A DNA stretch of 51,375 nt from Chloroflexota bacterium (GTDB lineage: Bacteria > Chloroflexota > Anaerolineae > UBA4142 > SHND01), in contig JAKOPZ010000051.1 in the NCBI GenBank assembly GCA_029778615.1, positions 1 to 51,375 of the forward strand. Reading direction: 5' to 3'. The notes under the pieces were generated by a model. It saw only the letters and a list, made by a program, of their open reading frames with translations. It had not been told where the DNA came from and made no database searches. Both the position numbers and the translations under genes were made by a program. This document shows, piece by piece, positions 1 to 51,375 of this stretch (its first letter is position 1; every line of letters begins with the position of its first letter).

Positions 1-50
1 CCCAACGCGACGCACAAAACAAAAACCAGAACTCCAAATCGTTTCAACAT
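1..50 (-). CDS. N-terminus of a secreted protein (partial)
   Basis: An ATG at 50 on the minus strand opens a frame that runs off the left edge. The 16 visible residues (MLKRFGVLVFVLCVAL) look like a signal peptide or signal anchor: a short basic start followed by a hydrophobic stretch. No strong Shine-Dalgarno sequence precedes it. The product cannot be identified from so little sequence. It is co-directional with the efflux operon but separated from it by the repeat at 90-200. Confidence 0.45.
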   Translation of the reverse strand, partial: MLKRFGVLVFVLCVAL

Positions 51-89
51 GAATCTCGCTTCGTCAGTCCAAAAATTATTGACTCATGT

Positions 90-200
90 TACGCAGAATT
101 GTCATTTCGAGCGGTCTGGCGAGAAATCTCGGTGGAAAAAACTGAGATTTCTCACAGAGTTTACCCCGAAGGATTGAGGGGTTCGAAATGACATGCGTAA
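90..200. repeat. MITE-like inverted-repeat element
   Basis: Outer arms TTACGCA (90-96) and TGCGTAA (194-200) enclose a second arm pair, TGTCATTTCGA (100-110) and TCGAAATGACA (183-193). Inside lie GAGAAATCTC (121-130) and its reverse complement (144-153). The nested dyads would fold into one long hairpin. No coding capacity is seen. Small non-autonomous elements with GTCATTTCGA-type ends are common in bacterial genomes, but the partner transposase is unknown here. Confidence 0.6.
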
Positions 201-206
201 GGTGAA

Positions 207-767
207 TTATTGACTCGGCTGCGGCACACTGCGCTGTAATTGAATCGCGCTGGCGGCAGGATTCGCGCCCGTGTCTTTGCTAAAAACGGTCACGCGGTCG
301 CCCACCTGCAAATCCGAAAGGGTGCCGCGGTCCGTTTTGGAAATGACCGTCGCGTCATTCACTTGGACGCTCACCACGCTGTCGGGAGTGCTGATTTCGA
401 CCGTGTTGCCATTAACGGATTTGATTTGTCCGCGCGCGACACAGTTGCCCAATTCGGCGAATCCGCCAAACTGTCCGCCTTGACGCCGATTTTGTCCGTT
501 CCCTTGCGCGTTGGTTTGCCCATTCGCTTGGTTGCCACCTTGCGCGCCGCCCTGTGGAAATTGAAATACTTGCCCGCCAAAACCACACGGATTATTTGCC
601 GCGCCTTGCGCGTTGCCTTGCTGCGCTTGAATCGCGCGTTGACGCGCAAAATCGGAAACGGTGTTTTGCGCTTGTGCTTGCGCGTAGGTCATGCCGCCAA
701 AAAATCCGCCCGCGCCGGCAAGACCTGCTATGACAATTGCGCCGATAACGATGTATGCGATTTTCAT
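207..767 (-). CDS. Anchored DUF5666-like protein
   Basis: 186-residue protein. A hydrophobic segment right after MKIAYIV serves as signal peptide or membrane anchor. It is followed by a Gln/Asn/Gly-rich low-complexity region (roughly residues 45-105). The C-terminal ~75 residues form a small beta-rich domain with the pattern ARGQIKSVNGNTVEIS and LSDLQVGDRVTVF, as in DUF5666 (OB-like) domains. The ATG at 767 is chosen because GGAG lies just upstream; the longer reading to 845 adds residues with no support. It is the last gene of the minus-strand efflux operon and probably acts outside the membrane. Its exact role is unknown. Confidence 0.75.
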   Translation of the reverse strand: MKIAYIVIGAIVIAGLAGAGGFFGGMTYAQAQAQNTVSDFARQRAIQAQQGNAQGAANNPCGFGGQVFQFPQGGAQGGNQANGQTNAQGNGQNRRQGGQFGGFAELGNCVARGQIKSVNGNTVEISTPDSVVSVQVNDATVISKTDRGTLSDLQVGDRVTVFSKDTGANPAASAIQLQRSVPQPSQ

Positions 768-810
768 TGATACTCCGTCCAGTGCCATTGTGCAATCAAG
801 CCAACGTACG

Positions 811-869
811 ATAGTCAAGAACCGTTTGACTATCGCACTAATCAACTATTGCACTATCGCACTATCTTG
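811..869. repeat. Short stutter repeat with a hairpin upstream of the DUF5666 gene
   Basis: The spacer holds three imperfect copies of ACTATCGCACTA-type sequence and a dyad, ATAGTCAA (811-818) with TTGACTAT (826-833). It lies between the small membrane protein gene and the DUF5666 gene of one operon. It may be a processing hairpin or simple repeat drift. Confidence 0.45.
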
Positions 870-1053
870 CATAAAAAAACGTGTCGTACAACTCTTTGCC
901 GATATAAACAATAAAAATAAAAACGGCAATGGGCACTCGCAACATGATGAGCAACTGCGCGTCGCGGAACGGCAGCGGAACAGAAATGATTGCCCATAAA
1001 ATCGCCCCCGCGATGACAATGCGGATTGCGAGACGCGCCAGTTTAGAAATCAC
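862..1053 (-). CDS. Small two-helix membrane protein
   Basis: 63 residues with two hydrophobic segments (around residues 8-22 and 29-50), starting VISKLARLAIRIVIAG and ending KELYDTFFYAR. The GTG at 1053 begins one base after the permease stop codon, so the two genes are almost certainly translationally coupled. A longer in-frame reading to 1155 lies inside the permease gene and has unrelated Cys/Arg-rich composition, so it is rejected. No family is recognised. Position suggests an accessory subunit of the transporter. Confidence 0.6.
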   Translation of the reverse strand: MISKLARLAIRIVIAGAILWAIISVPLPFRDAQLLIMLRVPIAVFIFIVYIGKELYDTFFYAR

Positions 1054-1054
1054 A

Positions 1055-2287
1055 TTATTCGTAGCGCAGCGCTTCAATCGGACGCAGCGCGCTCGCGCGC
1101 AGTGCGGGATACGTTCCAAAAAACAGTCCGATGAGCACCGAAAACACAACGCCAATCAAAATCGCGCCCGTATCCACTACCGGTTTAATCTGCGTATTGC
1201 CGAGCGAGACATTTCCCATTAACGACGCAATGCTCCAGCCGAGCGCGACTCCAATCAACCCGCCAAACACACTCAACACGGTCGCTTCGGTCAAAAATTG
1301 CAGCAGGATGTCACTCCGTTTCGCGCCGACGGCTTTGCGAATCCCGATTTCGCGCGTGCGCTCGGTAACGCTCACGAGCATAATATTCATAATCCCGATA
1401 CCACCGACAATGAGCGAAATCGCGGCAATGCCGCCAAGAAAAATCGTCAATGTATCCGTCACCGACGTTGCCGCGCTCAAAATATCGGCTTGACTTGTCA
1501 CGGTAAAATCATCTTCGACGACGCGATGTCGTTCGCGCAAAATGTCACCAATTTGCTGCGTGACCGAATCGCTGTATTGCGTGTCTTGGAGTTTGATGTT
1601 GATGACGTCAATATTGTTGCCGCCGCGAAACCGTCCGCCGCGCCCCAAGCGCGTTTGTGCGGTCGTCAAGGGCACAAAAATTTGCGTGTCCTGACTCAAA
1701 AATCCGGTGCCGCCTTTCGGCTCCATCACACACGCAACGCGAAACGGCACGTTGTTAATACGAACAGTTTGCCCTATCGGGTCTTGTTCGGGAAACAGCT
1801 CGTCGGCGACGCCGCTGCCCAAGCACGTGACAAGCGAGCGTCCCGAAACATTTGCGGCGGAAATGAATTCGCCTGACGCGGGCGCCGCCGTGCTCGCGTC
1901 AAGATATTCCGGCGTGACCCCGAGCACGCGCGCATTCATATTGTTGCCCTGATAAACGATTTGTCCGAACGAATCTACTTCCGGCGCGATTGCCACAATC
2001 CCTTCGATGTTTTTCAACGCGTCGCTGTCTTCAAGCGTTAACGTCCCCGCGCTCCCTTCTTGGCCGCGCACGCCCCCTTGCTGCGACGCGCCGGGACGCA
2101 CAAACAACAAATTCGTGCCAATGCTTTGAATTTGATTCGAAATCGCTTGCGACGCGCCGCGCCCGATACTCATTAACGCAATGACCGCCGCAACGCCAAT
2201 GATGACGCCGAGCATGGTCAGTCCGGCGCGCAATTTATTTGCCATCAATGAGCTCAGCGCGATGCGAACGGACTCGAAAAGTTTCAT
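1055..2287 (-). CDS. MacB-type ABC transporter permease
   Basis: 410 residues with the MacB/FtsX layout: one N-terminal transmembrane helix (residues ~15-40, ending in MSIGRGASQ), a large extracytoplasmic MacB-PCD domain (about 45-270), then three C-terminal helices in an FtsX domain. TREIGIRKAVGAKRSDIL is the typical FtsX coupling segment, and the protein ends PIEALRYE as this family does. Its ATG overlaps the ATPase stop codon by one base (TAATG). It should pair with the ATPase and the HlyD-like adaptor to form a tripartite-like export or mechanotransmission complex. Substrate unknown: peptides, lipids, antibiotics and siderophores are all possible. Confidence 0.92.
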   Translation of the reverse strand: MKLFESVRIALSSLMANKLRAGLTMLGVIIGVAAVIALMSIGRGASQAISNQIQSIGTNLLFVRPGASQQGGVRGQEGSAGTLTLEDSDALKNIEGIVAIAPEVDSFGQIVYQGNNMNARVLGVTPEYLDASTAAPASGEFISAANVSGRSLVTCLGSGVADELFPEQDPIGQTVRINNVPFRVACVMEPKGGTGFLSQDTQIFVPLTTAQTRLGRGGRFRGGNNIDVINIKLQDTQYSDSVTQQIGDILRERHRVVEDDFTVTSQADILSAATSVTDTLTIFLGGIAAISLIVGGIGIMNIMLVSVTERTREIGIRKAVGAKRSDILLQFLTEATVLSVFGGLIGVALGWSIASLMGNVSLGNTQIKPVVDTGAILIGVVFSVLIGLFFGTYPALRASALRPIEALRYE

Positions 2288-2949
2288 TACACAATCATCC
2301 CATCTTTGACGTGAATGGTGCGCTGTGCCAACGCGGCAACATCCGGGTCATGTGTAACCAACACAATCGTCATGCCTCGTTCGCCATTGAGCCGTTTGAA
2401 AATGTTCATGATTTCTTCGCCCGAAGTCGAATCGAGATTGCCCGTCGGTTCGTCGGCAAGAATAATCGCGGGTTCGTTCACCAAAGCGCGCGCAATTGCC
2501 ACCCGCTGCTGCTGCCCGCCCGATAATTCGTTCGGGCGATGCTGTGTGCGGTCGCCGAGTCCCACTTGCGCCAATGCATCGAGCGCGCGTTGGCGGCGGT
2601 CCGGTTTGCCCGCATACACCATGGGCAATTCCACCTGGTCGAGCGCGGTGGTGCGCGGGAGCAAATTGAAACTCTGAAAGACGAATCCAATTTTTTGATT
2701 GCGAATGGTGGCGAGTTGGTCGTCGTTCATTTTGCTCACGTCCACGTCATCCAGTTTGTACGTGCCCGCGCTCGCCTGGTCGAGACAGCCGATAATGTTC
2801 ATCAGCGTTGATTTTCCCGAACCCGACGGACCAACAATCGCGACCATCTCGCCGCGTGCGATTTCGAGCGAGACGCCGCGCAGCGCGCGCACTTGGGTTT
2901 CGCCCATCTGATATGTTTTGGTGACGTTCTCGATTTGAATGACTGGCAT
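2287..2949 (-). CDS. MacB/LolD-family ABC transporter ATPase
   Basis: 220 residues, standard for a LolD/MacB ATPase. Walker A is GPSGSGKS (residues 40-47), the signature is LSGGQQQR, and Walker B is [12 protein letters not shown], with the TGNLD tail typical of this class; the switch histidine is in VLVTHD. It powers the adjacent FtsX-type permease. The ATG at 2949 lies 10 bases after the adaptor gene stop, and the stop codon overlaps the permease start, showing tight operon structure. Confidence 0.95.
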
Positions 2950-2959
2950 GGGTCTTTAT

Positions 2960-4603
2960 TTAGCGGACGATGAAACCGCCGCCTCCGCCAATGAATCCAC
3001 CGCCTTGCGTGCGGTTATTCGTGGTCGTCGTATTCAGGACGACAGTGTCTCCTTCTTGCAGCTGCACGGTCTGTCCGTCCGTCGTCGTCGCGCCTAAAAT
3101 TTCTGTGACCGTATCGTTTTGCAGACCCGTTTGAACCACCACCGGAATCTCGCGTCCCTCAAACAAAATCGTCATCACGCGCCGATTGCCTTGCGTACGA
3201 ATTGCGCGATTTGGCGCGAGCAGTGCATCGTTCACTTGCGCGGTGATAATGCTCGCCTGCGCCGTCATGCCCGGCAAAATCGCCGGGTCCGGATTGGTCA
3301 ATGCAACCGTCACGTTGTAATTGACAACTCCTTGCGAGCTCGTCCCGAGCGGCGATACGGCGACAACTTGACCGGGAAAAGTACGTCCCGTCAACGCATC
3401 AAATGTCAATTCAACTTTTTGATTGGGCTTGACTTCGGACACATCTATTTCGGAAAGAGATACGAGGATTTCCAATTCGTTTGTGTTGACCAGCGTCAGC
3501 GCGGTTGTGCCGGACGAGGCAGTTTGTCCGACAAACGTGCTCACGCTTGCGACCGTGCCGTCAAACGGCGCAATGATTTTTGCATCGTCCAACGCGCGCG
3601 TAGCTTGGTCGAGCGCGTTCTGCGCGGTATCCACGGCGGCTTGCGCGTCCAGCAACTGAATCTCCGTCGCACCGGTTTGCAGGTCTTGGAGATTTTGTTT
3701 TGCTTGCAAGAGACTTTGATTCGCCGATTCCACGGCGGCTTGCGCGGACGCCAGTGCATCCGCCGTCGGTCCCGCTGTCAAATCGTCCAACGTCTTTTTC
3801 GCGTTCGCCAACGATGCTTGCGCGGACATGAGGGCGCTGTCGTTCATTTCCGTTTGCGAGAGGTTGTAATTTGCCAACGCCGATTCGTAATCAATCGTCG
3901 CGCTTTGCAGGGTCTGCGCGGCGCCCGAATTGGGAGCGTTGTCTTGCCAGGCAATCGCGTTGTACGCCGCTTGTGCCGACTCTAACGCAATGCGCGCTTT
4001 TTCCAGCGACGCGCGCTGGACGGTAATTTGGTCGCTCGTCATTTTGGATTTCGCGAGCGCCGTTTCGTACGCCGCTTGCGCGGCGGCATAGGACGAACGC
4101 GCGGCTTGCAATTCCGTCGCGGCGGGCGGCGCTTTTAACGCGTCGAGTTTCGCCACTGCCGAATCGTACGAAGATTGCGCGCCTTTTACCTGCGACTGCG
4201 CGACCGCGATTTCTTCTGCTGTGGGCGGCGCTTTTAAATCATCCAGTTTTGCCTGCGCGCTTTTCAAATTGGTTTGCGCGCTGGCGAGCGCTTGGTTCAG
4301 TTGCGTCGCATCGGCTTCCGCGAGCACGTCACCTTTTTTCACCGCGTCGCCAACCTTGACATTCACTTTTGTCACCGGCACACCGCTCACGCCAAAACTC
4401 AAATTCGATTGCTGCGGCGCGGTAATGTTGCCTGCGCCGCTGACCGAAGCGGACAGGGCGCCGCGCGAGAGCGTTCCGGTCTGACGCGTTGCCGCTGCGT
4501 TGGTGCGCTGCGCGTTCGACTGCTGCCAAAAATAAAACGCGCCCGCGCCGATAACGAGGACGAGGACCAAGACAATGACCAGTACAAGATTTCGCCGCGA
4601 CAT
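2960..4603 (-). CDS. HlyD/MacA-type efflux adaptor
   Basis: 547 residues. An N-terminal signal anchor (LVLVIVLVLVLVIGAGAFYF) is followed by a half-lipoyl motif (VNVKVGDAVKKGDVLAEAD, around 80-100). Next comes a very long Ala/Gln/Leu-rich coiled coil (about 105-345) with repeated SAQA.L..L heptads, then the second lipoyl half (IIAPFDGTVASVS) and beta-barrel domains. The C-terminus is Gly-rich (GGGFIGGGGG). The coiled coil is much longer than in MacA; in a monoderm-like envelope it would reach across the wall rather than to a TolC. First gene of the operon, behind the Pho-box-like repeats at 4681-4699. Confidence 0.9.
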   Translation of the reverse strand: MSRRNLVLVIVLVLVLVIGAGAFYFWQQSNAQRTNAAATRQTGTLSRGALSASVSGAGNITAPQQSNLSFGVSGVPVTKVNVKVGDAVKKGDVLAEADATQLNQALASAQTNLKSAQAKLDDLKAPPTAEEIAVAQSQVKGAQSSYDSAVAKLDALKAPPAATELQAARSSYAAAQAAYETALAKSKMTSDQITVQRASLEKARIALESAQAAYNAIAWQDNAPNSGAAQTLQSATIDYESALANYNLSQTEMNDSALMSAQASLANAKKTLDDLTAGPTADALASAQAAVESANQSLLQAKQNLQDLQTGATEIQLLDAQAAVDTAQNALDQATRALDDAKIIAPFDGTVASVSTFVGQTASSGTTALTLVNTNELEILVSLSEIDVSEVKPNQKVELTFDALTGRTFPGQVVAVSPLGTSSQGVVNYNVTVALTNPDPAILPGMTAQASIITAQVNDALLAPNRAIRTQGNRRVMTILFEGREIPVVVQTGLQNDTVTEILGATTTDGQTVQLQEGDTVVLNTTTTNNRTQGGGFIGGGGGFIVR

Positions 4604-4666
4604 GCGACTCTCCTTGAAAAATATCGCCGACGCGCACTGCGCGCAATCAGCGCTTTAACCTTTTCC

Positions 4667-4699
4667 ATTCTAGACAATAATTGTTTAGAAGTTGTTTAG
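4667..4699 (-). promoter_or_regulatory. Efflux operon promoter with 11-bp direct repeats
   Basis: Read on the minus strand, CTAAACAACTTCTAAACA places two CTAAACA 7-mers four bases apart (11-bp period) at 4699-4682. Nine bases later follows a -10-like TAGAAT (4672-4667), about 64 bases before the adaptor start. The 7+4+7 layout in place of a -35 box is the architecture of PhoB/PhoP-type (OmpR family) activator sites. The same layout occurs at 7424-7456. Confidence 0.6.
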
Positions 4700-4822
4700 G
4701 ACACATTAGAGTTGAATGAATGCAAGATGCAGCGCGGGATTCACGCCGCCGCGAACGTGTGTAATTTGCCAATAAACTCATACGCGCCAAAATAGAAACT
4801 ACTTGCGTGAACGGAGAATTAT

Positions 4823-6196
4823 TTGAGCGAATCAATTTCATCACAAACCGAGTGGGACAAATTACGCGTTGAACCGGCGGCGATTCCGCGTCTTGCGCGC
4901 GCGGACATGGCAATTTCGATTGTGCTTGGCTTGCTCGCGCTTGCGCTTGCCGCGGCGTGGACACAAACTGTCCCGGCATCCTGGAACGATATTTCGCGTG
5001 TGGCAGCCATGCAAGCGCGCGTTGAACAGGGAACGTGGGCGCTCAACAATTCGCCGTGGCTGGACTTGACCGAAGACAAAGTGCTGCTCGGCGAAAATTA
5101 TTTTTCCGGCAAGATGCCCTTGCTCTCTGCCATCGGCGCGGTGGAATACGCAGTGCTGCATAATGTCGCGGGCTTGGCGCTCGCGCCCGATTGCGCGCAG
5201 ACCGCGAACGGCTGTGCGTACTATTGGCTTACGCTGACATTGGTGGGAATTCCCTTTGCGCTGATGGTGGGCGTAATGTACGCGTGGGCGCGCGGCTTGA
5301 ATTTTTCAATCGGCGTCGCGTTGTTGGGGACGCTTGCGCTCGGTTTGGGGACCGAAGTGTTTCCCTACGCGCTGACGCTCAATCATCATGTTCCTGCCGC
5401 CGTGAGTTTGTTTGTCGGACTCTATGCGCTTGTACAGCTCGCGCCGCGTCAGCCGCGCTGGCTGCTCGTCACGGGTTTCGCTGCCACGTTCGCGCCACTG
5501 TGCGACCCGCTCGCGGGGTTGTTCGCCGTTGGATTGTTTGTGCTCGCGGTTGTGCGTTATCGCGCGCAGGCGTTGTATTTTGTCGTCGGCGCGCTGCCGC
5601 CGCTGCTCGCGACGGCGTGGCTCGATTTACAAATCACGGGCACCGTCATTCCCCCGTACATGACGTTGAGTGGTTATGCGTACAAAGAAGCAGGCGACCA
5701 GCGCGGGCTCGCGGGTGCGGGCACGCCGGACGATTTGCCGCAGTACGCGTTCAAAATGTTTTTGGGCGCGCAAGGACTGTTTGCGTACAATCCGATTCTC
5801 TTGTTTGCGCTGCTGGGTGTCGGTATAGTCGCGTTTCATCGGCAGGCGCGTTTGAATTTGGAAGCGTTGGTCGTCGGACTCGCCGCGCTCGGCGTCGGTT
5901 TGTATCTCGCGTTTCGCACCGGCAATCTTGGCGGCAACGCGTATGGTGAACGCTATCTCATCAGCGTTGTGCCAATCGTCATGGCATTTTTGTTTTTCGC
6001 GCCGCCCTTGTTCAAGACACGCGGACGCGCGGTGTGGGCAATTTTGTTCGCGGTGTTTCTAGGTTTGTCCGTCTATTCGTCATTTCAAGGCGCGGCGAAT
6101 CCGTGGGAATACGCACAGCCGCCATTTCATCTCACGCGCAATGCCGAAACGGGCGCGCTCGGCGCCCGTTGGAATGTGCGCTTGCCATTCCGCTAA
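4823..6196 (+). CDS. Multi-pass membrane protein, GT-C glycosyltransferase-like
   Basis: 457 residues with about ten to twelve predicted transmembrane helices. TTG at 4823 is taken as start because GGAG lies 6 bases upstream. The first loop after helix 1 (about residues 50-95) contains WNDISR and DKVLLGENYFSGKMPLLS, recalling the acidic/Arg and K-P-P-L loop of ArnT/PMT-like GT-C enzymes, where the substrate-binding acidic residue sits. No family assignment is certain; it could be a polyprenyl-phosphate-dependent sugar transferase. Its end overlaps the convergent ferric-reductase gene by four bases. Confidence 0.7.
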   Translation: MSESISSQTEWDKLRVEPAAIPRLARADMAISIVLGLLALALAAAWTQTVPASWNDISRVAAMQARVEQGTWALNNSPWLDLTEDKVLLGENYFSGKMPLLSAIGAVEYAVLHNVAGLALAPDCAQTANGCAYYWLTLTLVGIPFALMVGVMYAWARGLNFSIGVALLGTLALGLGTEVFPYALTLNHHVPAAVSLFVGLYALVQLAPRQPRWLLVTGFAATFAPLCDPLAGLFAVGLFVLAVVRYRAQALYFVVGALPPLLATAWLDLQITGTVIPPYMTLSGYAYKEAGDQRGLAGAGTPDDLPQYAFKMFLGAQGLFAYNPILLFALLGVGIVAFHRQARLNLEALVVGLAALGVGLYLAFRTGNLGGNAYGERYLISVVPIVMAFLFFAPPLFKTRGRAVWAILFAVFLGLSVYSSFQGAANPWEYAQPPFHLTRNAETGALGARWNVRLPFR

Positions 6197-6810
6197 CTTT
6201 TCGTACGCGTCAATCCAGTTGGCGCGGGAACGGCAGTTTGTTTGTGCGTGAGCTGCCAAATCCAATACGCGGTCAGTACGACAACGACGAGCGCAGTCTC
6301 CAAGTACATCAACTGCGTTGCCGCCAAAGTCGAATCGGTGCCGGAAAAGATGCCGTGCAGAGTTGCGCCAATGTACGAGGCGAAACTGGCATAGTGCAAA
6401 ACGCGAAATGTTTTGAACCCGATGCGTTGGCGCAAGTAAAATGTGATGGTGACCAACGCCGCGAGGTCGAACGCAATAATTCCGAACGCCGTCCACACGG
6501 TTCGATATTCCGAAGTGAACGGGACAAAAAGTTGAAGGATAGAAAATGGTAAATAGCGGTCAAACATCAAGACAACCATATGAATTGCCGTGAACGCGAG
6601 CGCGAGCAAGGATAGAAATTCGTGCGCGTCAAAGGTAAACAAGCGTGGCAGAATCGAATCGAACGGCTTTGCCGCGACCGCAAGTCCCCAGACGGTGGAC
6701 AACCACAACAGCAAATATGCCATGATGCCTGCCGAACGCGTAATAAACCAAAACACATGCGCGCTGTCGAGTGAGAACGCGCTGCTCAACCATTGAAAAA
6801 TTTCATTCAT
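6193..6810 (-). CDS. Ferric-reductase-like transmembrane haem protein
   Basis: 205 residues, about six helices. Two histidine pairs fit the bis-haem pattern of the ferric reductase/NOX membrane domain: HEFLSLLALAFTAIH (13 residues between the histidines) and HYASFASYIGATLH (12 between). No FAD or NAD domain is fused, so electrons must come from a separate partner, as in MsrQ-type proteins. Last gene of a three-gene minus operon with two small exported proteins, transcribed away from the two-component system. Function inferred: transmembrane electron transfer. Confidence 0.85.
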   Translation of the reverse strand: MNEIFQWLSSAFSLDSAHVFWFITRSAGIMAYLLLWLSTVWGLAVAAKPFDSILPRLFTFDAHEFLSLLALAFTAIHMVVLMFDRYLPFSILQLFVPFTSEYRTVWTAFGIIAFDLAALVTITFYLRQRIGFKTFRVLHYASFASYIGATLHGIFSGTDSTLAATQLMYLETALVVVVLTAYWIWQLTHKQTAVPAPTGLTRTKS

Positions 6811-6840
6811 CTTGCCGCTCCTTGATTTTTCTCTGAAAAT

Positions 6841-7155
6841 TTATGAACCGCCCGTTCGCAAACGCGTTTGCGTGCGCGCACTAGAATTGGTTTGGGTTTG
6901 AGTGGTCGTCGTTTGGATTGGAATGACGGGTACGCTTGCGGGCACACCCACCGCTTGATTGACCAAAGAATCGTCCGTGAGAATTGCATCGGCTCCCGTC
7001 GCCTCCTTTGTTGTTTCCAAAATCACCGTCGGCGCGCTGTTTCCTGCCAAACTATTGTTCGCGTTGCCCAGGGCAATCCAGCCGCCCAAGAATCCAATCA
7101 CACTGCCCGCAGCAATCATGACGCGGAGCGCATTGTTGTTAGATTTTTTGTTCAT
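6841..7155 (-). CDS. Small exported protein with Thr/Gln-rich tail
   Basis: 104 residues. ATG at 7155 is preceded by AGGAGA at good spacing; the longer frame to 7431 would run through the upstream small gene. After NNNALRVMIAAGSVIGFLGGWIALG (membrane anchor) comes a small extracytoplasmic region and a low-complexity end (TTTTQTQTNSSARTQTR). No enzyme motif is seen. The layout, with a haem membrane protein downstream, suggests an electron-transfer or surface accessory, but this is unproven. Confidence 0.7.
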   Translation of the reverse strand: MNKKSNNNALRVMIAAGSVIGFLGGWIALGNANNSLAGNSAPTVILETTKEATGADAILTDDSLVNQAVGVPASVPVIPIQTTTTQTQTNSSARTQTRLRTGGS

Positions 7156-7157
7156 GG

Positions 7158-7313
7158 TTACTTGGTCTCCTGAACGAGATTCATGGTGAGCGCATTCGTA
7201 TTGGCTGCCGTGCTGTTGACAGCCCGCGCGTTCAGCCCGATGCCGAACATGGTGGCGACGAGAAGCAACGCAATGATGCTCGCGGCGAGAAAAGAATTGA
7301 TTTGCTTTTGCAT
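7158..7313 (-). CDS. 51-residue single-helix membrane peptide
   Basis: Frame from ATG 7313 to TAA 7160-7158, encoding MQKQINSFLAASIIALLLVA and ending NLVQETK. One strong hydrophobic helix covers residues 8-28. AGGAGT sits about ten bases upstream of the ATG, and the gene ends two bases before the next ATG, so it is likely translated and coupled. The hydrophobic helix followed by a polar, Asn/Thr-rich tail resembles the next gene's product, so the two may be related partners. Confidence 0.65.
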   Translation of the reverse strand: MQKQINSFLAASIIALLLVATMFGIGLNARAVNSTAANTNALTMNLVQETK

Positions 7314-7423
7314 GGTCAAGACACTCCTGAATTATTTGACGCAAGCGTGCCGTCATTGCGCCATACTTTAATCCGTCCAAGTTCAAATGTTGTATAGACG
7401 GCGTGCAAGTTTGCGCAAAAACT

Positions 7424-7482
7424 CTTAACACCTTCTAAACATTTTCTTGCTAAGATTCACGAATGGACGACATGGTGTCGTC
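7424..7482 (+). promoter_or_regulatory. Response regulator promoter: direct repeats, extended -10, dyad
   Basis: CTTAACA (7424-7430) and CTAAACA (7435-7441) form an 11-bp-period direct repeat. Nine bases later comes TAAGAT (7451-7456), preceded by TGC (extended -10). A perfect dyad, GACGACA-TGG-TGTCGTC (7466-7482), follows close to the expected start point. The repeats match those upstream of the efflux operon in sequence and spacing, so autoregulation by the encoded OmpR-type regulator is likely. Confidence 0.6.
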
Positions 7483-7499
7483 GTTGATGACCAAGCTAT

Positions 7500-8186
7500 A
7501 TGGCGCAGACCATTCTCGTTGTGGACGATAAAGCCAACGTCCGCACAATGCTCAAAGATTATCTGGGCGAACAGGGCTATCGCGTGCTGACCGCCGAAAA
7601 TGGGCAGGATGCGTTGTATGTCGCGCGGTATGATAATCCGGACCTCGTGCTGCTGGACGTGATGATGCCGCGCATGGACGGCTTTGCATTTCTCCCCGCG
7701 TTTCGTCGCGAATCGCAAGCGCCGGTCATTTTGCTGACGGCGAAATTGGAAGAGCAGGACAAAGTCATCGGTCTCGAACTGGGCGCGGACGATTACGTCA
7801 CCAAACCGTTCGGGATGCGCGAACTGCTCGCGCGCGTGCGCGCCCAGCTTCGGCGCGCGGGGCAACCGCCCGTTACCAGTCCAACTCTCCGTGTGGGCGA
7901 TTTGCTTTTGGACAAGGATAAACGCGAAGTGCACGTGGGCACGCGTGCAGTCAATCTCACGCCTACCGAATTTGATTTGCTCGCGCGTTTGATGCAAGCG
8001 CCGGGGCGCGTTTTTACGCGCGCGGAATTGTTGGACGGACTGGGCGCGGCGGCGATGGTCGAGCGCACGGTGGACGTACACGTGCGGAATCTGCGCGCCA
8101 AGATTGAAACGGACCCCGCGAACCCGCGTTACATTGAAACGGTTTTTAGTGTGGGGTATCGTCTTCAAGACCAAGCCGATGATTAG
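7500..8186 (+). CDS. OmpR/PhoB-family response regulator
   Basis: 228 residues. Receiver domain 1-120 with acidic pair D9/D10, phosphoacceptor D53 (LVLLDVMMPRMDG), LLTAK and TKPF switch residues. A C-terminal winged helix (about 130-225) contains LTPTEFDLLARLM and DVHVRNLRAKIE, typical of OmpR/PhoB DNA-binding domains. The start at 7500 has a weak ribosome site. Its last eight bases overlap the histidine kinase gene. Expected targets are its own promoter and the minus-strand efflux operon, which share Pho-box-like repeats. Confidence 0.95.
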   Translation: MAQTILVVDDKANVRTMLKDYLGEQGYRVLTAENGQDALYVARYDNPDLVLLDVMMPRMDGFAFLPAFRRESQAPVILLTAKLEEQDKVIGLELGADDYVTKPFGMRELLARVRAQLRRAGQPPVTSPTLRVGDLLLDKDKREVHVGTRAVNLTPTEFDLLARLMQAPGRVFTRAELLDGLGAAAMVERTVDVHVRNLRAKIETDPANPRYIETVFSVGYRLQDQADD

Positions 8187-9549
8187 ATTCCCCGGTTCGC
8201 TGCGTTTCAAATTGATTGCCGGATTCCTTGGGGTGAGTCTCGGCTCGATTGCGCTTGTCGCCATTCTCAGTTGGGTCGCGGCGACGAGTGAATTTACGCG
8301 CTTTGTGGGACAACAGGCGCAAGACGACTTTGTTGTTTTCGTTTCCAACTATTACGCGACGAACGCGTCCCTCAACGGCGTGGACAAAGCCATTCGCGTA
8401 CGCGTCGAAGTGCCTTTCAACGCGACCACCGACCTGCCCGAGCAGGTACGCTTCTTTCCCTTTGGCTTGGCAACACCCGACGGCGTTGTCGTGAATCCGA
8501 GCGAAGGATATCGTCTCGGCGAACGCGTGCCCGATGAACTCATCGCGACCGGCACCAAGATTTTCCGCGATGGCAAGGTGATTGCCGTCGTCTTGCCGCG
8601 TCCCGCGCCATTCCCGCGCAACCGCGCCCAAGAGCAATTTGTCCAACGCACGTTAAACACCTTTTTAGTTTCCGCCGGCGGCGCGGCAATCGTGGCAATT
8701 ATTTTGGGCGTGGCACTGGCGCGCACCATTACGCGTCCTGTACAAGAATTGACGAACGCGGCGCAACGCATGGCAAAAGGGGAATTGGGACATACCGTGC
8801 GTGTGGAATCGCGGGATGAAGTGGGCGACCTCGCGAACGCATTCAATCAAATGAGTTCGGACTTGAAGCGTTCGGACCAGGTGCGGCGGCAAATGACCGC
8901 CGACATTGCGCACGAATTACGCAATCCGCTCACCGTCATCGGCGGCTATTTGGATGCAATGCGTGTGGGCGATTTACAGCCGACGCCGCAGCGGCTCGAC
9001 GCGGTGTACGACGAGATTCAACATCTCGAACATATCGTCGAAGATTTGCGAACACTTTCGCTCGCCGACGCGGGCGCGCTCGTTTTGAATTGCCAAGAAG
9101 TTTCGCTGCGCGAAATCTTGCAGCGCGTCGCGAACCGTTTTGCGCCGCAAGCGGCGCAGAAAAAAATCGCGCTCCAAGTCAGTGCCGATTCCGCAATGCC
9201 GCTACTTCAATTGGACGAAGCGCGGATGACCCAAGTTTTGGATAATTTGGTAAGCAACGCGCTGCAGCACACTCACGCGGGCGGGCGCATTACGCTCGCG
9301 GCAGAACAAAATGAAGACAACATTTTCTTGCGTGTAAGCGATACGGGTAAAGGAATCAGCCCCGAAGATTTGCCGCACGTGTTTGAACGCTTTTATCGCG
9401 GCGACCGCGCGCGTCCGGCAGAAGAAGGTTCATCGGGATTGGGGCTTGCGATTGCGAAAGCGTTGGTGGAAGCACACGGAGGGAAAATTTCCGTCGCGAG
9501 CGTTTTGGGGCAAGGCACGACCTTTATGATTGAACTGCCTATCTTGTAG
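8179..9549 (+). CDS. Sensor histidine kinase
   Basis: 456 residues from the ATG at 8179, which overlaps the regulator stop codon. Two transmembrane helices (about 14-36 and 160-182) bracket an extracytoplasmic sensor domain of about 120 residues. HAMP follows (about 183-235), then HisKA with H245 in DIAHELRNPLTV. The HATPase domain has the N box (DNLVSNALQHT), the G1 box (DTGKGI) and GLGLAIAKALVEAHGG. All catalytic boxes are intact, unlike the second kinase in this window. Cognate partner of the regulator just upstream. Confidence 0.95.
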   Translation: MIRFPGSLRFKLIAGFLGVSLGSIALVAILSWVAATSEFTRFVGQQAQDDFVVFVSNYYATNASLNGVDKAIRVRVEVPFNATTDLPEQVRFFPFGLATPDGVVVNPSEGYRLGERVPDELIATGTKIFRDGKVIAVVLPRPAPFPRNRAQEQFVQRTLNTFLVSAGGAAIVAIILGVALARTITRPVQELTNAAQRMAKGELGHTVRVESRDEVGDLANAFNQMSSDLKRSDQVRRQMTADIAHELRNPLTVIGGYLDAMRVGDLQPTPQRLDAVYDEIQHLEHIVEDLRTLSLADAGALVLNCQEVSLREILQRVANRFAPQAAQKKIALQVSADSAMPLLQLDEARMTQVLDNLVSNALQHTHAGGRITLAAEQNEDNIFLRVSDTGKGISPEDLPHVFERFYRGDRARPAEEGSSGLGLAIAKALVEAHGGKISVASVLGQGTTFMIELPIL

Positions 9550-9551
9550 CA

Positions 9552-9736
9552 ACTAGTACTACTTTGTCACTTGACAGTCGGGCGATTCAAATCGCGGCAA
9601 CCCAGAGCGAAATCGGCCTCCGCCGATTGAGCTTTTGCATAATTTTGAGCCGTTTCAAGTCTGCGTAGGCAGACTTGGCTATGCGTTGCTGCGATTTCCA
9701 ATCGCCCAAGAGTCAATCTGACAAAGTAGTACTAGT
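9552..9736. mobile_element. 185-bp MITE-like element with ~50-bp terminal inverted repeats
   Basis: Starts three bases after the kinase stop codon. The ends ACTAGTACTACTTTGTCA (9552-9569) and its reverse complement (9719-9736) continue inward as imperfect arms of about 50 bases each. The middle holds two further dyads: AATCGG..CCGATT (9611-9628) and AGTCTGC..GCAGACT (9658-9675). No coding sequence is seen. A non-autonomous insertion element is the best reading; as RNA it would form a very strong hairpin and could stop kinase transcription. Confidence 0.65.
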
Positions 9737-9750
9737 GACGATGAAAAAAA

Positions 9751-9780
9751 AAGAGAGCGAACGCGCGGCGTCGCTCTCTT
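9751..9780. terminator. Bidirectional rho-independent terminator
   Basis: Ten-base stem AAGAGAGCGA / TCGCTCTCTT (9751-9760, 9771-9780) with an A-run on its left and a T-run on its right. It therefore terminates the glycogen operon on the minus strand (eight U after the hairpin) and can also stop plus-strand transcripts. Confidence 0.85.
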
Positions 9781-9791
9781 TTATATTCTAC

Positions 9792-10211
9792 TCATCTCTC
9801 GCGCAATTGGGCAGGGACTTCTTCCACTTCGAGCCGCACACGACCCGTCGCGTTGTAAAACAGTCCGAGCAGCGTCATGACCAATGCGCCGAATACACCG
9901 AGCAGCGCGGCGAGCGCGAGTCCAACCAGCGCAATTCCAAAAACCCCGAGACTCGCGAGATTGGTCAAACTCGCAAGCGCGTCCTGCAATTTCAACACCT
10001 CGACCAAATTGACGCTCAAACGCTGTCCGAGAAAATCAATGCCCACATCGCGCCAACCCGCAATCAATCCGCGCAATGTTTGCACGAGCGTAAAAAAAAT
10101 CCAACTGCACACGAACGCGGGCAAACACGCAATCACGATGCCCGCGACAAAACCCCACTGTGCGAGCGAGCCCAGCGCGATGCGTTTGATAATCAGTGCG
10201 CGCGTTTGCAT
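9792..10211 (-). CDS. Small membrane protein following the glycogen synthase-phosphorylase
   Basis: 139 residues with two long hydrophobic regions (about 15-50 and 85-120) and a charged C-terminus (RLEVEEVPAQLRER). Its ATG begins one base after the upstream stop codon. The two-helix layout with a polar loop and a GLFYNATGRVRLEVEE end resembles DUF3566-type membrane proteins, but that is only a suggestion. Link to glycogen metabolism is by operon position alone. Confidence 0.7.
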   Translation of the reverse strand: MQTRALIIKRIALGSLAQWGFVAGIVIACLPAFVCSWIFFTLVQTLRGLIAGWRDVGIDFLGQRLSVNLVEVLKLQDALASLTNLASLGVFGIALVGLALAALLGVFGALVMTLLGLFYNATGRVRLEVEEVPAQLRER

Positions 10212-10212
10212 T

Positions 10213-13200
10213 TCACTCTGACGTTTCCAAAACTTTCGGCGCGCTCAACATCCCTTCGGTCATGGCGCGTACGTAATACACACAATATTCGCGCAACATC
10301 CGCCGCGTCGAGTACATGGGTGCGAGCGTCACAATGCTTTCTTTGCTTTTTTCGAGCCACGCGTGCGGAATAGCTTGTTCGTCGCGTTGATAGTACAGCG
10401 GGATGATTTCGTTTTCGAGCGTTTCGTAAAACGAGCGCGCGTCGTCGGCATCTTGCTCGGCTTCGGACGCGTACGTTTTGTTCGGGTCGCCAATGGACCA
10501 GCCATTCTTGCCATTGTACCCTTCCGCCCACCAGCCGTCGAGAATACTGAAATTCAGTACGCCGTTTAGCGCGGCTTTTTCGCCGCTCGTGCCGCTCGCT
10601 TCCAAAGGACGGCGCGGAGTATTGAGCCACACATCCACACCCGCAACCAACATGCGCGCATCGTCTATACCGTAATCCTCAAGCAGGACGATTTTTCCTT
10701 CCAATTCTGCATCCAGTGAAGCTTGATACACTGCGCGGATAAACGCTTGCCCGGGCATGTCGGCAGGATGCGCCTTGCCCGCAAAAAGAATTTGCACCGG
10801 ACGCTGCGCGTCGTGCAAAATTTTCTTGAGCCGCGCCGGGTCGTGGAGAAACAGCGTGGCGCGTTTGTATGTGGCGAACCGTCGCGCAAAGCCGATGGTC
10901 AACGCGTTCGGGTCGAGCGCGTGCTGCGCGCGTTCGATGGCGGCACCATTCGCGCCCAGACGCTCGAGTTGTCGCGTCCACACATCGCGCGCAAATTCAA
11001 TCAGCGCGCGCTTGCGCGCGGTTTGAATCGCCCACAATTTTTCGTTTGAAGCTTGACGCAGAGGTTCCCACACCTGCGGGTCGTCGAGGCGCGCGTACCA
11101 ATCTTTGTCGAGCTGTTCATCATACAACGCGTGGCGTTCGGGCGCGAGCCACGTGGCAGTGTGTACGCCGTTGGTGATATAACCAATCGGCGTATCTTGC
11201 GCGTTGGTCTTGAAAACATGCGCCCACATTTCGCGCGACACTTGCCCGTGTAATTTGCTGACGCCGTTGCGCTGGTCGGCGAAACGCATTCCCAAAACGG
11301 TCATGCTGAACAAGCCGTTGTCAGAGCCGAGTTCAAGAAATTTTTCGCGCGCAATTTCCAGCTGCGGATAATACGAGCCGAAATATTTGTCCATCAGGTC
11401 GAACGCGAACGCGTCATTCCCGGCGGGCACCGGCGTGTGGGTGGTAAAAATCGAATGTTGCGCGACTTGTTTCATCGCGTCGTTAAAGGGCATGCCCTTG
11501 GCAACCAACTCGCGCGTCAATTCCAAAACCAAAAACGCGGAATGCCCTTCGTTCATGTGGAACGCGGTAGGTTCCAGACCGAGCGCGCGCAGCACGCGCA
11601 CCCCGCCGATGCCCAACACAATTTCTTGCATGATGCGGATTTCGTTGTCGCCGCCGTACAAACGCGCGGTCAGCACGCGGTCATGCTCCGCGTTAAATTC
11701 CAAATCGGTGTCCATCAAATACAGCGTCACGCGTCCAACTTGAATTTGATAAACTTTGGCATACAGCGTGCGTCCGGGCAAGTCTACAGAAATGATGACC
11801 TCTTTGCCATCCTTGTCACGCGCGGCGAGCGCGGGAACTTGAGAAAAATCGAGTTTGTCATAGCGCGCAATTTGATTGCCTTGCGCGTCAATCTCTTGGC
11901 GAAAATATCCTTGCGGATACAAAAAGCCGATCCCAATCAACGGAATGCCCATGTCGCTCGCTTCTTTTACATGGTCGCCGGACAAGATGCCCAGCCCGCC
12001 CGAATAAATCGGCAGGGATTCGTGAATTCCAAACTCGGCAGAAAAATACGCGACGGATTGTTCTTCGGCGTACGGGTACGTCGCGTTGAACCAGGTCCCT
12101 TCGGCGCGCAGGTATTCTGTAAAATTTTTCAGCACGCGGTCGTACTGCTCCACAAAATCGGCGGTGTTGGCAAGTTGATTCAAGCGTTCGGGCGCGACGA
12201 GACGCAAAAGTTTGACCGGATTGTGTACTGTCTCTTGCCACAGCAAATGGTCAATGCGTTCGAGCAGCGCGGTGGCATCGGGATTCCAGGACCACCACAA
12301 GTTATAGACCAATTCGCCCAGCCCGCTGATGCGCGGCGGCAGATTGCTCATAATTTTCGCGGTGCGCTCGATTTCGCGCGTCAGCGTCGCTTCGCGTTCC
12401 ACGACTTGGGATTTTTGTTCCATCGCCAAATCATACAGATTTAAATACTCTTGCGCGGAATGCGTCCACGACAAGTCCTCACGCATTGCGCGCGCTTGCA
12501 GCCCGCGCCATTCCACCGGACGCGCGAACGTTTCCATCGCGCGCACAGCCGCCGCGTAAAATTCCATCGCCTCCGCGCGGTCAAAAACAAAACCCGTGCC
12601 CGTTTGCGCGGCGACGTTATAGTCTTGTACCGAATCCGCCAAGCCGCCAACGCGATGCACAATCGGAATACAGCCATAGCGCATTGCCAAAAGTTGTGTC
12701 GTGCCGCCGGGCTCGATGCGTGACGGCATCAACAGCATGTCGCCGCCCGAGACAATTTGATGGCGCAGGCGTTCGTCGAACGTTTCCATAAAACGCAGTT
12801 TGCGCGGATACTTTTTTTCCAACGCCTGAAGCGCATCGCGATATTTTTCTTCACCCGCGCCCATGATGACAAATTGGGCGCCTTTGGTCAGCAGCGGCTC
12901 AATGACTTGCATCACCAAATCAAAACCTTTGCTGTCGTTCAAACGCGAAATCATGGTAAACAACGGCGCGTCCGTCTCTTCCAATTGCGCGCGCTGCTGT
13001 AGGGCGCGTTTGTTTGGGACGCGCGCGTCGAGGTGTTCCGCGTCGTACGTGCTGGCAAGCGCGGTGTCGTTCGCGGGATTCGCTTGCGCGTAATCAATGC
13101 CGTTGAGAATGCCGCGCAAACGCGACGCGCGCATTCGCAATATCGGGTCCAATCCTTCGCCAAATTCCGGCGTTTGAATTTCTTGCGCGTACGTGGGGCT

Positions 13201-13860
13201 GACCGTGTTCATGGCATCCGCAAACAAAATGCCGCGCGCCATGAAATTTAAATCGCGGTTGATTTCGGCAGGCATGTTCGGATGAACGATAAAGCCGAAT
13301 TGCGCCAAGCCCGCGATTTCCAAAATGCGCTCGCCAAACGAACCAAAGTACGAGAGGTTGTGAATCGTGTACACCGACGCGACGTGTTGAAAAAACGCGT
13401 CGTGCGCGTACAGCGTTTTGAGCCAATTCGGAATAATCGCCGTTTGCCAATCGTTGACGTGAATAATATCGGGCTGCCATTTCAAATGTGGGAGCATATC
13501 GAGCGCGGCGCGCGAAAAGAGCAAAAAGCGTTCCGCGTCGTCGGGATACATATAAATCCCGTCGCGGTCAAACAGGCGCGCGTTGTCAACGAAATACACC
13601 GGGATATAGGGGTCGAGACTGCCTTGAATGATGCTCACGTTTTCTTGCAAGCTGTCCAGATGCACCGCAAACGATTCGACGACGCGCGGCGAACCATTGG
13701 TTTGAATGACACGATAGCGCGGGAGGGCGACGCGCACATCATGTCCCAAACTTTTGAGCGCGCGCGCCAAATCACTTACCACATCGGCGATGCCGCCGGT
13801 TTTTACAAATGGCGAAACTTCAGAGGCGAGCAACAAAATCTTTAACGGTTTATGTGGCAT
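10213..13860 (-). CDS. Fused glycogen synthase (GT5) - alpha-glucan phosphorylase (GT35)
   Basis: 1215 residues carrying two opposite activities of glycogen metabolism. Residues 1-485 are GlgA: substrate-binding KTGGIADVV near the start, NGID, and the acidic EPGGTTQLLAMRYG motif. After a short linker, about 504-600 match the N-terminal DUF3417 domain of short alpha-glucan phosphorylases (LGELVYNLWWSWNPDA). The phosphorylase follows, with YFSAEFGIHESLPIYSGG, ARRFATYKRA and the cofactor motif EASGTSGEKAALNG; K1095 should carry pyridoxal phosphate. The residue before it is Glu where Met is usual. Both modules look complete. Predicted to add ADP-glucose to glucan and to release glucose-1-phosphate from it, in the cytoplasm. 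Confidence 0.93.
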   Translation of the reverse strand: MPHKPLKILLLASEVSPFVKTGGIADVVSDLARALKSLGHDVRVALPRYRVIQTNGSPRVVESFAVHLDSLQENVSIIQGSLDPYIPVYFVDNARLFDRDGIYMYPDDAERFLLFSRAALDMLPHLKWQPDIIHVNDWQTAIIPNWLKTLYAHDAFFQHVASVYTIHNLSYFGSFGERILEIAGLAQFGFIVHPNMPAEINRDLNFMARGILFADAMNTVSPTYAQEIQTPEFGEGLDPILRMRASRLRGILNGIDYAQANPANDTALASTYDAEHLDARVPNKRALQQRAQLEETDAPLFTMISRLNDSKGFDLVMQVIEPLLTKGAQFVIMGAGEEKYRDALQALEKKYPRKLRFMETFDERLRHQIVSGGDMLLMPSRIEPGGTTQLLAMRYGCIPIVHRVGGLADSVQDYNVAAQTGTGFVFDRAEAMEFYAAAVRAMETFARPVEWRGLQARAMREDLSWTHSAQEYLNLYDLAMEQKSQVVEREATLTREIERTAKIMSNLPPRISGLGELVYNLWWSWNPDATALLERIDHLLWQETVHNPVKLLRLVAPERLNQLANTADFVEQYDRVLKNFTEYLRAEGTWFNATYPYAEEQSVAYFSAEFGIHESLPIYSGGLGILSGDHVKEASDMGIPLIGIGFLYPQGYFRQEIDAQGNQIARYDKLDFSQVPALAARDKDGKEVIISVDLPGRTLYAKVYQIQVGRVTLYLMDTDLEFNAEHDRVLTARLYGGDNEIRIMQEIVLGIGGVRVLRALGLEPTAFHMNEGHSAFLVLELTRELVAKGMPFNDAMKQVAQHSIFTTHTPVPAGNDAFAFDLMDKYFGSYYPQLEIAREKFLELGSDNGLFSMTVLGMRFADQRNGVSKLHGQVSREMWAHVFKTNAQDTPIGYITNGVHTATWLAPERHALYDEQLDKDWYARLDDPQVWEPLRQASNEKLWAIQTARKRALIEFARDVWTRQLERLGANGAAIERAQHALDPNALTIGFARRFATYKRATLFLHDPARLKKILHDAQRPVQILFAGKAHPADMPGQAFIRAVYQASLDAELEGKIVLLEDYGIDDARMLVAGVDVWLNTPRRPLEASGTSGEKAALNGVLNFSILDGWWAEGYNGKNGWSIGDPNKTYASEAEQDADDARSFYETLENEIIPLYYQRDEQAIPHAWLEKSKESIVTLAPMYSTRRMLREYCVYYVRAMTEGMLSAPKVLETSE

Positions 13861-13904
13861 GTCCTTGTTCCTTTAGCTTGTTCCCGTCCGACAGGCACGT
13901 ACAT

Positions 13905-14091
13905 GGAACGCTGCGGCGAGCGTTCCCTACCGCGTGCGTGAATGTATGGAACGAACGCCGTTTCGTTCCCTGTGTACGGAAAACGGAACGCTGCGGCGAG
14001 CGTTCCCTACCGCGCGTGTGAACGTAGGGAACGAACGCCGTTTCATTCCCTGTGTACGGAAAATGGAACTGCGGCGAGCGTTCCCTACCGC
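13905..14091. repeat. 80-bp tandem repeat of palindromes (2.3 copies)
   Basis: Copies start at 13905, 13985 and 14065 (exactly 80 bases apart). Each holds two dyads: GGAACGCT-GCGGCG-AGCGTTCC and GGAACGAA-CGCCG-TTTCGTTCC, the second with small changes. The third copy is partial and runs into the lipoprotein gene, whose stop codon (14087-14085) lies inside it. The array sits between that gene and the glycogen synthase start. Confidence 0.85.
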
Positions 14092-14477
14092 AACAATAGT
14101 TCAACTTTTTGCTCTGCACTGCGCGAAGGATTGCGTTTGCTTTGCACGCGCGCGACGTACTGTCCCGGCTGCCAATCGGGCATCACATCCACTTCGTACG
14201 CCGCGCCGCCTTCAGGGTCCGCCGTGGATTCACCTTCCGGCGTTTTGGTCCCATCGGGACGAATGAAATAAAACGCGATGGGTTCGCCGCCGTCAAAGCC
14301 AAAGCTCACCATGGTCGCGCGCATTCCGGGGCGTAATGTTTTGGGCAGTACGCGCAGCTCAATGGGCGCGGCAGGAGTGCGAATTGGCGACGGTGCGGGC
14401 GTCGGTGTTGCGGATGCGCAACCCAACAGAATTGCACAGGCAATGGAAAGGAAAAGCGCGGAAACAAGTTTCATCAT
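14085..14477 (-). CDS. Small secreted lipoprotein
   Basis: 130 residues. A signal peptide ends in the lipobox AILLGC, followed by a Thr/Pro/Ser linker (ATPTPAPSPIRTPAAP) and a ~100-residue beta-rich domain (RPGMRATMVSFGFDGGEP ... DVMPDWQPGQYVARVQS) that looks Ig-like. The start is one of two adjacent ATGs (14477 or 14474) with GGGGA upstream. No family assigned. The final residues and stop codon are supplied by the palindromic repeat array. Confidence 0.75.
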   Translation of the reverse strand: MMKLVSALFLSIACAILLGCASATPTPAPSPIRTPAAPIELRVLPKTLRPGMRATMVSFGFDGGEPIAFYFIRPDGTKTPEGESTADPEGGAAYEVDVMPDWQPGQYVARVQSKRNPSRSAEQKVELLLR

Positions 14478-14521
14478 CGCCGTAATCCCCAGCGCAACAT
14501 CGGTTGATGTGGTGTCCCGTG

Positions 14522-15541
14522 TCAATACTGCAAATCGTGCGCCACCAGATTCAATAGCGGCAAGCCCGTCAGATACCGACGCAAATTTTCGGCGAACAAT
14601 GTTGCCGCGCGCTCGTCATATTTACCCGTCGCGCCGGAAACGTGCGGCGAAATAATCACATTGTCCATGTGCCACAACTGATGCCCGCGCGGCAGCGGCT
14701 CAATCGTGAACGCGTCCAAGCCCGCGCCCGCAATCCAACCCTCTTTCAACGCAATCACTAACGCGCGGTCGTCAATCAATTCGCCGCGCGCGATATTGAT
14801 GAGCAGCGCGTGGGGTTTCATCGCGCGCAGCTGCGCTTCGCCAATGATTGTGCGCGTCTCGTCCGTCGCGGGCGCGGCAAGCACCAACATATCGCACTCG
14901 CTCACCATCGCGTCAATTTGCTCCGGCGTGTACCATTTTTCCGGAATGCGTCCTTCGGGGTCGCCGACGCCGGGTTCGTTATACCGGCGTCGCGGCGTTT
15001 GCATCGTGCGCCGCATCGCCGTCACGCGCATGTGAAAACCATATTTCGCGATGCGTCCGATTTCGCGCCCGATGCTTCCGTAGCCAATGATGCCGAGCGT
15101 TTTGCCGCGCAGTTCAAGTCCGCTCAACACTTCCCAGCGGTTGCGAAGCCATTCACCGCGTTCTTGCAAGCGCACCATTTTTGGAATTTTCCGCGCGAGC
15201 GCAAGTAGCAGGGCGAATGCAAATTCTCCAATGGGCACCGCGTGAATGCCGCTTGTCGTCGTAACCATAATGTCGGAATCCCAAATCGGATGCCCGCGCA
15301 AATGGTCCACGCCGGCGGAATGCAGTTGGACCCATTTCAGTTTGGGCGCGCGGTGCAGTTCGCGCGGCGGCGTAAAGCAGTAAATGATTTCTTCATTGCC
15401 CTGCACCAGCGGAGAAATATCCTCGCGGTCCTGGCTTGCAGATTGCTGGCGGATTTCGAGACGTGGGGAAACGGTGCGGAGGTCATCCAACAGCCAATCG
15501 CTAAACCGCATCGTCATCAAGACGGGAATGGTGTGACTCAT
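14522..15541 (-). CDS. D-2-hydroxyacid dehydrogenase, NAD-dependent
   Basis: 339 residues from ATG 15541 (MSHTIPVLM). The Rossmann motif is GIIGYGSIGREIGR. The catalytic Arg is in NIARGELIDD, the Glu in DAFTIEPLP and the His in ISPHVSGATG. Compared with usual enzymes there is an insert of about 20 residues after the nucleotide-binding fold (RRTMQTPRRRYNEPGVGDPE), as in the subgroup near glyoxylate/hydroxypyruvate reductases. Substrate not deducible. The lipoprotein gene follows 44 bases downstream. Confidence 0.9.
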   Translation of the reverse strand: MSHTIPVLMTMRFSDWLLDDLRTVSPRLEIRQQSASQDREDISPLVQGNEEIIYCFTPPRELHRAPKLKWVQLHSAGVDHLRGHPIWDSDIMVTTTSGIHAVPIGEFAFALLLALARKIPKMVRLQERGEWLRNRWEVLSGLELRGKTLGIIGYGSIGREIGRIAKYGFHMRVTAMRRTMQTPRRRYNEPGVGDPEGRIPEKWYTPEQIDAMVSECDMLVLAAPATDETRTIIGEAQLRAMKPHALLINIARGELIDDRALVIALKEGWIAGAGLDAFTIEPLPRGHQLWHMDNVIISPHVSGATGKYDERAATLFAENLRRYLTGLPLLNLVAHDLQY

Positions 15542-15700
15542 GCCGCGAATCGAATCGTCGAAAAAAGAATGGCGGCGCAAACGCGTCGCGTGGATTTCGA
15601 CGAAAAAAGATTGAGGAACGTGGGAGAATTCACCCGACGCAACGCACGCAATTATAACGGATGGACGTTGAATCAAGAAACGAGAACCGAAACGTCATGC

Positions 15701-15706
15701 TATAAT
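15701..15706 (+). promoter_or_regulatory. Extended -10 promoter of the CoA operon
   Basis: TGCTATAAT, with the hexamer at 15701-15706. An ATG lies eight bases after the hexamer (15715) but opens only a seven-codon frame; the gene's own ATG is at 15722 without a Shine-Dalgarno sequence. The transcript should have almost no leader. Confidence 0.65.
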
Positions 15707-15721
15707 CTCAACGCATGAACC

Positions 15722-16540
15722 ATGCAAAAGGCATTTAATTCTCCACTTGTTCGGCTCATCAGCATTAGCTTTGTCGCATTTTTCGCCGCGTGTTTCGCGC
15801 TTTTTGCGCTCAATCTTTTTACGCCGCCGCGTCCGCTCGCAGAGCTGCTCCCCACGCGCACTGCGACGCGCCGTCCGCCGCCGACGATTACGCCTGTCGT
15901 GTATCCGCCAACGCCCGAAATCGTTTCGAGGGATGATTTGCGCGCGCTCCAAAATTTTCCGCAGGCGAGCGGCGTCAAGGTCGGTTATGAATATACCGCC
16001 GAAGGGTATGTGCTGACGCCGCCGCTCGACCCCGGCTTTGTGCGCGTGCTCAATCGAGCGTTCACCACATCGGATTATCGCAATCTCACGCTCGATGCGC
16101 TCGCCGCGCCCGCGAAAAATTCCGCGCCGGTCGAATATGGCGTTGTCTTTTGGCATGGCGAAGACGAACAAGGACGCGAACATTTTTTGGCGTTCACCGT
16201 CAGCACCAAATCCACATTTCGTTTGCTCGCGTATGCGCCGGTGGAAAATTCGCAGGACAGTGCGTTCAAGGTCACCGAAATCATTCCGACCACGCAAACG
16301 CTCGCGCTCAAAGTGGATGGCAGCCCGAACCATCTGCGCGTGGATGTACACCCGCGCCGCTTGCTCGCGTACGTCAACGACCAACTTGTCCTCGACACCG
16401 ACGACAAAGTAATCAATGATTGGCGCCTGAGCCGCGAGTGGGACGGTAAAGTGGGCATCATCGCTTTGGCTCTGGATGCGCCCGGCGCGCAAGCGCTCTT
16501 TACGCAATTCGATATTTACGCAGACATCAAAAAGCCATGA
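15722..16540 (+). CDS. Anchored extracytoplasmic protein of unknown function
   Basis: 272 residues. An N-terminal transmembrane helix (about 11-32) is followed by a Pro/Thr-rich linker (RTATRRPPPTITPVVYPPTP) and a globular domain of about 190 residues. HLRVDVHPRRLLAYVNDQLVLD and GKVGIIALALDAPGAQALF recall concanavalin-like (LamG/DUF1080) jelly-rolls, where short repeats describe a ligand-binding beta sandwich; this is tentative. First gene of the operon; its stop overlaps the coaX start (ATGA). Confidence 0.75.
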   Translation: MQKAFNSPLVRLISISFVAFFAACFALFALNLFTPPRPLAELLPTRTATRRPPPTITPVVYPPTPEIVSRDDLRALQNFPQASGVKVGYEYTAEGYVLTPPLDPGFVRVLNRAFTTSDYRNLTLDALAAPAKNSAPVEYGVVFWHGEDEQGREHFLAFTVSTKSTFRLLAYAPVENSQDSAFKVTEIIPTTQTLALKVDGSPNHLRVDVHPRRLLAYVNDQLVLDTDDKVINDWRLSREWDGKVGIIALALDAPGAQALFTQFDIYADIKKP

Positions 16541-17331
16541 ACGTTTTGCACCAACCTGCCCGGCGCCTCCTCGCCATCAAAATCGGCAACACCAATTTGG
16601 GCTTTGGCATTTTCGATGGTGACAGTTTAACGCAGCGGTGGCGCGCCGAAACGCGCACAGACAAAACGGCGGACGAATACGCGGCATTGCTGCTCTCTTT
16701 TTTTGAAAATGAAAAGATTGCGCGCGATTCCATCACCGCGTGCGCCATCGTTTCCGTCGTTCCCGCGCTCGGCGAAACAATGCGCGAATTGTCTCTCAAA
16801 TATTTTGGCGTCGAGCCGTTTATTGCGGCAGCAGGCACCCGGAGCGGCATTCGCGTACAATACGATGACCCGCGCGCGCTGGGCGCAGACCGTTTGGTCG
16901 CGTTGGTCGCGGCAAAACAAACGTACGGCGCGCCGCTGCTGGTGATTGATTTTGGCACCGCGACCACTTTTAACGTTCTGAATGCGCGCGGCGATTTTGT
17001 CGGCGGCGCCATTGCGCCCGGCGCGAACATGTCCGCCGATGCGCTCCACCGATTCACGGCGAAACTCCCGCGCATCGAAATTGTGCCGCCGCCACACGCA
17101 CTGGCGACGAACACGCGCGATGCGCTGCGTTCGGGAATTTTTTTCGGCTATATCGGTTTGATAGAAGGGATGATTGCGCGGCTGGCGCGGGAAATCGGCG
17201 AGCCAAATCTGCGCGTGATTGCAACGGGCGGCATGGCGCAGCTGTTTGCGCCGCACTGCGCGGCGATTCAAACGGTGGACATGGATTTGGCTCTGCGCGG
17301 ACTGCAAATTTTATACGAGTTGAACGCATGA
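16537..17331 (+). CDS. coaX: Type III pantothenate kinase
   Basis: 264 residues of the CoaX (ASKHA) family: phosphorylates pantothenate in the first step of CoA synthesis. GADRLV carries the catalytic Asp, VIDFGTATTF is the second nucleotide motif, and GGAIAPGANMSADAL is the substrate region. Oddly, the first motif reads AIKIGNTN: the position that is Asp in nearly all family members (D-x-G-N-T) is K15. Whether this lowers activity cannot be told from sequence. It sits with coaBC in one overlapping operon, which supports a real role in CoA synthesis. Confidence 0.9.
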   Translation: MNVLHQPARRLLAIKIGNTNLGFGIFDGDSLTQRWRAETRTDKTADEYAALLLSFFENEKIARDSITACAIVSVVPALGETMRELSLKYFGVEPFIAAAGTRSGIRVQYDDPRALGADRLVALVAAKQTYGAPLLVIDFGTATTFNVLNARGDFVGGAIAPGANMSADALHRFTAKLPRIEIVPPPHALATNTRDALRSGIFFGYIGLIEGMIARLAREIGEPNLRVIATGGMAQLFAPHCAAIQTVDMDLALRGLQILYELNA

Positions 17332-17957
17332 CACTTGACGCGATTTTTTTCGATTTGGGCAAAGTGATGGTCACCTTTGATTGGGACATTGCGATTCCGC
17401 GTTTTGCCGCGCACAACGGCGGCGACACGGAACGCGTGCGCCAATTTCTCGCGAATCCCTATCACGACGCGTTCGAGCGCAACGAATTTACGGAACAAGA
17501 ATTTTTTGAACGCGGACGCGAATTGACCGGCTTTGATGGAACGCTCGAACAATTTCGCACGTACTGGAACGAAATCTTTGCCGAAATTCCTTCCAGCATT
17601 CGCCTCTTGCGCGAACTTGCCGCGCGCTATCCGCTTTACGCGCTCTCGAACACCAACCCCTGGCACGCCGCGTATATCGAAAAACATTTTGGTTGGATGA
17701 ATTTGTTCACGACGCGTTTTTATTCGTTCATGCTCGGCGTGCGCAAGCCCGACCCGCGCATCTATGAACTCGCCCTCGCCGACGCGCAAATTTTACCGGC
17801 GCGCGCGTTGATGATTGACGACCGCGCGGAAAATATCGAGGGCGCGGCACGCGTGGGAATGCAGACATTGCACGTGCCAACGCCGCAGATTTTGCAGAGC
17901 GAACTGCCGAAATTATTTCCGCTGCGCGATACGCGCGTTCGCACCAACCTAACATGA
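17328..17957 (+). CDS. HAD-family phosphatase, YihX-like
   Basis: 209 residues. Motif I is FFDLGKV: nucleophile D9, with Gly at the +2 position, as in YihX/epoxide-hydrolase-like HADs. Motif II lies in ALSNTNPWH, motif III Lys in GVRKPDPRIYE, and motif IV in MIDDRAENIEGA. A helical cap lies at about 20-85. Start and end overlap the neighbours by four bases each (ATGA, ATGATGA). The substrate is probably a small phosphorylated metabolite; placement between coaX and coaBC hints at CoA metabolism, without proof. Confidence 0.87.
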   Translation: MTLDAIFFDLGKVMVTFDWDIAIPRFAAHNGGDTERVRQFLANPYHDAFERNEFTEQEFFERGRELTGFDGTLEQFRTYWNEIFAEIPSSIRLLRELAARYPLYALSNTNPWHAAYIEKHFGWMNLFTTRFYSFMLGVRKPDPRIYELALADAQILPARALMIDDRAENIEGAARVGMQTLHVPTPQILQSELPKLFPLRDTRVRTNLT

Positions 17958-19168
17958 TGAAATTATTTCAGGACAAAACTATCGTGCTCGGCGTGACCGG
18001 CAGTATCGCCGCCTACAAAGCCGCCACGCTCGCGAGTCGCTTGCATCAACTCGGCGCGCAAACCTACGTTGCCATGACCGACGCGGCAGAACATTTCATT
18101 GCGCCACTGACCTTTGAAACCTTGACGCATCATCCGGTGCTGCGCGACGTGCTTGCGCTTGGCGCAAATTCAGAAATCGAGCATGTGGCACTTGCCCAAC
18201 GCGCGGACATGGTGCTCATCGCGCCCGCGACGGCAAACACCATCGCCAAACTCGCGCACGGTTTCGCGAATGATGTTCTCGCGGCGATTTGTTTGGACAC
18301 CCGCGCGCCGATTTTGCTCGCGCCCGCGATGGAGACGGGCATGTGGGAAAACGCGGCGACGCAAGAAAATTTAGAAAAACTGAAACAGCGCGGTGTGATG
18401 GTGATAGAGCCGCAAGCCGGACATCTCGCGTCGGGCGCTTCGGGCAAAGGACGCATGGCAGAGCCGTCCGAAATTCTTGACGCAGTGCGTCATGTTTTCG
18501 CGCGCAACGGTTCGCTGGCAGGAAAACGCGTCGTGGTTACCGCAGGCGGCACGCGCGAAGCGATTGACCCGGTGCGCGTGATTTCGAATCATTCTTCGGG
18601 GAAAATGGGTTACGCGCTCGCGGAAGAAGCGTTGGCGCGCGGGGCGACCGTTGCATTGATTACGAGCGTGGACGATTTGCCTGTGCCGTATGGCGCGAAT
18701 ATTGCGCGTGTGGTTTCGACGCGCGATTTGCGCGAGACGGTGCTGCGCGAAATGCGCGGCGCGGACATTTTGATCATGGCAGCCGCGCCCGCCGATTTTC
18801 GCCCCCTTTCACCCGCCGAACAGAAAATTAAAAAAGAGGCGGCGGAAGATTTGACGCTTACGCTGGTGCGCAATCCCGACATTCTGGGCGAGGTCGCACA
18901 GGTGCGCGCCACCGATTCGGCGAACGCGCCGCGCGTCGTCATCGGTTTCGCTGCCGAGACGAATGATTTGGTCGAAAACGCGCGCGGCAAACTGGAACGC
19001 AAAAATCTCGACATGATTGTGGCGAATCCTGTCCCGCAAACGTTCGGCAGTGATATCGTCAAAGCAACCCTGCTGTTAAAGAATCATTACGAGGTGGATT
19101 TGGAACCAATGAGCAAAGAGGATTTGGCAGCAATCATTTTGAATCAGGCGGAACATTTGTTGAAATAA
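17954..19168 (+). CDS. coaBC: Bifunctional phosphopantothenoylcysteine decarboxylase/synthase
   Basis: 404 residues. The CoaC half (1-185) has the flavin-binding GVTGSIAAYKAATLASRL, PATANTIAKLAHGFANDVL, PAMETGMW (the common form is PAMNxxMW, so Asn is Glu here) and SGASGKGRM in the substrate lid. The CoaB half (190-404) has VVTAGGTREAIDPVRVISN and SSGKMGYALA for CTP binding, plus an acyl-phosphate region around NPDILGEV. It makes 4'-phosphopantetheine from phosphopantothenate and cysteine. ATG 17954 or 17957 are equally possible. Last gene of the operon. Confidence 0.95.
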   Translation: MMKLFQDKTIVLGVTGSIAAYKAATLASRLHQLGAQTYVAMTDAAEHFIAPLTFETLTHHPVLRDVLALGANSEIEHVALAQRADMVLIAPATANTIAKLAHGFANDVLAAICLDTRAPILLAPAMETGMWENAATQENLEKLKQRGVMVIEPQAGHLASGASGKGRMAEPSEILDAVRHVFARNGSLAGKRVVVTAGGTREAIDPVRVISNHSSGKMGYALAEEALARGATVALITSVDDLPVPYGANIARVVSTRDLRETVLREMRGADILIMAAAPADFRPLSPAEQKIKKEAAEDLTLTLVRNPDILGEVAQVRATDSANAPRVVIGFAAETNDLVENARGKLERKNLDMIVANPVPQTFGSDIVKATLLLKNHYEVDLEPMSKEDLAAIILNQAEHLLK

Positions 19169-19173
19169 AAAAA

Positions 19174-19201
19174 AAGTTCGAGGACTGCTCTCCTCGAACT
19201 T
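19174..19201 (-). terminator. Rho-independent terminator of the 116-residue membrane protein gene
   Basis: Stem AAGTTCGAGGA / TCCTCGAACTT with a six-base loop, followed on the minus strand by nine U. The stop codon of the gene is part of the stem. There is no T-run on the plus side, so it acts mainly on the minus transcript. Confidence 0.85.
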
Positions 19202-19550
19202 AATAGTCATCGCGTCTGCGCCGTCGCCGACTGCTGCCGCCGATAATACTCTGCCCCACTTTGCGCTGCCAATAATCGCGCCGCAGATAGCGCGTAAAAT
19301 TGTGATAAATCGCCGAACGCAATCCGCCAAGAATCAAGCGCGCGCCAACCACCAGAATACTCGCGCCGAGCGCGATGGGCAGCGCCAATTCGATTTGAAA
19401 AAAAGCAAACACCGCAACAAAAATCAAAACGGCAATCACAATACTAATCAATGTTTGATTGACGCGCCGTTTGCTGACGGGCATGTAAATAGTCAGGACT
19501 GCCGCCAGAATTCCCGCAATAATGCCGATGAGTTTTGGGTCAATGGTCAT
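19200..19550 (-). CDS. Small membrane protein with an Arg-rich tail
   Basis: 116 residues, three hydrophobic segments (about 6-22, 33-50, 53-75), then a positively charged cytosolic end (SSRRRRRRDDY). AGGTG precedes the ATG at 19550. No known family recognised. Lies downstream of NAD kinase with a 54-base plus-side gap and may share its transcript. Confidence 0.65.
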   Translation of the reverse strand: MTIDPKLIGIIAGILAAVLTIYMPVSKRRVNQTLISIVIAVLIFVAVFAFFQIELALPIALGASILVVGARLILGGLRSAIYHNFTRYLRRDYWQRKVGQSIIGGSSRRRRRRDDY

Positions 19551-19604
19551 CGCCGCACCTCAGGTTTCAGATGGGCGCGATAGTAGCACAAATTTTCTAA
19601 TCAC

Positions 19605-20462
19605 TCAACTGCCGTTCGCTTGCTCATCGTCGTCGTTTTCGCGCAGCCGATTGACCAACGTGCGATAGAAATATGTTTTCGCTTCGAGCCGCGCAAAGCG
19701 CGCGAAATTCGGACTCGCGCGGGTCTCGACAATATCCCCATCTTGCAATTCATAATCCGCCTGCCCGTCAATTGTCAAAATCGGTTTGTGCGGCGAATGC
19801 ACTTGCAGCGACACTTGCGCGCCTTCGGGCAGCACGAGCGAGTTGATGGGCGAGAGATAGGGTGAAATCAAGGTCAACAACATGGTGCGAACGGTGGGCG
19901 CAAGAATCGGTCCGCCCGCCGCGAGCGAATACGCAGTCGAACCGGTTGCGGTAGCGATGATGGCGCCGTCCGCCGCAAACAGTTGCAGACGCGCTCCGTC
20001 AATCGCGGCTTCGAGACGAATGACGCGCGCCAATTTGCCGCGACTGACCACCACATCGTTAATCGCATCAAACACGCCCATCTCTTGTTCCCCGCGCCGC
20101 CAGCGCGCTTGCACCATCATGCGTTCTTCCACCCAAAAGTCACCGTTCAAGAGCTGATTCAACGCGTCCAAAAAATTTTCGGGCTGCAGACCGCTCAAAA
20201 AACCGACGGTGCCAAGTTTGACGCCCAGCACCGGCACACCGCACTGCGCCGCCAAGCGCGCGGCGCGCAAAAGAGTGCCATCGCCGCCGAGCGTGAGCGC
20301 CAAATCTATTTCGTGACAAATTTTTTCCACATAGTCTTCTTGCCACGCGTTCGCGACCATCGGTTCGGGCGCGCCGCGCGCGACAATTTCCGCGCACCAG
20401 CGTTTTGCCAAATCGCGCGCAATTTCTTTGTGCGGGTGATACAAGAGAGCGAGACGATTCAT
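19605..20462 (-). CDS. nadK: NAD kinase
   Basis: 285 residues. GGDGTLLRAAR is the phosphate-binding signature. GVKLGTVGFLS matches the family GINxGxLGFL pattern except for Lys in place of Asn. INDVVVSRG, TATGSTAYSLAAGGPI and LVLPEGAQVSL follow in the expected order. It phosphorylates NAD to NADP with ATP or polyphosphate in the cytoplasm. Its -10 lies eight bases before the ATG, so the mRNA probably starts at the start codon. Confidence 0.95.
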   Translation of the reverse strand: MNRLALLYHPHKEIARDLAKRWCAEIVARGAPEPMVANAWQEDYVEKICHEIDLALTLGGDGTLLRAARLAAQCGVPVLGVKLGTVGFLSGLQPENFLDALNQLLNGDFWVEERMMVQARWRRGEQEMGVFDAINDVVVSRGKLARVIRLEAAIDGARLQLFAADGAIIATATGSTAYSLAAGGPILAPTVRTMLLTLISPYLSPINSLVLPEGAQVSLQVHSPHKPILTIDGQADYELQDGDIVETRASPNFARFARLEAKTYFYRTLVNRLRENDDDEQANGS

Positions 20463-20470
20463 AGAAAACG

Positions 20471-20478
20471 ATTATAAT
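20471..20478. promoter_or_regulatory. Palindromic -10 shared by divergent nadK and agmatinase genes
   Basis: ATTATAAT is a perfect palindrome that contains TATAAT on both strands: 20473-20478 toward agmatinase and 20476-20471 toward nadK. The nadK ATG is eight bases beyond its hexamer (leaderless), whereas agmatinase has a leader of about 30 bases with a GAGG site. Confidence 0.65.
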
Positions 20479-20517
20479 TGGTCTAGATTTTTTCTGCCAA
20501 TCAACGATGAGGTTGCC

Positions 20518-21462
20518 ATGAACTATCCACTCGACGCGCAAATCACACCACGCTTTGCCGGCAGTCCCACTTTTTTTCGCTTGCCCCAACAACAAAATTT
20601 GGATGGGCTGGATGTGGCGATTCAAGGCATTCCCTTTGACGGCGCGGCATCGTTTCGCCCCGGCGCGCGCTTTGGACCGCGCGCGGTGCGCGAAATGAGT
20701 TCGCTCCTGCGTCCATTCAATCGCGTGCTCGACATTGACCCGTATAAAATTCTAAATTGCGCGGATGTGGGCGATTGTCCCGTGAATCCGTTCAACACAA
20801 TGGAATCGCTCGATATGATGTCCGCGTATTATGAACGTGTGACGCGCGCGGGAATTTTTCCAATCTCATACGGCGGAGACCATTTGGTCGCGCTGGGCGA
20901 ATTGCGCGGCATTACCAGAGCGCGCGGTTCGGTCGCGGTCTTGCAGGTGGACGCACATCTCGATACGTGGGATACGTATTTTGGCAATAAATACACACAC
21001 GGCAGTTTTATGAAGCGCGCAATTGAAGAAGAGTTGGTGGATGTGAATCATTCGCTACAGGTGGGCATTCGCGGTCCATTGTTCTCCGAAAAGGATATGG
21101 ACGACGTGCGCGCGTTGGGCATTGAGATTTTGCCGATGGATGCGATTGTTGATTGGACGGTGGAACAAATCGCGCAAGCCATTCACGCGCGCATCGGCAG
21201 CGCGCCCGTCTTTATTACGTTCGACGTGGACGGCGTTGACCCTGCGTTCACACCCGGCACCGGCACGCCCGAAATCGGCGGATTCACTTCACAGCAAATG
21301 ATGGCGCTGCTGCATCGGCTGCGCGGGTTGAACCTCGTCGGCGCGGATATTGTCGAAGTGTCACCCGCGTACGACAATGCGGGCATCACCGCGTTGTTCG
21401 CCGCGCGCGTGGGATATGAAATTTTGTGTTTGGCAGCATTACAAAAAAATTTGTATCGGTAA
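20518..21462 (+). CDS. speB: Agmatinase/arginase-family ureohydrolase
   Basis: 314 residues, the usual length. Binuclear manganese ligands are seen in GGDH, DAHLDTWD and TFDVDGVDPAFTPG; GTGTPEIGG is also typical of the family. The overall layout, with THGSF downstream of DAHxD, fits agmatinase better than arginase, giving putrescine and urea from agmatine; guanidinobutyrase or another ureohydrolase remains possible. The gene diverges from nadK and has no other polyamine gene nearby. Confidence 0.88.
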   Translation: MNYPLDAQITPRFAGSPTFFRLPQQQNLDGLDVAIQGIPFDGAASFRPGARFGPRAVREMSSLLRPFNRVLDIDPYKILNCADVGDCPVNPFNTMESLDMMSAYYERVTRAGIFPISYGGDHLVALGELRGITRARGSVAVLQVDAHLDTWDTYFGNKYTHGSFMKRAIEEELVDVNHSLQVGIRGPLFSEKDMDDVRALGIEILPMDAIVDWTVEQIAQAIHARIGSAPVFITFDVDGVDPAFTPGTGTPEIGGFTSQQMMALLHRLRGLNLVGADIVEVSPAYDNAGITALFAARVGYEILCLAALQKNLYR

Positions 21463-21490
21463 GCACAGAGCTGCCCAGAACCGAACGTGC

Positions 21491-21496
21491 TATAAT
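21491..21496 (+). promoter_or_regulatory. Extended -10 promoter
   Basis: TGCTATAAT with the hexamer at 21491-21496, followed by a leader of about 23 bases and GGAGA before the ATG at 21526. Same extended -10 as at 15701 and 33489. Confidence 0.6.
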
Positions 21497-21525
21497 GCGC
21501 GCACACCAGTCACGCGGAGAAACCA

Positions 21526-22980
21526 ATGAACTTTGTCGAAAAAAATCGCAACGTCGAACCGCATTCCGAAAGTATTTTGTTTTTGTATTTGCAAGATGCA
21601 AACGGCGCGCCCGCGCCAAACAAAAAAGTAAAAATTTTTGCAGGTCCGCCGCCGACAGGCGAACCGCCCTATTTTGTGGACGACGACCCAAACAATCCGA
21701 ATCGCCGCACCGACAGCAACGGCAAATTTCAATTCATTGTCGCGAACGGCGCGCCTTCGCAGAGACTCGATTTCTGGGTCCAAGTTTTAGGGAACGATGG
21801 CGCGCCCGAAAGCAAACCACTTCAGTTTCCGTTTCCCGCCGGTGAAGCGCGTTGGGTCATTGTCACCGCCGCGCCCGAAGGTTCCGCCATGCCCGACCCG
21901 AACAATCCGAATCAACCGATTCCCGCGCCCGATTTGCAGATTGACCTGCGACTCGCGAATCAGGTGAACGTGAGCGTGAAACTCGCGCAGCTCGCGCCCA
22001 ATACGAAATATTGGAAATTGATTTCCGCGCAATACCAAGACCCCGACGAATCAGGCGGCAATGTCAACATTGTCGTCTTTGTTCAAGATGAACGCGGCGC
22101 GCCGATTCCCGGGCAGCGCGTCTTTCAAACCTTCCCGGGCGACCGCGCGCCCGGCGTCACCGATGAACGCGGGCATGTGGAATTTCCCATGTCAGGCGAT
22201 TCCTCGTTCGCGCCGGACCGCGGCGAAAGCGGTCCTTATTCGATTGTGATTGACGGACTGCCGAACGACCAAGTTGTCGGAATGGGGCTGCCTCTGCGCC
22301 GTCACGTGCAATATATTTTGACCTACCGCCGCGCCGTGTTTGCACCGCAGGAAACTCCTGCGCCCGAACCCGCACCCACGCCGCCCGCACCGACACCCGA
22401 AACACCGGCGCCAACACCAACGCCAGTGGGAAATTTACGCGGACGAATCGGAAACGCACCCGCCGGTGCGCGCCTCGTTTTGAAATCGGTCGCGCCTACT
22501 GCGCCGCGCACACTCGACGCGTTGGTTGCGTCCGATGGTTTGTACAGTTTTACAAATGTTCCCGTCGGCACGTACTCGCTCGAACTGTCAACCGTCGGCG
22601 TTATCAGTCCCGCGCTGAACCTTGTCGCGAATCAAACGGTCATTTTTGATTATCCCGTCGCGCCGCCCGCCCCCGCGAAAAAAGTGCTCAAACACTATTT
22701 GTTATTCGGACCGGGCGCGCAGCCGGGCACGCTGACCAATTTGATTCTCGCATTGGATTACATTGTGCATTTTGCGCCCGTCGTCGGTTTTTCCGTACAG
22801 GAAGCGCTGAGCGCGGAACGCGTTACGATTGTCGGCGGCGTCAACGCGGTGAGCGCGCAAGACGAGCAGCGTTTGCGCGAAAGCGGCTGTCAGGTCGCGC
22901 GCCTGCAAGCGCCGGACAGTTACGCGTTGGAAAATCTTTTCCAACAGTTGTTGGCTTCGGGCTCGGCATTTCCTTCGTAA
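21526..22980 (+). CDS. Multi-domain protein with carboxypeptidase-regulatory-like repeats
   Basis: 484 residues with no signal peptide or membrane helix. Two related beta-sandwich-like segments share a plan: ILFLYLQDANGAPAPNKKVK...TDSNGKFQF (about 15-70) and NIVVFVQDERGAPIPGQRV...TDERGHVEF (about 180-225). Each fits a carboxypeptidase-regulatory or Ig-like fold in which a Gly-rich turn separates strands. A Pro/Thr linker (about 280-305) leads to a third such domain (NLRGRIGNAPAGARLVL...YSFTNVPVGTYSLEL), then a C-terminal ~100-residue domain (KKVLKHYLLFGPG...) containing SAERVTIVGGVNAVSAQDE. Export, if any, would need a non-classical route. A separate function is not deducible. Confidence 0.7.
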   Translation: MNFVEKNRNVEPHSESILFLYLQDANGAPAPNKKVKIFAGPPPTGEPPYFVDDDPNNPNRRTDSNGKFQFIVANGAPSQRLDFWVQVLGNDGAPESKPLQFPFPAGEARWVIVTAAPEGSAMPDPNNPNQPIPAPDLQIDLRLANQVNVSVKLAQLAPNTKYWKLISAQYQDPDESGGNVNIVVFVQDERGAPIPGQRVFQTFPGDRAPGVTDERGHVEFPMSGDSSFAPDRGESGPYSIVIDGLPNDQVVGMGLPLRRHVQYILTYRRAVFAPQETPAPEPAPTPPAPTPETPAPTPTPVGNLRGRIGNAPAGARLVLKSVAPTAPRTLDALVASDGLYSFTNVPVGTYSLELSTVGVISPALNLVANQTVIFDYPVAPPAPAKKVLKHYLLFGPGAQPGTLTNLILALDYIVHFAPVVGFSVQEALSAERVTIVGGVNAVSAQDEQRLRESGCQVARLQAPDSYALENLFQQLLASGSAFPS

Positions 22981-22986
22981 TGCTGA

Positions 22987-23019
22987 AAACCTACGAGGAG
23001 CAATCCCTCGTAGGTTTTT
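22987..23019 (+). terminator. Rho-independent terminator
   Basis: Perfect 12-base stem AAACCTACGAGG / CCTCGTAGGTTT with a seven-base loop and a short T-tract. It lies just after the stop codon at 22980 and 13 bases before the next ATG. Confidence 0.8.
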
Positions 23020-23031
23020 CGCCCAACGCAT

Positions 23032-24432
23032 ATGAGCAAACTTTCTCTTCACATCAGCGATTGGCTCAATCCTGATATCGCGTATGATTTCATTGGCGAC
23101 ACGCGCCCGCCGATGGTCAAAGTGTTTGGCAACGTCGGTTTGAACGACACCAAAATTCAAGTCGCCAAACAACGTTCGCCAAGTACGGTCGTCGTGGGGC
23201 GGATGTATTTTCCCGAACAAGGCATCGAGCGCGACGAACGCGAACCCAAAGATACGGTTTTCAATTATGACGCGGTTGGTGACGCGCAGAACGCGTTTGC
23301 CCAAATGCGCGACATCATGGAAAAATTGCGCGGGCTGGTGGACGTGTGGGAAGGGTACAACGAAATTCCGATTGATACGCAAGCGCCGCTCACGGAACGC
23401 GAGTTTCAAAAGGCGCGCAACTTTAACGCGTTCACGGTCGAGATGGCGCGGCTCATGCACGCGAACGGAATGAAATACGCCGCATACTCTTTCAGCACCG
23501 GCAATCCCGTGCATGTGGAATTGTGGGACTTGTTGTTGGATGGCTTGCGCGCCAGTGATTATCTCGCGTTGCACGAATACATTGCGCCCAATCAAGAGTT
23601 TACCAATTTCGATTTCAGCATGTGCAACAAATATCGCGCCGCGTACGCGCGAATTCCTGCCGACGCGCGCCGGCCGATTTTAATTACCGAGTGCGGCGCG
23701 GACTATAACGGCGAACACGGCTACAAGGACAAAATCCCCTTGCCGCAATATATGGACATGCTCGCGCGCTATGACCGCGAATTGATGCGTGACGCGTACG
23801 TTGTCGGCGCGGCGATTTATTGTTACGGGATTGATGACAAAAAATGGAAAACGTATGACATTGGCGGCGACATGACGCGCGTCCTGCGCGAATATATTCA
23901 AGCGACGCCGACCCCGCCGCTCGAAATCCCGCCTATCGTCGTAACACCGCCGCCGACACCGGGTTTGATGTTGTTGGTTCAAGTATTGGGGCTTGCCAAA
24001 GAGGCGCGCGAAAAATTGCAGAACGGCGATGGCGCGGGCGCACGCGCGATTCTCGCCGACAAAGTGGTGCCGTGGTTTTACGCGTCCGCGCCGCAGCATT
24101 CGTCGGATTTGGCGAACGCGCAGGCGCACACCGCCGCGCGGTGGTTCGCCGAAGAAGCGATTCGTCAAATCGAAGCCGCCAAATTAGAGCAGGCGCGCGA
24201 TATTCTGGACCAACAAGTGTTGACGTGGCTCGCCTCACCCGGTCCGCGCGCGCTCGGCATCCTTGCGGCAGTGCCCGCCGCGCGGAAAAAAGTTGCCGCC
24301 GGAAAATCGCGCGCCAAGAAACGAACGCCGACGCGCGGACTCGGCGTGCTTTCGGCGGACGCGCAAACTCCTGCGCCGAAACCTGTCGCGAAAAAGCGCG
24401 CGGCAGCCAAAACCCGGCGCCGCCGCAAATAA
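23032..24432 (+). CDS. TIM-barrel glycoside-hydrolase-like protein with histone-like tail
   Basis: 466 residues. The first ~290 look like a clan GH-A beta/alpha barrel: WEGYNEIP places a likely acid/base Glu at 111, and ILITECGAD places a likely nucleophile at 220, with WDLLL, LALHEY and IYCYGIDD on other barrel strands. A Pro/Thr linker (about 298-318) leads to a helical region (320-415) with two similar halves (GARAILADKVVPWF and QARDILDQQVLTWL). The last ~50 residues are very Lys/Arg/Ala/Pro-rich (KKVAAGKSRAKKRTP ... KKRAAAKTRRRRK), like H1-type tails. No signal peptide and no clear ribosome site. The substrate is unknown. Confidence 0.7.
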   Translation: MSKLSLHISDWLNPDIAYDFIGDTRPPMVKVFGNVGLNDTKIQVAKQRSPSTVVVGRMYFPEQGIERDEREPKDTVFNYDAVGDAQNAFAQMRDIMEKLRGLVDVWEGYNEIPIDTQAPLTEREFQKARNFNAFTVEMARLMHANGMKYAAYSFSTGNPVHVELWDLLLDGLRASDYLALHEYIAPNQEFTNFDFSMCNKYRAAYARIPADARRPILITECGADYNGEHGYKDKIPLPQYMDMLARYDRELMRDAYVVGAAIYCYGIDDKKWKTYDIGGDMTRVLREYIQATPTPPLEIPPIVVTPPPTPGLMLLVQVLGLAKEAREKLQNGDGAGARAILADKVVPWFYASAPQHSSDLANAQAHTAARWFAEEAIRQIEAAKLEQARDILDQQVLTWLASPGPRALGILAAVPAARKKVAAGKSRAKKRTPTRGLGVLSADAQTPAPKPVAKKRAAAKTRRRRK

Positions 24433-24438
24433 TCTTCC

Positions 24439-26460
24439 TTGACCGCAACGAGAAACTCTATCGCTCCGCAAACGAAAAACGGCGCAGCCCCTGCGCCGTT
24501 TTTGACGCGCCCGCGCGTGCTGCGTTGGCTGGCGCCCATATTGATTTTGTGGCTCGCGCTTTTCTTGCGCGTGTGGCAGTTGGATGTTCTCCCCCCGGGA
24601 CTGCACTACGACGAAGCGTTTAACGGCGTCGAAGCGCGGCTCGTCGCGCGCGGCGAACAATTTCCGATTTTCTTTGTGGACAATTTTGGCGAAGAGCCAA
24701 TCCACATGTACGAGATGGCGCTGTTGTTCAAACTCGTCGGCGAATTGCCGTGGACGATTCGTTTGACATCCGTGATTTCAGGCGTCGTCGCCGTTGCCGC
24801 GCTGTATGCGTGCGGACGTTCGTTCTTTCCGCGTTCGCGCATGGTTGCGCCGATTGCGGCGTTCCTTGGCGCAACGCTTTATTGGGCAATCAATTTTTCG
24901 CGCATCGGCTTGGAAACAAACAGTATGCCGATGATGCTGATTTTGAGCGCGGCGGCGCTGGGGCACGCGTATCGCACCATGCAGTGGCGCTGGGTTGTGG
25001 GCGCGGGATTTTTGTTGGGTGCGAGTGTGTACACGTACCTCGCCTCGCGGGTGTGGCTGGTCGCGGTCTTGCTCTGGTTTCTCTATCTCGTACTCTTGCA
25101 TCGCCAACACGTGCGCGCGCATTTTTCAAAATGGGTTGTGCTCGGACTCGTGGCAGCGTTAACGCTCGCGCCGCTGACATTATTTTTTATAGCAAATCCG
25201 GTTGCCTTTACCGGACGCTCGGGAACGGTATTTACGCCGGAAACTTTTCTAAATAATTTTCTCCACACGGCGGCGATGTTTTCCTTGCGCGGCGACATGG
25301 ACCCGCGCGACAATTTGGTCGGACGCCCCGCGCTCGATACTTTTCTTTCCATTTTCTTTTATCTCGGGCTTGTACTCTCGCTCGCGCGTTTTCGCAAACC
25401 GCTGTATGGTTTCCTCGTCATCTGGTTTGTGGTGATGTGTCTGCCTTCCGCACTCACCGAGTTTGCGCCGAATTTTCGACGCGCTATTGGTGCAATGCCC
25501 GCGATGATTTTGTTTTGCGCGCTTGGCATGGAATGGTTGTTGGAGCGCGTCCTCCGCCTCGGGGCTCCGATTCCAAATCTCAAGCGCGTGGGATACGCGG
25601 CGCTTTTTGTCGCGCTCGGCATTAGCGCGTTCTGGAGTGCGCGCGCGTATTTTGTGGATTGGGCGAGCGGACCGGGTTTGTATTATTCTTTTGACGCGGG
25701 TCTGCTCGACGTGGGACGCGCGTTGGCAGCGCAGCCGCGCGACCAAGAATTGTATTTGACCCCCGATTATGACGAACACTACACCCTTCTTTGGGAATTG
25801 GACGGGCGTCATGTGTCTGCGTTTGACGGACGGCGCGCGTTGGTATTGCCTGATTCAAGCCGCGCGGCGACTTATGGTATCATCACGCACGAGGACAAGC
25901 AGACCCTTTCTAATCTGGCGCGCGCGTTTTCGCAAAATGGAAGTCGGCAAGAATTTTTTGACGCGCAAGGACAACCCTACGCGACATTATTGACCTTTGC
26001 TCCCAACACGCGCGTTGAATTCGACAATGGCAACGCCGTGCACATCCGCGCGGATGCGTTTGCGCAATTGATTCGGACGCGCGTGTTGACACCCATGCCG
26101 CAGCGCGACGCCCCCTACCAAGTGGAATTGGAATGGCGGGCGGAAAAAGCGGCAGACCAAAATTACACCGTCACGGTGCAATTGCTCGGACCACCCAATC
26201 CGCATACCGGCACGCGCGTGTGGGCGCAAGAGGACAAACAGCCCGCCGGCGGCACGTATCCCACCACCGCGTGGCGCAAGGGCGAGAGCATCGTCGAATC
26301 CTTTACCTTAAAGATTCCGCGCGATGCGCCGCCGGGCGAATATCGCATACAGGTTGGAATGTATTTATTGGAAACCGGCGCGCGCGTGCCTTTGTTTGAC
26401 GCCGCTAACCAAACTCTCGACGATAATTTGTTAACGCTGGATGCGTTTACGCTCGAGTGA
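24439..26460 (+). CDS. GT39/PMT-type membrane glycosyltransferase
   Basis: 673 residues. Helix 1 (about 29-47) is followed by LHYDEAFNGVEA, the acidic pair of GT-C enzymes of the ArnT/PMT type; about ten more helices reach residue ~410. The extracytoplasmic C-terminal part (about 420-673) holds beta-rich domains (RADAFAQLIRTRVL; FTLKIPRDAPPGEYRIQVG). It should transfer a sugar from a polyprenyl-phosphate donor outside the membrane. Start TTG 24439 is uncertain: it is 6 bases after the previous stop and has no clear Shine-Dalgarno. Confidence 0.85.
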   Translation: MTATRNSIAPQTKNGAAPAPFLTRPRVLRWLAPILILWLALFLRVWQLDVLPPGLHYDEAFNGVEARLVARGEQFPIFFVDNFGEEPIHMYEMALLFKLVGELPWTIRLTSVISGVVAVAALYACGRSFFPRSRMVAPIAAFLGATLYWAINFSRIGLETNSMPMMLILSAAALGHAYRTMQWRWVVGAGFLLGASVYTYLASRVWLVAVLLWFLYLVLLHRQHVRAHFSKWVVLGLVAALTLAPLTLFFIANPVAFTGRSGTVFTPETFLNNFLHTAAMFSLRGDMDPRDNLVGRPALDTFLSIFFYLGLVLSLARFRKPLYGFLVIWFVVMCLPSALTEFAPNFRRAIGAMPAMILFCALGMEWLLERVLRLGAPIPNLKRVGYAALFVALGISAFWSARAYFVDWASGPGLYYSFDAGLLDVGRALAAQPRDQELYLTPDYDEHYTLLWELDGRHVSAFDGRRALVLPDSSRAATYGIITHEDKQTLSNLARAFSQNGSRQEFFDAQGQPYATLLTFAPNTRVEFDNGNAVHIRADAFAQLIRTRVLTPMPQRDAPYQVELEWRAEKAADQNYTVTVQLLGPPNPHTGTRVWAQEDKQPAGGTYPTTAWRKGESIVESFTLKIPRDAPPGEYRIQVGMYLLETGARVPLFDAANQTLDDNLLTLDAFTLE

Positions 26461-26475
26461 ACAAACGGCACTAAA

Positions 26476-26496
26476 CATCCTGTCTCGCGCAGGATG
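26476..26496. other. Hairpin after the GT39-type gene
   Basis: CATCCTG (26476-26482) and CAGGATG (26490-26496) form a seven-base stem with a seven-base loop, 15 bases after the stop codon. No U-tract follows, so it may only protect the 3' end. Confidence 0.4.
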
Positions 26497-26555
26497 GGCA
26501 CAGCCCGCAGGCGCCGGATAATTCGTCTGCTTTACACATTGAACACGTTTTTTTG

Positions 26556-26602
26556 GACAGGTGATTTTCGCTCGGTTTTTTAGAATCCGCCCGTCACCTG
26601 TC
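26556..26602 (+). promoter_or_regulatory. Promoter bracketed by a nine-base dyad
   Basis: GACAGGTGA (26556-26564) and its exact reverse complement TCACCTGTC (26594-26602) flank a -10-like TAGAAT (26581-26586). The right arm would overlap the expected start of transcription. Looks like an operator pair for looping, or an mRNA hairpin if transcription starts further upstream. GGAGG lies at 26613-26617. Confidence 0.45.
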
Positions 26603-26621
26603 TTGAGCCGATGGAGGTTTG

Positions 26622-27269
26622 ATGGACGATTTGGGGAGTTATCGCGTGCCGCGTGAAGCGCAAATGGGACGCGAAGTTCGATTAGAAAATCGCCGCAGCG
26701 TGAACCGCACCGCGTTGTTTGCGATTGGTGGAATTTTGGTTTTGTGCGTTTGTATGTGTTTGGGAGTAACCATCCTCCTCACACAGACCGGTTTCAATCC
26801 GCTCGGCGATGTCCAAATCAATCTCTTTGACAATCCGCCAACCGCAACCCCGCGCGCAACCGCGCGCGGAACTCCAACACTTGTCCCATACGGACGCTCG
26901 GCGCGCAGTGACAACGGCTTGAGCGTGACCGTCACCGCGTATCAACGTCCGCTCCCTGCCGAAGGCGTGGACATTCCCGACGGGCAAGAATTGGTGCTCG
27001 TCACAGTCCGCGTGGATAACTCGCGCACCACCGGCGCGCCGCTGAAATTTTCCCCCGAAGAATTTTCTCTCGTCTCGCCGGAAGGAGACCACTTTGACGT
27101 AAACATTGGCGGCATCACCACCGGCGAAAATCTGGCGGCGGGCGAGCTTGCGCCGGGGGAAAGCAAAAAGGGCGATTTGATTTTCTATGTCTATTCCGAC
27201 GTGTCCGATTTGCAGCTTGCGTGGACGGCGGCGGATGGCAAAACGCGTATGATGCGCCTGACTCGCTGA
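26622..27269 (+). CDS. Membrane-anchored DUF4352-type protein
   Basis: 215 residues; ATG 26622 follows GGAGG. A cytosolic N-terminus of about 30 residues precedes one transmembrane helix (FAIGGILVLCVCMCLGVTILL), a Thr/Pro/Arg linker (TATPRATARGTPT) and a beta-sandwich domain (about 95-215). The pattern DGQELVLVTVRVDNSRTTG, then FSLVSPEGDHF and ELAPGESKKGDLIFYV is typical of DUF4352 (telokin-like) domains, which are thought to bind proteins or ligands outside the cell. The yfhO-like gene starts one base after its stop, so the two are probably co-expressed. Confidence 0.82.
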   Translation: MDDLGSYRVPREAQMGREVRLENRRSVNRTALFAIGGILVLCVCMCLGVTILLTQTGFNPLGDVQINLFDNPPTATPRATARGTPTLVPYGRSARSDNGLSVTVTAYQRPLPAEGVDIPDGQELVLVTVRVDNSRTTGAPLKFSPEEFSLVSPEGDHFDVNIGGITTGENLAAGELAPGESKKGDLIFYVYSDVSDLQLAWTAADGKTRMMRLTR

Positions 27270-27270
27270 G

Positions 27271-29721
27271 ATGATTCTCATCGCCGCAGCAATTTTGTGG
27301 CTGCTGACTCTTGCATTTGTAACACGGACGCCGCGTCTCGGTAGAGAGGCGCGGCGTAACGCGCAGTTCGATGTTTTGGCGCTCGGCGCGTTGGGAATTC
27401 TCACCGCCGGATTTTTTTGGCGGCTCCTCTTTACGCCCAATACATTCATGCCCGCAGGCGGCGGCGACCTGGCGGGTTTTTTGTATCCCACTTTCGCGTT
27501 CGCGCAAACGTGGATTACGCGCGGTGTGCTGCCACTGTGGAATCCGAATATTTTTGGCGGCACACCGTTCGTCGGCGATATTCAGACCGCGCTCTTTTAT
27601 CCGCTCAATCTCCTCACCTATTTTCTTGCCAATCCGCTCCAATACCGCGATTTAGAATATCTCTCTGTTTTGCATTTTTATATCGCGGGCGCGGGAATGT
27701 ACGTATGCTTGCGTTTCGCGCCGCTCAAGCAAGACGCGGAACGAATCACGAATGACCTTTCGTCGCACCCCACTGCGCGTGGCGTGGACCGCTCCCCCGC
27801 GTTGGCAGGCGCGCTCGCGTTTGCTTTTTCCGATTTGTTTATTATTCATTTCGGCAATCTCAATTTGATAGCAACCGCCGCGTGGCTGCCGCTGATTTTT
27901 CTTTTTTTTGCCAAAGCCATTGACGCGGCGGAAATCAACCGCGCGCAGACATTTCGCGCGCCGCTCACTTTTTCTATCCTCGCCGCGGGCTTGCTCGCCC
28001 TCGCGTTTTTCGCCGGACACATTCAACCGTTTCTTTTTATTTTGCTCGCGCTCGCGCTGTACGCGGCGTATCATATCGCACTGGAACGCGCGCGTTGGAA
28101 ACACATCGCGCTTGTTTTCATTATCACATTCGGCGTCGGCATTGGACTGTCCGCTATCACGCTCCTGCCCGCGTTGGAATTGACGCAGCTTTCGGTACGC
28201 AGCGCGTTCGGTTACACGGACGCCGCGCAATTTTCACTCCCCCCGCTCGAATTGATTGGAATGCTTGTGCCGGGTTTTTTCGGGCGCGGCGCGCAAGACG
28301 CGTGGGGACCCTGGGCGCGCGTCGAAGTGGGATACATTGGAATTTTTCCATTGCTGCTCGCCGGAATCGCCGTTGTGTTACGACGCAACGCGCGCACAAT
28401 GTTTTTTGTTTTGCTCGCCATTGTCGGCTTGCTGCTCGCGCTCGGCGGCTATGCGATTTTACACGGCTGGTTGTTTCAATTCGTCCCGGGGTTTGGACAA
28501 TTACGCGCGCCCGCGCGGTTTGTCTTGGTCATGGATTTCGCGTTGGCAGTCCTTGCCGCGCTGGGCATGGACGCGCTGCTTGTTCCGATGAGTGATGCCG
28601 CGCGCCGCGCGTATGCAAAAATTGTGCGCGGCGGCGCGTGGGTTGCCCTGCTCGTCGCGCTGGTGAGCGGCGCGCTCGCGGTGGGGATTTTGATTCTCGG
28701 ACAGGCGCAAGACCCCGCACTCTTCCAGCGCATTGCCAACGCGGCGAATGGCATCGCGTTTTTTATTTTGCTGTTGGGGTTTTCATTTGCGCTGCTTTTG
28801 ACGCAAACGCGCGCGTGGCTGCCGCCGCGCGTTTGGGCAGGACTCGCGCTCGCGCTGATTTTTTTTGATTTGTTCTCGCTCGGCGCGTATGTGGATGTGG
28901 GCAACAGCGACCCGACGCTCGGCTATCAACGCGCGGACGTTCTCAATTTTTTAAAAAACAATACGGGGCTGGAACGCATTGATTCGCGCACGGATGTGGA
29001 AGGTCTGTGGCGACCGGATACCGGCTTGCTCTATGGCTTGCAAGATGTGTACGGCGACAATCCGCTTGTCTTGAATTCGTTCAATACTTTTTGGGAACAG
29101 CTCGGCGGGCGCGACAGAATTGGTTACAGCTTGTTGAATGTGAAGTATGCGCTGACGCGACGCGGGACGCCGATGCCTTCCAATTTTTCTCCAGCGTTCG
29201 ATGGCGGGGGCGGCATTTCGGTTTGGGAAAATCGCTGCACGGTGTCGCGCGCGTGGATTGTCTATAACGCGGTGGTCGTCCAAGACCCGGAAACGGTTTT
29301 GAATTTGCTCGGCTCGCAGGGATGCTTTGACCCAAGTATGCGCGTTCCCATCACAGCTGCGCCCGCGCTAACCGGCGAAGGCGCGCGCGAAATTTCGCAT
29401 CCCGATTTTTTGGGCACCGACGCGGTCGAAATCACCGGATACGCACCGAATGAAATTGTTGCAAACGCAAACGCGCGGTTTGATGGCTATCTGGTTTTGA
29501 GTGAGATTTTTGCGCCGGGGTGGCGCGCGTTTGTTGACGGACAAGAGGTGCCCGTTGTGCGCGCGAATTATTTATTCCGCGCGATTCCGCTCTCAGTAGG
29601 TTTGCATCAAGTGCGAATGGTGTACGACCCGCTGTCGTACAAAGTGGGCGCAAGCGTGAGCGCAGTTACGCTGGTGCTTGTCCTTGCCGCGTTCGTTTAT
29701 TCGACAAGACGCCCGCGCTAA
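27271..29721 (+). CDS. YfhO-family membrane protein
   Basis: 816 residues with about 12-13 membrane helices up to residue ~540, then a large extracytoplasmic C-terminal region (about 550-790) and one last helix (VSAVTLVLVLAAFVYS). YfhO features visible include GDLAGFLYPTFAFAQTWI after helix 2, PLWNPNIFGGTPFVGD, and near the end LSEIFAPGWRAFVDGQE. In Bacillus, YfhO is a GT-C protein linked to glycosylation of lipoteichoic acid; a role in envelope glycosylation is inferred. A palindromic repeat is translated in frame near the N-terminus (27328-27357). Confidence 0.87.
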   Translation: MILIAAAILWLLTLAFVTRTPRLGREARRNAQFDVLALGALGILTAGFFWRLLFTPNTFMPAGGGDLAGFLYPTFAFAQTWITRGVLPLWNPNIFGGTPFVGDIQTALFYPLNLLTYFLANPLQYRDLEYLSVLHFYIAGAGMYVCLRFAPLKQDAERITNDLSSHPTARGVDRSPALAGALAFAFSDLFIIHFGNLNLIATAAWLPLIFLFFAKAIDAAEINRAQTFRAPLTFSILAAGLLALAFFAGHIQPFLFILLALALYAAYHIALERARWKHIALVFIITFGVGIGLSAITLLPALELTQLSVRSAFGYTDAAQFSLPPLELIGMLVPGFFGRGAQDAWGPWARVEVGYIGIFPLLLAGIAVVLRRNARTMFFVLLAIVGLLLALGGYAILHGWLFQFVPGFGQLRAPARFVLVMDFALAVLAALGMDALLVPMSDAARRAYAKIVRGGAWVALLVALVSGALAVGILILGQAQDPALFQRIANAANGIAFFILLLGFSFALLLTQTRAWLPPRVWAGLALALIFFDLFSLGAYVDVGNSDPTLGYQRADVLNFLKNNTGLERIDSRTDVEGLWRPDTGLLYGLQDVYGDNPLVLNSFNTFWEQLGGRDRIGYSLLNVKYALTRRGTPMPSNFSPAFDGGGGISVWENRCTVSRAWIVYNAVVVQDPETVLNLLGSQGCFDPSMRVPITAAPALTGEGAREISHPDFLGTDAVEITGYAPNEIVANANARFDGYLVLSEIFAPGWRAFVDGQEVPVVRANYLFRAIPLSVGLHQVRMVYDPLSYKVGASVSAVTLVLVLAAFVYSTRRPR
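27328..27357. repeat. In-frame palindrome within the yfhO gene
   Basis: ACGCCGCGTCTC (27328-27339) pairs with GAGAGGCGCGGCGT (27344-27357) across a four-base loop, with small bulges. It encodes TPRLGREARR, the cytosolic loop after the first helix. The GTCTC..GAGAC-like core recalls the REP elements around the transposase at 44666. Confidence 0.55.
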
Positions 29722-29762
29722 AAACACAACGCGTTGTCGGCATGGACAACCCGTTGTGTTTT
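29721..29762. terminator. Bidirectional terminator between yfhO-like and resA genes
   Basis: AAAACACAACG (29721-29731) pairs with CGTTGTGTTTT (29752-29762), with an inner stem GTTGTC / GACAAC. A-run and T-run flank the hairpin, so it serves both convergent genes. It overlaps the end of the minus-strand gene. Confidence 0.8.
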
Positions 29763-30343
29763 TATTGTGACAACATTTCTTCCACTCGCGCAATCAACAC
29801 ATCTTCGGGAACGGGACCAATCCAATTGGCTTTGACCCGCCCATTCGCATCAATCCCCTGTAACAATTTCCCGTCGCGCCCGACGAAATACGTTTCGGGC
29901 ACACCCGTCGTGCGAAACGCTTGTGAAATGCGCGTTCCCAAATCCGCGCCGTTCGGATACGTCTGTTGAAATTCGGCGATAAATTTTTTCGCTTCCGGTT
30001 CCGTGTCCACGTAATCCACGCCCAACACAATCAGCCCGCGCTCTTTGTACGTTTCCCACGCGCGCTGCAATGCGGGCGCTTCGTCGCGACAGGGAATACA
30101 CCACGACGCCCAAAAGTTGATGACGACCGCTTTGCCTTTGAGTTCGGAGAGTTTGTACGTTTGTCCGTCAAAGGTGGTCAAAGAAAAATCCGGCGCGTTA
30201 CCCGAAGCGAGCGGCGGCGCGCCGCGTGTTTGCACCGCAATCGCGAGGACAACCAACAGTGCGACGACCACGACGCTAATGATTCCAAAAATGATTAACG
30301 TTGAGGTTGGGCGTTTGCTTGGAGACACAGCCGATTCAGTCAT
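29762..30343 (-). CDS. ResA/TlpA-type thiol-disulfide oxidoreductase
   Basis: 193 residues from ATG 30343, which overlaps the ccmH stop codon by eight bases. A membrane anchor (about 14-39) is followed by a thioredoxin fold with active-site WASWCIPC and cis-Pro region TGVPETYFV. The DFSLTTFDGQTYKLSELKGK segment is typical of ResA/CcmG. It should reduce apocytochrome c (or other exported) disulfides outside the membrane, working with the CcmH protein encoded upstream. Confidence 0.92.
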   Translation of the reverse strand: MTESAVSPSKRPTSTLIIFGIISVVVVALLVVLAIAVQTRGAPPLASGNAPDFSLTTFDGQTYKLSELKGKAVVINFWASWCIPCRDEAPALQRAWETYKERGLIVLGVDYVDTEPEAKKFIAEFQQTYPNGADLGTRISQAFRTTGVPETYFVGRDGKLLQGIDANGRVKANWIGPVPEDVLIARVEEMLSQ

Positions 30344-30857
30344 TCTCTGCCAGCTTGCGCAGCTCGCTTTCGATGCGCGAGCGATAAGAATTGGAAATTG
30401 GAGTTTGAAGTTCGGACGGCGCAGCAGGACGCAAGGAATGCCGCTTGGTAAACAGAAACAATAATGCCGCGCCTGCCGATACGGCAAACGCGGGCAACGC
30501 GTAGATGAACAAATTAAAGCCCTCTGCACGTGGCGCGCCCAATACGCGTTCGCCATATTGTTCAACGAAATATGCTTCGATTTGCGCGGGGGATTGTCCC
30601 TGACTCAGGCGTTCGCGAATGAGCGCGCGCCATTGTTGACACGCCTGCGTATCGCAAACATCCAGCGGCACACCGGGGCAAACGGGACAGTACAATCCTT
30701 TGGCAACTTGAAGGGTTTGCGAATCCAAATCGGCGGACGCGGGCAAGCTTGCATAGTTGGAGCGCGGCACGATAAAAAACGCCAGCACTGCAAAGAGAAC
30801 AATGCCGACGACAACAAAGATTCCCAGCGCGACCAAATAGTTTTTGTTCACGAGCAA
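30336..30857 (-). CDS. CcmH/CycL-family cytochrome c maturation protein
   Basis: 173 residues: N-terminal helix (about 6-28), a soluble domain with LYCPVCPGVPLDVCDT, then IRERLSQGQSPAQIEAYFVEQYGERVL, and a second helix (about 112-137). The usual CcmH motif LRCxxCQ is changed to LYCPVCP, with an added Cys a few residues on and another in TQACQQW. It would take part in thiol handling of apocytochrome c. TTG 30857 is used as start; GTG 30851 with AAAGG upstream is equally good. Confidence 0.87.
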   Translation of the reverse strand: MLVNKNYLVALGIFVVVGIVLFAVLAFFIVPRSNYASLPASADLDSQTLQVAKGLYCPVCPGVPLDVCDTQACQQWRALIRERLSQGQSPAQIEAYFVEQYGERVLGAPRAEGFNLFIYALPAFAVSAGAALLFLFTKRHSLRPAAPSELQTPISNSYRSRIESELRKLAEND

Positions 30858-30863
30858 CTGCCT

Positions 30864-32129
30864 TTAACGCACGCCTTCCCACGCCCACGGGACATACGTT
30901 TCCCAGAGATGCAAGAGATAGGGTTTTTCGATGGCGAATTCGCGCGCTTGTTCCTGGACCGCGTGCTCCACCGCGTGGGACTCCAGATTTGTTTCGCGCA
31001 TCAGCGTCGCGCAGCGCGCATAATAGAGTGGAAGCAGCGCGGCAACGATTTTGTCCGGGTCGCCCTCGCCTTGATTGTAAACCGTGGCAAAATCAAACAC
31101 CGTCCGTGCCCACAATTTCGCGCCAAACCGCAGCGCGCCATCGGGCGCTTCGCTCAATTCGCGGATGGCATTGCGCGTGGAAGGAGTCAGCGCGGTTTTC
31201 CACAAACGCGCATAACGCCGCGCGCCTGCCGCGAACGCGTCACCCAACGCGGCGGCAGTCACACTCGGAATCCACGCGCGCACGGATTCGGGAACAACTC
31301 CGTTGCCATAGAACGGCGCCGTGCGCGCCGGCTGTGTTTCTTGCCAGCGGCGCTTGTAAATATCCATCAAGCGAAACATTGTCCCAATCGCTTGTACAAA
31401 CGTCGGGTCAAAGGACAATAACAACTCGCGGCTGTCATCCAATTTCACGCCGAGCCGCACCTGACACATTTTCACATTTTCGTTGATGGCGACGGTGGTG
31501 AGCCAAATGTCCACGCCGTGCCGCGCCACATCGGTTTCCCACACATCGCGCGCGCTCAGACGCTGCGCGAGTTCCGCGCTCAACGCGAATTCGCCGCCCA
31601 TCGGCTGCCGCACGTCCGCGCCGTACAACAAACGCGTGAACGGATAGGCGAGTAAATCGGTCATCGCGCCGTCAGGCAATGGACGCGTATAGAAAGGAAT
31701 TGCCAGCTGGTATTGATTTTCCAAAATGGGACGCGCAAGCTTTTCCACCCAATCCGGCGAAATGGATTTCAAGTCGGCTTCAAGAATCACAATCACGCGC
31801 GCCCGCAGCGAACGCGCAATCTCAAAAATCGCGCGCACGGCAGTGCCCTTGCCCTGCGTACCCTGATACGTCGTTATCACGCGTTTCACCGACGCGGGCA
31901 GTGCTACTTGATTCGCCACCGCCATCGTATCGTCCGGAGAACCGCCATCGAGAACTGTGATGACCGCTTTCGAGGTTTTGAAATGCGCCGCCAGTCCATC
32001 GCCCACAGTTTTCATCACGTGAGCAATCGAGCGCGCATGTTTGTAAGTGGGGATGCCAATCACAATGTCCACTGTCCCCACATCGGCGAGGCGGCGTTGC
32101 GCATCCAGTCGCAAAGAAGATTCAATCAT
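30864..32129 (-). CDS. GT81/GT2-like glycosyltransferase
   Basis: 421 residues, GT-A fold. VDIVIGIPTYKHARSIAHV starts the nucleotide-binding part, VLDGGSPDDT and ILEADLKSISPDWV give acidic metal/UDP-contact residues, and MGGEFALS and RHGVDIWLTTVAINENVK resemble the glucosyl-3-phosphoglycerate synthase (GT81) core. It may make glucosylglycerate or mannosylglycerate-type compatible solutes, or another glycoside. The partner phosphatase of such pathways is not in the window. It is followed six bases later by ccmH. Confidence 0.75.
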   Translation of the reverse strand: MIESSLRLDAQRRLADVGTVDIVIGIPTYKHARSIAHVMKTVGDGLAAHFKTSKAVITVLDGGSPDDTMAVANQVALPASVKRVITTYQGTQGKGTAVRAIFEIARSLRARVIVILEADLKSISPDWVEKLARPILENQYQLAIPFYTRPLPDGAMTDLLAYPFTRLLYGADVRQPMGGEFALSAELAQRLSARDVWETDVARHGVDIWLTTVAINENVKMCQVRLGVKLDDSRELLLSFDPTFVQAIGTMFRLMDIYKRRWQETQPARTAPFYGNGVVPESVRAWIPSVTAAALGDAFAAGARRYARLWKTALTPSTRNAIRELSEAPDGALRFGAKLWARTVFDFATVYNQGEGDPDKIVAALLPLYYARCATLMRETNLESHAVEHAVQEQAREFAIEKPYLLHLWETYVPWAWEGVR

Positions 32130-32169
32130 AAACTCAGGTCAGAGCACGCATCCACAGAAATGTGCGAGG

Positions 32170-33480
32170 TCATTGCGTAATGGCTTGGGCGGCGCGAAAC
32201 GCGGCATCATCCGGCGAAAGCTGCCCGCTAAAAACCGCTTGCACCGCGCTGTGCCACGCATTCGCGTACGCCGTTTGTTGTGAAAAACTCGGCGCGACGA
32301 GCGCGTCTTGAAGCAACGCCCATAAAATTTCCGCGTACTGCGGCGTGGTCAAAGCTTGCGCGAACGCGCTTTTGCCGGCAGGAAGCATGTCTGCCGCGCG
32401 AGTCCATGCCGCCAAGCGCGCGGGGTCAATCAACCACGCGAGATACGCAGCCGACGCGTTTTGACGCGCCGCGTCATCGGTGACAATGATAAAACTCCAG
32501 CCCGAAACGAGTGCCGTTGCGCGTCCATCGCGCGTCGGAATCGGCGCAGCCAGCGCGTTGGGCAGACGCGCCCGCTCTATCAAAAAATCGCGCGCGCGAA
32601 CTTGCGCCATCGGCGTTTGCCCCGTCAAAAATAACGGCATCACTTCGCGTGCTGATTTTAGCATTGCCGTGTTTTCGTTCAAATTCCCATTCGCGCGCGC
32701 GCGCTGATAGTAATCCAAAACGACTTGCATCGCACTCGTGTCCGAGACCGGATGCGCGTACGGGTCAAGCGAACCGCCGTTTTCCAAATATTGAAACAAG
32801 AACGCTTCCGTGCTGTCAGCCGCAAAGGCAAATTGCGCAGTGCTGGTGAGAACATCTTGCCACGTCACCGGCGGCGTTGCGATGCGCCGCGTGTCGTAAA
32901 CGAGATGTTCGGTCTCGAGCGTGAGAGGTTGATTGTCCCATTGTCCATGCAGCCGCGCCATTTTTTGCGCGGGCGGGAACAAGTCCCAGAACATACCCGA
33001 AGGCAGCGCGCGATTGAGCGGATGCAACAAGCCAAGCTTTTCGATGCGGTCCAATTCACGCGAGTCCACAATCGCCGCATCGGGCAAACGGTCGGGCATC
33101 AATTCGTTCAACTGCATGAGCCAATCCACCATGCCGCCCTTGCCATAGGGCGCTTTCAAGACATAGGTGATTGAAATATTTGGATGCGCCGTGTGAAAGT
33201 CTGCAATTTGCTTTTCGAGAACGTCGCCGCCGCGTTCCGCACCCGTCGCAAAATCTTCGGGGACCCAAATTGTCAACTCGAGCGGTTTGGACGCGTCCGT
33301 TGACGCGGCGAGGGTTGGCAAAGCCGAGCGCGTGGGGGAGGCGGGCGTCGCCGCGACAGAGGCGGGCGGTGCCGGAGGGGTCGGCGTTTGGGCAACGCGT
33401 GGGGGGGGCAGGTTCGTTGCGCCGCACGCCGCCAGCCAGAACAGCAAACCGGCAAGCATAATTTCAAACCACACGCGCAT
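32170..33480 (-). CDS. Extracellular solute-binding lipoprotein (family 1)
   Basis: 436 residues. Lipobox WLAAC with acylated C19, then a Pro/Thr/Ala linker (PTPPAPPASVAATPASP), then a periplasmic-binding fold: ELTIWVPEDFA, DFHTAHPNISITYVL, LPDAAIVDSRELDRI. It resembles sugar-binding components of CUT1 ABC importers, yet no permease or ATPase gene is near. The -10 TATAAT lies eight bases before the ATG, pointing to a leaderless message. Confidence 0.85.
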   Translation of the reverse strand: MRVWFEIMLAGLLFWLAACGATNLPPPRVAQTPTPPAPPASVAATPASPTRSALPTLAASTDASKPLELTIWVPEDFATGAERGGDVLEKQIADFHTAHPNISITYVLKAPYGKGGMVDWLMQLNELMPDRLPDAAIVDSRELDRIEKLGLLHPLNRALPSGMFWDLFPPAQKMARLHGQWDNQPLTLETEHLVYDTRRIATPPVTWQDVLTSTAQFAFAADSTEAFLFQYLENGGSLDPYAHPVSDTSAMQVVLDYYQRARANGNLNENTAMLKSAREVMPLFLTGQTPMAQVRARDFLIERARLPNALAAPIPTRDGRATALVSGWSFIIVTDDAARQNASAAYLAWLIDPARLAAWTRAADMLPAGKSAFAQALTTPQYAEILWALLQDALVAPSFSQQTAYANAWHSAVQAVFSGQLSPDDAAFRAAQAITQ

Positions 33481-33488
33481 TACGCGCG

Positions 33489-33494
33489 ATTATA
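33489..33494 (-). promoter_or_regulatory. Extended -10 of the solute-binding lipoprotein gene (leaderless)
   Basis: Minus-strand TGCTATAAT with the hexamer at 33494-33489. The ATG (33480) is eight bases after the hexamer, so transcription should start at or next to the start codon; no Shine-Dalgarno sequence exists. Confidence 0.65.
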
Positions 33495-33520
33495 GCATGG
33501 ACGATGGGGGGGGCAAAAAG

Positions 33521-33641
33521 AATGCACAATGCACGAGCCGAATGCACAATGCCAAATGCACAATGTTGAATGCACAATGCACACTGCTGAATGCACACTG
33601 TTGAATGCACAATCCCAAATGCACGAGCGGAATGCACAATG
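33521..33641. repeat. AATGCACAATG degenerate tandem repeat
   Basis: At least eight copies of AATGCACAATG or close variants (such as AATGCACACTG), joined by spacers of three to ten bases (CCA, TTG, TCA and longer). The basic period is about 14. Located upstream of the solute-binding gene; no coding frame is convincing. Confidence 0.75.
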
Positions 33642-33683
33642 TCAAACGAACGACGCAGCGTTCCCCAGCGTTCCGCAGCGTAT

Positions 33684-33705
33684 GGAACGTTCGCCGTACC
33701 GTTCC
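33684..33705. repeat. GGAACG..CGTTCC palindrome at the end of the SpoIID gene
   Basis: GGAACG (33684-33689) and CGTTCC (33700-33705) form a dyad, preceded by further GCGTTCC copies from 33656. Related in sequence to the dyads of the 13905-14091 array. It lies one base after the stop codon of the minus-strand gene. Confidence 0.5.
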
Positions 33706-33706
33706 G

Positions 33707-36403
33707 TCATCTTTCGTTTATCACAAACGGCAGCCAGACGCGCGGCGCGGGCGGTGTTTGTCCAAAAAAGATGTTGGCTATGGCATCGTCGGATACATTC
33801 CCCGCGCCATCAAGGAATTTTGCGACAACGCGTTTATTGCCCTGCCCATTTGACAAATCCCATATGGCAGTTTGTGCGTACGGCGTCGGATAACGGACGA
33901 CAAGAATCCGGTCGAGCCACAACGACGCGGCGGCGCGATAGGCAACGCGGAATTCCAACGCGTTGGTGGTGAAACCTGTGTAATAAAAATCCACGTAAAA
34001 TTCTTGGTACGTATTCGCCGTTTTCAAATCCACTCCGCGCACGCGCTTTAAACCCAAGACCTTTGCGCCGCCATCGGTCACCACGTCGAGGAGCGCAATT
34101 TCGTCCGTCGTATTTACATTGTCGGTCTTGATGCGAAAATACGCGCGGTATGGTTGATTCTTGGGCAGCGCGTTCGTATACGGTCCATACCACGCGCCTG
34201 CCGAATTGGTACCGGCGATGCCGCGCAACGCCGCGCCATTCAACGCATCCGCATCACTGACCACCGTTCCGCTGTTACCTTGCACAAATTGATTCTCGCC
34301 TTGCCATTCCCAATCGTTGCTAAACATCATGCCCGCGAGATTGCTTCCGCCACCGTCCGACGCGTTCAGGTTGAGCGTAATCGTTTGATTCGTCGTCGTC
34401 GCGGGCGCGGTCAATGTGCCTTGCGGTTTCTTGCGGTCCAAATCAAACGCCATGCCCGCGCCGATGGCGACATTTCCGAATGTATCATGAACAATTGGCG
34501 TGACGACGATGTTGGTTTGATTCGGCAGCGCAGAAACATCCCACGTGAATTCGCGTTCGGCGTTGTGCAGCGTCGCGATGATTTCATTGCGCGCGCCGTT
34601 CAACCTATATTGCGCGTTCAAATCAATGGACGCGACTCCTGCGTAATCATCGCTTGCATTGACAATGAAATGAGCGCGGTTGGAAGAGATGCCCCAATGG
34701 TTCCACGGCGAAATGATGGCGCCGAGCGGAGGGACCGCGTCCATCGCCTCTCCTGCGGCTGCCTCCAAAGTAATGTTGGAAAAATAGTGCCGCAAAATTT
34801 GTTGATAGTTCCAATCGTACTGCAATGCCCAACGCTGTGCGCCCCATTGACTCATGCCGATGCCATTGCCCGCGCGCGTTTGCATGAACCCAACCGGGTC
34901 ATCCACGCCAAGCAAATAGGGATTGCTAAACGTGTTAGTGAGTGTCGGGTCGCCGTTCTCTGCGCCGAACGCCGCAAACACCATATATCCTTGATAGTCC
35001 AAATATTGTCCGCGCGTGCTGTCCGTTGCCGCATCCGTCGCCGCATACTGCGTATCGCACATGTATTGATATGCAGTTGTATCCGTCACATCAAACGCAT
35101 TCGCGGTGTGCTGCAAAATCCAAAACCACGCGTACGTGCGCGAGGCAACCGCTTGGGTTTTCAACGCGTCATCGTCCCACGATGCAAACGCTTCGGCGGG
35201 CACCACTCGTTTCACATACGTTTCAAAATCGAATGTGTCAATTTGTCCAATGGACACATCGCGGCAGGAATTCCCCGCGTCGTGACGCACGCGAATCGTC
35301 GGCGGCGCCGCGCGTTGTGAATCCATCACACGCGTCGTTTCAAAAGCGGGCGCGTTGTTTTGCAAAACATTCGCGTCTGCTTGCGGCAATCCTTGCGCGT
35401 TCAATTCGAGCACCCACACATCACCGTCGCGCAAAAACGCGATGGAATTTCCATCGGGCGAATACTGCGGCAAGGTCTCCTCCGCGTTGTTGTGCGTCAA
35501 TGCGCGCATTTCCGAACCATCCGCGCGGGCGCGCCAAATCTCAGAATTGTTTGCATTCGAACTCCCCGTCGGCGTGCGCGTGAAAATTACAAACGCGTCA
35601 TCCGGCGACCATGCCAAATTCGCAAAATGTTCCAGTCCGTCGCCTTGCGCGATTTTTTTCGGCGCGCCGTTTGTGACGTCGGCAATCCACACTTCGGGCT
35701 TGACCCCTTGGCGCGTCACAATGTACGCGAGTTGGTCGCCCGCGTTCGACCAAACGAATTGCGGCAGCACGCGCGCCTCTGCTTCATTTCGTGCGATATT
35801 TTGTCGCGCATTGCCTTGTGTAACCCATAAACCTTCCGCGTCAAGATACGCGACGCGCGCACCATTCGGCGAAATGCGCGCGTTGGTTGGAAACGCTTGG
35901 GAGTCGAATACCGTCGCTCGTTCATTGCGCGTCACGCGCAGCAGTTTTCCATCTTGCACAAAAAACAGCGCGCCCCCTTCCCGATTCCACTGCGGAATTG
36001 CGCCAAACGCGATTTCGCCCATGTCACGTTCTTGATTTGCGTTCGGATTAAAAACAATCGTGCGCGCCGAACCATCGTCATTCAAACGCGCGAACGCGAT
36101 TTCATCCCCCCCAATCGGCGCACGCGTGTTATTCGCATTGCGCGCCAACAATTCGCTCGCGCCATCGGCAACCCTCACGCGATAAAGGTCGCCGGTAACT
36201 TGATGGCGCGTTTGGGTGAGCGCGAAAATTTCTCCCGCGCGCGTCACATACATCTCATCCCCGCGCGGCGAAAACACAAAGCCCATTACATCGCCCGTTG
36301 TGGTAAGGCGATGAAACGGAGATTGCGCGTTGGCGCGCGGAAGGAATTGAAACGCGAAAATCGCGAAAAGCAGGAAAACCGCGAAAGGAAAACGACGAGA
36401 CAT
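33707..36403 (-). CDS. Secreted TolB-like propeller plus SpoIID/LytB-domain protein
   Basis: 898 residues from ATG 36403; signal peptide RFPFAVFLLFAIFAFQFLPRANA. Residues ~35-340 carry PD40/TolB-type blades (FSPRGDEMYVT, WSPDDAFVIFT, YSPDGNSIAFL). Residues ~385-545 are a SpoIID domain: YVKRVVPAEAF, ALKTQAVASRTYAW, GIGMSQWGAQ, ILRHYF. The C-terminal part (550-890) holds beta-sandwich domains with an Ig/CBM look (GGSNLAGMMFSNDWEW). SpoIID proteins cut peptidoglycan glycan strands lacking stem peptides; here the role is probably wall remodelling in a non-sporulating cell. The frame upstream to 36676 is not supported. Confidence 0.88.
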   Translation of the reverse strand: MSRRFPFAVFLLFAIFAFQFLPRANAQSPFHRLTTTGDVMGFVFSPRGDEMYVTRAGEIFALTQTRHQVTGDLYRVRVADGASELLARNANNTRAPIGGDEIAFARLNDDGSARTIVFNPNANQERDMGEIAFGAIPQWNREGGALFFVQDGKLLRVTRNERATVFDSQAFPTNARISPNGARVAYLDAEGLWVTQGNARQNIARNEAEARVLPQFVWSNAGDQLAYIVTRQGVKPEVWIADVTNGAPKKIAQGDGLEHFANLAWSPDDAFVIFTRTPTGSSNANNSEIWRARADGSEMRALTHNNAEETLPQYSPDGNSIAFLRDGDVWVLELNAQGLPQADANVLQNNAPAFETTRVMDSQRAAPPTIRVRHDAGNSCRDVSIGQIDTFDFETYVKRVVPAEAFASWDDDALKTQAVASRTYAWFWILQHTANAFDVTDTTAYQYMCDTQYAATDAATDSTRGQYLDYQGYMVFAAFGAENGDPTLTNTFSNPYLLGVDDPVGFMQTRAGNGIGMSQWGAQRWALQYDWNYQQILRHYFSNITLEAAAGEAMDAVPPLGAIISPWNHWGISSNRAHFIVNASDDYAGVASIDLNAQYRLNGARNEIIATLHNAEREFTWDVSALPNQTNIVVTPIVHDTFGNVAIGAGMAFDLDRKKPQGTLTAPATTTNQTITLNLNASDGGGSNLAGMMFSNDWEWQGENQFVQGNSGTVVSDADALNGAALRGIAGTNSAGAWYGPYTNALPKNQPYRAYFRIKTDNVNTTDEIALLDVVTDGGAKVLGLKRVRGVDLKTANTYQEFYVDFYYTGFTTNALEFRVAYRAAASLWLDRILVVRYPTPYAQTAIWDLSNGQGNKRVVAKFLDGAGNVSDDAIANIFFGQTPPAPRVWLPFVINER

Positions 36404-36508
36404 AGTTTCAAGATAAGGCGGAGTGGGTGGTGTGTCAAGGACGATGTGAAAGCAAGAATCGTTCCAATGAAAGCGCCTTGCTTCATTGTCATTCCATTTT
36501 GAATATGC

Positions 36509-36514
36509 TATTAT
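36509..36514 (+). promoter_or_regulatory. Extended -10 of the amidohydrolase gene (leaderless)
   Basis: TGCTATTAT with the hexamer at 36509-36514, seven bases before ATG 36522. No Shine-Dalgarno sequence. The upstream ATG at 36486 lies before the -10 and cannot be on this transcript. Confidence 0.6.
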
Positions 36515-36521
36515 CGCGTCA

Positions 36522-38108
36522 ATGTCCAAGACGCTCATCCTGCTCAACGGCAACCTCATCACGCTCAATTCCGCACAGCCGCGCGCGTCCGCCATTGTTC
36601 TGCGCGGCGATGAAATTTTATACGTCGGCGATGACGCCGGCGCGCAAATGTTTCGCGAACGCGACAGCGAAATCATTGACTTGGAAAATCAATTGACCCT
36701 GCCCGCGTTTACCGACGCGCATTTGCATTTCACCGGATTCGCGCAAACGTTAGAGAACGTAAATTTGGTGGGGTGCCATTCGTTGGAGGAGGCGGTTGAA
36801 CGTGTGCGCGCACGCGTTGCCCAAACGCCGCGCGATGTTTTGATTTGGGGCGGTGGCTGGAATAACGCGGAATGGAGCAACACTGCGTTTCCAAACAAGC
36901 GCGCGCTCGATGCGGTTGCGCCAAACAATCCTGTCATTCTCACGCGCAAAGATGGACACAGCATCTGGCTCAATTCGCGCGCGCTGGAAAATGCAAAAAT
37001 TACGCGCGAAACAATTGTCCCCGACGGCGGCGTGATTGATTACGGCGAGGATGGCGAACCGTCGGGCATTTTGCGCGAGAACGCGATGGAATTGTTGGGC
37101 GGCGGTGTCGGCGCGTTCGCGGCGGACATTCGCGAGGAAACGTTACTGCGCGCAATGCAATACGCGCACGCGACGGGCATCACAACAGTTCACAGCATCG
37201 AAGGCGCGAACGCGTTACGCGCATTCCAAAAATTGCGCGCAAACAATAAATTGACGCTGCGCGTCGTCCATACCATCCCCGCCGAAAACATTGAACTCGC
37301 GGCAAACATTGGCATTATGCGCGGGTTTGGCGACGAGTGGCTGAAATTGCAAGCCATCAAAATTTTCGCGGATGGTTCGCTCGGTTCGCACACGGCGGAA
37401 TTGCGCGAACCGTTTTTGGACACGCCAAACAATCGCGGTGTTGCAACGACGACATCGGAAATGATGTTGCAGCAAGCGCGACAAGCGTGCGAAGCGGGTT
37501 TGGATGTGTGGATTCATGCGATTGGCGATTATGCGATTACGCGCGTGTTGGATGTTTTTGCAACATTGCGTAGGGAAGGGTACAGCGAACCTTCTCTACG
37601 CGTCGAACATGTGCAGCATTTGCATCCGTCCGATGTGACTCGCTTTCGTGAATTGAATGTGATTGCTTCGATGCAACCGATTCATCAACCGAGCGATATG
37701 TTTGTCGCGGAGGCGCTGTTGGGACGCGAGCGCGCGGCGTGGACGTATGCGTTCAAATCGCTTTTGGACGCGGGCGCGATTCTCGCGTTCGGTTCCGATG
37801 CGCCAGTCGAAAAGATGGACCCGCTGTTGGGCATTCACGCGGCGGTGACACGCCAAAACGCGCAAGGAATTCCCGCAAACGGTTGGTATCCCGAACAAAA
37901 AATTTCCGTACTCGACGCGGTGCGCGCATACACGTTGGGCGCGGCAAGCGCATCGGGCGATGAAGCCCGCGCGGGTTCTTTGGCGATTGGAAAACGCGGC
38001 GATGTGATTGTTTTGTCGGAAGATATTTTTGAAATTCCTCCGCGCGAAATTTTGAACACGCGAATTGTTTATACAATCAGCGGCGGCAAAATAGTACATT
38101 CAGTGTAA
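36522..38108 (+). CDS. YtcJ-like amidohydrolase
   Basis: 528 residues of the amidohydrolase_3 family. FTDAHLHFTG supplies the HxH metal ligands; IKIFADGSLGSHTAELREPF, WIHAIGDYA, RVEHVQHLHP and FGSDAPVEKMDPLLGIHAAV carry the remaining ligands and Asp. It should hydrolyse an amide, formamide or cyclic amide; the substrate cannot be told. A palindrome lies in frame at 37569-37600. The small protein gene follows 59 bases downstream and may share the transcript. Confidence 0.88.
   Translation: MSKTLILLNGNLITLNSAQPRASAIVLRGDEILYVGDDAGAQMFRERDSEIIDLENQLTLPAFTDAHLHFTGFAQTLENVNLVGCHSLEEAVERVRARVAQTPRDVLIWGGGWNNAEWSNTAFPNKRALDAVAPNNPVILTRKDGHSIWLNSRALENAKITRETIVPDGGVIDYGEDGEPSGILRENAMELLGGGVGAFAADIREETLLRAMQYAHATGITTVHSIEGANALRAFQKLRANNKLTLRVVHTIPAENIELAANIGIMRGFGDEWLKLQAIKIFADGSLGSHTAELREPFLDTPNNRGVATTTSEMMLQQARQACEAGLDVWIHAIGDYAITRVLDVFATLRREGYSEPSLRVEHVQHLHPSDVTRFRELNVIASMQPIHQPSDMFVAEALLGRERAAWTYAFKSLLDAGAILAFGSDAPVEKMDPLLGIHAAVTRQNAQGIPANGWYPEQKISVLDAVRAYTLGAASASGDEARAGSLAIGKRGDVIVLSEDIFEIPPREILNTRIVYTISGGKIVHSV
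37569..37600. repeat. In-frame palindrome within the amidohydrolase gene
   Basis: CGTAGGGAAGG (37569-37579) and CCTTCTCTACG (37590-37600) pair with one mismatch over a ten-base loop. They encode LRREGYSEPSLR, about residues 350-360, just before the metal-binding RVEHVQH. The CGTAG..CTACG ends recall the repeat family near 44300 and 45200. Confidence 0.5.
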
Positions 38109-38167
38109 AGGCGAAGCATTTCGCAATGCGAGCATCGTTGCAAATGCTTTGCCGCAACGGAGACATT

Positions 38168-38476
38168 ATGGAACGCGTTAGCTTACGCACCGCCTTTCAC
38201 GGCGAACCTGATAGCGAGCAAGAAGGCGCAAAGGTTGCCGACCAAGGTCCGGATGAAGTCACGCTCGGCATCAAGAACGGCACCATCAAACTGCGCGTGC
38301 CGAACACGACGCCGGATGACCAAGTGATTTCCAAAAAGTTCATGGACCAATTTCTACAAATTGTTTTGGAACTCGAAGACGGCAGCGAATTGAATGTGAC
38401 GATTGATTCGAGCAGCGACATGGTGGACACTCAACTCATTCCCGCGTCCGAACGCGGACGCGCCAGTGAAGGATAA
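38168..38476 (+). CDS. Small acidic cytosolic protein of unknown function
   Basis: 102 residues from ATG 38168 (GGAG six bases upstream). No helix or signal peptide; acidic, with EVTLGIKNGTIKLRVPNTTPDD and IVLELEDGSELNVTIDSSSD suggesting two beta hairpins. It ends six bases before the degenerate histidine kinase gene, which makes it a candidate partner or cofactor of that protein. No family recognised. Confidence 0.65.
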   Translation: MERVSLRTAFHGEPDSEQEGAKVADQGPDEVTLGIKNGTIKLRVPNTTPDDQVISKKFMDQFLQIVLELEDGSELNVTIDSSSDMVDTQLIPASERGRASEG

Positions 38477-38482
38477 GGCGCA

Positions 38483-39604
38483 TTGAGTCGTTCTCGCTCT
38501 TCTCGCGTCCCTGCCCGCGCGTCAACGGCGCGTTCTGCGCCCGTGGCGCGCGGGTTGCTTGTACGCGTTGGCTTGTATTGGGGCACCCTCTTTGTCCTCG
38601 CCGTCGGCAGCTGCACCCTTACTTTTTGGATGCTTGCCAGCGCCACCGGCATTTTTAATATTGGCGCGCAAGAATTGTTTTTTATCCGCGGGCTTGGGCT
38701 TGTCGCGCTGGGACTGGGCGCCGTCGGAATTTTTTTCATCGTCGGCGCGCTGCGGCGCGTGACCTTGCCCATTCGTGAAATGATGACGAGCGCGGAGCAT
38801 ATCGCGCAAGGCGATTATTCGGTGCGCGTCCGTGAGCAAGGTCCGCGCGAATTGCGTTCGCTGGCGCGTTTGTTCAATCACATGGCGGAACAGCTCAACA
38901 ACAACGATGCCGCGCGCCGCACGCTCATCGGCAACATTGCGAATGAACTCCGCACACCGTTGACGATGCTTCAAGAAAATATCGAAGGGCTGCTTGACGG
39001 CAATTTCGCCCGCGACGACGCGCATTTGAATCTGATTCTGGGTGAAACGATTCGGCTTGCCCATCTCGTTGACCAAATGCGCATGCTGGCGCTCGCCGAA
39101 AGCGGCGGACTTATTTTGCAGCGCGAGCCCACTGACTTGAACGCGCTGGTGCGCGAGACGGTGGCGTTGTATCACCGCGACGCGTCGGCGCGTCATGCCA
39201 ACTTGCACGCGATTGTGCCCGAAGCCAGCTTGACCGGAAATGTTGACCCGGCGCGCATTCAACAGGTCATCGGCATTTTGATTGACGATGCCCTGCGCGC
39301 GAATCTCAAAAGCGATGTGCGGGTTGAACTCTCTCAAGCGCGTCGGCTCGACTTGAACGCGCCGCCGCGCGCGCAAATCGAAGTCGCGTATCGCGCGGCG
39401 GTGATTGAACCCGAACGGCTGCGCGGCTACTTTGACCGCTTTTACCAAAACGATGCCGACCGCGCCGAGACGAGCGAAAGCGGCTTGGGACTCGCGATTG
39501 CCAAATTGTTGGTCCGCGCGCACGACGGCGAGATTGCCGTCACCAGTGACGCGCGCAGTGGGACATTGGTGAAATTTACACTGCCGATAGAAAAGGGTGA
39601 TTAA
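38483..39604 (+). CDS. Degenerate histidine kinase (pseudo-kinase)
   Basis: 373 residues from TTG 38483. Two helices (about 27-53 and 65-90) with almost no extracytoplasmic loop, then HAMP (about 90-143), then a dimerisation helix with NIANELRTPL. The phosphoacceptor position is N154 instead of His. In the ATPase-like domain the N box Asn is absent (IGILIDDALRAN) and the DxGxG box is missing (VAYRAAVIEPERLRGYFDRFY); only GLGLAIAKLLVRAHDG is left. It should neither bind ATP normally nor autophosphorylate. No response regulator gene is adjacent. It may act as a scaffold or allosteric sensor with the 102-residue protein. Confidence 0.85.
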   Translation: MSRSRSSRVPARASTARSAPVARGLLVRVGLYWGTLFVLAVGSCTLTFWMLASATGIFNIGAQELFFIRGLGLVALGLGAVGIFFIVGALRRVTLPIREMMTSAEHIAQGDYSVRVREQGPRELRSLARLFNHMAEQLNNNDAARRTLIGNIANELRTPLTMLQENIEGLLDGNFARDDAHLNLILGETIRLAHLVDQMRMLALAESGGLILQREPTDLNALVRETVALYHRDASARHANLHAIVPEASLTGNVDPARIQQVIGILIDDALRANLKSDVRVELSQARRLDLNAPPRAQIEVAYRAAVIEPERLRGYFDRFYQNDADRAETSESGLGLAIAKLLVRAHDGEIAVTSDARSGTLVKFTLPIEKGD

Positions 39605-39687
39605 AGGTTGGAGCTTGGGGCTGCGGACGTGAAATTTGAAACGCCAAACGGAAATCAAAAAATCTGAAATCGTAAATCACAAATTCT

Positions 39688-40290
39688 ATGAATCCGATTC
39701 TGCGAGATTTTCCTGACCATTTTGAAACGGAACGCCTGCTGATTCGCGCGCCGCGTCCGGGCGACGGAAAAATGTTGTACGAAGCGGTGACCGAATCGCT
39801 GAAACATTTAAAACCGTGGATGCCGTGGGCGCATCAAGAGGTGACCCTCGAAGCGGAGGAAGGAATCGCGCGGCGGATGCACGCGAATTTTTTGGCGCGT
39901 GAAGATTTGCCGCTGTTTGTTTTGAAAAAAGATTCGGGCGAATTTGTCGGCGGCAGTGGCTTGCACCGTTTTGATTGGGACGTGCCGCGTTTTGAAATCG
40001 GCTATTGGGTGCGCGAGACATTTCAGCGTAAAGGGTATATCACCGAAGCGGTGACGGGCATTGCGAATTTCGCGTTTGAAACATTATTTGCCGAACGCGT
40101 AGAGATTCGAATGGACAGCAACAACACGCGCAGCTGGCGCGTGGCAGAGCGCTGTCATTTCAAATTGGAAGGCATCTTGCGAAGCGACGCGCGCACCGTG
40201 GACGGCAAGCTGCGCGATACGCGCGTCTATTCGATGATTCGGAGTGAATGGCTGGAGGAGGACAAACGACGAACGACGAACGACGAGTGA
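39688..40290 (+). CDS. GNAT acetyltransferase, RimJ/RimL-like
   Basis: 200 residues. FETERLLIRAPRPGDG is the usual start of RimJ/RimL-type GNATs. RFEIGYWVRETFQRKGYITEAV carries the acetyl-CoA pyrophosphate loop, and RMDSNNTRSWRVAERCHFKLEG completes the fold. Substrate may be an N-terminus, amino acid or antibiotic. The last residues (DKRRTTNDE) and stop are encoded by an ACGACGA repeat forming the hairpin at 40268-40326, so the C-terminal tail is probably acquired. Confidence 0.85.
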   Translation: MNPILRDFPDHFETERLLIRAPRPGDGKMLYEAVTESLKHLKPWMPWAHQEVTLEAEEGIARRMHANFLAREDLPLFVLKKDSGEFVGGSGLHRFDWDVPRFEIGYWVRETFQRKGYITEAVTGIANFAFETLFAERVEIRMDSNNTRSWRVAERCHFKLEGILRSDARTVDGKLRDTRVYSMIRSEWLEEDKRRTTNDE

Positions 40291-40326
40291 ATTTGTTTTT
40301 TTCGTCTTGGTCGTTCGTCCTTCGTC
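40268..40326. repeat. Long inverted repeat across the GNAT stop codon
   Basis: Left arm 40268-40287 (GACGAACGACGAACGACGAG) pairs almost fully with 40306-40326, leaving an 18-base loop with seven T. The stop codon (40288-40290) is in the loop and the dehydrogenase ATG (40330) is four bases after it. It may attenuate or terminate transcription. Confidence 0.6.
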
Positions 40327-40329
40327 AAC

Positions 40330-41364
40330 ATGAAAGCAAACATTTTCTATAAACGCGGGGATTTGGATGTATTGCAGTACCAAGAAGTGGACGAGCCAAA
40401 ATTAAACGCAGGGGAAATTTTGATTCGCGTGCGCGCGTGCGGTGTGAATCATTTGGACATTTACACGCGCGAAGGTTCGCACGGGGTCAAAGCGCCCCTG
40501 CCCCACATCGGCGGACTCGAACCATCGGGCGAGATTGCTGCCATCGGCGCGGGGGTCTATGATTGGAAAATCGGGGAACGCGTTCTCGTCGGCGCGTTCA
40601 CGTCCGATGGGACATGCGAATTTTGTTTGGCGGGGCATGACAATTTGTGCGCGAATCGAAAAATTGTCGGTGTGCAGGTGAACGGCGGTTTCGCGGACTA
40701 TGTAAAAATTCCCGCGAGCGCGGCGGTCCGTTTGCCCGAAAACATTTCTTACGTCGAAGCATCGGCAATCCCTGCTGCGTTCGGCACCGCCTGGCACATG
40801 TTAAACTTTCGCGCGCAGGTGAAACCGGGCGAATGGGTGTTGGTGCTCGCGGTCGGTTCGGGCGTCGGCAGCGCGGCGGTGCAGGTCGCGAAACATCTCG
40901 GCGCGCACGTGATTGCGACCTCGAGTTCCGATGACAAATTGGAAATGGCGAAAAGTTGGGGCGCGGACGCAGTGATTAATTACAGCAAGCATCCGAATTT
41001 TCAGCACGAGGTTCGAAACATTACGAATGGGCGCATGGTGGACGTGGTGTTTGAGCATGTTGGACAAGCGACGTGGAAGTCATCCATCGCGTCATTGCGC
41101 TACACCGGACGCTTGGTGACCTGCGGCGGTTCTTCGGGACGTTGGGGCGAAACGGACATTTGGGGCATGTTTTGGCAGCAACTCACACTGCTCGGCTCAA
41201 ATGGCTGCACGCATCGCGAATTTTATCAGGTGCTGGATTTGTACGCGCAAGGAAAATTTCGCGCGGTGATTGACCGAACGTTTCCGCTTGCGGAATTAAA
41301 AGACGCGCAGCGGCATTTGATTGAGAGAAAGCAGTTTGGAAAAGTGGTGGTTGTGCCGGAATAG
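40330..41364 (+). CDS. Zinc-type medium-chain dehydrogenase/reductase
   Basis: 344 residues. Catalytic-zinc residues fit C38 (ACGVNHLD) and the following His/Glu pair (HIGGLEPSGE). The structural-zinc lobe has only three of the usual four Cys: SDGTCEFCLAGHDNLC, with Asp where the first Cys normally is. The NAD(P) motif is AVGSGVGSAAVQVAK. The likely activity is alcohol dehydrogenase or quinone-oxidoreductase-like; substrate unknown. There is no Shine-Dalgarno sequence. Confidence 0.88.
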   Translation: MKANIFYKRGDLDVLQYQEVDEPKLNAGEILIRVRACGVNHLDIYTREGSHGVKAPLPHIGGLEPSGEIAAIGAGVYDWKIGERVLVGAFTSDGTCEFCLAGHDNLCANRKIVGVQVNGGFADYVKIPASAAVRLPENISYVEASAIPAAFGTAWHMLNFRAQVKPGEWVLVLAVGSGVGSAAVQVAKHLGAHVIATSSSDDKLEMAKSWGADAVINYSKHPNFQHEVRNITNGRMVDVVFEHVGQATWKSSIASLRYTGRLVTCGGSSGRWGETDIWGMFWQQLTLLGSNGCTHREFYQVLDLYAQGKFRAVIDRTFPLAELKDAQRHLIERKQFGKVVVVPE

Positions 41365-41370
41365 CTCTTG

Positions 41371-41404
41371 CCTCTGCCAAATCGGCAGAGGTTTTTCTTT
41401 TTTT
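41371..41404 (+). terminator. Rho-independent terminator
   Basis: CCTCTGCC / GGCAGAGG stem (41371-41378, 41384-41391) with a five-base loop and a long T-rich tract, seven bases after the dehydrogenase stop codon. Confidence 0.88.
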
Positions 41405-41411
41405 CTTGTGG

Positions 41412-41442
41412 TACAATTCCGCCGCGCCCTCCGCCGTCAAGG
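41412..41442 (+). promoter_or_regulatory. Promoter and ribosome site of the protease/carboxylase operon
   Basis: TGGTACAAT gives an extended -10 (hexamer 41412-41417). AAGGAG lies at 41439-41444, seven bases before ATG 41451. This decides the start against an earlier in-frame ATG at 41406, which precedes the -10. Confidence 0.55.
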
Positions 41443-41450
41443 AGCTGCCT

Positions 41451-42119
41451 ATGGCTTTCATAACACTTGAACCGCGTGTCCTCTTAAAACAACGCGTGCG
41501 CGCGCCGCGTCTCGGTGCCCCGACGCGATTCCTTTTACACACGCTCGCGGTGTTTGCCGCAGTCCTCGGCGCCTTTTTCGCACACGAATTCGGACACGCG
41601 CTTGTCGCCCAACTCGTCGGCGCGCGCGTAGTGATGATTCATGTGTTGGGGTTTCAATGGTACCCGCGCGTCGAATGGATGCCGCAAATCGGCTTTGGGG
41701 GTTATGTGTATTGGTGGGCGCCCGTCAATCTTGCCATTCATCGCGTGATTATGATGTCCGGTTCGACGGCAACCTTGCTCTTGTCCTTGGCAGCCGCACT
41801 TGTCTTGAATGTCGTGCCCCTGCGCGGAGTGACGCGGACGGCGTGCATTGTGGTCGCCTTGTACTTTTTGGACAGTCTCATCAAAATCGCGCCCATTCTC
41901 GGTTGGATACCCACAGGTTGGAATAGTCGTTTTACGGCGACGTTTTCCGAAGCGTACTTTGCGGCGCGCGCGTTAGGGGTCAGTCACGAATTATATGTCG
42001 GCACAATTTTAATCGTCTCGCTTGCCGCCCTGCTTCTCATCACACGCGCGCAGCGTCGCACCGCGCGCGCGGCTCCCGCGTTACCATTCAACCCCGTTTC
42101 GCCAGAGACCGAGCTGTGA
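41451..42119 (+). CDS. M50-like membrane metalloprotease, copy 1
   Basis: 222 residues, about five to six helices. HEFGH (45-49) lies in the second half of the first helix, as in site-2 proteases. YFLDSLIKIAPILGW holds a conserved Asp that could be the third zinc ligand. The protein has neither a PDZ domain nor the N-P-x-P-P-D-G signature, so it is a shortened or divergent form, perhaps related to B-factor-type M50 paralogs. The next gene encodes a paralog and overlaps it (GTGA). Confidence 0.72.
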   Translation: MAFITLEPRVLLKQRVRAPRLGAPTRFLLHTLAVFAAVLGAFFAHEFGHALVAQLVGARVVMIHVLGFQWYPRVEWMPQIGFGGYVYWWAPVNLAIHRVIMMSGSTATLLLSLAAALVLNVVPLRGVTRTACIVVALYFLDSLIKIAPILGWIPTGWNSRFTATFSEAYFAARALGVSHELYVGTILIVSLAALLLITRAQRRTARAAPALPFNPVSPETEL

Positions 42120-42718
42120 AAACAATTTGTGTTCCCTTGCTCACCAAACCCAATTTTGGATTTCGCGTTCATTGGCTCGTGCACGGCATGACGGTTTCGG
42201 TCTGCGTCGTCGCGAGTTTCTTTGCGCACGAAGCCAGTCATGCCCTCGCCGCGCTCGCGTTAGGCGGACGAATCTTGTCCATGAATGTTCTGGGCATTCA
42301 ATGGATTCCCTCGATTCAACTCGCGACCGATTTTGGTTTTGGCGGCTACACCACCTGGCTCATTCCCTTTAATGCCGTTTCGACGCGCTTGATTGTCGCC
42401 GCAGGTTCGACGGGCACACTTGCGATTGCGCTGCTCGCGGCAGTTTCGCTAAATCTTTTTCGCGCGCGCGGCATCACGCGCACCGCCCTGATCGCCTTGT
42501 CGTTTTATTTTGCCGATAGTATCATTCACCTCATTCCCGTTTTGGGCACAACCTCGAACGCCGCGCCGCCTTGGGTCCGCAGCTTTGCGGAAGCGCACTA
42601 TGCGCTCTTGGACTTGGGCGTCAAAAGCCAAGTCTATTTCATCTTTGTTTTTGCGAGTACGCTCATTATTCTCGCGCTGCTCATCCGCAGTCTCTACCAC
42701 TCGCGTGAATTGCCATGA
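42116..42718 (+). CDS. M50-like membrane metalloprotease, copy 2
   Basis: 200 residues, starting at GTG 42116 within the stop of copy 1. HEASH (38-42) matches HEFGH of copy 1, and [14 protein letters not shown] matches its Asp-containing segment; [14 protein letters not shown] matches IGFGGYVYWWAPVN. The two copies share the whole plan but are diverged, pointing to an old tandem duplication and perhaps a heterodimer. Its stop overlaps the carboxylase ATG, so all three genes form one operon. Confidence 0.72.
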
Positions 42719-44346
42719 CCACTCTTCCTTCGCACATTTCTACACAGTCCCCCGAATTTCAAGCGAACGCGGAATTTCACCGCGCGCTCGCGCAAGAACT
42801 GCGCGCGCGCCTCGACACCGCGCGTCAAGGGGGGGGTGAAAAATATCGCGCACGCCACGAAGCGCAGGGCAAACTGTTTGTGCGCGAACGCATTGACCGT
42901 TTGCTCGACGAAGGTTCGCCGTTTTTGGAATTGTCGCCGCTCGCCGCGTTCGACGTGTACGATGACGAAACGCCCGGCGCGGGAATTGTGACCGGCATCG
43001 GGCGCGTGAGCGGACAACAAGTCATGATTGTGGCGAACGACGCGACGGTCAAAGGCGGTTCGTATTATCCGCTCACGGTGAAAAAACATTTGCGCGCGCA
43101 AGAAATCGCGCAAGAAAATTTTTTGCCGTGCATTTATCTCGTGGATTCGGGCGGCGCGTTCTTGCCGTTGCAAGACCAGGTGTTTCCCGACGCCGACCAT
43201 TTCGGCAGAATTTTTTACAATCAAGCGCGCATGAGCGCGTTGGGCATTCCGCAAATCGCGGCGGTAATGGGTTCGTGCACCGCAGGCGGCGCGTACGTTC
43301 CCGCAATGAGCGATGAAGCCGTCATCGTGCGCGGCACCGGCACCATTTTTCTCGCGGGTCCGCCATTGGTGAAAGCCGCAACCGGTGAGGTGGTCACCGC
43401 CGATGAATTGGGCGGCGCGGATGTGCATACGCGCAAAAGCGGCGTCGCCGACCATTTTGCCGAAGACGATGAACACGCGCTGGATATTGTGCGCGACATC
43501 GTGGCGACATTGAATCGGCAAACACAATTGTCCGTGACGGTTGAACCGCCCGAAGAACCGTTGTACGACGCGCGCGAAATGTACGGAATTCTCCCGCGCA
43601 GTTTTCGTGAAGCGTATGATGTGCGTGAAATCATTGCGCGCGTGGTGGACGGGTCGCGTTTTCGTGAATTCAAAGCGCGTTACGGCACAACGCTCGTGTG
43701 CGGTTTCGCGCGGATACACGGCTATCCTGTCGGTATCATTGCCAACAACGGCGTGTTGTTTTCCGAAAGCGCGCTCAAGGGAACCCACTTTATCGAATTG
43801 TGTTCGCAGCGCGGGATTCCACTTTTATTTTTGCAAAACATCACGGGCTTTATGGTGGGCAAACAGTACGAAGCGGGCGGCATCGCCAAAGACGGCGCGA
43901 AATTGGTGAACGCGGTGAGCAACGCGTCGGTGCCAAAACTCACCATCATCATCGGCGGCTCGTTCGGCGCGGGCAATTACGGCATGGCGGGACGCGCGTA
44001 TCAACCGCGTTTTTTGTGGATGTATCCGAACGCGCGCATCAGCGTCATGGGCGGCGAACAAGCCGCGAATGTTTTGTTGACGATTAAACAAGAACAATTG
44101 GAGCGCGAAGGCAAGCCGCTGTTGAACGCGGACGAGCAGCAAGAATTCATGCGTCCCATTTTGGAAAAATACGAACACGAAGGCAGCCCGTACTATTCCA
44201 CCGCGCGCTTGTGGGACGACGGCGTGATTGACCCGGCGGAAACGCGCAATGTGGTGGCGCTGGCGTTGTCGGTGGTGTTGAATGCGCCGCGTGGCAGAGA
44301 CGTTCCAACGGAACGTCTCTACGGATTCGGCGTTTTCAGAATGTAG
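42715..44346 (+). CDS. Acyl-CoA carboxylase carboxyltransferase subunit (MCC beta-like)
   Basis: 543 residues. [49 protein letters not shown] and [15 protein letters not shown] match 3-methylcrotonyl-CoA carboxylase beta subunits; it transfers carboxyl from biotin to an acyl-CoA (leucine catabolism or a related acyl-CoA). The biotin carboxylase partner is absent from the window. The C-terminus is odd: family members end near NAP-x(5)-FGVFRM, but here [12 protein letters not shown] lies between NAP and FGVFRM, encoded by the 25-base palindrome at 44296-44320. The stop codon touches a second copy. Confidence 0.92.
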
Positions 44347-44369
44347 AGACGTTCCGGTGGAACGTCTCT
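44296..44369. repeat. Pair of REP palindromes, one inside the carboxylase gene
   Basis: Copy 1 (44296-44320) is AGAGACGTTCC-AAC-GGAACGTCTCT, a perfect dyad translated in frame. Copy 2 (44345-44369) has a GGT loop and overlaps the TAG stop (44344-44346). Their centres are 49 bases apart, a BIME-like arrangement upstream of the transposase. Confidence 0.8.
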
Positions 44370-44445
44370 CTATGCGCGACAATAACCATTTTCGCACTGA
44401 TGCAAAAAACATTTTCGTCAAACCATTCTTTATTTCATACGTACG

Positions 44446-44650
44446 CGTTTGCGCCAGACCACGAGACGTTCCAACGGAACGCATGATTTGACCGATTGCG
44501 TGTTTGCGCCAGACCACGAGACGTTCCAACGGAACGCATGATTTGACCGATTGCGTGTTTGCGCCAGACCACGAGACGTTCCAACGGAACGCATGATTTG
44601 ACGGATGGCGCGTTTGCGCCAGACCACGAGACGTTCCAACGGAACGACTC
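44446..44650. repeat. 55-bp tandem REP array upstream of the transposase
   Basis: Units start at 44451, 44506, 44561 and 44616 (period 55; the last is partial). Each has the half-palindrome GAGACGTTCCAACGGAACG followed by a constant stretch (GCATGATTTGACCGATTGCG in the first two copies, two changes in the third). The whole unit is repeated, so no variable spacers exist. Between 44370 and 44445 no gene is seen. Confidence 0.85.
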
Positions 44651-44665
44651 TACGGGAGGTCATCC

Positions 44666-45193
44666 ATGTCCTTGTTCAAAAACAAATATCGGATTGAATC
44701 GGCACGGTTAAAGGGTTGGGATTATTCGGCGGCAGGATATTATTTTGTTACGATTTGTACGCGATGGCGGGTGTGTTGTTTGGGCGACATTCTCGATGCA
44801 GAAGCACACCTATCACCGATTGGGGAAATTGTCGCGGAAGAATGGTTGAAAACGCAAGAGGTGCGAAAAAATGTCCGGATGGATGAATGGATTGTGATGC
44901 CGAATCATGTGCATGGGATTATCGTGATTGAATATGCGATTCAAAATAAAAAAACGGATACCAATCCGTCGCGGCTGAAACCGAATACGATTGGTTCGAT
45001 GATTGGGCAAATCAAATCGAACGCGACGAAACGAATTCGCGCGGCGGGGTTTGCAGATTTTGATTGGCAAGAACGATTTTGGGATGAAATCATTTGGGAC
45101 GAACGCGGTTTGAACAACGTGCGCGAATACATCCGCAACAATCCTGCGAAATGGGAACAAGACCGCGACAACGCGCCGGGATTATGGATGTAA
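44666..45193 (+). CDS. REP-associated tyrosine transposase (RAYT)
   Basis: 175 residues of the IS200-like Y1 transposase superfamily. The metal-binding motif H81-V-H83 lies in MPNHVHGII, and the catalytic Tyr is Y155 in REYIRNNPAKW. KGWDYSAAGYYFVTICT is typical of the REP-associated branch. RAYTs cut single-stranded REP hairpins and are thought to spread REP sequences. GGGAGG precedes the ATG. It lies between two arrays of the hairpins it is likely to recognise, with no insertion-sequence ends of its own. All key residues are present, so it may be active. Confidence 0.93.
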   Translation: MSLFKNKYRIESARLKGWDYSAAGYYFVTICTRWRVCCLGDILDAEAHLSPIGEIVAEEWLKTQEVRKNVRMDEWIVMPNHVHGIIVIEYAIQNKKTDTNPSRLKPNTIGSMIGQIKSNATKRIRAAGFADFDWQERFWDEIIWDERGLNNVREYIRNNPAKWEQDRDNAPGLWM

Positions 45194-45200
45194 CCCCGTA

Positions 45201-45223
45201 GAGACGTTCCGTTGGAACGTCTC
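45201..45223. repeat. Single REP palindrome after the transposase gene
   Basis: GAGACGTTCC-GTT-GGAACGTCTC, eight bases after the transposase stop. It belongs to the same family as the upstream copies, with a changed loop. Positions 45224-45288 separate it from the downstream array and carry no gene. Confidence 0.75.
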
Positions 45224-45288
45224 CCAAGGCGCGGCCATTTAGATTTACGCGCGATGAAAAAAGACGTTTGTGCGCGCATCGCAAAATT

Positions 45289-45533
45289 AGAGACGTTTCA
45301 CCGAAACGCAAAATGCGACAGGTTGCGCACTGGCGTGAAACCCAGAGACGTTTCACCGAAACGCAAAATGCGACGGGTTGCGCACTGGCGTGAAACCCAG
45401 AGACGTTTCACCGAAACGCAAAATGCGACAGGTTGCGCACTGGCGTGAAACCCAGAGACGTTTCACCGAAACGCAAAATGCGACAGGTTGCGCACTGGCG
45501 TGAAACCCAGAGACGTTTCACCGAAACGTCTCT
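45289..45533. repeat. 55-bp tandem REP array downstream of the transposase
   Basis: Units start at 45289, 45344, 45399, 45454 and 45509 (period 55). Each begins AGAGACGTTTCACCGAAACG, then a constant tail (CAAAATGCGACAGGTTGCGC and on). The final unit ends in the complete palindrome AGAGACGTTTC-ACC-GAAACGTCTCT (45509-45533). Compared with the upstream array, GTTCC-AAC-GGAAC is replaced by GTTTC-ACC-GAAAC and the tail is unrelated, but the period is identical. Confidence 0.85.
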
Positions 45534-45542
45534 ACCAATCAA

Positions 45543-48500
45543 ATGAATCATCTTCCGACCGGCACCGTCACCTTTCTGTTTACCGACATTCAAGGCAGCA
45601 CCGACCTCGCGCAAAAATATCCCAACGCGCTGCCCACGCTGCTCGCGCGCCATCACGCGATTTTGCGCGGCGCGATTGAAGCGCGTCGCGGCGTCGTGTT
45701 TCGCATTGCGGGCGATTCCTTTTCCGCCGCGTTCGACACCGCGTCCGATGCCTTGAACGCCGCGCTCGACGCGCAACGAAAGTTGAACGCGGAAGATTGG
45801 CAGCCCGCGCCGATTCGCGTACGCATGGGCATCAACACCGGCGCGGCGGATGCCAAAGGGCTGGATAATTTGGGCAGCGCGTATGAGGGCTATTCAACCC
45901 TCGCGCGTGTCGCGCGCGTCATGGCGCTCGCGCATGGCGGACAAATTTTGCTTGCCAATTCCACAGGCGAACTCGTGCGCGATGCGCTGCCTGCCAACGT
46001 TACGCTGCGCGATATGGGCGAACATCAACTCAAAGGACTGATTCAACGCGAACGGCTCTGGCAAGTCGTTGCATCCGACCTGCCCCAAGATTTTCCACCC
46101 CTGCCCACATCTCAAGTCGCGCGGAGCAATCTTCCCGTGCGGCTCAATCGTTTAATTGGACGCGCGGGCGAACTCCAAGAAATCAAATCACGTCTCGACG
46201 AAACGCGTCTGCTCACGCTTCTCGGTCCCGGCGGCACGGGCAAAACGAGTTTGGCATTGCAGGCAGCCGCAGAACTGCGCGGCGAGTTTGAGGATGCGGT
46301 ATATTTCGTTGACCTTGCCGCGAGCCGCGACACGGATGCGGTGCTGACAGCCATTGCCCACGTGCTCGGCGTGCGCGCGCCAAGTGATACGTCGCTTTTG
46401 GATGCCATCAAGAATCACATCAAAGACAGCAAAATGCTGCTGCTCCTGGATAACTTTGAACAAGTGACCATCGCGGCAGCGACAGTTGCCGAGTTGGTAC
46501 GCGGCTGTTCCGGGTTGAGAGCGTTGGTGACCAGCCGCGAGGCGCTGCATGTGCGCGGCGAAGTGGTTTTGCCCATTCCGCCGCTGGCGGTGCCTGCGCC
46601 CGAACTGCGAAAACAATCCTTTGAAGCCATCGCGCAAGCAGACGCAGTGCAATTGTTTGTGGAACGCGCGCAAGCGGTAAAACCCGATTTTCAATTGACC
46701 GCCGAAAACGCGCACGCGGTGGCAGAAATTTGCGTGCGTCTCGACGGTTTGCCGCTTGCGATTGAATTGGCAACGGCGCGCTTGAATGTTTTTTCCCCGC
46801 ACGCATTGGCAGAGCGTCTGAGCCATCACCTGAACGGCTCGCGCAATCGCCTGAAACTTTTGCGCGGCGGCGCGCGCGATTTGCCCGCGCGGCAGCAAAC
46901 CTTGAGCGACACTATCGAGTGGAGCTACGAGATGCTCGATGCGGACGAACAAAAATTGTTTGCGCTGCTCGCGGTCTTTTCGGGCGCGACGTTTGAAGCC
47001 GTCGAAGCCGTTGTAAATCAAATCGAACTCATGAATGCGGTGGATGTATTTGACGGGGTGGGTTCGCTGGTCAACAAAAGTTTGCTGCGCCAAATCGAAA
47101 CACACGCGGGCGAGACGCGTCTGCAAATGTTGGAGACAATTCGCGAATTTGCCGCCGCGCGTTTGGACGAACATGCCGCATTGCGCGCCGACGCGCGGCG
47201 CGCGCACGCGCGTTATTTTGCCGATTACACCAAGAGCGAATGGGCAAATCTGACGGGCGAAGGACGCGATGCCGCGTTACAACGCTTGACCGCCGACCTC
47301 GAAAATATCAAAGCGGCGTGGCAGTATTGGGCGGCAGAAGGCGATTTGGAACAACTCCGCAAACTCACCGATAGTTTGTGGTACTTGTACGACGCGCGCG
47401 GCTGGTATCACACCTCGATTGAACTCATTAACGACCTGCTCAAAATTCTTGCCACCACCGTTTCGACGCCCGAACGCGCGCGCGAAGAAATTTTATTGCA
47501 GACAAGTTTGGCGCGCGCGATTCAATCCATCAAAGGATATACCATCGAAGTGGAACAAGCGTATCAGCGCGCGCTGGAATTGTGTGACCGCGCCGGGGAG
47601 ATTCCCGAATTGTTTCCGGTGCTGCGCGGACTCGCGTCCTTTTATGTTTTGCGAATGGAAGAAGAGAAAAGCGTCGCGATGGCAGAGCGCATCATTCGTT
47701 TGGCGGAACGACTGGATGACCGGGACATGCTCGTGGAAGGACAGATGGTTTTGGGTTACAGTCTCGGCTCGCTGGATAACTTGACAGCGGGACTGGAACA
47801 TTTGGAAAAGGCGATTGCGTTGTATGACCTCAAGCGGCAGCGCGCGCGGCGGCTCGGGCTCGGCGCGAACGAAGGTGTGATTGCGTTGAATGCGGCGGCG
47901 ATGTATGCGTGGATTCTCGGCTTTCCCGAACGCGCGCGCAAGCGTTCCGGCGAATCGGTCGGACTCGCGCGCAAACTCGACCATCCGTTTAGCGTGTGTT
48001 ATGCGGTTTTTCATTACAGTCTGTTGAATTTTTGGCTGGGCTATCCGCAGGTCGCGTTGGACCAAACGCGCGCGTTAGCGGAAATTGCGGCGGCGCACGA
48101 ATTTCAAATCTGGAGCGCGGTCGGCGCGTGTGTGCATGGTGCGGCATTGACGCAACTCGGTTCCGGCGACATCGGCATACCGATGATTGAGGACGGCATC
48201 ACTGCCTATGGCAATCTCAAGACGCCGCCCGTTTTCTTGCCCATGCTGCGCGGGCTGCAAGCCGAAGCGTATCGAGTAGCGGGGCGTCCGGAAGATGGCT
48301 TGAAATGTGTCGGTGAAGCAATTCAATTGGGAACAAAATCTTCCGGTAAAGCATTCGCGCCCGAATTTCTCGGCATCGCGGGCGAACTCTATGCTGCGGT
48401 GGGAAATTTCACGCTCGCCCACGAGTTGCTGCAGCAAGCCATTCAAATCGCGCAAGAGGTCCAAACGCCCATGTTCGAACTGCGCGCGGCAATGAAATTG

Positions 48501-48638
48501 AGTCGCGTGTGGCAGCAGCAAAGCAACATCGAAAACGCGCGCGCGGTTTTGCAAAGCGCGTACGCGAAACTGACCGAAGGATTTGAGATGCCTGACCTGA
48601 TTCAAGCGCGCGCATTGCTGCAAGAATTGGGTAAATAG
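45543..48638 (+). CDS. Class III cyclase-like - STAND ATPase - TPR protein
   Basis: 1031 residues. Residues 1-180 are a class III nucleotide-cyclase homology domain: TFLFTDIQGST (metal D15) and FRIAGDSFSAAF (metal D58). The base-selective Lys is Arg (R54), and the loop normally reading N-R-A-A-R is Y-S-T-L-A-R-V-A-R, without the transition-state Asn, so cyclase activity is doubtful. A STAND/NB-ARC ATPase follows: GPGGTGKT (228-235), LLLLDNFEQ, GLPLAIELATARL and the winged-helix stretch TIEWSYEMLDADEQ. About 590-1031 are TPR-like helices. The REP array ends nine bases before the ATG; there is no Shine-Dalgarno sequence. Confidence 0.9.
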   Translation: MNHLPTGTVTFLFTDIQGSTDLAQKYPNALPTLLARHHAILRGAIEARRGVVFRIAGDSFSAAFDTASDALNAALDAQRKLNAEDWQPAPIRVRMGINTGAADAKGLDNLGSAYEGYSTLARVARVMALAHGGQILLANSTGELVRDALPANVTLRDMGEHQLKGLIQRERLWQVVASDLPQDFPPLPTSQVARSNLPVRLNRLIGRAGELQEIKSRLDETRLLTLLGPGGTGKTSLALQAAAELRGEFEDAVYFVDLAASRDTDAVLTAIAHVLGVRAPSDTSLLDAIKNHIKDSKMLLLLDNFEQVTIAAATVAELVRGCSGLRALVTSREALHVRGEVVLPIPPLAVPAPELRKQSFEAIAQADAVQLFVERAQAVKPDFQLTAENAHAVAEICVRLDGLPLAIELATARLNVFSPHALAERLSHHLNGSRNRLKLLRGGARDLPARQQTLSDTIEWSYEMLDADEQKLFALLAVFSGATFEAVEAVVNQIELMNAVDVFDGVGSLVNKSLLRQIETHAGETRLQMLETIREFAAARLDEHAALRADARRAHARYFADYTKSEWANLTGEGRDAALQRLTADLENIKAAWQYWAAEGDLEQLRKLTDSLWYLYDARGWYHTSIELINDLLKILATTVSTPERAREEILLQTSLARAIQSIKGYTIEVEQAYQRALELCDRAGEIPELFPVLRGLASFYVLRMEEEKSVAMAERIIRLAERLDDRDMLVEGQMVLGYSLGSLDNLTAGLEHLEKAIALYDLKRQRARRLGLGANEGVIALNAAAMYAWILGFPERARKRSGESVGLARKLDHPFSVCYAVFHYSLLNFWLGYPQVALDQTRALAEIAAAHEFQIWSAVGACVHGAALTQLGSGDIGIPMIEDGITAYGNLKTPPVFLPMLRGLQAEAYRVAGRPEDGLKCVGEAIQLGTKSSGKAFAPEFLGIAGELYAAVGNFTLAHELLQQAIQIAQEVQTPMFELRAAMKLSRVWQQQSNIENARAVLQSAYAKLTEGFEMPDLIQARALLQELGK

Positions 48639-48657
48639 AGATTCTGCTTTATGTAGC

Positions 48658-51375
48658 ATGGACGAAGCTTCACTGCTCGACCCCCTGACCGGCGCGCTCA
48701 CACGCGCGACATTTCATGAGCGTTTGCGCGCGTGCGTGGAACGCGCGCGGCGCGAAAATTCTGCGTGCTCGGTGCTGCTGTTTGACCTCGACCATTTCAA
48801 AAGCATCAACGACGCATTCGGGCACGCGCGCGGCGATGAGGCGTTAGTACAAGTGGCGCGTTGTGTGCGGCAGACAGTGCGCGAGACAGATTTACTTTTT
48901 CGTTACGGCGGCGATGAGTTTGTAGTCATTGCGCCCGACACGAACAAAGCCCAAGCCGCCGAACTCGGCAACCGTCTGCTCGAAGCGATTCGCGCGAAAC
49001 CCCTCGGCAAAGACGGCGCGCTGCGCCTCTCCATCAGCGTCGGCGTCGCAACCTTCCCCGACGACATTACCGATGAAAATGTTTTGTTTGAAAAAGCCGA
49101 TGCGCGCAATTACGAAGCGAAACGGCGCGGACGCGCGCGCGTCGTTTTCGATGAAGCGAGCGCCGCGCCCGAGTTACCGTTTGCGGAACTTTCGCGCATC
49201 ATCGAACGCGACAATGTATTGGAAGCCGCACAAAATTTTTTGAACGCACTCGCACAAGAATCACGCGGCGTCTTGGGCATCGTCGGCGAAAAGGGCGCGG
49301 GACGCTCGCGCGTTTTGTTGGAAATAGAAAAACGCGCGCGGCTGCAAGGGTTTGAAATTCTCGCGCTGCGCGGTTCATCACGCGTTCAAGACAAACCATA
49401 TCGTGTCTTGGCAAACGCATTGAACCAATTCTCCAACGCGACGTTGGAACGATTCACGCCGGAGGAATTAGACACTGCACTGCAACAGCCACTCGGCGCA
49501 GCCGGACACGAGCGTTTGTTGCTCTGTGTGGACGACATGCCCGAAGTGGATTGGGGCACGCTCGACCTCATGCGTCAACTCATCGCGCGTTCGACGCTTC
49601 CCGTTCTGGGATTGGTTTATACCACTGACCCGGAACACGCGCGCGTCGACGCGCCGTTTGATGTGCCGCTTGCGGAACACGCGACGCTGCAACCGCTTTC
49701 GAGAAACGCGCTGCAAATTTGGCTGCGCGTGTTGATGCAATGGGAACCGCCTGCGGAATTTGTAACGTGGTTGGAAAAATCAACGCGCGGACTGCCGCGC
49801 GATGTCGAACGCTTGCTAAAACATTTGCTCAAACAAAACGCGTTGACGCGAAACGACGCGGATTGGACGCTGGCGGAAAATTACGCGAGCATCGGCGCCG
49901 CAGGAATGAGGCAGTGGCAAGAACGCATTATCCCCAACAACTTGCCCGCCGCTCTCACGAGTTTTGTCGGACGCGAAACTGAGCTCGCCCAAGTGCGAGA
50001 GCTGCTTGGCACAACGCGGCTCTTGACTGTCGTCGGCGCGGGCGGATTGGGGAAAACGCGTTTGACGTTGCAAGCGGCAAAAGAATCGCTCTATAGTTTT
50101 CCCGACGGCGTTTGGCTCATTGAACTCGCGCCCATTTCCGAACCATCGCTTGTGTTGTACACGATTGCGTCCGTGCTGGGCGTGCGCGAGGAACCAGCGC
50201 GCCCGCTCCTCGAAACGATTTGCGCGTGGTTGAGCAACAAAGAGCTCTTGCTCATTCTCGACAACTGCGAACATCTCATTGAGACATGCGCGCAGTTGGC
50301 GCACAAGGTTTTAACAACCAGTCCAAACGTTCGGATTCTGGCGAGCAGCCGCGAAGCGCTCGACATTGCGGGCGAAATGGTCTATCGCATGCCCGCGTTG
50401 GAAACGCCTGACCCACAAAAAAATTTTTCCGTCGGCGAGTTGATGCGCTTTGAATCGGCGCGGCTGTTTTTGGAACGCGCGTCGTTCGCCGTTTCCAATT
50501 TCAATTTGCGCGCGGACGAGACGCCGCTCGTCGCGCAAATCTGCCGCCAATTGGACGGCATTCCGCTTGCGCTCGAACTCGCCGCCGCGCGCCTCAAAGC
50601 GTTGTCGTTACAAGAAATTGCAGAAGGTTTGAATGACCGCTTTGGTTTGTTGACACGCGGGAATCGCGCGGCACTGCCGCGTCAGCAAACTTTGCGCGCG
50701 TTGGTGGATTGGAGTTACGACTTGCTCACGGACGACGAACGCGCGTTGCTGCGGCGGCTGGCGCTTTTTTCCGGCGGTTGGACGCTCCAAGCAGCAGAAG
50801 CAGTTTGCGGTCGTGCAGCAAGTGAAAACATTTCCGTAACATTGAAACAGCTCACGGACAAATCGCTTGTCAAGTACGATGAGCGCGCGGCACGCTTTGC
50901 GATGCTAGAAACGATTCGCCAATACGCGCACGAAAAACTGGCGGCGACGAATGAGCCGCACGAACTGCGTGAGCGGCACACAAATTATTTTTTGGATTTC
51001 GCGGAACAGACGGAACCACAGTTGATTGGCGCGCAGCGCGCGAAATGGGTGCCGCGCTTGGAATCCGACCACGACAATTTGCGCGCCGCGCTCGAACACA
51101 GCTGCGCGCAAAACGCAGACCGCGCGCGTCGCATGGTTGGCGCGTTGGGTTGGTTCTGGTATTTTGCCGACCATCTCAACGAAGGACACGCGTGGTGTTT
51201 GCGCGCGCTCGCGACGGATGAACATGCCGCGTCAGAATTTGCGCACGCGCGCGCATTCAACGCGGCGGGAATTGTTTCAGGCAATCTTGGTTACAATGAC
51301 GAATCGCGCGCGCGGCTCGAAGCAAGCATAGAGTTGTGGCAGTCGCTTGATGAACCGCGTCGTTTTGTCGAAACG
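48658..51375 (+). CDS. GGDEF diguanylate cyclase - STAND ATPase fusion (3' end cut)
   Basis: Open frame from ATG 48658 past the window edge (906 codons visible). Residues 1-165 are a GGDEF domain: LLDPLTGALTRATF, FDLDHFKSINDAFGHARGDEAL, active-site RYGGDEF (GGDEF at 84-88) and the inhibitory-site RETD (75-78) at the expected five-residue distance. A degenerate P-loop domain follows (GEKGAGRS, 210-217, Arg for Lys). Then comes a full STAND module: GAGGLGKT (460-467), LLLILDNCEHL, GIPLALELAAARL and TLRALVDWSYDLL. TPR-like helices start near 775. It begins 19 bases after the cyclase-STAND gene and is probably co-transcribed with it. Confidence 0.9.
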   Translation, partial: MDEASLLDPLTGALTRATFHERLRACVERARRENSACSVLLFDLDHFKSINDAFGHARGDEALVQVARCVRQTVRETDLLFRYGGDEFVVIAPDTNKAQAAELGNRLLEAIRAKPLGKDGALRLSISVGVATFPDDITDENVLFEKADARNYEAKRRGRARVVFDEASAAPELPFAELSRIIERDNVLEAAQNFLNALAQESRGVLGIVGEKGAGRSRVLLEIEKRARLQGFEILALRGSSRVQDKPYRVLANALNQFSNATLERFTPEELDTALQQPLGAAGHERLLLCVDDMPEVDWGTLDLMRQLIARSTLPVLGLVYTTDPEHARVDAPFDVPLAEHATLQPLSRNALQIWLRVLMQWEPPAEFVTWLEKSTRGLPRDVERLLKHLLKQNALTRNDADWTLAENYASIGAAGMRQWQERIIPNNLPAALTSFVGRETELAQVRELLGTTRLLTVVGAGGLGKTRLTLQAAKESLYSFPDGVWLIELAPISEPSLVLYTIASVLGVREEPARPLLETICAWLSNKELLLILDNCEHLIETCAQLAHKVLTTSPNVRILASSREALDIAGEMVYRMPALETPDPQKNFSVGELMRFESARLFLERASFAVSNFNLRADETPLVAQICRQLDGIPLALELAAARLKALSLQEIAEGLNDRFGLLTRGNRAALPRQQTLRALVDWSYDLLTDDERALLRRLALFSGGWTLQAAEAVCGRAASENISVTLKQLTDKSLVKYDERAARFAMLETIRQYAHEKLAATNEPHELRERHTNYFLDFAEQTEPQLIGAQRAKWVPRLESDHDNLRAALEHSCAQNADRARRMVGALGWFWYFADHLNEGHAWCLRALATDEHAASEFAHARAFNAAGIVSGNLGYNDESRARLEASIELWQSLDEPRRFVET

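Follow-up and report, generated by a model that had tools for sequence, protein, structure and literature searches.

Two direct repeats, one before a two-component system and one before a MacA-MacB-type export operon of a Chloroflexota genome, are highly likely to be tandem sites of the OmpR/PhoB-type response regulator (RR) encoded at 7500-8186. Through them the RR would act as a class II activator of its own RR/kinase operon and of the pump operon, with further envelope genes in the regulon. Taken together, the comparisons between genomes suggest that the RR very probably activates its own gene, those of the pump and a group of genes for the cell surface. The window, by which we mean the whole stretch of DNA that was analysed (51,375 nucleotides), contains the following features at this locus:

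207-845, minus strand: secreted DUF5666-like protein, last gene of the pump cluster, found in four congeners at 47-57%
1055-2287, minus strand: MacB-type permease (MacB_PCD and FtsX) of the pump operon, from domain matches
2287-2949, minus strand: ABC ATPase of MacB/LolD type in the pump operon, from domain matches
2960-4603, minus strand: MacA-like periplasmic adaptor (HlyD/RND_mfp), at the head of the pump operon
4667-4672, minus strand: -10 hexamer TAGAAT, 9 nt downstream of the pump-side box
4682-4699, minus strand: pump-side box, from its letters, the genome scan and conservation at the same gene in four congeners
4700-4710, minus strand: third, weaker upstream unit TCTAATG-TGTC-, 11 bp in register upstream of the pump-side box
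4823-6196, plus strand: membrane protein, possibly a glycosyltransferase (weak LA_3751 match below cut-off)
6193-7313, minus strand: inserted small-protein/ferric-reductase-like operon between RR and pump
7380-7397, minus strand: weaker leftward box CTATACA-ACAT-TTGAACT, matrix score 18.2, 26 bp from the regulator-side box
7424-7441, plus strand: regulator-side box, from its letters, the genome scan and congener conservation
7451-7456, plus strand: -10 hexamer TAAGAT, 9 nt downstream of the regulator-side box
7500-8186, plus strand: OmpR/PhoB-type response regulator (RR), from domain matches, with orthologues class-wide
8179-9549, plus strand: sensor histidine kinase with HAMP, HisKA and HATPase_c domains; the gene overlaps the RR stop, and its ATG start at 8179 is deduced from the sequence

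A preliminary description of this DNA reported repeats with a period of 11, four-base spacers and nine bases to the -10 hexamer, and this layout is present letter for letter at both coordinates. On the pump side, CTAAACA-ACTT-CTAAACA (4699-4682, minus) is followed by the 9 nt ATTATTGTC and then by TAGAAT (4672-4667), while on the regulator side CTTAACA-CCTT-CTAAACA (7424-7441, plus) is followed by the 9 nt TTTTCTTGC and then by TAAGAT (7451-7456). The two boxes lie 2.74 kb apart, and their spacers share the length of 4 nt but differ in sequence (ACTT at the pump, CCTT at the regulator). No TTGACA-type -35 element is listed at either promoter in a consensus scan. Whole-genome scans, which were pattern searches, covered the complete assembly (6,007,141 bases, 372 contigs) and returned two exact matches to CTWAACA-N4-CTWAACA, both at this locus; the preliminary description took a repeat at random positions genome-wide as an argument against its proposal, but exact sites stand only at the pump and the RR. 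The same 6.0-Mb genome holds no site with one mismatch and 22 with two, and scaling from these 22 gives, by our own arithmetic, about 0.03 expected exact sites. With a position weight matrix built from genus sites, the pump-side box scores 30.7 and the regulator-side box 26.9, while nothing reaches 19 in a 12-Mb random sequence matched to the window in dinucleotide make-up. The two boxes are not a product of chance, since they are the only exact sites in the genome and score above anything in random sequence.

The regulator behind one of the copies had been called OmpR/PhoB-type, and its domains bear this out, with Response_reg (PF00072) at 106.5 bits and Trans_reg_C (PF00486) at 82.5 bits, both above cut-off. 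Matches to PF12704, PF02687, PF00005 and PF13437/PF16576 place the pump in the MacB-type ABC superfamily. The DUF5666-like gene is given as its longest open reading frame, with a TTG start, and its true start is probably further in. The inserted operon encodes two small exported-looking proteins (7313-7158 and 7155-6841) and a ferric-reductase-like membrane protein (6810-6193), all on the minus strand.

Orthologues of the RR, 78-83% identical, occur in four of five congeners, and in all four the MacA-like orthologue (61-75%) is directly divergent from the RR gene, with the ATPase, permease and DUF5666 genes behind it. In each of the four, the shared intergenic region holds two outward-facing boxes. 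Across five genomes and two genes, the distance from box to T-A-N-N-N-T hexamer is exactly 9 nt in 10/10 promoters. Column identity on the pump side is 0.94, 1.00 and 0.83 for unit 1, spacer and unit 2 and 0.90 for the -10, compared with 0.37 and 0.28 in the flanks; on the regulator side the same elements give 0.86, 0.82, 0.74 and 0.73, compared with 0.28 and 0.22. The 9-nt gap is poorly conserved in sequence (0.34 on the pump side and 0.49 on the regulator side). The pump-side hexamer reads TAGAAT or TACAAT at the same spacing in 5/5 genomes, and the third pump-side unit, which reads CYTAATC, CTTAAAC or CTTTATC in relatives, has an identity of 0.66 vs 0.37 in the flank. The fifth congener (G002) has no RR and no box in two strict scans. 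The earlier proposal that the two-component system likely acts on itself and on the pump gains comparative support from this arrangement, RR and MacA-like gene being divergent with a box each in every congener that has the RR, but the regulon seems wider than these two targets.

The DNA that carries the membrane-protein gene and the small-protein operon is absent between RR and pump in the congeners. Because the relatives keep both promoters in one shared intergenic region, the present locus is, by comparison with them, the derived arrangement: RR and pump formed a divergent pair in the ancestor and are now separated by about 2.5 kb of other genes. Each half of this pair, whose shared intergenic region held two boxes, kept its own box, which implies that division of such a divergent pump/regulator pair can leave the operator in place at both promoters. 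The weaker leftward box (7397-7380) is followed after 9 nt by a -10-like TAAAGT (7370-7365) and faces the inserted operon, into which it would now read. Since no box was found at ferric-reductase-like paralogues elsewhere in the genus, we regard regulation from the leftward box as no more than a possibility.

The box and the RR also occur together beyond the genus. In a class set of 396 genomes, with the RR counted as present at E ≤ 1e-76, it was found in 142. We searched the 400 nt before 86 RR genes from other genera and families at a threshold of 10 of 12 positions, and a spacer of 4 with a gap of 9 gave 11 matches, as against 0-2 for other combinations of spacer (2-6) and gap (6-12) and 0.1 on average for shuffled upstream regions. 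The upstream box was found at 0 of 12 paralogous RR genes of the genus. At the same threshold, a clear box is missing from the 400 nt before the gene in 75 of the 86 orthologues outside the genus. Most orthologues at 55-65% identity are without a clear near-upstream box; some have one further upstream, at the head of the operon, and in the other distant boxless orthologues the box may have diverged.

The strict form CTNAACA-N4-CTNAACA-N9-TANNNT occurs at 44 sites in 38 of the 396 genomes, compared with one site for a reversed control, and the unforced positions of these sites converge on spacer ACTT, second unit CTGAACA and -10 TATACT. A strict site is present in 30/142 genomes with the RR vs 8/254 without it (Fisher p = 1.4e-8). 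Sixteen of the 44 are found on the strand of the RR and no more than 3.5 kb upstream of it, either immediately in front of the gene or heading a presumed operon. A genome from another family (G208) repeats the divergent arrangement of RR and MacB-type ATPase gene; this RR has its own strict box, and the ATPase is faced by a weaker one (CTAAACA-CTTT-CTTTGCA-9-TAGCCT). In two further genomes (G097 and G034) a MacB-type ABC gene is directly preceded by a strict box. Eight class genomes have a box and no RR above cut-off, and these, along with the boxless distant orthologues, indicate that some of the class signal may come from related regulators. Some class sites are due to chance or to another regulator, an example being the site at a PHO4 gene in L286, a different genome without an RR above cut-off and the only one with such a target.

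These observations fit a model of regulation. The partner kinase would phosphorylate the RR, and two RR molecules would then sit head-to-tail on the 11-bp repeats, possibly joined by a third on the pump side. Bound there, 9 nt upstream of the -10, the RR would occupy the position where a -35 element is missing and act as a class II activator by recruiting RNA polymerase. The outcome would be positive feedback on the RR/kinase operon and higher expression of the MacA-MacB-type export operon, DUF5666 gene included. We infer the binding by the RR, its dependence on phosphorylation and the sign of regulation (activation), and the inducing signal is probably envelope stress or else a toxic substrate of the pump. 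The operator is a direct repeat of about one helical turn (11 bp), in which the 7-4-7 layout is kept and a spacer of 4 is uniquely enriched. In the recognition-helix region, box-bearing orthologues mostly read ERT[VIM]DVH[VI]RNLR, and boxless paralogues read DAHIKNLR or DSHIKNLR. The genus orthologues lack two residues in the loop before the recognition helix; in the OmpR/PhoB family this loop contacts the polymerase machinery (PMC3960148).

Could the boxes instead belong to another OmpR/PhoB-family regulator of the same genome, such as a true PhoB, with the local two-component system as a mere target? The genome does encode several other OmpR-type RRs, the layout is that of the PHO box, and a similar box stands at the PHO4 phosphate transporter of L286. 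We nevertheless consider this very unlikely, as the box is absent where the RR is absent (G002) and tracks the RR across the class, and in many genera it precedes the gene or operon of the RR itself, but it is found at none of the 12 paralogous RR genes. Strict sites in the genome itself mark the pump, the RR and envelope genes, and no pst or pho genes. The local RR falls below the PhoB cut-off (216 vs 296), and it is therefore the most economical binder.

That the RR binds the boxes but represses is conceivable on geometric grounds: the repeats span about -39 to -22, overlapping the -35 region, where they might occlude polymerase. Such repression is improbable, however, given that neither promoter has a listed -35 consensus, so that an activator would be needed, and that box and -10 keep an invariant distance of 9 nt, in the ten genus promoters as well as class-wide, as is typical where a regulator has a fixed phase with polymerase. 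PHO-box activation uses a matching position (PMC4415409). We thus favour activation over repression on the basis of this geometry and the missing -35. Almost no weight attaches to a chance likeness of two AT-rich promoter regions. The 18-mer does consist of low-complexity letters, and the window contains three sites at two or fewer mismatches where 0.36 are expected, but the box is unique genome-wide, and chance similarity is refuted by the congener promoters, by conservation relative to the flanks and by the class-wide count of 44 vs 1.

Several known systems resemble the activator proposed here. The PHO box consists of two 7-nt units 4 nt apart with an 11-nt period, bound head-to-tail by an activator of the OmpR/PhoB family (PMC4415409). 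The boxes here have the same 18-nt 7-4-7 layout, and "Pho-box-like", as they had been called, holds for this layout; it does not extend to the sequence, where the E. coli-type unit is CTGTCAT and the unit here CTNAACA, or to the curated score, since the RR reaches 216.4 against the PhoB equivalog TIGR02154 (cut-off 296.2). The targets here are a pump and envelope genes, and no phosphate-uptake genes stand at strict sites in the genome itself (which mark the pump, the RR, a dioxygenase and a secreted protein). The recognition-helix region DVHIR of the RR resembles that of PhoB. PhoB, MtrA, BaeR and AdeR were each rejected as identities of the RR, all curated cut-offs being missed.

In AdeRS/adeABC of Acinetobacter baumannii, an OmpR-family RR binds a direct repeat, described as 10 bp, in the intercistronic region and drives the pump (PMC5947904). 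The two systems share a two-component system divergent from a pump with a common regulatory region, as in the four congeners, the pair being split by about 2.5 kb here. They differ in that AdeABC is an RND tripartite pump while the pump here is a MacB/FtsX-type ABC transporter, and in the repeat period, 11 bp here; the RR scores 162.3 against the AdeR equivalog (cut-off 340). The HssRS repeat sequence differs from the boxes described here. HssRS/hrtAB (and HitRS) of Bacilli is likewise an OmpR-family two-component system that drives a transporter (hrtAB, heme export) via a direct repeat in the promoter (PMC3968170), but it is without a MacA-like adaptor, and the present system shows no heme link. 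With MacAB the pump shares a MacA-like adaptor, a MacB-like ATPase and a MacB_PCD/FtsX permease, though here ATPase and permease are separate genes, which score 286 and 251 against the fused MacB equivalog, far below its cut-off of 966. By analogy, the system would work as an autoregulated class II activator of the OmpR/PhoB kind, but it is neither AdeRS/adeABC, HssRS/hrtAB nor PhoB.

It is moderately likely that the two-component system belongs to a class-wide envelope-stress regulon of the Anaerolineae and relatives (Chloroflexota), with the strict box as its one fixed promoter architecture, linking MacB-type exporters with DUF5666, DUF2680, Lcl_C, Cthe_2159, VTC, YHYH and an intradiol-dioxygenase-like lipoprotein. 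Targets other than the RR and the pump are predictions from sequence. Class sites stand before DUF5666 (L288), DUF2680-like proteins (L296, L301, L309, L310 and L314), Lcl_C (L289, and L165/L166 at the head of the regulator operon), Cthe_2159 (L308 and L312, with a weaker box in G004 and L170), VTC (L315) and YHYH (L304). Most of the predicted products look exported or membrane-bound, and an envelope regulon is therefore the natural reading. Among the papers listed in a literature search, none described an Anaerolineae two-component/MacB regulon or named a Chloroflexi RR motif or DUF5666, and the class-wide regulon is apparently undescribed so far. If it exists, it would give poorly characterised secreted families their first common physiological context. 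The export pump would share a probable regulator with several secreted families whose function is unknown, and an observation of two sites in one metagenomic contig would become an operator code that can be tested across a large and mostly uncultured class.

In the genome itself, three targets in all are predicted beyond the RR and the pump. One candidate site (C253, 1910-1878, minus; score 28.0) lies between a paralogous MacB operon and a gene for a secreted 171-aa protein. Another (C172, 9331-9288, minus) has three units, 9 nt before TAGGAT, and precedes an intradiol dioxygenase family lipoprotein. The congeners hold no orthologue of this lipoprotein. In one genome from a different family, however, a strict box likewise precedes the gene for a protein 59% identical to it, and this lends the dioxygenase independent support as a target.

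Further copies of the box, the predicted operator of the OmpR/PhoB-type response regulator (RR) built from CTNAACA-type units, lie in front of two genes elsewhere in the same assembly, and a similar repeat precedes a transporter gene at L286, one of the class-wide box sites:

L126:6873-7721 (contig C172), minus strand, intradiol dioxygenase family lipoprotein (PF00775), three-unit box upstream
L168:1172-1910 (contig C253), minus strand, strong box (score 28.0) and the secreted 171-aa protein behind it
L286:102-1501, minus strand, PHO4 phosphate transporter, triple CTTAACA-type repeat in front, 9 nt to TACAGT

The lipoprotein has a counterpart in another family, where at L303 a strict box (CTNAACA-N4-CTNAACA-N9-TANNNT) precedes a protein 59% identical to it. 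The C253 box is positioned just past a paralogous MacB permease gene and before the secreted protein, which is without any Pfam family. At L286, the triple repeat and PHO4 gene are divergent from another response regulator (37% identical), and the repeat is possibly a true phosphate-type box that belongs to a different regulator. In RR itself, the loop before the recognition helix (GAAAM-VERTVD) has, in the genus version, two residues fewer than its counterparts in the remaining orthologues of the class and the compared paralogues.

A reading frame of 22 codons (7463-7531) overlaps the RR start codon, and its first base is the expected transcription start; the frame may be due to chance or may encode a leaderless leader peptide. 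Directly 3′ of the partner kinase gene is a MITE-like element of ∼185 bp (9552-9736), bounded by perfect 18-bp terminal inverted repeats (ACTAGTACTACTTTGTCA) and followed by a terminator-like hairpin (9743-9788); a search for a second copy of the element within the window found none.

The ferric-reductase-like gene (6193-7155 region) is found again in the genus, accompanied by a homologue of the small protein at L175 and L179, and adjoining other OmpR-type two-component systems at L176, L177, L178, and L180. Farther along the window, 80-bp direct repeats (93%) lie in tandem at 13905-14091 with a partial third copy, and this region contains internal inverted repeats.
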